Positions 1-37,417 of a stretch of DNA of 37,417 nt are shown here, one piece after another. The stretch is from NCBI GenBank assembly GCA_001874255.1, contig MPDC01000035.1:1-37417 (forward strand), in the 5' to 3' direction. A program made the translations under genes and the position numbers. The notes beneath the pieces are model-generated. The model had not been told where the DNA came from, did no database searches, and worked only from the letters and a program-made list of their open reading frames with translations. Source of the DNA: Alphaproteobacteria bacterium MedPE-SWcel (GTDB lineage Bacteria > Pseudomonadota > Alphaproteobacteria > Rhodobacterales > Rhodobacteraceae). Position 1 is the stretch's first letter; each line of letters opens with the position of its first letter.

Positions 1-1
1 T

Positions 2-331
2 CAAGCGTTAAAACACACCTGCCAAGCCTGCCCATCAAAGATGAAGTGCTGCCCGAACGCCGATGCGCGCAAGATCACCCGCGAAGAACATGAAGACGCC
101 CGCCAAGTCGCCCGCGATATCGCAAAGACAAAGCAATACGCCGTCTCAATGCGGCTGCGGAAGAAGGTCGAAATGCTCTTCGCTCATCTCAAACGCATCC
201 TCGGGCTCGGACGCCTCAGATTACGAGGGCCATGCGGTGCAAATGACGAATTCCTACTCGCCGCAACCGCCCAGAACCTCCGCAAACTGGCCAAGATCTT
301 TCCTGCACCGCAGCAAATGCACAAAGCCTGA
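2..331 (+). CDS. IS1182-type transposase, C-terminal part
   Basis: This is the C-terminal end of a DDE transposase; the reading frame is open to the left window edge, so the beginning lies outside. What can be seen: a Cys-rich stretch (HTCQACPSKMKCCPN) followed by NADARKI, then a Lys/Arg-rich region with RKKVEMLFAHLKRILGL, and the final AATAQNLRKLAKI. That RxxVExxFAHLKR block, which carries the last catalytic Glu, and the NLRKLAK ending are usual for IS1182/IS5-like transposases. The ATG at 41 is internal, not the start. The stop is TGA at 329-331. Whether the element is complete cannot be judged from this window. The family name rests on recall of the C-terminal block. Confidence 0.75.
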   Translation, partial: QALKHTCQACPSKMKCCPNADARKITREEHEDARQVARDIAKTKQYAVSMRLRKKVEMLFAHLKRILGLGRLRLRGPCGANDEFLLAATAQNLRKLAKIFPAPQQMHKA

Positions 332-757
332 TCGGAAAGGCGCTCGCGCGCTGTTTGAGGCGTCATTTTCTGCGCTCGCAAACGTTAGTTTTTCCACAGA
401 ATCTGCATCAAGATCCTTCGGCTTAGTCGCCATCAAGATCCCAACACAATTTTCCAGCGGCATATAAAAAGCCCTTGACAGGGGGAGTGCATGAAAACCG
501 CCAAAACGTGCAAACTTATGCGTCATTGCCAGCCCGCCATGGTCAGGTGAGAGATCAGACTCGGATAGACCGGACCAGGACTTCCGAACAGTAGATCCAG
601 CCAGTAGATCCGGCGAGTAGATCGGGCCAGAAAACCCAACCAGAACTCCCAGCCAGTAGGCCCGGTGGGCAAACTCGAACTGTCTGTCAACCGATCGCCC
701 ACGGGCGAAGGAAATGGCCCGGCCTCCTGACCGGGTCCATCTCGATCTGTGGCACCG
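332..757. other. Gene-free stretch between transposase and aminotransferase
   Basis: The left part should hold the right end of the IS element; I could not identify its terminal inverted repeat. A TTGACA-like hexamer at about 473 followed by a purine-rich GGGGGAG and an ATG at 491 opens a 19-codon frame, which I do not regard as a gene. The right part, 563-666, is a 13-bp degenerate tandem array listed separately. No RNA gene was recognised. Confidence 0.5.
563..666. repeat. 13-bp degenerate tandem array, about eight units
   Basis: Units fall in exact 13-bp register. Clear copies are at 589-601 (CAGTAGATCCAGC), 602-614 (CAGTAGATCCGGC) and 615-627 (GAGTAGATCGGGC). Weaker ones are at 576-588, 628-640, 641-653 and 654-666, all beginning CAG, plus a weak copy at 563-575. 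The period is not a multiple of three, so this is not a protein repeat. It lies downstream of the left-facing aminotransferase gene, whose stop is at 758. Confidence 0.8.
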
Positions 758-1975
758 CTAGTCCGAATGGGCGCCCGACAACACATTGGACGCCGCGTCC
801 AGCGCGCCCCTGCCATGTGGAAGGTCCAGCGCTTTCAACCCGGCATCGATCCCTCCCAAAAGGCCCATGATCATGTGGCCGTTGACGTGCCCCATGTGGC
901 CAAGGCGGAAAAACCCGTGCCATTCCGGGGTATTCGGGTCCGCCATACCCAGACCTATGCCCAATGTCAGACCGAGGTTTTCCTCGAGCCAGCTGCGCAG
1001 GTCGGTCGCCCGGGGAGAGGGCAACCGCAGCGCCGTGACCGCATGAGACCGCAAGCCGGGGTCCGCGACATTCATGGCCAGCGCCCCTCCCTCGCTCCAG
1101 GCATCGCAGGCGGCCCAGATCGCGTGCGCGAGAATTTCATGACGGGCCCAGACCTGCTCTATTCCCTCCGCATGGATCAGGTCGAGCGCGGCGCGCAGCC
1201 CGTAGAGATGATGCGTCGGCGCAGTGCCGCCAAAGAACTGATAGAACCATTCCGGATGCGCGCGCGGCACCCAATCCCAATACCGGCTGACACGTGCGAG
1301 ACCCGAGCGCGCCTCTGCCGCCTTGTCATTGAAGAACACAAACGAGATCCCCGCCGGCACCATCAGCCCCTTTTGGCAGCCCGTCACCATCACATCGACG
1401 CCCCAGGCGTCCATTTCAAACCGGTCACATCCGAGCGAGGCAATACAGTCTGCCATCAACAAAGCCGGATGCCCGGCCGCATCCATGGCGTCCCGCAACG
1501 CGCTGATATCGTTGCGGATCGAGGTTGATGTGTCCACATGCACGCCGAGGACGGCCTTGATCTGATGGGTGGTGTCGGCGCGCAGCCGCTCTGCCACGCG
1601 ATCCATGTCGAACGGCGCCTGCATGCCGAAATCGAGGACTTCGATTTCGATCCCCAAGGCCTCGGCCATCTCGCTCCAGCCAAAGGCGAACCGCCCCGAT
1701 GCCGGAACCAGAACCTTGTCCCCTGCCTGCAGCGTGTTCGACAGCGCCGCCTCCCAGGCGCCATGGCCATTGGCAATATAGATCGCCACGTGATGTTCGG
1801 TACGGGCCACCCTGCGCAAATCACCCGGCAGCGTATTGGTCATATCGACCAGCTCGCCTGCATAAATATTGGGCGAGGCGCGGTGCATGGCCTGCAGCAC
1901 CTGATCGGGCATGACCGATGGCCCCGGAATCGCCAGATACGACCGTCCGGACGAGAGTTTCACAGAATCGCGCAT
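758..1975 (-). CDS. Class V PLP-dependent aminotransferase (serine/alanine-glyoxylate type)
   Basis: A 405-residue pyridoxal-phosphate enzyme of the serine-glyoxylate/alanine-glyoxylate aminotransferase family, expected in the cytoplasm. It would transfer an amino group from serine or alanine to glyoxylate. Visible features: the N-terminal YLAIPGPSVMPDQVL block, the NGHGAWEAALSN cofactor-phosphate loop (about residues 69-80), Asp176 in LLMADCIASLG, which should hold the pyridine nitrogen, and Lys202 in TGCQKGLMVPAG as Schiff-base lysine. I chose the ATG at 1973-1975 because homologues begin a few residues before the PGP motif; a longer frame starts at 2056. It is transcribed away from the ABC exporter gene, leaving a 233-bp shared upstream region. 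The exact substrate cannot be told from sequence; a methylotrophic serine cycle role is not implied by the neighbours. Confidence 0.85.
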   Translation of the reverse strand: MRDSVKLSSGRSYLAIPGPSVMPDQVLQAMHRASPNIYAGELVDMTNTLPGDLRRVARTEHHVAIYIANGHGAWEAALSNTLQAGDKVLVPASGRFAFGWSEMAEALGIEIEVLDFGMQAPFDMDRVAERLRADTTHQIKAVLGVHVDTSTSIRNDISALRDAMDAAGHPALLMADCIASLGCDRFEMDAWGVDVMVTGCQKGLMVPAGISFVFFNDKAAEARSGLARVSRYWDWVPRAHPEWFYQFFGGTAPTHHLYGLRAALDLIHAEGIEQVWARHEILAHAIWAACDAWSEGGALAMNVADPGLRSHAVTALRLPSPRATDLRSWLEENLGLTLGIGLGMADPNTPEWHGFFRLGHMGHVNGHMIMGLLGGIDAGLKALDLPHGRGALDAASNVLSGAHSD

Positions 1976-2208
1976 ATTCGAATGTCCCGACAAGAACCCA
2001 TACAGGCAGGCCACGGGCTGGTACGACCGGCCTCTGCCCGCATGGGATAATTTCAAAGTCCGCGCAGACTAGCGAAGCCCGGGCAGAGGTCAATCACCCC
2101 GAGGCTGCCAACCCGTCGCTTGCACCCGGCGGAGGAGCTGCTTAAATGTCGGAACTTGTCGCATAAATTGCGACCGAACAGCAGCAGACGGCACCGGGGA
2201 CACCTGCA

Positions 2209-4071
2209 ATGAGCACTGAATACACCTCCTCCCGCGTGTTGATGCGTTGGCTCTGGCGCGGGTATCTGCGCCACCACGTCGGTCTGCTGTCGATCGCGCT
2301 TGTCTTCATGCTGATGGAAGGCGCCTCCGTTGGTGCGCTCAGCTACATGATGCAGCCAATGTTCGATTTGGTGTTTGTCAACGGCAGCAGCACGGCGCTG
2401 GTCTGGGTCAGCCTGGCGTTTTTCGGCATTTTTCTGCTGCGCGGGATCAGCTCCGTCACGCAGAAAGTGATCCTTGCCACCATCAATCAGCGGTCCGAGG
2501 CGCATATGCGCACTGATATGCTGGACCGGCTGATCCATCAGGATGCGAGCTTTCACCAAACGCACCCGCCGGGCTTTCTGATTCAGCGGGTGCAGACAGA
2601 TGTCGCGGCGATCAATCAGGTCTGGCAGGCCCTGATCACCGGATCCGGTCGCGACGTGGCGCAGCTGGTGGCGGTTCTCGGTGTCGCGATCAGCGTTGAC
2701 TGGCGCTGGACCGCGATCATGCTGATCGGTGTCCCGGCTCTGGTGCTGCCACTGTCCATCGTGCAGCGCTACGTGCGCAAGAAAGCCAGCCAGGCCCGCG
2801 ACCTCGGCGCGGTGCAGGCGACGCGGCTGGACGAGGTGTTCCATGGCATCGTCCCGATCAAGCTGAACCGGCTCGAGACCTATCAGACCGGTCGCTATCG
2901 CGCCGCCACCACGGCCTTTGTACGGGCGCAGATCCGGGCGGCCTTCGGGGCATCCTCGACCTCGGGTCTGGTGGATCTGATGGCGGGGGTCGGCGTCATG
3001 TGCGTGATCCTGTTCGGCGGCCGTGAGATCATCAACGGGGAAAAGACCGTCGGCGAATTCATGAGCTTTTTCACCGCCATCGGTCTGGCCTTTGACCCGA
3101 TGCGCCGCCTCGCCTCCATCATGGGGATCTGGCAAGCGGCGGCGGCGGCCATGGAACGGATCAAGGAGCTGATGGAAGCGCCAATCTCCCTGCTGTCTCC
3201 GTCTGATCCGAAGCCGACGCCAACAGGCCTGCCGGAAATCCGCCTGTCCGGGGTGAACCTGTCCTACGGGGAAGCGCAGATCCTGCACGACCTGTCCCTG
3301 CAGGCCGACGCGGGCAAGACCACCGCTCTGGTCGGCGCCTCCGGGGCCGGGAAATCCACCATCTTCAATTTGTTGACCCGGCTCGTCGATCCCCAGGAAG
3401 GATCGGTCACCCTGAACGGCGTCGAAGTGCGTGACATCGAACTCGGCGCATTGCGGGATCTGTTTTCGGTGGTGACCCAGGATGCCCTGCTGTTTGACGA
3501 AACGCTGAAGGAGAACATCCTTCTGGGCCGAACGGATGTCAGCGAGGATCGTCTTCGCGAGGTGCTCGATGCGGCTCATGTGTCTGATTTCCTGCACAAA
3601 CTGCCCGATGGATTGGAAACGCGGGTCGGGCCACGCGGCTCTGCCCTGTCCGGCGGCCAGAGGCAGCGGGTGGTGATCGCCCGGGCAATCCTGCGCGACA
3701 CGCCGATCCTGCTTTTGGATGAGGCCACTTCGGCGCTCGATGCGCAATCCGAGACGGTGGTGCAGAAGGCGCTGGAAAAACTGTCCGGTGGCCGCACGAC
3801 ACTTGTCATCGCGCACCGCCTGTCAACCATCCGCTCCGCCGACAAGATCATCGTGATGGAGCGCGGCAAGGTGATGGATGAGGGCCGCCACGAGGAGCTT
3901 CTGTCCCGCGGCGGCATTTATGCCGATCTCTACCGGCTGCAATTTCAGGACGGCAAGACCCTGGTCGACACCGATGGCGTTCAAGCGCAGATATCGCGCG
4001 GGGGCGGTCCGCAGGCAGATCGGGACCAGCCGGGCCTGCTGCGCCGCTTCGCCCGGCGCATGTTTGGCTGA
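2209..4071 (+). CDS. MsbA-like ABC exporter, fused permease and ATPase
   Basis: A 620-residue half-transporter with an N-terminal membrane domain of six predicted helices (about residues 20-310) and a C-terminal nucleotide-binding domain (about 345-585). It should act as a homodimer in the inner membrane. The ATPase motifs are complete: Walker A GASGAGKST at 376-384, signature LSGGQ from 480, Walker B ILLLDE with Asp504 and Glu505, and H-loop IAHRLST. This layout is that of lipid A flippase MsbA and related lipid, peptide or drug exporters. The tail after about residue 585 is Gly/Arg-rich and poorly conserved. The gene stands alone: its divergent neighbour is an aminotransferase and 260 bp of repeat-rich DNA separate it from ygfZ. 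MsbA function is likely but not provable here, since no lipid A genes are adjacent. Confidence 0.88.
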   Translation: MSTEYTSSRVLMRWLWRGYLRHHVGLLSIALVFMLMEGASVGALSYMMQPMFDLVFVNGSSTALVWVSLAFFGIFLLRGISSVTQKVILATINQRSEAHMRTDMLDRLIHQDASFHQTHPPGFLIQRVQTDVAAINQVWQALITGSGRDVAQLVAVLGVAISVDWRWTAIMLIGVPALVLPLSIVQRYVRKKASQARDLGAVQATRLDEVFHGIVPIKLNRLETYQTGRYRAATTAFVRAQIRAAFGASSTSGLVDLMAGVGVMCVILFGGREIINGEKTVGEFMSFFTAIGLAFDPMRRLASIMGIWQAAAAAMERIKELMEAPISLLSPSDPKPTPTGLPEIRLSGVNLSYGEAQILHDLSLQADAGKTTALVGASGAGKSTIFNLLTRLVDPQEGSVTLNGVEVRDIELGALRDLFSVVTQDALLFDETLKENILLGRTDVSEDRLREVLDAAHVSDFLHKLPDGLETRVGPRGSALSGGQRQRVVIARAILRDTPILLLDEATSALDAQSETVVQKALEKLSGGRTTLVIAHRLSTIRSADKIIVMERGKVMDEGRHEELLSRGGIYADLYRLQFQDGKTLVDTDGVQAQISRGGGPQADRDQPGLLRRFARRMFG

Positions 4072-4133
4072 CGCCTTGCTCAGATCGGCGCTTGAACTTT
4101 GCCGGGTCCGGGGTCACATCTTGGGTCCGACAC

Positions 4134-4320
4134 CCAGTCCGGATTGATAGCCAGTCCGGTTTGATAGCCAGCCCGGTTTGATACCCAGCCCGGTTCGATA
4201 GCCAGCCCGGTTTGATACCCAGCCCGGTTTGATACCCAGCCCGGTTCGATAGCCAGTCCGGTCCGCAACCCTGTCCGATGCCAAAGCCTGTCCGATCCCA
4301 AAGCCTGTCCGATCCGAAAG
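4134..4320. repeat. 17-bp tandem array upstream of ygfZ-like gene, eleven units
   Basis: Eleven head-to-tail 17-bp units in unbroken register. Units 1-7 (4134-4252) follow CCAGYCCGGWTYGATAS; examples are CCAGCCCGGTTTGATAC and CCAGCCCGGTTCGATAG, which alternate. Unit 8 (4253-4269) is transitional. Units 9-11 (4270-4320) follow CCTGTCCGATSCSAAAG. The last unit runs into the AAGGAAG ribosome binding site and the ATG at 4331. A frame is open through it on the minus strand only because 51 bp equals three units; I do not consider it coding. There are no spacers, so it is not CRISPR. Confidence 0.92.
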
Positions 4321-4330
4321 GAAGACCAAA

Positions 4331-5077
4331 ATGTCCGACCGCCGTATCCTTCGCCTCAGTGGCCCCGACAGCCATGCGTTCCTGCAGGGGTTGGTCACGA
4401 ACGATGTGAACAAGCTGGATCAAGGTCTGGTCTACGCGGCACTTCTGACGCCGCAGGGGAAATATCTCGCAGATTTCTTTCTGGTGCCCAGCAAGGACAG
4501 CGACGCGGTGCTGCTGGATGTCGCCGAAGACCTCGGGGATGCTGTGCAGAAACAGCTCTCGATGTACCGTCTGCGGGCCGATGTCACGATCGAGGCCTCC
4601 GGCCTGCAGCTGCGTCGGGGCACTGGCGCGGCCCCGGAGGGTGCCTTTGCCGATCCGCGCCACGCTGCCCTCGGATGGCGGCTCTATGGCGACGAGGCAG
4701 GCGATGACGGAAGCGATTGGGACGCGATACGTGTCGCCCATTGCATCCCGGAAACAGGGGTGGAACTGACGCCCGACAGCTACATCCTCGAGGCGGGCTT
4801 TGAACGTCTCAATGGGGTGGACTTCCGCAAGGGCTGCTATGTCGGTCAGGAGGTGACCGCCCGGATGAAACACAAGACGGAGCTGCGCAAAGGGCTGCAG
4901 CAGGTCGAGATCGACGGCGACGCACCGATCGGCGCGGAGATCACGGCGCATGGCAAGGCAGCAGGCACAGTTTACACCCAGTCCGGTGGCGCCGCGATTG
5001 CCTATTTGCGCTATGATCGGGCGAAAGGTCCGATGCAGGCCGAAGGCACGACACTGACATGGCCAGACGCCGGTTGA
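4331..5077 (+). CDS. ygfZ: YgfZ/GcvT-family folate-binding protein
   Basis: A 248-residue cytoplasmic protein of the YgfZ (IBA57) family, folate-dependent helpers that keep iron-sulfur enzymes active. The defining motif K-G-C-Y-x-G-Q-E is present as KGCYVGQE with Cys169, and the N-terminal LSGPDSHAFLQGLVTNDV block matches the aminomethyltransferase fold. It is shorter than E. coli YgfZ (about 326 residues), as is common in alphaproteobacteria. The ATG at 4331 has a good AAGGAAG binding site ten bases upstream. That site sits at the end of the 17-bp tandem array, so the array forms most of the 5' leader or promoter region. No other iron-sulfur gene is close by. Confidence 0.88.
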   Translation: MSDRRILRLSGPDSHAFLQGLVTNDVNKLDQGLVYAALLTPQGKYLADFFLVPSKDSDAVLLDVAEDLGDAVQKQLSMYRLRADVTIEASGLQLRRGTGAAPEGAFADPRHAALGWRLYGDEAGDDGSDWDAIRVAHCIPETGVELTPDSYILEAGFERLNGVDFRKGCYVGQEVTARMKHKTELRKGLQQVEIDGDAPIGAEITAHGKAAGTVYTQSGGAAIAYLRYDRAKGPMQAEGTTLTWPDAG

Positions 5078-5227
5078 GCGCGGTACTGCAATATCATCTG
5101 ACAAGGGCCGGCCGGTGCGATGGCCCCGGCTTTGATAGAGGTTTGTTTAAATCTGAGCGCTAGTGTCTCTGTATTCACCCGTTCAGGCCCGATTGGCCCG
5201 GTCAGGACAGAGATGAGGGATAGATTG

Positions 5228-5788
5228 ATGACATTGCGCGCCGTGGCCCTTGCCGCCATATTCGCCCTGCCCGGCTTCACCGCCATGGCCGACCACTATT
5301 GGGAATACGGCGATTGGCGGGTCCAGATTTCCGATCAAAGCACCGATGGCGGCTATCGCAGGTATTGCCGCGCCAGCACCGGCGGCGATGGGATGCCGGT
5401 GATCTGGCTGGAAATCAGTGACGGGGATGCAGGCCCTCCCCATGACTATCCGGCCCCCACGTATGCCACATCCGCCCCGCGCGGCTATCGCACGCAGATT
5501 GGCAATGCACAGGGCGTGGCCTTCGTGTTTGATCAGCAGGGTGTGTTTTTCGGCGTTGCCGACGGAGGCATCGACAGCGACGGCATCGCCTGGGCGAATG
5601 CCAGTCCGCGGTGGCAGGACGTCAGGAATATGCTGCTGTGGATGAAGGTATCCGATCAGATGGAAGTACGCGGGCTCGATGCGTTTCGCGCCAGCACGCG
5701 GGTCTATGTGGCCTCCATGCGCGGCTTCACCGCATCCTACGGAAAAATGATGGACAGCTGTGGCCATTCCATCGAAATCCCCCGCTAG
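5228..5788 (+). CDS. Small secreted protein of unknown function
   Basis: A 186-residue protein with a clear signal peptide: MTLRAVALAAIFALPGFTAMA, with cleavage likely before DHYWEYGDW. I chose the ATG at 5228 because GAGG lies about ten bases upstream and the signal peptide then begins correctly; upstream in-frame ATGs at 5120 and 5213 would spoil it. The mature part is rich in aromatic residues and Gly, and has only two cysteines, near the start (RYCRAS) and near the end (DSCGHS), which could form one disulfide. The opening WEYGDWRVQ resembles the start of IalB-type (invasion-associated locus B) periplasmic proteins, but I cannot confirm that. No function is assigned. Confidence 0.7.
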   Translation: MTLRAVALAAIFALPGFTAMADHYWEYGDWRVQISDQSTDGGYRRYCRASTGGDGMPVIWLEISDGDAGPPHDYPAPTYATSAPRGYRTQIGNAQGVAFVFDQQGVFFGVADGGIDSDGIAWANASPRWQDVRNMLLWMKVSDQMEVRGLDAFRASTRVYVASMRGFTASYGKMMDSCGHSIEIPR

Positions 5789-6012
5789 CCGCACAGCATC
5801 ATGTGCAATTGATCTGGACCCACGGCTGTCTGTCTGACGGGGCGGCTCCCGCCCGTCTTCGATCCCGTTCCGGCCTCTCATCCCGTTGGGCCGAGCGCCG
5901 CTGACGCGGCGTGCGCCCGCGGCACCTGCCGTGCAGAACATCCTAATGGCACCGCCCTGAGGTCGGCCGCCCCGGGGCGTGCTATGGCGTGAACAGAGCT
6001 GCCTTTGACGAG
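5789..6012. other. Gene-free stretch 3' of secreted protein and of efp
   Basis: The spacer between the two convergent genes is 355 bp in all. Its right part holds the efp terminator (6014-6041) and stop-codon array (6084-6158). In this left part I see no gene, tRNA or convincing terminator for the rightward gene. Confidence 0.5.
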
Positions 6013-6013
6013 A

Positions 6014-6041
6014 AAACCCCGGCACCGGAGTGTCGGGGTTT
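6014..6041 (-). terminator. Rho-independent terminator of efp
   Basis: A 12-bp stem (AAACCCCGGCAC at 6014-6025, GTGTCGGGGTTT at 6030-6041, one G-T wobble) closes a CGGA loop. Read on the minus strand it is followed by TTTTCTC, so it faces efp, about 100 bp past its stop. Confidence 0.8.
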
Positions 6042-6083
6042 GAAAACGGCGCGGCGCTGAACCGTTTCAGATCCACGCCCGGA

Positions 6084-6158
6084 TCAGGTGCGTTCCGGTC
6101 AGGTGCGCTCGGGTCAGGCCAGTCTGGATCAGGCCAGTCTGGATCAGGCCCGTTCGGA
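6084..6158 (-). repeat. 15-bp in-frame tandem array of the efp 3' end with five stops
   Basis: Five adjacent 15-bp units on the minus strand, each ending in TGA in the efp frame. The first (6144-6158) is the real end of the gene, coding Ser-Glu-Arg-Ala-stop. The next two (6129-6143, 6114-6128) are TCCAGACTGGCCTGA or close to it, and the last two (6099-6113, 6084-6098) read CCSGARCGCACCTGA. The stop triplets start exactly 15 bp apart (plus-strand TCA at 6084, 6099, 6114, 6129, 6144). Confidence 0.92.
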
Positions 6159-6707
6159 ATATTCCATGGTCTCTGTATTCACCACGATCATCTCATCCTG
6201 GCCGACAAAGGGCGGCACCATGACCTTTACACCGTTGTCGAGGATCGCAGGCTTGAAGGAATTCGCAGCTGTCTGCCCCTTCACCACCGGTTCCGTCTCA
6301 ACGATCTTGCAGGTGACCTTCTGGGGGACCGTCGCGTTCAGCGCCTCGGCATCGTAGAATTCCACGACAATCGTCATCCCGTCCTGAAGGAACGGCCGCC
6401 GGTCGCCCAGCAGCTCTGCCGGGAGTTCGATCTGTTCGTAGGTTTCGGTGTCCATGAACACCAACATGCCGTCGCTCTCATAGAGGAACTGTTGATCCTT
6501 CTGCTCCAGACGCACACGTTCGACTTTGTCGGCAGAGCGGAAGCGTTCGTTCAGCTTGGACCCATTTCGCAAATTCCGCATCTCGACCTGGGCAAAGGCC
6601 CCGCCCTTGCCGGGTTTCACATGGTCGACCTTGACCGCGGCCCAAAGTCCGTCGTTGTGCTCCAGAACGTTACCGGGGCGGATCTCATTGCCATTGATCT
6701 TGGGCAT
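6144..6707 (-). CDS. efp: Translation elongation factor P
   Basis: A 187-residue EF-P, the usual length, which binds between the ribosomal P and E sites and relieves stalling at consecutive prolines. The N-terminal KOW-like domain carries the loop [10 protein letters not shown] with Lys34 at the tip, the position that is modified (for example beta-lysylated) in bacteria with a Lys-type EF-P. Two OB-type domains follow, ending in the conserved [16 protein letters not shown] and EYSERA. The ATG at 6707 is preceded by GAAAGAG. No modification enzyme gene (epmA, epmB) is in the window. The gene stands alone, with its own promoter candidate and terminator. Its final 15 bases are repeated four more times downstream. 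Confidence 0.96.
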
Positions 6708-6746
6708 GCAAAACTCTTTCGGGTGGTTGATGACAGCTTGGACACC

Positions 6747-6775
6747 CCTATATCCTCCGTAGGAATGGCTGGCAA
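6747..6775 (-). promoter_or_regulatory. Candidate sigma-70 promoter of efp
   Basis: On the minus strand a -35-like TTGCCA (6770-6775) and a -10-like TATAGG (6747-6752) are separated by the standard 17 bp. Initiation would fall near 6740, giving a leader of about 30 bases before the efp ATG. Confidence 0.5.
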
Positions 6776-6830
6776 GATGACGATATGTCGTGTTTCAAGG
6801 CAGGTATGACCACGAAATAGGCATGCACAA

Positions 6831-6851
6831 GATGCATAAAAGATATGCATC
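6831..6851. promoter_or_regulatory. Inverted repeat upstream of the DUF6280-type gene
   Basis: GATGCAT (6831-6837) and ATGCATC (6845-6851) form a perfect 7-bp inverted repeat with a 7-bp centre, in the region between divergent efp and the DUF6280-type gene. It could be an operator; no regulator is known. Confidence 0.35.
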
Positions 6852-6934
6852 AAAGGGCTACCCGAATCGTCACAGTTCCGTCATAAGGAGCGCCACGCCG
6901 AAATTGCAATAGCAAGAACAACAAAGGAAACGAG

Positions 6935-7252
6935 ATGCGAGATTTCGTTGACGGCACCGCGTACAATAACGAGCAGGGCAACCGGGCCCGCAAACTTTTT
7001 GCGGCTGTGGTACTGGCTGCATTGGATGACGCCATTGCTGATGACAAGAAATACGGGAATGGTCCCGAACAGATTGCCCGCTGGGCACGGTCGCGCGACG
7101 GGCGCGAAGTGCTGTCCTGCGCGGGTATTGACCCGAATGAACGTGTCGTCGAAGGCCTGATGGGGTTTGTCGGCCGCGGTGTGCGGACGTCTGTCGCACT
7201 GTCGCGCGAAGAAAGCGAACGCCGGACCGCTGCGCAGGCCGAGGCGGCCTGA
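6935..7252 (+). CDS. DUF6280-type conserved Rhodobacterales protein
   Basis: A 105-residue acidic cytoplasmic protein without a signal peptide or membrane segment. The block [18 protein letters not shown] and the later [16 protein letters not shown] and [11 protein letters not shown] are ones I recall as almost invariant in a small Rhodobacterales-restricted family (DUF6280), whose function is not known. The ATG has AAAGGA six bases upstream. Helices predominate, and the C-terminal tail is rich in Glu, Arg and Ala. A strong terminator follows directly, so it is a single-gene transcript. The family name is from memory. Confidence 0.75.
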
Positions 7253-7284
7253 GCACAATACTCAAGGCTGCCAAGCTGACAAAG

Positions 7285-7315
7285 AAAAACGCGTCCTGGG
7301 GGGCGCGTTTTTCTG
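7285..7315 (+). terminator. Rho-independent terminator of the DUF6280-type gene
   Basis: AAAAACGCGTCC (7285-7296) pairs with GGGCGCGTTTTT (7301-7312) around TGGG, and the T-run extends to 7312 with further T-rich sequence. It lies 32 bp past the stop at 7252 and separates this gene from cobQ. Confidence 0.85.
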
Positions 7316-7538
7316 TTTCGCCTCCCCTCCCGACGAGGTCGGCCCGAAACACGGCAACGCAATGCGAGCGGCTGACCGATTTCCGAAAACACAGAGGCAT
7401 ATTCATCGCGTCTCTTCGAACCTGACTGGCTTTCAATGCTGCCGTCCCCTCCAGCCAAAGACCGTTTGCACGATTGACCTTGGCGCCCGGGCGCTGCAAC
7501 TGTCGCGCCATATCCTGCAGGCAGCGGAAGGTACGGCA

Positions 7539-9005
7539 ATGACGGCAAAAGCGATCATGATTCAGGGCACCGGCAGCAATGTTGGCAAGTCGATGATCGT
7601 GGCTGGTCTGGCGCGGGCTTTGGTCAGGCGTGGCCTGTCGGTCGCCCCGTTCAAACCGCAGAACATGTCCAACAACGCCGCCGTCACTGCCGATGGCGGC
7701 GAGATCGGTCGTGCCCAGGCGCTGCAGGCGCGCGCCGCAGGCCTTGCCCCCCACACCGATATGAACCCCGTTCTGCTGAAGCCCGAGACGGACACCGGCG
7801 CCCAGGTCATCGTGCAGGGCAAGCGTCGTGGGACCCGTGCCGCAGGCTCCTTCATGCGCGACAAGACCGGGCTTCTCGACGCCGTGCTGGATAGCTTTCA
7901 CCGGCTCGCGACGCAGTATGACATTATCCTGGTCGAAGGTGCAGGCTCCCCCGCCGAGACCAATCTGCGCCGCGGCGACATCGCGAACATGGGGTTTGCC
8001 GAAGCCGCAGATGTCCCGGTTATCTTGATCGGAGACATCCATCGCGGCGGTGTCATCGCCCAGATCGTGGGGACCCATACCGTATTGGACGATGCTGACC
8101 GCGCCCGTATCCGGGGGTTCGCAGTCAACAGGTTTCGCGGGGACCTGGCCCTGTTTGACACCGGCCGCGACGATATTGCCGCCCGCACCGGATGGCCCTC
8201 GCTCGGTGTGATCCCCTGGTTCTGGGAGGCCTGGAAGCTGCCGGCAGAGGACATGATGGATATTGCCTCGCACAGCGGCGGGTCGTGCAAGATTGTGGTG
8301 CCACAACTGGAACGCATGGCCAATTTCGACGATCTCGACCCGCTGGCGGCCGAGCCGGAGGTTTCGGTCGAGATCGTGCCCGCCGGTCAGGCCCTGCCCG
8401 GGGATGCGGATCTCATTCTGATCCCCGGATCAAAATCCACCATTGGCGATTTGGCCTATCTGCGGGCGCAGGGCTGGGACATTGATATTCTCGCCCACCA
8501 TCGACGTGGCGGCCACATTCTGGGCCTCTGTGGCGGCTATCAGATGCTCGGTAAGACCATTGATGATCCGAACGGTGTGGATGGGCGTCCGGGCAAGGTC
8601 GAGGGCTTGGGGCTGCTCGACGTGCATACGGTCATGGGCGGCGACAAACGCGTCACTCTCAGTTCGGCGCGCACTCTGCAGGATGACCTGCCCGTCACCG
8701 GTTACGAGATCCACATGGGGCGAACCACAGGACCGGACTGCGCCCGCGCCTGGCTCACATTGGATGGCCGCGACGAAGGGGCGGTCTCGACGGATGGTCG
8801 GGTGCGCGGCTCCTACCTCCATGGAATTTTCACGTCGGACAGGTTCCGCGCGGGTTTTCTGGCGGAGCTTGGACACGAGGCCTCGGCCCAATATGACGCC
8901 GGCGTTGACGACACACTCGACGCATTGGCGGATCATCTGGAGCGCTATCTGGACATCGACCTCCTCCTGCAGCTGGCCAAACCGCCCGCACAGCTCAATC
9001 GCTGA
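7539..9005 (+). CDS. cobQ: Cobyric acid synthase
   Basis: A 488-residue glutamine-dependent amidotransferase that amidates four carboxylates of adenosylcobyrinate a,c-diamide in coenzyme B12 synthesis. The N-terminal ATPase domain has the P-loop [10 protein letters not shown] (residues 9-18) and the typical [13 protein letters not shown]. The C-terminal glutaminase domain has the nucleophile Cys331 in [11 protein letters not shown] and the catalytic His428 in GSYLHGIF. I placed the start at the ATG at 7539 because GGAAGG lies seven bases upstream and the P-loop begins right after; a longer open frame reaches back to 7167. No other cobalamin gene is adjacent. I looked for a B12-box riboswitch in the 286-bp leader and saw none. 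Confidence 0.95.
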
Positions 9006-9227
9006 GCCCTCTCGGCTGCGGGTCGGCGCTCACCTGCGCGGACCGGGCATGATCCGGGCGCAACCGGCAGCGGGCCCGCCCGCTGCCCGGCCCAACCGCA
9101 GGGCGGGCTTTCCCTCGAAAGCACGGCTTGTGGGCGGGAGCACACCCGTTGCGGCCTGCCCACAATGATTACGAAAAAGGCTGTTTTTCCGCGGCTGCGC
9201 CCGAAACAGGAGGCGAAGCCGTCGCGA

Positions 9228-10553
9228 TCAGATCAGATCTTGCGCTGCAAGTGCCCGTTGGATTTCGCGCCGCACCAGCTTGCGCACATTTCGGGTGATC
9301 CGCTCTCCCAGCGGGCCCTGCAGCTCTTCTCGAACGATATCTGCAACCAGATCCCGCAGGCTGTCCTCATCAAGGAACCCGTCCTCCGCATCCAGCGCCT
9401 CAAGAGCGACATCTTCCGCCGCCCCTTGCGCAAGGGCCTGCGCGTTCTCCAGCGTCCGGTCATCCTCCGTCGCGGTCGCGGCAGAACCGTCGCCAGCCGA
9501 AACGTGGTCTTCCCACTGGATGGTCTCGACGGCAGGTCCGCTGGGCGGGACTGCTTCGATTTCATCCTCGTTCAATTCCGGCACCTTGGGCCCGGCCTGC
9601 GGCTCTGGGCGCTTGGACGCCTCCGCCCGCTCAGCCGTTTCCAGCTCCGCAATTCTACGCACGACAGCTGCCACGCGCGAGAGCTGTTCGTGTGGCTCTT
9701 TGGCGTCTTCCACAGGCTCTGCGCTCGCCCTCCCCGAAGCCGAGTGCCCGCCCCCATGGTCAGCAGAGGTCTGCGCCCTGCTGCCCTCAGTTCGCGCAGC
9801 ATCATACAGCCGAGCGCTGGGATCCCGCCACGGCGCCTCATCGGCGACAGCTTGATCTTCCGAAACGGCTTCCGGTTGCTGTGAATTCTCACTCTCTGTC
9901 TGAGCAGGCTTCGCGTCTTCGGGCTTCGCCTGAGTGGGGTCGGGCCTGGCGTGCAGGTCATGGATTGTTGCAGCCTGCTGCTCGGCGTCCACCGGTGCGC
10001 CTCGCAGGCTCCATGTCCCAGAAGTCGATGTGCCAGAATTTAATGTGCCCGAATTCAATGACGTTTCAGGCGATGGGGGGCTCTGTTCACCTGACGCAGG
10101 CCCGCTGACATCGTCGACGTCCACAGCCTCGGCAGGCCGTTTGGCCATCAAAATCCGCGGCTGGTCCCGAGATGCAGGTTCGCGCCCTGAGGCTTCTGTC
10201 GGGGGTCCGGGCAAGGGCCCGTCAGCGGCGTCGGTTCCGTCCCGCGCATCCGGCGCATTCGGCGCATCATCGGTCGAAACGATCCGTCCCGCCTTGTCGT
10301 CTGACACGATCGGTTCCGCCTCCGAAGGCCTGCTCCGGGACGGCAACTCCACCGGCGACGTCGCTGAGGACGCCTCTGATGGCTCGTCCCGCGCGGGCAC
10401 CCGCAGGGCCGGCGTCAGCACCAGACGCGTGCTGGGTTGGGCCGATGCTTTGGTTGCGCTGGTGTCGCCGTCAGCCCGGCCCGTCTCACTCACGAGACGA
10501 CGGATGGATGACAAGACATCTTCGATTTCTGCATGCGTAACGGGTTCAGACAT
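9228..10553 (-). CDS. popZ: PopZ-like polar organizing protein (DUF2497-type ends), long acidic linker
   Basis: A 441-residue protein with the three-part plan of PopZ, the protein that forms a cell-pole matrix and anchors the chromosome origin in Caulobacter. A short N-terminal helix AEIEDVLSSIRRLVSE corresponds to the EEILASIRRIISE-type start of that family. The middle (about 30-370) is very rich in Pro, Ala, Glu, Asp, Ser and Thr and looks unstructured. The last 60 residues (EDSLRDLVADIVREELQ then ERITRNVRKLVRREI) resemble the C-terminal oligomerisation helices. Synteny supports it: pcm, tolC, DUF2497 is the order I recall in many alphaproteobacteria, there often followed by valS, which is missing here. 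It is far longer than Caulobacter PopZ (177 residues). Assignment rests on ends and order, not on full alignment. Confidence 0.62.
   Translation of the reverse strand: MSEPVTHAEIEDVLSSIRRLVSETGRADGDTSATKASAQPSTRLVLTPALRVPARDEPSEASSATSPVELPSRSRPSEAEPIVSDDKAGRIVSTDDAPNAPDARDGTDAADGPLPGPPTEASGREPASRDQPRILMAKRPAEAVDVDDVSGPASGEQSPPSPETSLNSGTLNSGTSTSGTWSLRGAPVDAEQQAATIHDLHARPDPTQAKPEDAKPAQTESENSQQPEAVSEDQAVADEAPWRDPSARLYDAARTEGSRAQTSADHGGGHSASGRASAEPVEDAKEPHEQLSRVAAVVRRIAELETAERAEASKRPEPQAGPKVPELNEDEIEAVPPSGPAVETIQWEDHVSAGDGSAATATEDDRTLENAQALAQGAAEDVALEALDAEDGFLDEDSLRDLVADIVREELQGPLGERITRNVRKLVRREIQRALAAQDLI
10015..10059 (-). repeat. 15-bp tandem repeat inside the popZ-like linker
   Basis: Three 15-bp units (10015-10029, 10030-10044, 10045-10059; for example GTGCCAGAATTTAAT on the plus strand) encode the five-residue repeat LNSGT, LNSGT, STSGT in the disordered linker. 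Confidence 0.85.
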
Positions 10554-10628
10554 TTTGTTTGGCCAAGCTCACCTCTTGCGGCAAGCTTAGCCAGCTTGCA
10601 CCGTTCACACAACAGTAACCTAGAATTC

Positions 10629-12050
10629 TCAGTTCTTTCTCAGAGCCTTGAGCACCCGATCCAGATCCTGCCCCCGCTTGGTCACGAAGGCAGGCGCCGA
10701 CCGCACCTGATTGTGATAGATTTCCGGGTCATAGCGCTCAACCGCAAGGTTGAGGTTCTCGGCCGTCAACAGCCCCTGAGCCTGCAGCAGGTCATATGCC
10801 GCCAGCGCCTGATTTGCCCGCGCCTGAAGCCGGGCCGTCTGTGCGTCCAACAGCTCTTGTTCGGCCTGCAAGACGTCCAATGTGGTCCGAGACCCCAGGG
10901 TTGCCTCTTCGCGGACGCCGTCAAAGGCCACTTGCGCCGCGCGCACCCGTTCGTTTGACGACACCAGGCTGGCGGCCGATGTTTCAAAGGCCGTATAGGC
11001 ACTGGCGGTGTTGCTGGTGATGCTGCGCTGGGTCGACAACAAGGCCCCCCGCTCGGCATCCAGCCGCGCCAGGCCGACCCGCCGGGAGGCCGCAAGCGCG
11101 CCCCCTGCATAGATGGTCTGAGACATTGTCAGGCCGAGATCGAAATTGTCGCTGCCTGCGTCGCTGCTGTGCACGTCGCCGTGGGACGCACTGGCAGAGA
11201 AGCTGACCGAAGGTCCCATGTCCCGCAGAGAACTATCCGCAGTCAATTGAGCCGCTTTGACCGCATGCTGCTGCGCCCGCAGGCTCGGGTGGCCCCGCAG
11301 CGCCAGCGCCTGGGCTGCATCGAGGCTGGCCGATCGGCGCGGCAATGGCGGATAGGCCGTGACAGCACCGGGCGCGCGTCCGACCACTTCTTCGTAGGTC
11401 GCCCGTGCCGACAGCAGGGCCCCCTGCGCGTCGGTCAGATTCGCCCGCGCCTCGGCCACCTGGCTTTCCGCCAGCGCCACATCCGTGCGCGTGACCTCGC
11501 CCACTTCGAACCGGTCATTCGCGGCCCGCAGCTCTTCTTGCAGCAGACGCAGGTTATTCCGGCGCAGGGCGACCGTGTCCTGCTGTGTCAGAACGTTGAC
11601 ATAGGCCTGCACTGCGGAGAACAGAACCTGCTGTTCCACATCCAGCAGGGTCTGGCGGGTGGCCAGAACCGTTTCCTGGGCCGCCTTGGTATCCAGTTGC
11701 GTGGCCCCGTTGTCGAACAGGAGCCAACTCAGGCTGAGGCTGACAGAGGCGCCGGTGCTGTGGCTGGAGCGCGCCCCTCCGGCATCAAGACCGGTCCGGT
11801 TGTAGTCGCGGGCAATCGACAAGGCGCTGGTGACCACGGGCCGCAGCCCCGCCACGGAAATCGCGACGCTCTCGTCCGCCACCCGCAGCAAAGCCCGGTT
11901 CTGCTCCAGTAGGCCGCTTGAGTTATAGGCTCCGATCATCGCGTCGGTCACGTTGTCGGCCCGCACCAGAGGGGCGTTGACCGCAGCAGCCGTCATTACG
12001 CCAAACGCGGCAAGAGCCTTGATCCGTTTCGAAATTGATTGTCCTCGCAT
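10629..12050 (-). CDS. tolC: TolC-family outer membrane efflux protein
   Basis: A 473-residue outer membrane factor, the exit channel for type I secretion and tripartite efflux pumps, acting as a trimer. A basic signal peptide runs to about residue 31 (cleavage after VRA). Two OEP repeats follow, each with long heptad-rich helices (about 120-220 and 320-430) and membrane strands such as SLSLSWLLFDNG and LGLTMSQTIYAGG, in the duplicated positions expected for TolC. Length is typical. The gene lies 144 bp after pcm and 75 bp before the popZ-like gene, all in one direction, so co-transcription is possible. An inverted repeat at 12107-12124 lies upstream. No inner-membrane pump partner is present. 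Confidence 0.93.
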   Translation of the reverse strand: MRGQSISKRIKALAAFGVMTAAAVNAPLVRADNVTDAMIGAYNSSGLLEQNRALLRVADESVAISVAGLRPVVTSALSIARDYNRTGLDAGGARSSHSTGASVSLSLSWLLFDNGATQLDTKAAQETVLATRQTLLDVEQQVLFSAVQAYVNVLTQQDTVALRRNNLRLLQEELRAANDRFEVGEVTRTDVALAESQVAEARANLTDAQGALLSARATYEEVVGRAPGAVTAYPPLPRRSASLDAAQALALRGHPSLRAQQHAVKAAQLTADSSLRDMGPSVSFSASASHGDVHSSDAGSDNFDLGLTMSQTIYAGGALAASRRVGLARLDAERGALLSTQRSITSNTASAYTAFETSAASLVSSNERVRAAQVAFDGVREEATLGSRTTLDVLQAEQELLDAQTARLQARANQALAAYDLLQAQGLLTAENLNLAVERYDPEIYHNQVRSAPAFVTKRGQDLDRVLKALRKN

Positions 12051-12106
12051 ACTGTCGCCTCAGTCTGTTTGGGGTCTTTGGACCCATTTTACGGTATCAT
12101 TGCGAC

Positions 12107-12124
12107 TGACATATGTGAATGTCA
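12107..12124. promoter_or_regulatory. Inverted repeat upstream of tolC
   Basis: TGACAT (12107-12112) and ATGTCA (12119-12124) with a 6-bp centre form a symmetrical site about 60 bp upstream of the tolC start, inside the short pcm-tolC spacer. It has the size of a dimeric regulator site; no regulator is identified. Confidence 0.35.
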
Positions 12125-12194
12125 CAGGTAGTTGAAAAGGGTTGGCCTTGAATTAGGACACAAAAACACAGGCTCGCGACAGATCCGGGGGCGA

Positions 12195-12848
12195 TCAGAG
12201 CGCAAATTCAGCAGCTTTGGCAAAGCCAGGCAACACCGGCGCGCCTGCATTGAACTCAAAGCGCCAGGAGATGCGATCGCCGCTCTTGTAGCCGATTCTG
12301 ACTTCGCCCAAGGCACCAGACATGAACAACGCCGCAATCCGGCCGCCGTCCTTGAGCTGTGCCAGCAGCCCCTCGGGCACGACTTCAACCGCCCCTTCGA
12401 TGATGATCACATCATAGGGCCCATGCTCGGCGGCCCCATCCACCAGCGGGCCTTGATGCACGATGGCATTGTCCGCATTGCTGTCACTCAGCAATTGCTG
12501 CGCGTCCGAAGCGAATGTCTCGTCTTCTTCGACGCCGATCACCATTTGCGCCAGCCGCGCAATGACCGACGTGGAATATCCCAGGCCGCAGGCGACATCC
12601 AGGACCAGCTCGTCCTGTCGCACGTCCAGGGCATCCAGCATCTTGGCCAGCGTGCGCGGTTCGGGCACAACCCGGCCCTGCCCCAGCGAGACGCATTGAT
12701 CGGCATATGCCACCTCAGCCTGCGCATCGGGCACGAAGTTTTCGCGCGGGACGGCCAGAAGCGCTTCGATAATCGGATATTTGGTCACATCAGCCGGTCG
12801 GATCTGGGTATCTACCATCATACGGCGGCGGTCGGAGAAGTCAGTCAT
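12195..12848 (-). CDS. pcm: Protein-L-isoaspartate O-methyltransferase family protein
   Basis: A 217-residue SAM-dependent methyltransferase of the PCMT family, which methylates isoaspartyl residues in aged proteins so that they can be repaired. Visible: the N-terminal MMVDTQIRPADVTKYPII block, PRENFVPDAQAEVAYAD with the conserved Ala-Tyr-Ala-Asp, and SAM motif I as LDVACGLGYSTSVIA (about residues 83-97), in which the usual GxGSGY reads ACGLGY. Post-I is VIGVEEDE. This alphaproteobacterial branch often sits beside tolC, as here, and its substrate is less certain than for E. coli Pcm. The ATG at 12848 is taken; the ATG pair at residues 10-11 would also fit. Confidence 0.85.
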   Translation of the reverse strand: MTDFSDRRRMMVDTQIRPADVTKYPIIEALLAVPRENFVPDAQAEVAYADQCVSLGQGRVVPEPRTLAKMLDALDVRQDELVLDVACGLGYSTSVIARLAQMVIGVEEDETFASDAQQLLSDSNADNAIVHQGPLVDGAAEHGPYDVIIIEGAVEVVPEGLLAQLKDGGRIAALFMSGALGEVRIGYKSGDRISWRFEFNAGAPVLPGFAKAAEFAL

Positions 12849-13142
12849 CTGCTAAACTCTATATGTTCAGACATTTGCATGCGGTTCTGCCACATTGTGC
12901 CCCGCACGGCAACGGCCCCTTTGATGCAATGCCACGCAATGTGCTGCAATCGCATCTCTGGAGCGCCTCCACTCCTGCGGTCGGCGTCGATTTATCGCTG
13001 GTATATCGAACAATATTTACTCCCGGCGACACAGCGTCCCCGAGAGTTGCAGATCGAAGGTCATTCTGAGAATGCGTTGGCCGAAGGCCTCACCTCCACA
13101 ACCGCGCTATCCGAGAGGGTAGAACCCGCCGCGAATGTCGCC
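12849..13142. other. Gene-free stretch between pcm and the zinc finger gene
   Basis: Upstream region of pcm. I see no gene or RNA here. The remainder of the spacer (13143-13275) is a degenerate tandem array that reaches into the 3' end of the next gene. Confidence 0.45.
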
Positions 13143-13275
13143 CTGATCACGCAGGCCCTCATCACAAAGGCCCTCGTCACGCGCCAGCAGCCAGGTCCCT
13201 GCTGTCACGCGGGGCCTGTCGCGCACCTTCTGTCACGCGACATCCCTGTCCCGCAGACCTGTCACGCAGAACAGG
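13143..13275 (-). repeat. Degenerate 13-16-bp array overlapping the stop of the DksA/TraR-type gene
   Basis: On the minus strand a core like CTGCGTGACAGG recurs about eight times. The copy at 13262-13271 contains the real TGA stop. The next cores are CTGCGGGACAG, GTCGCGTGACAG, GTGCGCGACAG and CCCGCGTGACAG, at spacings of 13, 16, 14 and 14 bp. After a less regular part come CGCGTGACGAGGGCC, TTTGTGATGAGGGCC and TGCGTGATCAGGGCG in 15-bp register. Confidence 0.8.
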
Positions 13276-13522
13276 ATTCGCAGAATGGTGTTTCAGGGTG
13301 GGCGGCAAGATGGTCGGCGGAAATATCTGCCCCGCAGATACGGCAATAGCCGTACTCCCCCGCCTCGAGCCGATCCAGCGCCGTGAGAATCGCGCCAACC
13401 CGTGTGCCACGATTTCCGGCAGCGCCGGCCGTCAATGCCGCAATCCCCTCCCCCGCGAGAATACCTGCAGACAGTGCACTCAGCCGGGTTTCAAGGCGTT
13501 CCTTTTGAACAATAAAATCCAT
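13262..13522 (-). CDS. DksA/TraR-type C4 zinc finger protein, short form
   Basis: An 86-residue protein with an N-terminal helical half and a C-terminal four-cysteine zinc finger, CRIC and CESC separated by 17 residues, preceded by the family hallmark LEAGEYGYC. Such short TraR-like proteins act at the secondary channel of RNA polymerase or remain uncharacterised. Full DksA (about 150 residues) has a long coiled coil that is mostly missing here, so it should not be called dksA. The ATG at 13522 begins MDFIVQKERLETRL, a typical start, and is preceded by GGGAGG (AGGTTACAC follows). The stop codon is embedded in a tandem array. Single gene, no partner evident. Confidence 0.82.
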   Translation of the reverse strand: MDFIVQKERLETRLSALSAGILAGEGIAALTAGAAGNRGTRVGAILTALDRLEAGEYGYCRICGADISADHLAAHPETPFCESCSA

Positions 13523-13855
13523 GTGTAACCTCCCGAAGCATTCAAGTTTTCATGCGGGCACCTTTCGTGCCACCCACGCCAGCCAATCGGCCCCCTGCCG
13601 CAGAGCCTGCTGCTGCGCAGCCCCGGCCTTGCCGTTCGCAATCAACTGGTCTCGTGCCACCTACCCACAACAAGATTAGCCGACCTGCACAACCTTTGCG
13701 CGATAAAGCACCGCCAAAACGTCGCTGCAAGCGCGAGAAACCTTGGGCATGTTGTGTATCGATCACGCTTGCCATTTACCGGCCAATCAGAGATTTATGC
13801 GAACACAGAACAGGTTCGATTGCTGAATCGACCACTTCACGGAGTTATACTGCCC
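13523..13855. other. Divergent upstream region of zinc finger and lipoprotein genes
   Basis: Must hold the promoters of both divergent genes. A TTGCCA at about 13769 could be a -35 for the lipoprotein gene, but I see no good -10. No gene is supported; the open frames here have no ribosome binding site and no recognisable product. Confidence 0.4.
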
Positions 13856-13993
13856 ATGATCCGCCCGCTTCTTTTTGGAATGATGATCCTGAGTCTCGCA
13901 GCTTGTGAAACCACCAAGGGCGCCGGTCGTGACCTGCAACAGGCCGGACAGGCCCTCTCCAACACGGCTCAGAACGTTCAGAATTCGCTCTGA
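13856..13993 (+). CDS. Entericidin-like small lipoprotein
   Basis: A 45-residue precursor with a short lipoprotein signal, MIRPLLFGMMILSLAAC, in which LAAC is the lipobox; the mature peptide starts at the Cys followed by ETTKGAGRDLQQAGQAL. The Lys-Gly-x-Gly-x-Asp and the amphipathic helix with many Gln, Ala and Asn match entericidin A/B family peptides. Those are small membrane lipoproteins linked to stationary-phase lysis in enterics and very common in alphaproteobacteria, with unclear role. GGAG lies eleven bases before the ATG at 13856. A longer frame from 13754 would destroy the signal peptide, so I reject it. Confidence 0.85.
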   Translation: MIRPLLFGMMILSLAACETTKGAGRDLQQAGQALSNTAQNVQNSL

Positions 13994-14465
13994 GTCGCAG
14001 GGCCAAAGTCAGAAATCCGAGCTGCCTCACAGATTGGCCCGTTGACATGCTGCGGCCGATGCCAACTTGCATCCAGAAACACAAAGATACCGCTGATGAA
14101 ATCGGCGCTATGCATTGCACCATTTCACAGCAGGTGCAGCACTATGTCAGTTTGGTTTTCGCAATAGGTTTTCCGGACCTTGATTAGACAGAACTGTCTA
14201 TTGATCGACGTTCATTCCGCTCGATATGCAACCTTGCGCCAATGACCGTCCCACCGACCATTGTCGAAACGGATCGCAAATACAGGGAGACACCCAATAC
14301 CCCGATGGTTCTCGACCGTCGAATACAGAATCGGAATGATCGCGATGACGATGTGGATCAATTCAATTCAGGGGAGATCTCGGAAAGGTTGATTTGCACC
14401 GACGCTCCGACGCCACCCAGCTCCGGCGTTCCGAATTTACCGCACCTTCGGTCAGAGGATAAAAC
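13994..14465. other. Gene-free stretch between lipoprotein gene and lepA
   Basis: Nearly 500 bp without a supported gene. A 7-bp inverted repeat GGGCCAA/TTGGCCC (14000-14006, 14034-14040) could be a weak terminator of the lipoprotein gene. A symmetrical TAGACAG/CTGTCTA site lies at 14185-14200. A frame at 14242-14520 has no recognisable product or binding site. Confidence 0.45.
14185..14200. promoter_or_regulatory. Perfect inverted repeat, operator-like
   Basis: TAGACAG-AA-CTGTCTA is a perfect 7-bp inverted repeat with a 2-bp centre, the size and style of TetR-family operators. No gene starts nearby on either strand. Confidence 0.4.
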
Positions 14466-14468
14466 GAA

Positions 14469-14489
14469 GCCCGCTGATGCGGGCCTCAT
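14469..14489 (-). terminator. Terminator of lepA, probably bidirectional
   Basis: GCCCGC (14469-14474) and GCGGGC (14479-14484) around TGAT. On the minus strand it is followed by TTCGTTTTAT just after the lepA stop at 14492; on the plus strand by CTCATTTTT. Confidence 0.75.
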
Positions 14490-14491
14490 TT

Positions 14492-16291
14492 TTAATCATC
14501 CATTTTCAAGGCCGAGATAAAGGCTTCTTGCGGGATCTCGACCCGGCCGAATTGGCGCATCTTCTTTTTACCGGCTTTCTGCTTGTCCAGCAGCTTGCGC
14601 TTGCGGGTCGCATCGCCGCCGTAGCATTTGGCGGTCACGTCCTTGCGCAACGCCGATAGGGTTTCCCGTGCGATCACTTTGCCACCAATGGCGGCTTGGA
14701 TCGGGATTTTGAACATGTGGCGCGGGATCAGATCCTTGAGCTTTTCGCACATGGCCCGCCCCCGCTGCTCGGCTCGATCCCGGTGCACCATGGTGGAAAG
14801 CGCATCGACGGGTTCATCGTTCACCAGAACCGACATCTTGACCAGATTGTCCTCGCGGTAGCCAATCATCTGATAATCAAACGATGCATAGCCTTTCGTC
14901 ACCGACTTCAACCGGTCGTAGAAGTCGAAAACAACTTCGTTCAGCGGCAGATCATACACAACCATTGCGCGAGACCCTGCATAGGACAGATCCATCTGAA
15001 TGCCGCGACGGTCCTGACAGAGCTTCAGCACATCCCCCAGATAATCGTCGGGCACCAGAATGGTCGCCTTGATCCGGGGCTCTTCCAGGTGATCCACCTT
15101 CGACAGATCCGGCATGTCGGCCGGGTTGTGCAGCTCGAGCATCTCCCCGTCTTTCATGAAGAGGTGATAGACCACCGAAGGAGCCGTCGTGATCAGGTCG
15201 ATATTGTATTCGCGCTCAATCCGGTCGCGGATCACTTCCAGATGCAGGAGCCCGAGAAAGCCGCAGCGGAACCCGAAACCAAGCGCCGCCGATGTCTCCA
15301 TCTCATATGAAAAGGACGCATCATTCAGCGCCAGTTTCTCGATCGCGTCCCGTAGGTCTTCAAATTCGGAACTGTCGACCGGGAACAAGCCGCAGAACAC
15401 CACCGGCACGGAGGGCTTGAAGCCTGGAAGGGCTGTTTCGGCGCCCTTTCGGTCATGGGTGATCGTATCGCCCACCTTGGTGTCGCGCACCTGTTTGATC
15501 GAGGCCGTGATGAAGCCGATTTCGCCCGGACCCAGCTCCTCCACAACCTGCATCGCGGGGCGAAACACGCCGATACGATCCACGCCATATCGCGCACCCG
15601 TCTGCATCATCTTGATTTGATCGTTCTTTTTGAGAACGCCGTCCATGATCCGCACCAACACGATCACACCGAGATAGGCGTCATACCAACTGTCGACCAG
15701 CATCGCCCTCAGGGGCGCGTCGCGGTCGCCGGTCGGCGCAGGCAGGCGTGTAACAATCGCTTCGAGCGTTTCCTTGATGCCGATGCCGGTCTTGGCCGAG
15801 ACCCTGATCGCATCCGATGCATCGATGCCGATGACATCTTCGATCTGTTCCGCCACCCGGTCGCATTCGGACGCGGGCAGGTCGATCTTGTTCAGAACCG
15901 GAACGATCTCGTGATCCGCATCGATGGCCTGATAGACATTGGCGAGGGTCTGCGCCTCCACACCCTGGGTCGAGTCGACCACCAGCAAGGAGCCCTCCAC
16001 CGCGCGCATGGAACGCGAAACCTCATAGGCAAAGTCGACGTGACCGGGCGTATCGATGAGGTTCAGAACGTAGCGCTCACCATCGTCGGCGAGGTAGTCG
16101 ATGCGGACGGTGTTCGCCTTGATGGTGATGCCCCGCTCTCGCTCGATGTCCATCGCGTCGAGCAATTGCTCTTTCATGTCGCGATCCTGCACCGTCCCCG
16201 TCGACTGGATCAGGCGGTCAGCAAGCGTGGATTTACCGTGGTCGATATGAGCGACGATGGAGAAATTGCGGATCTTTGAGAGCTCTGTCAT
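14492..16291 (-). CDS. lepA: Elongation factor 4 (LepA)
   Basis: A 599-residue translational GTPase, the standard LepA length. It can back-translocate ribosomes and affects initiation and ribosome assembly. Visible: G1 AHIDHGKST (residues 14-22), switch [12 protein letters not shown]3 DTPGHVDF, G4 NKIDLP, and the LepA-specific C-terminal domain ending [17 protein letters not shown] and ALKMD. I chose the ATG at 16289-16291 ([17 protein letters not shown]), as in homologues; an upstream in-frame ATG at 16327 adds twelve non-conserved residues. In many proteobacteria lepA precedes lepB; here it is alone, with a terminator right after it. Confidence 0.97.
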
Positions 16292-16492
16292 GCAAGCGCA
16301 TATGATTGGGATTTCGCATTTGGTCAAGGTGGATCATGCGTTGCGCGCCCTACAAAAACCATCCGGACCATGACCCTGCGGCACCGCGCGGCCCACAAAG
16401 GACCAGAGCATTGAATTGGCCCCGCGAAATATGGAATATGCAACAGAAATCAGGCGCCGTTCAGCGCCTTGTATCATGGAGAGAGTTGAACC

Positions 16493-16807
16493 GTGTACCG
16501 CCCGTCTCTGATTGCCTGTATCTGCGTCTGCATCGCCACCTCACTGACGCCTCCGGCGGCGGAGGCCGACACGATCGAGCGCGCCTGTCTCAGCTCCTCC
16601 CGCGGTGCCGCACGGGCGTCGCTCTGCCATTGCATCGGCCAGGTGGCGAAACAACGATTGACCCGCTCTGAGCAGCGCACCGTGGCCACCTGGTTTTCAG
16701 ATCCGCACCGCGCCCAGGAGGCGCGTCAATCTGTTAAAAACAATGATGAAAAGTTCTGGCGAAAGTATCAGGCATTCGGGACGGATGCGGAACGGATTTG
16801 CGGCTGA
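16493..16807 (+). CDS. Small secreted conserved protein with four cysteines after the signal
   Basis: A 104-residue protein starting at a GTG (16493) with a strong GGAGAG eight to thirteen bases upstream. A signal peptide ends near AEA before DTIERACLSSSRGAA. The mature part has Cys in RACL, LCHCIG and ERICG, a layout of paired cysteines suggesting disulfides, plus the block WFSDPHRAQEARQS and FWRKYQAFG. I recall this as a widespread Rhodobacterales hypothetical of about 100 residues, sometimes annotated loosely as a transporter, which the sequence does not support. It is divergent from lepA. A -35-like TTGAAT at 16411 with GAATAT 17 bp later might be its promoter. Function unknown. Confidence 0.75.
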   Translation: MYRPSLIACICVCIATSLTPPAAEADTIERACLSSSRGAARASLCHCIGQVAKQRLTRSEQRTVATWFSDPHRAQEARQSVKNNDEKFWRKYQAFGTDAERICG

Positions 16808-17062
16808 AATTGCCTCAAAACTAAGCAGATCGAAATAGTTAATTCCCCACGTATTCCTCCAATTCCATTTGAAGCCGCAAACCTGACGTTCAAATGCGTC
16901 AAAATCCGAATTTTCTCTTTGCAAACTAATAAAATAAAAATAAAAGATCAGTTATTATTGTATGTTTGTGGGGAAACCCGCGCGGTTCCGAGTTCGAGTG
17001 TTCCCCCCGGCAGATGTTTCGAGTGATGGAGTTTGAAAATTTAATTTTTTTGGAGCCTATAC
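16808..17062. promoter_or_regulatory. AT-rich upstream region of the LysR-type gene
   Basis: In contrast to the GC-rich surroundings, 16910-16975 is strongly AT-rich (for example AATAAAATAAAAATAAAAG), and a second AT tract lies at 17034-17050 just before GGAG and the start codon. It probably holds the promoter and the autoregulatory site usual for LysR genes; I cannot point to a specific T-N11-A site. Confidence 0.45.
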
Positions 17063-18028
17063 ATGCTTATGAAAGGCGTAACACTTCGGGGGCTCGAAGT
17101 ATTTGAAGCATTGGCGAAATCCGGTTCTGTCGCGCAGGCGGCATATATCACCGGCCTCAGTCAGCCAGCTGTTAGTCAACAACTTCGAAATCTTGAAAAG
17201 GCGCTCGGATCTGAACTGGTCGATCATGGCCGCAGGCCGATGGTTCTGACAGCAGCAGGGCGCAATTTCCTCTCTCGGACACAGGCGGTGCTGAGCGAAC
17301 TGCGTTTGGCCCAAAGTGAGCTGACAGTCATGGACTTGTCGCATCTTCCGGCTTTGGCGCTGGGGTTGATTGATGATTTCGACAATGACCTGACACCAAG
17401 GCTGGCAACCATTCTGGCCGACAGCCTCACCAAATGCCGGTTCAAGATGGTTACCGCCTCCAGCCATGACATCTACCGCGCGATGGAGAGCAAGGACCTG
17501 CACATCGGAATTGCGGCCTCGACGGGAGAGCTGCGCAACACGGTGACCGAATATCCGCTTGTCGAGGATCCCTTCATTCTTGTCGCGCCGCGCGGCTGCA
17601 TTACCGATCCAGAGGATGTGGGAAACCAGTTGAACCACCTGCCGCTGCTGCGATACGCGCGGGATCAACTGATCTCTCAACAGATTGAATCTCACCTCAA
17701 CCGCAACAAGGTTGATTTTGACGACCGCTTTGAAATCGGGTCACATCTCGCCCTGATGGCGATGGTTGCGCGTCGGATCGGCTGGGCCATAACCACACCG
17801 CTTGGCTACATGCGGGCCCTGCGGTTTCATGATGACATCGACGTCTTTGCGCTGCCCTTCGCAGGATTTTCACGCCGGATATCGCTGTTTTCCCAATCCG
17901 ACTGGCCCGATACCGTCCCCGTGGAAGTCGCCAGCACCATGCGCCGCCTGGTTCAAAGCCAGGTCATTACCCCGGCGGTCAATCGGCTGCCCTGGCTTGC
18001 CGGACAATTGCGCGTGATTGAAACCTGA
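17063..18028 (+). CDS. LysR-family transcriptional regulator
   Basis: A 321-residue LysR-type regulator. The N-terminal winged helix-turn-helix is clear: LRGLEVFEALAKSGSVAQAA, then the recognition helix TGLSQPAVSQQLRNLEKALG and the wing region LTAAGRNFLSR. The C-terminal part (about 95-310) is the two-lobed substrate-binding domain, with DLHIGIAAS and FILVAPRG as typical strands. GGAG precedes the ATG at 17063. LysR proteins usually regulate a divergent neighbour, but the divergent side here has only a rightward small gene, so the target is not evident. It converges with the phosphatase gene, with three bases between them. Confidence 0.92.
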   Translation: MLMKGVTLRGLEVFEALAKSGSVAQAAYITGLSQPAVSQQLRNLEKALGSELVDHGRRPMVLTAAGRNFLSRTQAVLSELRLAQSELTVMDLSHLPALALGLIDDFDNDLTPRLATILADSLTKCRFKMVTASSHDIYRAMESKDLHIGIAASTGELRNTVTEYPLVEDPFILVAPRGCITDPEDVGNQLNHLPLLRYARDQLISQQIESHLNRNKVDFDDRFEIGSHLALMAMVARRIGWAITTPLGYMRALRFHDDIDVFALPFAGFSRRISLFSQSDWPDTVPVEVASTMRRLVQSQVITPAVNRLPWLAGQLRVIET

Positions 18029-18031
18029 CGA

Positions 18032-18478
18032 TCAGGACCAGGTCGCCAGGTCGCGCTGCAACCCCGTTGCAGCGGCCTCCAGCAGGTCGAGACAGCCATC
18101 GAAGTCCCGGGTGTAATACGGGTCCGGCACGTCAGAGGTGCCAGCCCCCTCGGCAAGGGGCGCCATCAGGATCACGGGCGTCACAACACCCACCGGCCGC
18201 AGAGCCTCGATCGCGGCGCGGTTCTTGTGATCCATTGCCACGATCAGATCGAAATCCAGGAAATCAGCGGCGGCGAACTGACGCGCCCGCAAATCTTCCA
18301 TAGCGATCCCACGCGCTCGGGCGGCGGCTTGCATCGGCGCATAGGGCGGATCGCCGATATGGTAATCGGAGGTCCCGGCGCTGTCCGTGGTGAGCTCGGG
18401 CGACAGGTTGCGAAAGATCGCCTCGGCAGCAGGAGAGCGACAGATGTTGCCAAGGCAGACAAACAGGATTTTCTGCAT
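18032..18478 (-). CDS. Low-molecular-weight protein-tyrosine phosphatase
   Basis: A 148-residue cytoplasmic phosphatase of the arsenate-reductase-like LMW-PTP family. The active-site loop C-x5-R is CLGNICRS with Cys8 and Arg14, followed by SPAAEAI, and the general acid is Asp119 in the DPYY motif. Length and layout match the stand-alone housekeeping type rather than the Wzb type of capsule clusters, and no kinase or capsule gene is adjacent. I placed the start at the ATG at 18476-18478, which has AAGGGG upstream; a longer frame from 18658 adds 60 unrelated residues. Confidence 0.93.
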   Translation of the reverse strand: MQKILFVCLGNICRSPAAEAIFRNLSPELTTDSAGTSDYHIGDPPYAPMQAAARARGIAMEDLRARQFAAADFLDFDLIVAMDHKNRAAIEALRPVGVVTPVILMAPLAEGAGTSDVPDPYYTRDFDGCLDLLEAAATGLQRDLATWS

Positions 18479-18536
18479 TTCAATCCCCTTGCAGGCAATG
18501 TGGACAGGAGGAGCATATCGCATGCATGGTGCCTCT

Positions 18537-18572
18537 TTGCACCCTGATTTGCGTCCTGCTCTGCGCCCTGTC
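18537..18572. repeat. Three 12-bp degenerate units
   Basis: TTGCACCCTGAT, TTGCGTCCTGCT and CTGCGCCCTGTC follow each other in register, in the upstream region of the phosphatase gene. Confidence 0.55.
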
Positions 18573-18658
18573 GAGCATGCCAATGCTCCGGCCAGGACGC
18601 AAGGATACGGGTCAGGAGGTCCCGGCCCCTGCACCAGGATGGCACAGCGCCAAACCAA

Positions 18659-18684
18659 ACAGCCCCACGATCACGCGGGGCTGT
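18659..18684 (-). terminator. Terminator of the copper chaperone gene
   Basis: ACAGCCCC (18659-18666) and GGGGCTGT (18677-18684) form an 8-bp stem. On the minus strand TTGGTTTGG follows. It lies 26 bp past the gene's stop. Confidence 0.6.
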
Positions 18685-18709
18685 CGTTGTTTCGGGCCGG
18701 GGGCCAGTG

Positions 18710-19207
18710 TCAGTTGGAATGAGCCGAGTGGTCGCCGTGATCTCCGTGCCCACCATGCGCGGCCTCCGGTTGACGGTCGATATCGACGGGGATCTGAACG
18801 GTGATCTCTCCTGCCTTGTCGAACACCAGCGTCACATTGACCATGTCGCCGTCTTTCAGTTCGCGGGTGAGCCCCATGAACATCACGTGATCGCCGCCGC
18901 GCTGCAGGAGGTGAGTTTCACCGGCGGGGATGGCAAAGCCTGCCTCCACATGCATCATCTTCATCACCCCGTTGGCGTCTTCTTTGTGGGTGTGCAGCTG
19001 CACCCGCTTGGCCACGTCGGAGCGGGCCTCGATCAGGCGGTCATCCACGCCTGTGTGGTTCAGGATTTCCATGAAAGCCGCGCCCGCCATCTTGTTTGAT
19101 GCGCGGGCATAGGCGTCCTGGACCATCATATGGGCCATTTCGGCCGAGGCGGTGGTGGCAAGCGCAAGTGTGGTGACGGCGGACAGAACATAGGATTTGA
19201 AAGACAT
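18710..19207 (-). CDS. Periplasmic copper chaperone PCu(A)C with His-rich tail
   Basis: A 165-residue protein with a signal peptide (cleavage after TASA, about residue 22). PCu(A)C proteins bind Cu(I) in the periplasm and deliver it to the CuA site of cytochrome c oxidase. The copper motif H-x10-M-x21-H-x-M is exactly satisfied by His74, Met85, His107 and Met109. After the core the protein ends in a His-rich tail (GGHGDHGDHSAHSN) that could hold extra copper or zinc. The ATG at 19205-19207 has a near-perfect AAGGAG; an ATG at 19252 is not needed. It follows the DUF2946-like gene by 75 bp in the same direction, likely one operon, and is closed by a terminator. Confidence 0.93.
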   Translation of the reverse strand: MSFKSYVLSAVTTLALATTASAEMAHMMVQDAYARASNKMAGAAFMEILNHTGVDDRLIEARSDVAKRVQLHTHKEDANGVMKMMHVEAGFAIPAGETHLLQRGGDHVMFMGLTRELKDGDMVNVTLVFDKAGEITVQIPVDIDRQPEAAHGGHGDHGDHSAHSN

Positions 19208-19282
19208 CGGATGTCTCCTTGAGAAACAGAGAGGTGGTTTGGCCGGGCGCAAGGGCGCGGGTCAGATCGAAAGCGCGTGGGA

Positions 19283-19627
19283 TCAAACCTGCGGCGGCGC
19301 GCGCGCGCAGGCCCTACGCTCAGACGCGAGGCTGCATTGCGCGCGCGGAGCGAGGTCGGTCGCCTGCCGCACAGCTCTCGTGGGGGCACCCCATGCGGGT
19401 CGATCCTGAACCAGGTCAAGGAGATGGGTGATGCAGTCCGGGCAGAAATGCGGGGGCGCCGTGGGCGTGCCGTTTTCATCGACATAGACGCTGACCGGGC
19501 CGGCCCCCGTACACAGAACAACCTGTCCGGTGGCATCCCGTTCGAACCGGCTGGCCGAGGCACTGTGACCGGTGAGCAGAAGCGCTGCCGCAAGAAAGAG
19601 GCCGATATAGCGTCGAAACAGGATCAT
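19283..19627 (-). CDS. DUF2946-like secreted protein with CPDC motif
   Basis: A 114-residue protein with an N-terminal hydrophobic signal or anchor (residues 8-25, ending SASA). The following region has LCTGAGPVSVYVDENG and the motif HFCPDC with Cys62 and Cys65, which I recognise from small Cys-containing DUF2946-type proteins often placed next to copper transport genes. The last 40 residues are basic and low in conserved features. The ATG at 19627 precedes a good signal peptide. It is first in an apparent two-gene operon with the PCu(A)C chaperone, suggesting a role in copper handling, but that is inference. Confidence 0.65.
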   Translation of the reverse strand: MILFRRYIGLFLAAALLLTGHSASASRFERDATGQVVLCTGAGPVSVYVDENGTPTAPPHFCPDCITHLLDLVQDRPAWGAPTRAVRQATDLAPRAQCSLASERRACARAPPQV

Positions 19628-19719
19628 CGCCGCCAGATATCACAGGAAGCGGCCCCGCCCTCAAGCCCCAAGCCACCCGGCCGGGGCAAAGTGTCGCTCT
19701 TTCGGGGAAACGCCGTCTT

Positions 19720-19764
19720 GCGCGACCGAGCTTCGCGCGCGACCTTTACGCGCGACCGGTCACC
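19720..19764. repeat. Three 15-bp degenerate units
   Basis: GCGCGACCGAGCTTC, GCGCGCGACCTTTAC and GCGCGACCGGTCACC in exact 15-bp register, in the spacer after rpmB. The second and third units overlap the end of the small candidate frame at 19746-19826. Confidence 0.65.
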
Positions 19765-19826
19765 GCATGCAACCGGAACACCGCAAAAGAGGCGAGCACA
19801 AACGCAAAGACCGCCAGGCGTTGCAC
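19746..19826 (-). CDS. Possible 26-residue single-span membrane peptide
   Basis: A GTG-initiated frame directly after rpmB encodes VQRLAVFAFVLASFAVFR followed by LHAVTGRA and TAA. The hydrophobic segment with flanking arginines would make one membrane helix. There is no clear ribosome binding site and the end lies in a small tandem repeat, so it may be chance. Confidence 0.25.
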   Translation of the reverse strand: MQRLAVFAFVLASFAVFRLHAVTGRA

Positions 19827-19867
19827 GCACGGCGGTCCAGAAGATCTGCAGGCAGGGTCGAAAGAAA

Positions 19868-20158
19868 TCAGGCCTGTACGGACTGTGCCTTGGCGATCTC
19901 TTTCTTGATTTTCAGAGCGCTATCAGACAGTTCGTCATCCTTGGCTTTTGCCAGAAACGCATCCAGACCGCCACGGTGATCGACGGAGCGCAGAGCGGCT
20001 GCGGAAATGCGCAGCTTCACACCGCGACCGAGTGTCTCGGACTGCAGGGTGACATCGTTCAGGTTCGGCAGAAACCGCCGGCGGGTTCTGTTTTTGGCGT
20101 GGCTGACATTGTTGCCAGTCATCGGGCCTTTTCCGGTCAGTTCGCAACGGCGCGACAT
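19868..20158 (-). CDS. rpmB: 50S ribosomal protein L28
   Basis: A 96-residue L28, the longer alphaproteobacterial form. The N-terminal block [24 protein letters not shown] and then RRFLPNL are those of L28. The single Cys5 is present without a zinc ribbon partner, as in C-minus paralogues. The C-terminal extension [19 protein letters not shown] is helical. The start at 20156-20158 has AAGGAT upstream. A longer in-frame extension to 20353 is rejected because L28 starts at MSRRC. rpmB is separated from rpmG here, as in many alphaproteobacteria. Confidence 0.97.
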
Positions 20159-20478
20159 GGTGTTATCCTTCGTATCTGCGGCGTCCCGATTGTCACGGGG
20201 CCTGCCTGGCCCATTCGAATCAGTCGCCAAATTACAAGGGCGCTGCCATTGGCTGCGCCCGAAAACTGGTTGGATGCGTTTAGGAGGAATCACCGGGATG
20301 GTCAAGCCATATGCGACGCTTTTATGGCGCGCGCCCCTACATTCCCACGACATCCGCGGCCGCTCTTGCGCCGGTCGCCCCCATCATACAGGATTTCCAG
20401 CTCGAAACCATCGCCAATCCTGGTGACATCGCCGCCCCGGTGATGCGAACGCAGCTTCTGCGTGAGGGGCGGCTGATG
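20159..20478. other. Gene-free stretch between rpmB and meaB
   Basis: Upstream of rpmB and downstream of meaB, both facing left. The part next to rpmB should hold its promoter. The frames open across it continue antisense into meaB and show no family features. No RNA gene seen. Confidence 0.45.
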
Positions 20479-21453
20479 TCAGCCCCCGAGACCGCTCAGC
20501 AGATCCCGGGCGGCGGCCTGCGGTGTCTGACGTCCATCGGCGACAGCCGACGACAGCTCGGCCATCCGGGACTTGGCCCAGGGTGTCTGCAGCCGCGCCA
20601 GCAAGGCCTGACGCACCTCTTCGGCAAACCAATACTGCGCCTGCGCGGCCCGGTTCTGGTCCCAATGACCGCTCTCGCGCCGCCAGCGCGCCAGCGCCTG
20701 GATTTCGTCCCAGCTCCGCTCCAGCCCGGCCTCCTCCAGCGCCGAAACCGTCAGCGCCTTGGGAAACCCCTCCGGGTCCTGCGGACGTTTGCGCAACAGC
20801 CGCAGTGCCCCGGCGTAATCGGCGCAGGTGCGGGTTGCGGTCGCCTTCAGGTCGCCATCGGCCTTGTTGACGAGGATCAGATCGGCGATCTCCATGATGC
20901 CGCGCTTCACCCCCTGCAACTCGTCCCCACCGGCAGGCGCCAACAGCAACAGGAACAGGTCCGACAGTTCCGAGACCACGGTTTCCGACTGCCCCACCCC
21001 CACCGTCTCGATCAGGACCACATCGAACCCAGCCGCCTCGCACAAGGCGACCGCATCGCGGGTTCGCCGTGCGACCCCCCCGAGGTGGCTCTGGCTCGGG
21101 CTGGGCCGGATGAAGGCGCTGCGTTCCCGGCTCAGACGCTCCATTCGCGTCTTGTCGCCCAGAATGGAGCCGCCGGAGCGTGCGGAACTCGGATCCACGG
21201 CCAGCACCGCCACCCGCAACCCCTTGGCAATCAGCATCATTCCGAAGGCCTCGATGAAGGTGGACTTGCCGACGCCCGGGGTCCCGGACAGGCCGATGCG
21301 CAGGGACTGGCGGCCGCTGGTTGCAAGGCGGGACAGCAGATCATCCGCCGCGACCCGGTGATCGGCGCGCGCACTTTCCACGAGGGTGATCGCCCGTGCC
21401 AGCGCCCGACGGTCCGCCTTCAAGATCCGGTCACTCAGCTGTGCAATGTCCAT
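20479..21453 (-). CDS. meaB: MeaB-type G protein, chaperone of methylmalonyl-CoA mutase
   Basis: A 324-residue SIMIBI GTPase of the MeaB/ArgK/MMAA family, which protects and reloads adenosylcobalamin on methylmalonyl-CoA mutase. Visible: the P-loop GTPGVGKS (57-64), VLAVDPSSARSGGSILGDKTRM with the switch region, ETVGVGQSE as G3, and the guanine motif NKAD (196-199). The N-terminal helices start at MDIAQLSDRILKADRRALARA, which sets the start at 21453; upstream the frame stays open antisense to hrpB for 590 codons, but this is not part of the protein. The mutase is not in the window. Presence fits with cobQ, since both concern B12. Confidence 0.93.
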   Translation of the reverse strand: MDIAQLSDRILKADRRALARAITLVESARADHRVAADDLLSRLATSGRQSLRIGLSGTPGVGKSTFIEAFGMMLIAKGLRVAVLAVDPSSARSGGSILGDKTRMERLSRERSAFIRPSPSQSHLGGVARRTRDAVALCEAAGFDVVLIETVGVGQSETVVSELSDLFLLLLAPAGGDELQGVKRGIMEIADLILVNKADGDLKATATRTCADYAGALRLLRKRPQDPEGFPKALTVSALEEAGLERSWDEIQALARWRRESGHWDQNRAAQAQYWFAEEVRQALLARLQTPWAKSRMAELSSAVADGRQTPQAAARDLLSGLGG

Positions 21454-21633
21454 GGCCTGCCTCTTGTCCTGCTCGCGTCTTGATGGCGCAGGCAAGGCGC
21501 ATTTGTCCAGTGGCGCGGGCACAAAACAATCCGGTGTCATAGGGTCGCCCGTCCGATACGGCCATGCAGATCCGCCCCGCGCGCGCCGCACTTGCTCTGG
21601 ACGTGGAGGCCCCGATTGGCGATAAGCCCCGCC

Positions 21634-24120
21634 ATGACACGGCTCCCCATTGATGACGCGCTCCCCGACCTGATCACCGCCCTCAGAGGCCATGGCCGCG
21701 CCGTTCTGCAAGCCCCCCCGGGCGCAGGCAAAACGACACGGGTGCCGCTCGCGATGCTGGACGCAGAGCTGACCCCGGGCCGGATCCTGATGCTGGAACC
21801 CCGTCGCCTCGCAGCCCGCACAGCCGCCGAGAGAATGGCCGCGACCCTGAACGAAAAGGTGGGCCAGACCGTCGGCTACCGGGTGCGCGGTGAGGCCAGA
21901 ACCTCTGAGGCGACCCGGATCGAAGTGCTGACCGAGGGCATTCTGACCCGGATGCTGCAATCCGCCCCGGACCTGCCCGGCATTGGCGCTGTGATCTTTG
22001 ACGAATTTCACGAACGCTCGCTGAATGGCGATCTCGGCCTTGCCTTTTGCCTCGAGGTCGCCGGCGCCCTGCGCGACGATCTTCTCCTGCTGGCGATGTC
22101 CGCCACGCTGGATGCCGGACCCGTCGCCGCGTTGATGCAGGCTCCGACCATTACCTCCGAAGGCCGCAGCTTTGAGGTCGAGACCCGTTGGCTCGACAAG
22201 CCCCTGGGGCCAAAGTCGCGACGCCTGGACGCGCTGGTGGATCTGGTCATTCAGGCCGAAGCGGAGACCCGCGAGGACAGCGGCGGGCTGTTGGTATTCC
22301 TGCCCGGCGAAGGCGAAATCCGGCGCGCGGCGGCGGCGCTGGAGCGACGCCTGCCTGCCGAATGCCGCATCCGCCCCCTGTTCGGCGCCCTGCCCTTTGC
22401 CGACCAACGCGCCGCGATCCGCCCGGAGCCCGACGGTCGCAAGGTCGTCCTGGCCACCGCCATCGCCGAGACCTCGCTGACCATCGAGGACATTCGCGTC
22501 GTGGTCGACATGGGACAGGCCCGGCGGGCGCGCTTTGATCCCGGATCGGGGATGTCGCGGCTGGTCACCGAACGGGTCACCCGCGCCGAAGCCACCCAGC
22601 GCCGGGGCCGGGCCGGCCGCGTGGCTCCGGGCACCTGCTACCGCCTGTGGGCCCGCGGCGAAGAGGGCGCCCTGGCCGCCTTTCCCCCGGCCGAGATCGA
22701 GGCCGCAGATCTCACCGGGCTGGCGCTTGAACTGGCACTCTGGGGGGCTGAGCCTGCGGACCTGCCGCTGCTGACGCCGCCGCCCTCCGGCAGTTTCGCC
22801 GAGGCCCGCGCGCTGCTGCAGATGCTGGGGGCGCTGGATCCGGCCGGGCGGATCACCGATCACGGGCGCCGTCTGGCACGCCTGCCCTTGCACCCGCGAC
22901 TGGCGCATATGCGGGCCATCGCCGGTCCCCGCAGTGCGAAGCTGGCGGCTCTGATGGCGGAGCGGGATCCCCTGCGCGGGGCCCCTGTCGATCTTGGCCT
23001 GCGGCTCGAAGCCCTGCGCGATCTCTCTGGCTTTCGCGCCCGCCGCCCCTATCAGGTCGCGCAGGCCGCCATCCACACCATCACGGCCGAAGCCAAACGC
23101 CTCCGCTCGCAACGCTGCGGGGACGCATCCGATGCCCAAAGCGCCAACACCCGCCCCGCCGCTGCCGCCGACCTCTCGCCCGCCGCCATGGCCGCTCTGG
23201 CCTATCCCGATCGCGTCGCGCAACGGCGCCGCGGCGATGAGGCCCGATACGTGCTGGCCGGCGGCAAGGGCGCGGTGCTCGACAATGGCGACCCGCTCGC
23301 CAGCGCGCCCTATCTTGTGGTCACCGACAGCGACGGCAACCCCCGCGAGGCCCGAATTCGCCTCGCCGCCCAGATCACCCTGGCGGAAATCCGCAGCCTC
23401 TTTTGCGATCAGATCGGCTGGCGCAACCGGTGCGAATGGTCAAAACGCGACCGCCGTGTGCAGGCCCGGCAACAGGAATGCTTTGGGGCGCTCGTGCTCG
23501 ATGACCGGATCTGGAGAGACGTCCCGGCCGAGGAGGTGGCGCTCGCCATGCTGGATGGGGTCCGCGATCTCGGCCTGCGCCTCACAGGCCCGGCCGCACG
23601 CCTTGCGGCAAGGGTCGAGTTGCTGCGCGCCGACGGCCATGATCTGCCGGATTTCTCCTCAGAGGGTCTGCTGGCACATCTCGAGGACTGGCTGCTACCG
23701 ATGATTTCGGGGGTTCGCACAGCCGAGGCCTGGAAGTCCTTTGACCTGCTGCCCGCCCTGCGGGCCGCCCTCAGCTGGCACCAGACCCAGCTGCTGGACC
23801 GCGAAGTGCCCGCCCAGTTCATCACCCCGCTCGGGCGCAAGATCGCGATCGACTACGACGGCGAAATCCCCGGTATCGAAGTCCGCCTGCAGGAGCTGTT
23901 TGGCCTCCGCCGCCATCCCACCGTCGCCGGGGTTGCGCTCAAGGTCACGTTGCTGTCCCCCGCCCGCCGTCCGATCCAGATCACGCGCGATCTGCCGGGG
24001 TTCTGGGCCGGATCCTATGCGGATGTGCGCAAGGACATGCGGGCGCAATATCCGAAACATCCCTGGCCCGAAGATCCAACCCAGGCCGAAGCCACCCTGC
24101 GCGCCCGCCCGAGACGCTGA
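21634..24120 (+). CDS. hrpB: ATP-dependent RNA helicase HrpB
   Basis: An 828-residue DEAH-box helicase of the HrpB type. Motif I is APPGAGKTT (27-35), motif II is DEFH (123-126) within the HrpB signature FDEFHERSLNGD, motif III SAT (156-158), and motif VI QRRGRAGR occurs in the second RecA domain. The HA2 and HrpB C-terminal domains follow, ending in the conserved FWAGSYADVRKDMRAQYPKH and PWPEDP. The length is typical. The role in bacteria is poorly defined (RNA processing). The start at 21634 gives MTRLPIDDALPDL, the usual beginning; the frame also has a start at 21592. The gene diverges from meaB. Confidence 0.96.
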   Translation: MTRLPIDDALPDLITALRGHGRAVLQAPPGAGKTTRVPLAMLDAELTPGRILMLEPRRLAARTAAERMAATLNEKVGQTVGYRVRGEARTSEATRIEVLTEGILTRMLQSAPDLPGIGAVIFDEFHERSLNGDLGLAFCLEVAGALRDDLLLLAMSATLDAGPVAALMQAPTITSEGRSFEVETRWLDKPLGPKSRRLDALVDLVIQAEAETREDSGGLLVFLPGEGEIRRAAAALERRLPAECRIRPLFGALPFADQRAAIRPEPDGRKVVLATAIAETSLTIEDIRVVVDMGQARRARFDPGSGMSRLVTERVTRAEATQRRGRAGRVAPGTCYRLWARGEEGALAAFPPAEIEAADLTGLALELALWGAEPADLPLLTPPPSGSFAEARALLQMLGALDPAGRITDHGRRLARLPLHPRLAHMRAIAGPRSAKLAALMAERDPLRGAPVDLGLRLEALRDLSGFRARRPYQVAQAAIHTITAEAKRLRSQRCGDASDAQSANTRPAAAADLSPAAMAALAYPDRVAQRRRGDEARYVLAGGKGAVLDNGDPLASAPYLVVTDSDGNPREARIRLAAQITLAEIRSLFCDQIGWRNRCEWSKRDRRVQARQQECFGALVLDDRIWRDVPAEEVALAMLDGVRDLGLRLTGPAARLAARVELLRADGHDLPDFSSEGLLAHLEDWLLPMISGVRTAEAWKSFDLLPALRAALSWHQTQLLDREVPAQFITPLGRKIAIDYDGEIPGIEVRLQELFGLRRHPTVAGVALKVTLLSPARRPIQITRDLPGFWAGSYADVRKDMRAQYPKHPWPEDPTQAEATLRARPRR

Positions 24121-24362
24121 CGCCGAACACAGCCAGGTGCCGTCCCATATATGTCACTCTGCGGCCCACGTCATCTGGCCATCCAACGGGTTGATAACGC
24201 AGATTTTCCCACACAGGCGACCGAATATCGGGCAATTCCCATCGCAGAGCCTATAAAAAACGTTGCAAATGTAGGGGTTTTTCCATATTTCCCGTCCTTC
24301 AATCGAGCACCTATTCAAAAAAAGAGGAACCTCGGCCCCGCTTGGGCCGACTGCCAGCCGCC

Positions 24363-24833
24363 ATGCAACAGGTCCTGCACAAGATTTGGTCCCACACGAT
24401 CCAGCCAATGCTGTCGCGCCCACGCCGACTGCAGGTCGCAGCCCTATGCTATCGACAGGCCAAGGACGGCCCAGCCGACAGGCGGGAGGTGCTGTTGATC
24501 ACCAGCCGCGACACCGGACGCTGGGTGCTGCCGAAGGGCTGGCCAATGGCCGGAAAGACCAGCGCCGAAAGCGCCGCGCAAGAAGCCTGGGAAGAAGCGG
24601 GCGTGCGGCGGGGCCGGTTCGAGGACACTCCGATTGGCCGCTACGAATATGACAAACGGTTGGACAACGGCACTCTGGAACCGCTTGAAACGCTGGTCTA
24701 CGGCCTTGAGGTCATTGAAATTCTTGACGAGTTTCCGGAGATGCATCAACGAAAGCGCCACTGGGTCGCCCCCAAAGACGCCGCCGATCTGGTGGACGAG
24801 CCGCAGCTTCGCGACTTGCTGAGCCGGTTCTGA
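24363..24833 (+). CDS. Nudix hydrolase with altered Nudix box
   Basis: A 156-residue Nudix-fold protein of the type with RLQVAALCYR then EVLLITSRDTGRWVLPKGWP, resembling diphosphoinositol-polyphosphate-type hydrolases. The 23-residue Nudix box spans 59-81. Its Gly59, Glu74, Glu77, Glu78 and Gly80 are in place, so the metal-binding REUxEE core is mostly kept, but the usual first Glu is Lys65 and the usual Arg is Gln73. Substrate is unknown. I chose the ATG at 24363 from the usual protein beginning (a short helix before RPRRLQV); a TTG at 24342 behind GAGGA is possible. It is 123 bp upstream of the phosphate transporter gene in the same direction. Confidence 0.82.
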   Translation: MQQVLHKIWSHTIQPMLSRPRRLQVAALCYRQAKDGPADRREVLLITSRDTGRWVLPKGWPMAGKTSAESAAQEAWEEAGVRRGRFEDTPIGRYEYDKRLDNGTLEPLETLVYGLEVIEILDEFPEMHQRKRHWVAPKDAADLVDEPQLRDLLSRF

Positions 24834-24957
24834 CGCCTTTGGTCTGCCTGTCACATCCCTGGCCGATACTGGTCGGACACGGCGCGTGCTTTGGTGTCCC
24901 TCACCGGACCCCCGCGTGCCCTGCTTCGCCAGATCCCTGAACGCCGGGAGACACCGC

Positions 24958-26436
24958 ATGTCCGACCAACCAGACTGGCGATCCCTCGACAAGGATCTGG
25001 CCCGCCTCTCTCAAACGGAGCGGGTCGCGGGCTATGTGGTGCGCCCGCTGTTCGGGCTTGGCCTTGCCTTGGTTTTCATGCTGCTGGCGGGGCTCGCCGC
25101 GGCATTGGCTCTCGGCGCCGCGCCCACCACGGTGATGGCCACCGCCGCCGCGATCTTCGGTGCCTATCTCGCCCTGAACATCGGCGCCAACGATGTGGCC
25201 AACAATATGGGACCGGCCGTCGGGGCCAAAGCCCTGCCGATGGCCGCCGCACTGGTGGCCGCGGCGCTGGCTGAAACCCTCGGTGCGGTGCTCGGCGGCA
25301 GCGAGGTGGTCACCACCGTGTCGCGCCGCCTGATCGACCCCGCCAGTGTCAGCGCCCCGGATGTGATCATTCAGGCCATGATGGCCGCGATGGCGGCTTC
25401 CGCGCTCTGGGTGAACCTGGCCACCTGGATGGGGGCTCCGGTCTCGACCACGCAGAGCATTATCGGAGCGATTATCGGTGCAACGACAGCCGCCGCAGGT
25501 TTTGCGGCGGTCGACTGGCTGACCTTCGGGGGGATTGCCGCCAGCTGGACACTCACGCCGCTGATTGGCGCGGCCCTGGCGATGGGATTGCTGGCCCTGA
25601 TCCAGCGCCTGATCACCAGCCAGCCGGACAAGCTGACGGCCGCCCGCCACTGGGTTCCTGTGTTCCTCGGGGTGATGGGCGCCGCTTTCGGGATGTTCTT
25701 CACCCTGAAACTGCCGGACACGCTCTATTCCGCGCCGCCGCGCGTGGCCCTCGGCATCGGTGTGCTCTGCGGAGCCCTGTCCTTTGTCGTCGCCCGCCCT
25801 GTCATTCACCGCAGGGCGGCAGAGCTTTTGCACCAAAAGGGCGCGATCAAGGCCCTGTTCCGTCTGCCACTGGTGATCGCGGCCATCCTGATGTCCTTTG
25901 CGCATGGCGCCAACGACGTGGCCAACGCCATCGGCCCCCTGGCCACAATCGTGCAGATTCTGGAGCAGAACCCATCGGATGTGATGCCCTTCGTCGCGGT
26001 CGCGGTTCCGTTCTGGGTGCTGTTGATCGGGGCGCTTGGGATGGCGATGGGGGTGCTTCTGTTCGGTCCCCGGCTGGTCCGGCTGGTCGGCAGCCAGATT
26101 ACCAAGCTCAACCCGATCCGGGCCTATTGTGTCTCCACGGCGGCGGCGATGACCGTCATTGTCGCCAGTTGGCTCGGCCTGCCGGTGTCTTCGACCCATG
26201 TCACCGTCGGAGCGGTCTTCGGCGTCGGGTTCTTTCGCGAGCATCAGGCCGCCCATGCGCGGCGGATCGGTCAACGGCCCACACCCCTCGGCCTCCCCAA
26301 AGAGGACCGCCGCCGCCGCCGTCTGGTGCGGCGCAGCCACGTCCTGACCATTCTCGCGGCCTGGCTGATCACTGTGCCCGTCTCCGCCGCCGTATCGGCC
26401 GGGCTCTACGTCCTGCTACGGGTGATCACCGGGTAG
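24958..26436 (+). CDS. pit: PiT-family inorganic phosphate transporter
   Basis: A 492-residue inner membrane phosphate:cation symporter. The duplicated PiT signature is present in both halves: GANDVANNMGPAVG from residue 76 and GANDVANAIGPLA from residue 317. Each is followed by further helices and the conserved PVSTTQSIIGA and PVSSTHVTVGA. About ten to twelve membrane segments are visible, with a basic cytoplasmic loop (about residues 425-460). The ATG at 24958 has GGGAG eight bases before. No phoU-like gene is adjacent. Its last 21 bases overlap the 3' end of the convergent ketopantoate-reductase-like gene. Confidence 0.95.
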   Translation: MSDQPDWRSLDKDLARLSQTERVAGYVVRPLFGLGLALVFMLLAGLAAALALGAAPTTVMATAAAIFGAYLALNIGANDVANNMGPAVGAKALPMAAALVAAALAETLGAVLGGSEVVTTVSRRLIDPASVSAPDVIIQAMMAAMAASALWVNLATWMGAPVSTTQSIIGAIIGATTAAAGFAAVDWLTFGGIAASWTLTPLIGAALAMGLLALIQRLITSQPDKLTAARHWVPVFLGVMGAAFGMFFTLKLPDTLYSAPPRVALGIGVLCGALSFVVARPVIHRRAAELLHQKGAIKALFRLPLVIAAILMSFAHGANDVANAIGPLATIVQILEQNPSDVMPFVAVAVPFWVLLIGALGMAMGVLLFGPRLVRLVGSQITKLNPIRAYCVSTAAAMTVIVASWLGLPVSSTHVTVGAVFGVGFFREHQAAHARRIGQRPTPLGLPKEDRRRRRLVRRSHVLTILAAWLITVPVSAAVSAGLYVLLRVITG

Positions 26437-27465
26437 GATGGCGCCCGCGACCGGCGTCGTAGGGCCACCCCGCGCCGTCGATGCCTGGGTGGCCAGGATC
26501 TCATGCACCGGCATCGCGACCCCAAGGCGCCGCCCGAGCTCCAGCAATGGACGCAGCAGCTCATCGCGGCGGGAGGCCATGGCAGGTTGAGCCACCTCAG
26601 ACCATCCCGGCCGCCCAGACCAGACCGCCAGATGCGAAACGAGAGTGTCGGGCAGCCCGCGCATCTGCAAGATCCGCAGTCGAAGCCACATCGGCAGGCC
26701 CGAAGGCGGCACCGGTCGAATGCCGGCCTGTTGCAACACCATCAGCGCTTCCTGCAGCTGGTCGGCCGCGAGACCTCGCCACTGTGCTCCCCGCAGCGCG
26801 CGCGCCCGGTCGGCCCCCGCCTGTGGTTCCAGAACTTGCGCCAGATCCGTCAGAATCCGCCCCCAGATCCGGCCGGCGACATCCTCCTGCTCCATGACCT
26901 CAAGACAGGGCACATCGAGAGAGCGCACATCCAGAGAGGAAATATCCGGCCCCGGCGCAGGCTCGACCGGATCTGCGGTGGCGACCAAAACGGGCCCATA
27001 GCCGTGGCGCTCGAACCTCAGGGCCCTGTCACGCCGGTCCTCTGCGGCACCGCCATGCACCTCCCAGGGTAGAAGACCGGCGCGGACCGCCCGTCCCGGC
27101 AGGGCCACCGCCAACGGATCGTGGATACAGGGCCTGGAGCGCAGGCTGAGAACCGGGATCTGCGGGCGGCAGTGGCGGGCGATGTGCGCGGCCATCTCCG
27201 GGCCCGCTTCAGCGGGGCAGTCGCAGACGATCACCATGTCAGCCTGCAGCAGCGCCGCAGGCTCTGCCGGACAGCTCAAGACATCCTGCCCGATGCGTGC
27301 ATCGAGACCATTGCGGTCCGTCAGCTCCAGACCGTGGTCCAGGAATTGCTGCCGCAAACGCGCAGGCGCATGCCAGGACACCCGATGCCCCGCTACCGCC
27401 CATAGCCCGGCACAAAAGCCCGCAGCCGCCGGCTCTCCCAGAACACTGATCCGCCCATCCCCCAT
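26416..27465 (-). CDS. Divergent ketopantoate-reductase-like protein (ApbA/PanE fold)
   Basis: A 349-residue protein with the two-domain outline of 2-dehydropantoate 2-reductase. The N-terminal Rossmann part starts RISVLGEPAAAGFCAGLWA, where the usual GxGxxG reads GEPAAAG, and continues with VAGHRVSWHAPARLR and ADMVIVCD. The C-terminal helical part includes RPLLELGRRLGVAMPVHEIL, typical of the ApbA C-terminal domain. The region that should read W-x-K-L-x-x-N is WGRILTD, so the catalytic Lys and Asn seem replaced by Arg and Asp. A short repeat (SLDVR, SLDVP) sits in the linker. The ATG at 27463-27465 with AGAGGA seven bases upstream is the best start. It may not be a true PanE; function uncertain. 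Confidence 0.65.
   Translation of the reverse strand: MGDGRISVLGEPAAAGFCAGLWAVAGHRVSWHAPARLRQQFLDHGLELTDRNGLDARIGQDVLSCPAEPAALLQADMVIVCDCPAEAGPEMAAHIARHCRPQIPVLSLRSRPCIHDPLAVALPGRAVRAGLLPWEVHGGAAEDRRDRALRFERHGYGPVLVATADPVEPAPGPDISSLDVRSLDVPCLEVMEQEDVAGRIWGRILTDLAQVLEPQAGADRARALRGAQWRGLAADQLQEALMVLQQAGIRPVPPSGLPMWLRLRILQMRGLPDTLVSHLAVWSGRPGWSEVAQPAMASRRDELLRPLLELGRRLGVAMPVHEILATQASTARGGPTTPVAGAILPGDHP
26911..26945 (-). repeat. 15-bp repeat inside the ketopantoate-reductase-like gene
   Basis: CACATCGAGAGAGCG (26911-26925) and CACATCCAGAGAGGA (26926-26940), with a partial third unit, encode SLDVR/SLDVP-type five-residue repeats in the linker between domains. Confidence 0.6.
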
Positions 27466-27677
27466 GACGCCATCCTCTGACATTCGGTCGCGCGCAGGGT
27501 GCCAGAGCAGGCAGCGGCTGACCAGCCCCTCGGCGCTTGCCCCATTCAGAAGCTGCGACCACCGGTTACGGCGCGTTTTGTGCACCCAGAGGGTTTGACC
27601 GGATCGGTGGCACAGGCAGAAGACGGGCAAACGATCAGACGGTTACGCCGTCACGCGGTCATCTCGGGGGCGTCGCG

Positions 27678-28604
27678 CTAGACGCCAAGGCACCAGCGCA
27701 TCACGGCCTTTTGCGCATGAAGCCGGTTTTCCGCCTCGTCAAAGATCACCGATTGCGGGCCGTCCATCACCGCCGAGGTCACCTCTTCCTCGCGGTGGGC
27801 GGGCAGGCAATGCATGAACAGGGCGTCCGGTTTGGCATGGGCCATCAACGCGTCATTGACCTGATAGGGGCGCAGCATGTTGTGGCGCCGCTCCTTTGAG
27901 GACTGGCTGTCGTGCATCGACACCCATGTATCCGCGACAATCAGATCCGCATCTGCGACCGCTTTTGCGGGATCCCGCTCTATGGTGATGGTGGAACCGG
28001 CCTGACGCGCCAAGCCAATGAATTCCTCCTCCGGGTCGAGCTGGGCGGGACCGGTGAAGGTCAGATCGAACCCGAATTGCCCCGCCGCGTGCAGGAAGGA
28101 CGCGCAGACATTGTTGCCATCTCCGGTCCAGACCACCTTTTTGCCCTTTATGGGGCCACGGTGTTCTTCATAGGTGAGGATATCGGCCATGATCTGGCAG
28201 GGATGGGTGCGGTCTGTGAGGCCATTGATCACCGGCACATCGGAATATTCCGACATTTCCGTCAGAACCGTTTCGTCAAACGTCCGGATCATGATCAGAT
28301 CGACGTAGCGCGACATCACCCGGGCGGTGTCCGCAATGGTTTCGCCATGGCCCAGCTGCATGTCCTTGCCAGAGAGCACCAATGTCTGCCCGCCCATCTG
28401 GCGCACGCCAACATCGAAGGACACCCGGGTACGGGTCGACGGTTTTTCAAAGATCAGCGCCACCATCCGTCCCGCCAGCGGCTGGGTGTCATCCGGCGCG
28501 CCCTTCGGGCGGCCTGCCCGGGCGGATTTCATCTGCGCGGCCTGATCAATGATCTGGCGCAGTTCGGCGGGATCGGTTTTGTGGATGTCGAGAAAATGGG
28601 TCAT
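27678..28604 (-). CDS. argF: Ornithine carbamoyltransferase
   Basis: A 308-residue cytoplasmic enzyme that joins ornithine and carbamoyl phosphate to citrulline in arginine synthesis; it works as a trimer. The carbamoyl-phosphate loop FEKPSTRTR (STRTR at 56-60), HPCQ (134-137) and the ornithine-site HCLPAH (265-270) are all present, as is the DTWVSM segment in the second domain. The ATG at 28604 gives [12 protein letters not shown], a standard start. It follows argD by 75 bp with a GC-rich hairpin between, so the two are likely one operon. The hslO gene often found after argF in relatives is not here. Confidence 0.97.
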
Positions 28605-28631
28605 ATCAGTCGCTTTCTGGGAGGCTCTGTC

Positions 28632-28649
28632 GCGGGGGCCAGCCCCCGC
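28632..28649. repeat. GC-rich hairpin in the argD-argF spacer
   Basis: GCGGGGG-CCAG-CCCCCGC is a perfect 7-bp stem followed by CACCCCCGAGGTATTGAAGAA. This hairpin plus CCCCGRGGTATT arrangement looks to me like a dispersed intergenic element of Rhodobacteraceae; it may also moderate argF expression within the operon. It lacks a T-run on the minus strand, so it is not a standard terminator. Confidence 0.5.
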
Positions 28650-28679
28650 ACCCCCGAGGTATTGAAGAAAAGGTGAATG

Positions 28680-29876
28680 TCAGACAGCTGCGGAGGCCGT
28701 CTCCACGGAGGTGGCGGCGGCGTCGATCCGGCGGCAGGCTTCCTCGATCTCGGCATCGGAAATGGTCAGGGCGGGGAGGAGCCGGATCACATTGTCGGCG
28801 GCCGGGACCATGGCGATTTCCGCCTCATAGCCGGCTTTGACCACATCGGTATTCAGCGCCTTGCATTTCAGGCCCAGCATCAGACCCGCGCCGCGGACTT
28901 CTTCGAAGACATCCGGGTGAGAGGCGACCACGCCTTCGAGCTTTTGCCGCAGAAGACCAGCCTTGCGGTTCACATCGTCGAGGAAATCCGGCGCGGAGAC
29001 GATGTCCATCACCGCATTGCCGACGGCACAGCCAAGCGGGTTGCCACCGTAGGTCGATCCATGCGTCCCCGCCGTCATGCCGGAGGCAGCCCGTTCCGTT
29101 GCAAGCACGGCACCCAACGGGAAACCGCCGCCGATGCCCTTGGCCACCATCATGATATCCGGCGTGATGCCCGCCCATTCATGCGCAAAGAGACGCCCCG
29201 TCCGGCCCACACCGCATTGGACCTCGTCCAGGATCAACAGGATGCCATGGGCATCACACACGGCACGCAGCTCCTTGAGGTTCTGATCCGGCATTGGGCG
29301 GATACCGCCTTCGCCCTGCACCGGTTCGACCAGAATCGCCGCTGTTTTCTCGTCGATGGCGGCCTCGACCGCATCCACATCATTCCACGGCAGATGCACG
29401 AACCCCGGCAACAAGGGGCCAAAGCCCCGGGTCATCTTCTCCGATCCTGCCGCGGCAATTCCTGCCGAGGACCGACCGTGGAAGGAGCCCTCGAAGGTTA
29501 GGATTTCGATCCGGTCGGGATGGCCCGCATCGAAGTGGTATTTGCGGGCCATCTTCACGGCCAGCTCGCAGGCCTCTGTGCCGGAGTTGGTAAAAAACAC
29601 CGTGTCGGCAAAGGTTTCCGCCACCAGCTTGTCCGCCAGAGCCTGCTGCTGCGGGATTTCATAGAGGTTTGAAACATGCCAGAGGTTTTGCGCCTGAGAG
29701 GTCAGCGCCTCGATCAGGGCGGGATGGGCGTGGCCAAGCGAATTCACCGCGATGCCCGACCCCAGGTCCAGGAAACGTCGGCCATCCGCCTCGATCAGCC
29801 AGGACCCCTCGCCTTTGACAAAATTCAGGGGCGCACGCGTGTAAGTCGGCAGAACGGAAGAGATCATCGGGATCAT
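28680..29876 (-). CDS. argD: Acetylornithine aminotransferase
   Basis: A 398-residue class III PLP enzyme, fourth step of arginine synthesis from glutamate and often also N-succinyl-diaminopimelate aminotransferase. Visible: [13 protein letters not shown] near the start, [15 protein letters not shown] (98-112), the [15 protein letters not shown] block with cofactor-binding Asp217, and Lys246 in [14 protein letters not shown] as Schiff-base lysine. The ATG at 29876 has AAAGGATG upstream. It heads the argD-argF unit. The upstream 400 bp separate it from a divergent transporter gene; I saw no clear ARG box. Confidence 0.96.
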
Positions 29877-30280
29877 CCTTTGCAGGGTCTTTGCGGAAGG
29901 TCAGAACCAAATCTGTGCCCCACCGCGGGGCTTTGGTCAACAATCGCACAACAGAGACTGGAAGTGAGTTTGGAAAGAGATGCCGCGCCGGTCTGGAATA
30001 CTGTGACTTCAGGAGCGGGCGAACAGGATCAAGGGCACTGCGTTCAGCAGTGTTTCAGGCACATTGGCGTCGGCGTCGCGCTGACAGGAGAGATGCATGT
30101 TTGATCATAGGGAGCGTCCATAACGGAGGAAATCCCGCTTGAAAACCCCCTTTGACACATCCGATCGCACAAAAGGGCAAATATGAGCCGCAAGCTGTCT
30201 CACGGCTTCGGCGCGTTTCGAAGTCTTTGCCCCTGCCTTTGTCCTTGCCTTTGAGGCGCTGCTGCCGCACCGCTGGGTCC
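29877..30280. other. Divergent upstream region of argD and the EamA transporter gene
   Basis: Holds the promoters of both divergent genes, which I cannot fix precisely. At 30225-30260 there are three 12-bp degenerate units (CTTTGCCCCTGC, CTTTGTCCTTGC, CTTTGAGGCGCT), just upstream of the transporter start. No gene or RNA recognised. Confidence 0.45.
30225..30260. repeat. Three 12-bp degenerate units before the EamA gene
   Basis: CTTTGCCCCTGC, CTTTGTCCTTGC and CTTTGAGGCGCT follow in register and end about 20 bp before the ATG at 30281. They could form part of the leader. Confidence 0.55.
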
Positions 30281-31195
30281 ATGACACATCAGACGAAACA
30301 GAATCCCCCATTGGCGGCAGCGCTGATCCTGCTGGCGACGGTCTTCATTGCCGCGACGACATTGCTGGCAAAATCGCTCGGGACCGATGCTCTGGGGCCG
30401 CCGCTGCCTGCGCTGCAGATCAGTCAGGGGCGGTTTGTCTTCGCCTTCATCGGCATTTCCATGGCCGTTCTGGTCCGGCGTCAGCGGATCCGCGCGCCCA
30501 ACCTGCCGCTGCATATCGGCAGGTCCACCTTCGGTTGGGGCGGTGTGACGCTGATGTTTGCCTCCGTCGCCTTCATCCCGCTGGCGGATGCCACCGCGAT
30601 TTCCTTTCTCAACCCGGTGATCGGGATGATGCTGGCGATCCCTCTGCTGGGGGAAAAAGTCGGCCCGTGGCGATGGCTCGCGGCCGCCATCGCACTTGGC
30701 GGGGCGATGGTGCTGCTGCGCCCCACCCCGGACAGCTTTCAGCCCGCCGCCCTGCTGGCCCTGGGCGCGGCGCTGGCGATGGGGGCAGAGCTGATCTTCA
30801 TCAAGAAACTTGCAGGGCGGGAACCCCCGTTGCAGGTGCTCTGGGTCAACAATCTGATCGGCATGATCATCGCCAGCCTGGCCGCCATCGCGGTCTGGCA
30901 GATGCCGACCCCTGCGCAATGGGGCGCCCTGGCGGCGCTCGGGGGGCTCATGGCCTGTGCACAGGCCTGTTTCATCAATGGGATGGCGCGGGCCGATGCC
31001 TCCTATGTCGCGCCGTTTTCCTATGCCACATTGGTGTTTGCCGCTCTGTACGATGCGGCGATCTTTGCGGTGATCCCCGATGCTATCTCCCTGTTGGGCG
31101 CAGGGATCATCCTGTCCGGAGCCGGCCTGCTGGCCTGGCGCGAGAGCGTCAATGGCAAACGGCCCAGCGTCACCGAGCGCCGCCCGGCGCCCTGA
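30281..31195 (+). CDS. DMT-superfamily (EamA) transporter
   Basis: A 304-residue inner membrane protein with ten predicted helices arranged as two EamA repeats (about residues 10-145 and 155-290). The repeat-end signature is seen in PLADATAISFLNPVIGMMLAIPLLGEKVG and in ADASYVAPFSYATLVFAALYDA. These carriers export amino acids or metabolites; the substrate cannot be told. I chose the ATG at 30281 (MTHQTKQNPPLAAALILL) because the upstream 43 codons from 30152 are Arg/Ser-rich and lie in a repeat. The binding site is weak. It converges with the ABC permease gene, with three bases between stops. Confidence 0.88.
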   Translation: MTHQTKQNPPLAAALILLATVFIAATTLLAKSLGTDALGPPLPALQISQGRFVFAFIGISMAVLVRRQRIRAPNLPLHIGRSTFGWGGVTLMFASVAFIPLADATAISFLNPVIGMMLAIPLLGEKVGPWRWLAAAIALGGAMVLLRPTPDSFQPAALLALGAALAMGAELIFIKKLAGREPPLQVLWVNNLIGMIIASLAAIAVWQMPTPAQWGALAALGGLMACAQACFINGMARADASYVAPFSYATLVFAALYDAAIFAVIPDAISLLGAGIILSGAGLLAWRESVNGKRPSVTERRPAP

Positions 31196-31198
31196 GGC

Positions 31199-32023
31199 TC
31201 AGTCCTTCAGCCGATAGCCCGTGCGCAGCATCTGCCAGGCCACAAGCGCAATCGAAACCGTGGCCACCACGCAAATCAGCGCCCCCACGGCCGGGTTGCT
31301 GTCGGACACGCCGATCATCCCGAAGCGCATCCCGTCGATCAGGTAGAACACCGGGTTCACGTGCGAAATCGCCCGCAGGACCGGCGGCAGTGCCTCGACC
31401 GAATAGAACGTCCCCGACAAGAAGGCGAGCGGGGTCACGATGAAGTTGGTGATGGCCGCCATCTGGTCGAATTTTTCAGCATAGACCGCCGCCACGATGC
31501 CAAGCCCGCCAAGAAAGGCCGCGCCCAGCACGACGAACCCCAGCGCCACCAAGGGATGAGCGGGCACCAGACCGAGGAACAGGACCAGACCCAGCCCGAT
31601 CCCCAGTGCAACCAGCGTGCCGCGGGCCACCGCCCCCGCCAGATAGCCCAGCAGGATTTCCAGCCCGGACAAGGGCGGCATGAGCGTATCGACAATATTG
31701 CCCTGCACCTTGGAAATCACGATCGAAGAAGAGCTGTTGGCAAAGGCGTTCTGGATCACCGTCATCATCATGATCCCCGGCGCCAGAAACGACATGAATC
31801 CCACCCCCATCACATCGCCCCGCTGCGGACCGATCGCGATATTGAAAATCACCAGAAACAGCGCCGCCGTCACCATCGGCGCCAGCAGCGTCTGGGTATA
31901 GACCACCAGAAACCGCGTCACCTCGCGCCCTGCAAGGGTCCGCAGCCCCAACCAGTTCACCCGCCCGAACCGACGCTCTCCGATTGCAATGTGAAAGCTC
32001 GCCTCTGTGCTGTTGTCGGACAT
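31199..32023 (-). CDS. ABC-2 type permease
   Basis: A 274-residue inner membrane permease with six helices of the ABC-2 (DrrB/NodJ/YadH) type. The central block FMSFLAPGIMMMTVIQNAFANSSSSI, with GNIVDTLMPPLSGLEILLGYL, and the late FIVTPLAFLSGTFYSVEALP with HVNPVFYLIDGMRFG, are the YadH/NodJ family hallmarks. It should export a drug, polysaccharide or lipid with a separate ATPase. No ATP-binding subunit is adjacent: the next gene is convergent or divergent on both sides. The ATG at 32023 has AGAGGG upstream; the frame is open to 32095. Confidence 0.9.
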   Translation of the reverse strand: MSDNSTEASFHIAIGERRFGRVNWLGLRTLAGREVTRFLVVYTQTLLAPMVTAALFLVIFNIAIGPQRGDVMGVGFMSFLAPGIMMMTVIQNAFANSSSSIVISKVQGNIVDTLMPPLSGLEILLGYLAGAVARGTLVALGIGLGLVLFLGLVPAHPLVALGFVVLGAAFLGGLGIVAAVYAEKFDQMAAITNFIVTPLAFLSGTFYSVEALPPVLRAISHVNPVFYLIDGMRFGMIGVSDSNPAVGALICVVATVSIALVAWQMLRTGYRLKD

Positions 32024-32114
32024 GCCACCCTCTTTTTTAATATATTGCATGCATAGAGGCTGAACAGTCGGATGCAAGCTGCTGATCTTCCCCAAATGCG
32101 GCCCCGTTCATGAC

Positions 32115-32142
32115 TTGTATCTCGCCCGCCAGTATTTAATAT
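32115..32142 (+). promoter_or_regulatory. Candidate promoter of gcrA
   Basis: TTGTAT (32115-32120) and TAATAT (32137-32142) are 16 bp apart, about 70 bp upstream of the gcrA ATG. I found no GANTC methylation site between them and the start. Confidence 0.35.
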
Positions 32143-32213
32143 AGGGTGAGAACTTGGAATTCGATGGCGGCCACAGGTTTCTTGAGGCCGCTATTAGCTT
32201 TGAAAGGCACCTA

Positions 32214-32810
32214 ATGTCCTGGACAGACGAGCGCGTCGAACTGCTCAAGAAAATGTGGGGCGAAGGCCAGTCGGCCAGTCAGATCGCAAAAGAACTCGGT
32301 GGCGTGACCCGCAATGCGGTGATCGGCAAAGTGCATCGTCTTGGTCTGTCCAACCGCACCACCGGCGGCGCAAAAGCTGCAGCCGAGCCAAAGGAAAAAC
32401 CCGCGCCGAAGCCCGCGCCAAAACCAAAGGCGCAGCCAAAGACGGAACCGGCACGACCACCGGCGCCTGAACCTGCGGCCGCGGCCCCTGCCGCCTCGAC
32501 AGCCGAGGCCAAACCTTCGGTGCCTGCGCGCAAGCAGATCATTCCGGCAGGCCAGCCGCTGCCACCGCAGCCATCGGCCAACGAGATCAGCCCCGAGGCG
32601 CTCGCCAAGGTCAATGAGATCGAGAAAAAGGCCAAACGCCTGACCTTGATGGAATTGACCGAACGGACCTGCAAATGGCCGGTCGGCGATCCCGCGACCG
32701 AGGATTTCTGGTTCTGCGGCCTGCCAGTGCAGCAGGGCAAACCCTATTGCGACGCCCATGTCGGCGTGGCGTTCCAGCCGATGAGCTCGCGACGCGAACG
32801 CAAACGCTGA
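32214..32810 (+). CDS. gcrA: Cell cycle regulator GcrA
   Basis: A 198-residue GcrA, the alphaproteobacterial factor that binds RNA polymerase with sigma-70 and activates promoters carrying CcrM-methylated GANTC sites. The N-terminal DNA-binding domain is MSWTDERVELLKKMWGEG then QSASQIAKELGGVTRNAVIGK, nearly invariant. A Pro/Ala/Lys-rich linker (about 50-120) follows, longer than in Caulobacter. The C-terminal domain has TCKWPVGDPATEDFWFCG and PYCDAHVGVAFQP with conserved Cys and His. The ATG at 32214 is the right start since MSWTDERV is the family beginning; AAAGG lies nine bases upstream. A strong terminator follows. Confidence 0.96.
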   Translation: MSWTDERVELLKKMWGEGQSASQIAKELGGVTRNAVIGKVHRLGLSNRTTGGAKAAAEPKEKPAPKPAPKPKAQPKTEPARPPAPEPAAAAPAASTAEAKPSVPARKQIIPAGQPLPPQPSANEISPEALAKVNEIEKKAKRLTLMELTERTCKWPVGDPATEDFWFCGLPVQQGKPYCDAHVGVAFQPMSSRRERKR

Positions 32811-32853
32811 GCCGTCCTGGCCGGGCAGCCCGCCCCGCCCATCGTCTGCCCAC

Positions 32854-32888
32854 AAAGCCCCGGACCAGCGATTGGCCCGGGGCTTTTC
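32854..32888 (+). terminator. Rho-independent terminator of gcrA
   Basis: AAAGCCCCGG (32854-32863) pairs with CCGGGGCTTT (32877-32886) and TT-CCT follows. It is 44 bp past the gcrA stop. Confidence 0.8.
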
Positions 32889-32891
32889 CTG

Positions 32892-33017
32892 TCTGACTTG
32901 CTGCTGTCTGACTTGCGGCCGGTCTGCCTTGCGGCCGGCCTGACATGCTCCGGCCTGACTTGCTCCACTTGCTCCACTTGCTCCGGCCTGACTTACCGCC
33001 GACCTGACATGCCGACG
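32892..33017. repeat. 15-16-bp degenerate tandem array between gcrA and the YHS gene
   Basis: Units built on CTGACTTGCTCCGGC. Seen in order: CTGACTTGCTGCTGT, CTGACTTGCGGCCGGT, CTGCCTTGCGGCCGGC, CTGACATGCTCCGGC, CTGACTTGCTCCA with two more 9-bp CTTGCTCCR pieces, CTGACTTACCGCCGAC and CTGACATGCCGACGGC. It starts right after the gcrA terminator and ends about 35 bp before the stop of the left-facing YHS gene. Confidence 0.88.
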
Positions 33018-33050
33018 GCTTGGCGACGGGAAAGAGCCGCAGCGCTGAGC

Positions 33051-33584
33051 TCAGCCCTTTTCGGGGGCGGGGGACGAAAAGTTCGGGATGGTGCTCGTTG
33101 ACGCGGGCTGCGGATCGAGGCTCGGCCAGTTGCCGTGAGACAGGTTCAGGTTGCCGGGAATATCCTCCTCCCAGAAGCCCACCACGTTCTGGGTGATATT
33201 CAGATAGAGCTTGTCATCGACGATGCGCCACAGGTTCGGATTGCCCGGCACCTTGCCACCTTTGGCGACACCATAGGCACAGTGACCGTCGTATTGCGGC
33301 AGGAAATACTCCGGTTTCTCCAGAAATGCGGCGCGGTTTGCCTCGCTCGCAAAAGCAAAGGTCGCACCGTTGTAGGTCGCGGTGATATCCGCCTGCCCCG
33401 GCACCGCGGCCGGTTGCGCCTGTCCGACCGGCGCCTGCGCCAGCGTGCGATAGGCAACCACGTCGTAGCCAGATACGGCAAAACCGGTTTCATCGACATA
33501 CTGCTCGCCCGCAAAAGCGCCGCCTCCAAAGGACAGGCCTGCAAAGGACAGGGCCGCCACAGCAGCGAAAACGAAGTGTTTCAT
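33051..33584 (-). CDS. Secreted YHS-domain protein
   Basis: A 177-residue protein with a signal peptide (cleavage after GAFA, residue 25) and one YHS-like domain. The pattern VSGYDVVAYRTL, then YNGATFAFASEANRAAFLEKPEYFLPQYDGHCAYGVAKG, is the periplasmic YHS form found in many proteobacteria, where it may bind metal or sit next to thiol or metal resistance genes. The C-terminal 40 residues are Pro/Ser-rich and unstructured. I chose the ATG at 33582-33584, with GAGAGGA upstream, because it begins the signal peptide. Function unknown; no partner gene adjacent. Confidence 0.85.
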   Translation of the reverse strand: MKHFVFAAVAALSFAGLSFGGGAFAGEQYVDETGFAVSGYDVVAYRTLAQAPVGQAQPAAVPGQADITATYNGATFAFASEANRAAFLEKPEYFLPQYDGHCAYGVAKGGKVPGNPNLWRIVDDKLYLNITQNVVGFWEEDIPGNLNLSHGNWPSLDPQPASTSTIPNFSSPAPEKG

Positions 33585-33821
33585 TGAAAAATCCTCTCGT
33601 TGCGGGCCCATGGGAATTCTCTGGGGGATCCCCTGCTGCGCCGCAGATGCATCATCTACCGAAGTGCTTTGCGCCAACCGCCAAAGCCGAGGATGAAGAT
33701 ACCGGTCCACGCCGATTTGCGAACCGGCTCTCACAGCTCTGTGTTGCGGACGGAGCTTGCGTGACCGCTTTGTGAGGTGGTTTGTAATGTGGGATGGCGC
33801 CATCGGCCTTGCGGGTGGGCC

Positions 33822-34208
33822 TCACCCGTCGCGGTTGCGGCCCACCCGGCCAAGATGCGTGAATTCAAAGCCTTCTGGCGATTTGAGCCCATATCCCAGC
33901 ATCCGGTCGACACCGGAATGCGCCAGCCAGAGGGCCCCGAGTTCCCACAGCAGCGGAATATCCTGCAGATGCCCGAACGCCAGCGCCAATGCACCAAAGG
34001 CATAGACATGGACCAGATTGTAACAAAAGGCGCCGGCGCGCCGTCCCAAAACATAGGCCAGAAAGCTCAGATCGGGCGCGAGGAACATCAATATCGCGGC
34101 CCAGAGCGGCAGCACCGGTTCTGCGGCCGTATAGAGCCAGATCCCGACCGCACAGAGAACAGCCCCCTCCGCCTTTTGCCACAGAACCAGCGCGCCAGTG
34201 CGCTCCAT
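33822..34208 (-). CDS. DUF4260-family membrane protein
   Basis: A 128-residue protein with four predicted membrane helices. The C-terminal block LWLAHSGVDRMLGYGLKSPEGFEFTHLG is what I recall as the hallmark of DUF4260 (YwlG-like small membrane proteins); its His and Asp in a membrane-proximal loop could matter. Function unknown. Its ATG overlaps the stop of the NYN gene by one base (TGATG arrangement at 34206-34210), so the two should be translationally coupled. Confidence 0.85.
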   Translation of the reverse strand: MERTGALVLWQKAEGAVLCAVGIWLYTAAEPVLPLWAAILMFLAPDLSFLAYVLGRRAGAFCYNLVHVYAFGALALAFGHLQDIPLLWELGALWLAHSGVDRMLGYGLKSPEGFEFTHLGRVGRNRDG

Positions 34209-34969
34209 CAGTCCAGTCTCCGGACAACGATCTGATTGCCTTCTCCGCGTTTGGTTTCGAGGATTTTCATCGTGGCAATCAGGTCAGACAGCTTTTGCTT
34301 GCCATAGCTACGGGTGTCGAAATCCGGCGACGCAGCGGTGATATACTGACCGATTTGCCCAAGCGAGAACCATTCGTCTTCCTGACTGATCGTCTCCATC
34401 GCGCGCAGCACCAATTTCTGCGGATCTTCCAGTTCGGCCGGAGCCTGATCGTCCTGAGGTGCGGCGGTCTGCTCGGCCGCCTTGGGTTTCGCGGCGCCGC
34501 GCGGTTTGGCGGGCGCGGGATCGTTCAGCAGGTTTTCCACGTAGATGAACCGCTTGCAGGCGCGCACAAAGGCTGCCGGTGTCTTGCGCATTCCCATGCC
34601 ATAGACATCCAGCCCCTGCTCGCGGATCCGGCTGGCCAGACGGGTGAAATCGCTGTCCGACGAGATCAGCACAAAGCCGTCGAACCGGCCGGAATGCAGG
34701 ATATCCATGGCGTCAATGACCAGCGCAATATCCGACGCGTTCTTGCCGGTGGTATTGGCAAACTGCTGATGCGGCACGATCGCCAGTGCCGCCAGGCGAT
34801 CCTTGCTCCATCCCTGCGGCCCGCCTCCGGAGAAATCGCCGTAGATGCGCCGGATGCTGGCCTCACCGAGCGAGGCGATCTCCTCGAACATGGCCTCGCC
34901 GTATTTGGCAGAAATATTGTCCGCGTCGATCAGAACCGCCAGAAGGGGTGGTTTGTCGCTGTTGGGCAT
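34208..34969 (-). CDS. NYN-domain RNase-like protein with OST-HTH domain
   Basis: A 253-residue protein with an N-terminal NYN (PIN-like) nuclease domain and a C-terminal OST-HTH/LOTUS-type winged helix. The acidic residues expected for metal binding are in place: Asp15 and Asp17 in LIDADNIS, Asp80 in GKNASDIALVIDAMD, and Asp105 and Asp107 in LISSDSDFTRLA. A linker rich in Ala, Pro and Lys (151-182) leads to the helical domain (184-253). This LabA/YgaV-like class is thought to cut or bind RNA; the target is unknown. The ATG at 34967-34969 starts MPNSDKPPLLAVLID; an upstream frame to 35044 is not needed. It is coupled to the DUF4260 gene. Confidence 0.88.
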   Translation of the reverse strand: MPNSDKPPLLAVLIDADNISAKYGEAMFEEIASLGEASIRRIYGDFSGGGPQGWSKDRLAALAIVPHQQFANTTGKNASDIALVIDAMDILHSGRFDGFVLISSDSDFTRLASRIREQGLDVYGMGMRKTPAAFVRACKRFIYVENLLNDPAPAKPRGAAKPKAAEQTAAPQDDQAPAELEDPQKLVLRAMETISQEDEWFSLGQIGQYITAASPDFDTRSYGKQKLSDLIATMKILETKRGEGNQIVVRRLD

Positions 34970-35238
34970 TTGGGATCCAGTCACGTTTGAGGGGCCTGCC
35001 CCATACATAGCGGCCCCTGCGGAAATGAAAACCACACAAGCCATTGTCTCCGCAGGCGCGAGGCAATCGGAGCGTGTTTTCCGACACCCCCCGCACTTCG
35101 CGCTCCCCGTGCCGGAAAATTTACCCGACAGACCTTCCAGTCATTGGAATTTTGGCTATCGTCCCTACCTGAGAGGATGCGCCGCCCCCAAACGGCAGCG
35201 TCACACTCGTCTGACACGGAATGAAAAAGAGGCCCTCC

Positions 35239-36117
35239 ATGAGCGATACGACCTACACCCCCCCGAAGGTCTGGACCTGGGAGCAGGACAGCGGCGGCCG
35301 GTTCGCCTCCATTAATCGCCCCATTGCGGGCCCCACCCAGGACAAGGAGCTGCCCGTCGGTGAGCACCCCTTCCAACTCTACTCCCTGGCCACGCCCAAC
35401 GGGGTCAAAGTCACCGTGATGCTGGAGGAGCTTCTGGCTCTGGGCATCAAAGAGGCCGAGTATGATGCCTGGCTCATCAATATTGGCGAGGGCGATCAGT
35501 TTGGCTCCGGTTTTGTCGGGATCAACCCGAATTCAAAGATCCCGGCGCTGCAGGACCGCTCCGGCGACACCCCGGTGCGGGTGTTCGAAAGCGCCTCCAT
35601 CCTGATGCATCTGGCCGAGAAATTCGGCCATTTCCTGCCCAAGGACGGCCCCGCCCGCACCGAGGTTCTGAACTGGGTGTTCTGGCAGATGGGGTCCGCA
35701 CCCTACCTCGGCGGCGGTTTTGGCCATTTCTATGCCTATGCGCCGGAAAAGTTCGAATATCCGATCAACCGCTTCTCGATGGAGGCCAAACGTCAGCTGG
35801 ATGTCCTGAACCGCGAATTGGCGGACAAAACCTATATCGCGGGCGAAGACTACTCCATCGCCGACATGGCGATCTGGCCCTGGTATGGCCAGTTGGTTCT
35901 CGGTCGCCTGTACGACGCCGCAGAGTTCCTGGATGTCGAGAGTTATAAGCATGTGATGCGCTGGGCCAAAGCCATCGATGCCCGCCCGGCCGTGCAGCGC
36001 GGCCGCATGGTGAACCGTGCCTTTGGGGAGCTCTCTTCCCAACTGCGCGAGCGCCACGCGGCCTCGGATTTCGACACCCGCACCCAGGACAAGCTGGAAC
36101 CGGTGGAGGCAGAATAG
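35239..36117 (+). CDS. yghU: YghU-type glutathione S-transferase
   Basis: A 292-residue cytoplasmic glutathione S-transferase of the nu class, a disulfide-bond oxidoreductase with two glutathiones in the active site. The long N-terminal extension (YTPPKVWTWEQDSGGRFASINRP) is typical of YghU, followed by the thioredoxin-like domain (HPFQLYSLATPNGVKVTVMLEE, about 45-125, with SKIPAL and FESASILMHLAEKFG) and the helical domain. Length is close to E. coli YghU (288). The ATG at 35239 has AAGAGG six bases before; an ATG at 35221 is less likely. Single gene. Confidence 0.95.
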   Translation: MSDTTYTPPKVWTWEQDSGGRFASINRPIAGPTQDKELPVGEHPFQLYSLATPNGVKVTVMLEELLALGIKEAEYDAWLINIGEGDQFGSGFVGINPNSKIPALQDRSGDTPVRVFESASILMHLAEKFGHFLPKDGPARTEVLNWVFWQMGSAPYLGGGFGHFYAYAPEKFEYPINRFSMEAKRQLDVLNRELADKTYIAGEDYSIADMAIWPWYGQLVLGRLYDAAEFLDVESYKHVMRWAKAIDARPAVQRGRMVNRAFGELSSQLRERHAASDFDTRTQDKLEPVEAE

Positions 36118-36563
36118 CACTGCGCGCGCATCGTCTCCTGGTCCGCGCGGTTCCTCTGGCGCGGTTATCGGCGACATCCACCTTGGGCCAGAGGACGGGC
36201 GCACTCCCGCGCCCGCAGGTGCATCGCCTTCCGGCGATCCCCCTTGGCGGCCTTGGGCCGGGCATCCTGCCCCCTCGCGGGGGCAGGATGCCGCGCCGGG
36301 CCTTTCAGGCCCGGCGCCATGCCCAATGTATGTACCGGCTGCTGTTCGCACGTGATTTTCTGGCATGTTCTCGAAAGTCGCTCATATGTATCCGGCCTGT
36401 TGATCGACACGCGGGTCGTGGCCTTGTAGGGGTTACGCACGCGCCGTGATCTCATTCCCGGACAGGTCGATTATGACCATTTGGGCCGTCAGACTTTGGG
36501 CGCGTAATATTTCCGTTCCATGCTTTCGATCTATCGCGAACTCCTTTGGATTGCTTCTGGTCG
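36118..36563. other. Gene-free stretch between yghU and the IS110 copy
   Basis: Contains the hairpin cluster (36225-36317) and, to the right, the presumed left flank and terminal part of the IS110 element; IS110 elements usually lack long inverted repeats, so I cannot set the boundary. No gene is supported. Confidence 0.45.
36225..36317. repeat. Cluster of three perfect hairpins
   Basis: Hairpin 1: ATCGCC-TTCC-GGCGAT (36225-36240). Hairpin 2: a 14-bp perfect stem, GGCATCCTGCCCCC with its complement, around TCGC (36261-36292). Hairpin 3: GCGCCGGGCC-TTTCA with its complement (36293-36317), abutting hairpin 2. Hairpin 2 or 3 may terminate yghU, but no T-run follows. Confidence 0.8.
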
Positions 36564-37417
36564 TTAAACGCCGATTGCAACCTCGTCTCTTGGGGCGTCG
36601 AACTCCGTTTTATGTCTCAGAATGCTCCAGGCCATCCGGGCCAGCGGTGGGGTCGCATCATGATGATCTGTGCTGCCTGAACGAACAGCATCCGCAGATA
36701 TCGACTGCCACGTTTTGATATGCGTCCAAGCACCGTTCTGCCCCCGATGCTATATTGACGGGGTCCCAACCCGACCCATGCCGCAAAATCCCGACCTCGA
36801 TCAAACGCTCCTCCCTCACCGATGGACGCGACCATCGCTGTCGAGATCATCGGACCAATTCCAGGAACGGTCATGATGTTGACGCAGTTCTCCTCGGTTC
36901 GGCTGATCTCTTCGATCTCCTGCGAGACCTTGTCGATGCGCTCCTCCATCCACATCCAGTCCCCATAAAGACCGATCAGGATCGAACCCATCCTGGGTGA
37001 GATTTCGTCTTTGCGCTCCTCCAGTATCGCTTCAAAGGAATTCTTCAAAGCGCGCAGACCTTTGCGGACCGTGATGCCCTCCTCGATCAAGAAGGCCCGG
37101 ATTTGATTGATCGTCGCTGTTCGGCGCGACACCAAACGTGATCGCACACGATGCAAAGCTTGCAGGTCGAGCTGATCCTGGCTCTTCTCGGATACGGCCT
37201 TCAAGTTTGGACGCAGCGCCGCCTCAGCAATCGCTTCCGCGTCATTGTAGTCGTTCTTTTGTCCCTTGTTGAACGGCTTCACATAGATCGCTGGGATGAT
37301 ACCTGGCTCGAAGCCCAGTTTACGCAATTTTCGACTGACGAGATGCGCACTCAAGCAGGCTTCTGGACCTGTCCCTTTCACGTGCCGCCCCAAGTTCTCA
37401 TTTACGCCGCCTGAGCT
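36564..37417 (-). pseudogene. IS110-type transposase, C-terminal internal deletion with frameshift
   Basis: The frame is open from the right window edge to a TGA at 36617. It encodes IS110/IS116-type DEDD transposase: KPFNKGQKNDYNDAEAIAEA near the start and the Transposase_20 domain with TVPGIGPMISTAMVASIGEG, FAAWVGLGPRQYSIGG and GRISKRGSRYLRMLFV. After MMRPHRW the protein ends in PGWPGAF. The normal C-terminal end, ARMAWSILRHKTEFDAP then RDEVAIGV and TAA at 36564-36566, is present in another frame directly at this point. So a stretch of the gene between RPHRW and ARMAW has been lost, with a frameshift. The deletion junction lies at about 36636-36648. The 5' end is outside the window. Confidence 0.85.

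Follow-up and report, generated by a model that had tools for sequence, protein, structure and literature searches.

A fivefold in-frame repeat of the efp gene end in a lineage rich in short tandem arrays

The gene for elongation factor P (efp) of Alphaproteobacteria bacterium MedPE-SWcel ends in five head-to-tail copies of its own last 15 bases, and we consider this array very probably a small minisatellite, grown by neutral slippage in a lineage where short tandem duplications abound. It is one of many, as intergenic arrays in this genome (G000) and in that of its sister species in the same genus (G010) are about 14 times as dense as in other sampled members of the genus, an excess that is confined to these two among the sampled genomes. 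The stretch of DNA from which the analysis started, called the window throughout, is 37,417 nucleotides long.

Results

The efp open reading frame (Pfam EFP_N, EFP and Elong-fact-P_C) lies on the reverse strand at 6144..6707 and terminates with TGA at 6146-6144. On the same strand, the array occupies 6084..6158, its first unit being the 3' end of efp itself (6158-6144), followed by four further 15-bp units at 6143-6129, 6128-6114, 6113-6099 and 6098-6084. Read from 6158 down to 6084, the units are TCCGAACGGGCCTGA, TCCAGACTGGCCTGA (twice), CCCGAGCGCACCTGA and CCGGAACGCACCTGA, and each of the five is closed by a TGA in the efp frame. Bases 15 positions apart match at 48 of 60 places, the maximum for the entire window, whereas 200 dinucleotide shuffles of the window never exceeded 35. 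The head-to-tail copies are thus well above chance, and the initial annotation, made from the letters of the window, was right in describing five in-frame copies of the efp end with five TGAs. Its description of the divergence among units as wobble-like needs a small correction, as 8 of the 15 unit columns vary (1, 3, 4, 5, 6, 8, 9 and 10), while columns 2, 7, 11 and 12 are invariant besides the three of the TGA. Since these four columns are unchanged as well, and since random placement of eight variable columns among 15 leaves the TGA columns without variation with p = 0.08, the intactness of all five TGAs is weak evidence for stop function. Beyond the array, a 45-base stretch (6039..6083, reverse strand), equal in length to the distance from stop to stem in G010, leads to the stem-loop of the intrinsic terminator of efp (6017..6038, reverse strand; 6031-6016 by the terminator scan), whose stem is likewise found in G010.

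To place the array among related gene ends, we used a collection of 61 genomes, one per species, 18 of them from the genus; efp is present in 59 of the 61 (17 of 18 within the genus), and its 3' end was inspected at 30 loci. The array is missing from all 16 other efp ends of the genus, whose stops are TGA or TAA, and in G010 and the other same-genus efp ends the unit is local sequence present as a single copy. G010 is the nearest relative (94.3% identity in efp DNA), and its terminator stem begins 45 bases after the stop, compared to 105 bases in G000, that is, 45 plus the 60 bases of four units. The exact match in length of the 45-base stretch may reflect insertion of the four units alone, although it is suggestive only, given that 21 of its 45 bases are identical between G000 and G010 in an ungapped comparison. 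A second collection comprised the best 80 of 588 efp matches, at least three of which duplicate genomes of the first (L124 = G008, L153 = G001 and L150 = G028). Among these best 80 of 588 loci there was no 15-bp array at the efp end; weak repeats (6, 7, 11 and 11 bp) lie near it in four of them, and the 80 loci together hold 18 intergenic arrays in 194 kb. Two genomes of the first collection have repeats of their own close to the efp stop: in the more distant G023 (L030), an out-of-frame 17-base unit occurs about twice at the efp end, and the same-genus G009 has a two-copy 12-bp repeat shortly after the stop, separate from the G000 array, that yields two in-frame TGAs. At the efp locus of an uncultured Roseicyclus (L151, efp 10001-10561), a second efp-like gene end (GAATATTCCGAGCGCGCC followed by TAA) lies within about 50 bases of the efp stop, looking as if the tail of the gene had been exchanged for that of another species and this end had stayed behind.

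In a 37-kb syntenic block, we projected 11 array rows of G000 and 8 of G010 onto the other genome, and for none of them did we find a partner array with the same unit. At three unalignable intervals (around window positions 589, 10013 and 13140) both genomes have arrays with unlike units, possibly shared array sites that have been rewritten; elsewhere in the block the counterpart place is empty, except for a weak two-copy repeat beside one G010 array. Six array sites were additionally aligned base by base. In this alignment, the downstream part of an array of 17-bp units at 4132..4320, between an ABC transporter gene and a GCV_T/CAF17-like (ygfZ-type) gene, grew from a unit that is single in G010: the last unit lies beside the ribosome-binding site, and G010 has one copy and no array there. 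Likewise, an array of ~15-bp units at 32891..32994 that adjoins a terminator-like hairpin (identified by eye) faces no array at the matching place in G010.

At the efp stop, the word TCCG occurs twice, 15 bp apart, in G010 and G009, and this pair is a possible seed for slippage. At an ancestral efp end in single copy, such a short direct repeat could allow the strand being replicated to pair again one unit further back, which would duplicate the last 15 bases of efp; later rounds would add copies until four more units (60 bp) were in place, moving the terminator further off and leaving the EF-P protein untouched. The five in-frame TGAs would then follow from a repeated unit that includes the stop and whose length is, by chance, 15 bp. 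We infer these steps, as well as their neutrality and a raised duplication rate in the lineage. Two points speak against this reading: the TCCG pair is present at only 2 of 30 efp loci, and the units have a bias for CAG/CTG, described below, which simple slippage does not predict.

The efp array belongs to a genome-wide class, and the window does not stand out from other sampled stretches. Arrays were called with Tandem Repeats Finder on sampled stretches, and genes with a home-made codon-score caller. The intergenic arrays of G000 and G010, mostly with units of 10-18 bp, number 94 in the 434 kb sampled from G000 (1476 per Mb of intergenic DNA) and 55 in the 400 kb sampled from G010 (1029 per Mb), compared to 13 in 183 kb of intergenic DNA (71 per Mb) in the other same-genus genomes (n=15; 57-200 kb sampled from each, on contigs known from earlier hits, G014 lying outside the sample). 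Shuffled sequence gave 0-4 arrays per set. The G000 totals are inflated, as nine of its 20 stretches were chosen because BLAST or a pattern had hit there, while the remaining eleven come from contigs with such hits. A G000 subset that drops those nine and keeps the window still has 973 intergenic arrays per Mb, their number being 34 or 35 with different training sets of the gene caller. When the window is left out along with the hit-chosen stretches, the G000 count is 43 arrays of any kind over 220 kb, or 195 per Mb, next to 190 per Mb in G010. Arrays of at least four copies occur at 51 per Mb in the G000 subset, 12 in G010 and 1.3 in a pool of 17 further genomes (15 same-genus, two from elsewhere). 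Under a strict satellite criterion modelled on the definition in the portion of PMC6749651 used here, the densities fall to 3.9 (G000 subset), 2.5 (G010) and 0.6 (others) per Mb, with 9.2 for the whole G000 sample; by this criterion the G000 genome is not extreme, and the low values imply that the excess consists chiefly of short, degenerate arrays. That the efp array might be a single chance event, as the initial annotation had also considered, is thus at odds with the data: it is absent at efp in relatives, yet the genome has a strong enrichment of arrays at other places.

Array density also depends on the orientation of the flanking genes, being highest between convergent genes (2995 per Mb in G000, 2575 in G010), intermediate between tandem genes (1405 and 847) and lowest between divergent genes (859 and 199). 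This gradient fits neutral accumulation away from promoters, with persistence where arrays are least harmful.

The units share compositional traits. CAG/CTG is more frequent in them than the intergenic background predicts (43 vs 24.6 in the G000 subset, 72 vs 41.9 in G010), and six-mers such as CCAGTC are enriched in the units of both genomes. Hairpin-driven slippage was considered and discarded, as three units in a row fold no better than intergenic controls matched for GC content: their longest stems average 2.71 vs 3.51 in the G000 subset (p = 0.03) and 3.00 vs 3.42 in G010 (p = 0.08), and their folding energies are weaker, not significantly so (p = 0.19 and 0.14, respectively). A primer- or strand-linked origin was set aside as well, CTG and CAG having no clear bias for the G-rich strand (70 vs 57 in G000, 34 vs 38 in G010). 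Searching whole genomes for triples of the word CCTGA in phase gave 40 matches in G000, 19 in G010 and 0-4 in each of 16 other genomes. We rejected a special role of this word: its triples exceed those of the reversed word 40 to 8 in G000 and 19 to 1 in G010, and its sites in sampled intergenic DNA and at stops exceed those of the reversed word 333 to 63 and 232 to 68, so that the excess of triples is about matched by site number in G000 and less so in G010 (the comparison is made by ratios, as Fisher tests set whole-genome matches against sites from sampled stretches only).

These traits bear on the possibility that the arrays form a dispersed satellite family, with units copied between sites by transposition or gene conversion and sharing a CTGGCCTGAYCC-like unit. 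With the efp array as query, BLAST matched arrays at C24, at C2 and in G015; these matches, the appearance of the sequences concerned and the six-mers enriched in both genomes all lend themselves to such a reading. We regard it as unlikely, however, since all-against-all similarity of units is barely above that of shuffled units (mean best score 5.19 vs 4.77), with pairs scoring at least 10 numbering 3 vs 2 of 700 in G000, 8 vs 2 of 551 in the subset and 3 vs 0 of 700 in G010 (units vs shuffled). The tracking of CCTGA triples with site numbers, close in G000 and looser in G010, points the same way, and local sequence gave rise to both the efp unit and the downstream portion of the ygfZ-side array.

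Five intact in-frame stops could instead be a fail-safe array, in which the additional TGAs would halt ribosomes that had passed the efp stop by readthrough; this was the second of two explanations offered by the initial annotation, the first being neutral slippage. Beyond the five undegraded TGAs themselves, two observations favour it: in the 25 codons past the efp stop, stops number 17 in the efp frame vs 2 and 10 in the other frames (3' flanks L002-L013, L015, L017, L018 and L020, from 16 same-genus relatives that are non-independent, with kinship uncorrected), and the separate 12-bp repeat of G009 again places two TGAs in frame. Were the stops selected, the periods of arrays at gene ends would be expected to be multiples of 3. 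While coding arrays keep frame (periods that are multiples of 3 in 34 of 37 in G000 and 18 of 21 in G010, 52 of 58 together), intergenic periods show no frame preference (36 of 94 and 21 of 55, 57 of 149 together), and arrays that span a gene's 3' end have such periods in 5 of 13 cases (3 of 4 in G000, 2 of 9 in G010). Merging the CCTGA matches of G000 and G010 yielded 36 arrays (22 and 14), all of which were classed: 12 start exactly at the gene's own stop, 17 lie in the 3' region, one is coding and six are elsewhere, although for three of these six no gene was called upstream in the short context. The 12 of 36 that start at a stop somewhat exceed the 18% predicted from CCTGA sites (one-sided p = 0.02), a null whose site count is inflated by the array copies. 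Yet these stop-anchored arrays have periods of 13, 14, 15 or 16, and 4 of the 12 are in frame (spacings only 15), which is the chance level. One orthologous gene has stop-anchored arrays in both genomes, spaced 14, 14, 9 and 14 in G000 (the later spacings read by eye) and 13 in G010. Given the 4 of 12 in frame and this discordant pair, frame is not kept at the stop-anchored arrays of G000 and G010, and periods of this kind speak against the stop function that had been proposed. The pair (L274 and L065) encodes a protein with a SPOR-like C-terminal part, named by eye, and the C-terminal parts of the two proteins are 83% identical over 305 aligned positions.

The out-of-frame 17-base repeat of G023, the lack of the efp array in all 16 same-genus relatives and of any 15-bp array among the best 80 of 588 loci further count against a fail-safe role, as does PMC6764699, which reports that evidence for eubacterial selection of additional stops is not compelling. 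Of the two original explanations, neutral slippage is therefore the one that is supported; the fail-safe array, mostly unsupported in view of its absence in relatives and the frame counts, strikes us as very improbable in spite of the G009 repeat and the stop counts.

Equally small is the probability we give to regulatory or protein-binding arrays selected in 3' regions. The peak of density between convergent genes, the many CCTGA arrays in 3' regions and the CAG/CTG bias common to the units would suit such a role, but across the compared syntenic block the two genomes have no array of the same unit in common, the periods are arbitrary and the units have no excess of hairpins. An assembly or sequencing artefact, conceivable for a draft in 54 contigs, can practically be dismissed, as the copies have drifted apart, two separate genomes contain arrays and those in coding sequence preserve the reading frame.

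Loss of repair genes was rejected as the cause of the arrays: polA, mutS, mutL, recJ, recG and dnaQ, six replication and repair families, all score above the cut-off without internal stops in both G000 and G010. In G014 (67% complete), polA and mutL were not found, recG fell below the cut-off and mutS was in two pieces. The 5'-nuclease domain of Pol I has nine residues that are unique to G000 and G010 (polA L234 and L236) when compared to ten same-genus genomes, and its identity to G009 is 88% vs 95% for the polymerase domain. These changes are a candidate cause, to be taken as a lead and not as evidence, since by eye the domain's conserved motifs seem intact and the G000/G010 pair has a long branch in efp as well. 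It is conceivable, at somewhat less than an even chance, that the common ancestor of G000 and G010 gained a defect or activity that produces tandem duplications of 10-18 bp, preferentially in sequence containing CAG/CTG, still works independently in both lineages and writes intergenic and gene-end arrays to the density seen here, the Pol I 5'-nuclease changes being a candidate for it.

Discussion

Extra in-frame stops past the true stop are known as tandem or additional stop codons, yeast being a case in point. The efp array resembles them in providing further in-frame stops downstream of the true one; unlike them, it owes its stops to duplication of a gene end, and they are not conserved. Mutants in flap processing (yeast rad27, E. 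coli polA) accumulate short tandem duplications between short direct repeats, and the duplications seen here are of similar size; unlike in those mutants, polA is full length and open in this case.

Minisatellites made by slippage are a known kind of sequence. With their short tandem units, the arrays described here are akin to bacterial minisatellites or VNTR loci and to the prokaryote satellites with units of 10-30 bp treated in PMC6749651, where, in the part drawn on, some satellites are thought to arise locally as errors of DNA duplication and some species are far richer in them than others. Unlike prokaryote satellites, the G000 arrays are short, degenerate and mostly intergenic, with an excess limited to two sister genomes among those sampled. 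The strict-criterion density of G000 (subset or whole sample) also stays below the 23 satellites per Mb of the richest bacterial replicon in the table of PMC6749651. In a limited literature search, we found no earlier description of a strong array excess in one pair of sister species.

Taken together, the five stops themselves matter little. Their array illustrates that a striking run of in-frame stops can arise without need of selection, and an array excess in two sister genomes whose close relatives are unaffected opens the way to a comparative search for the genetic basis of short tandem duplication in bacteria.
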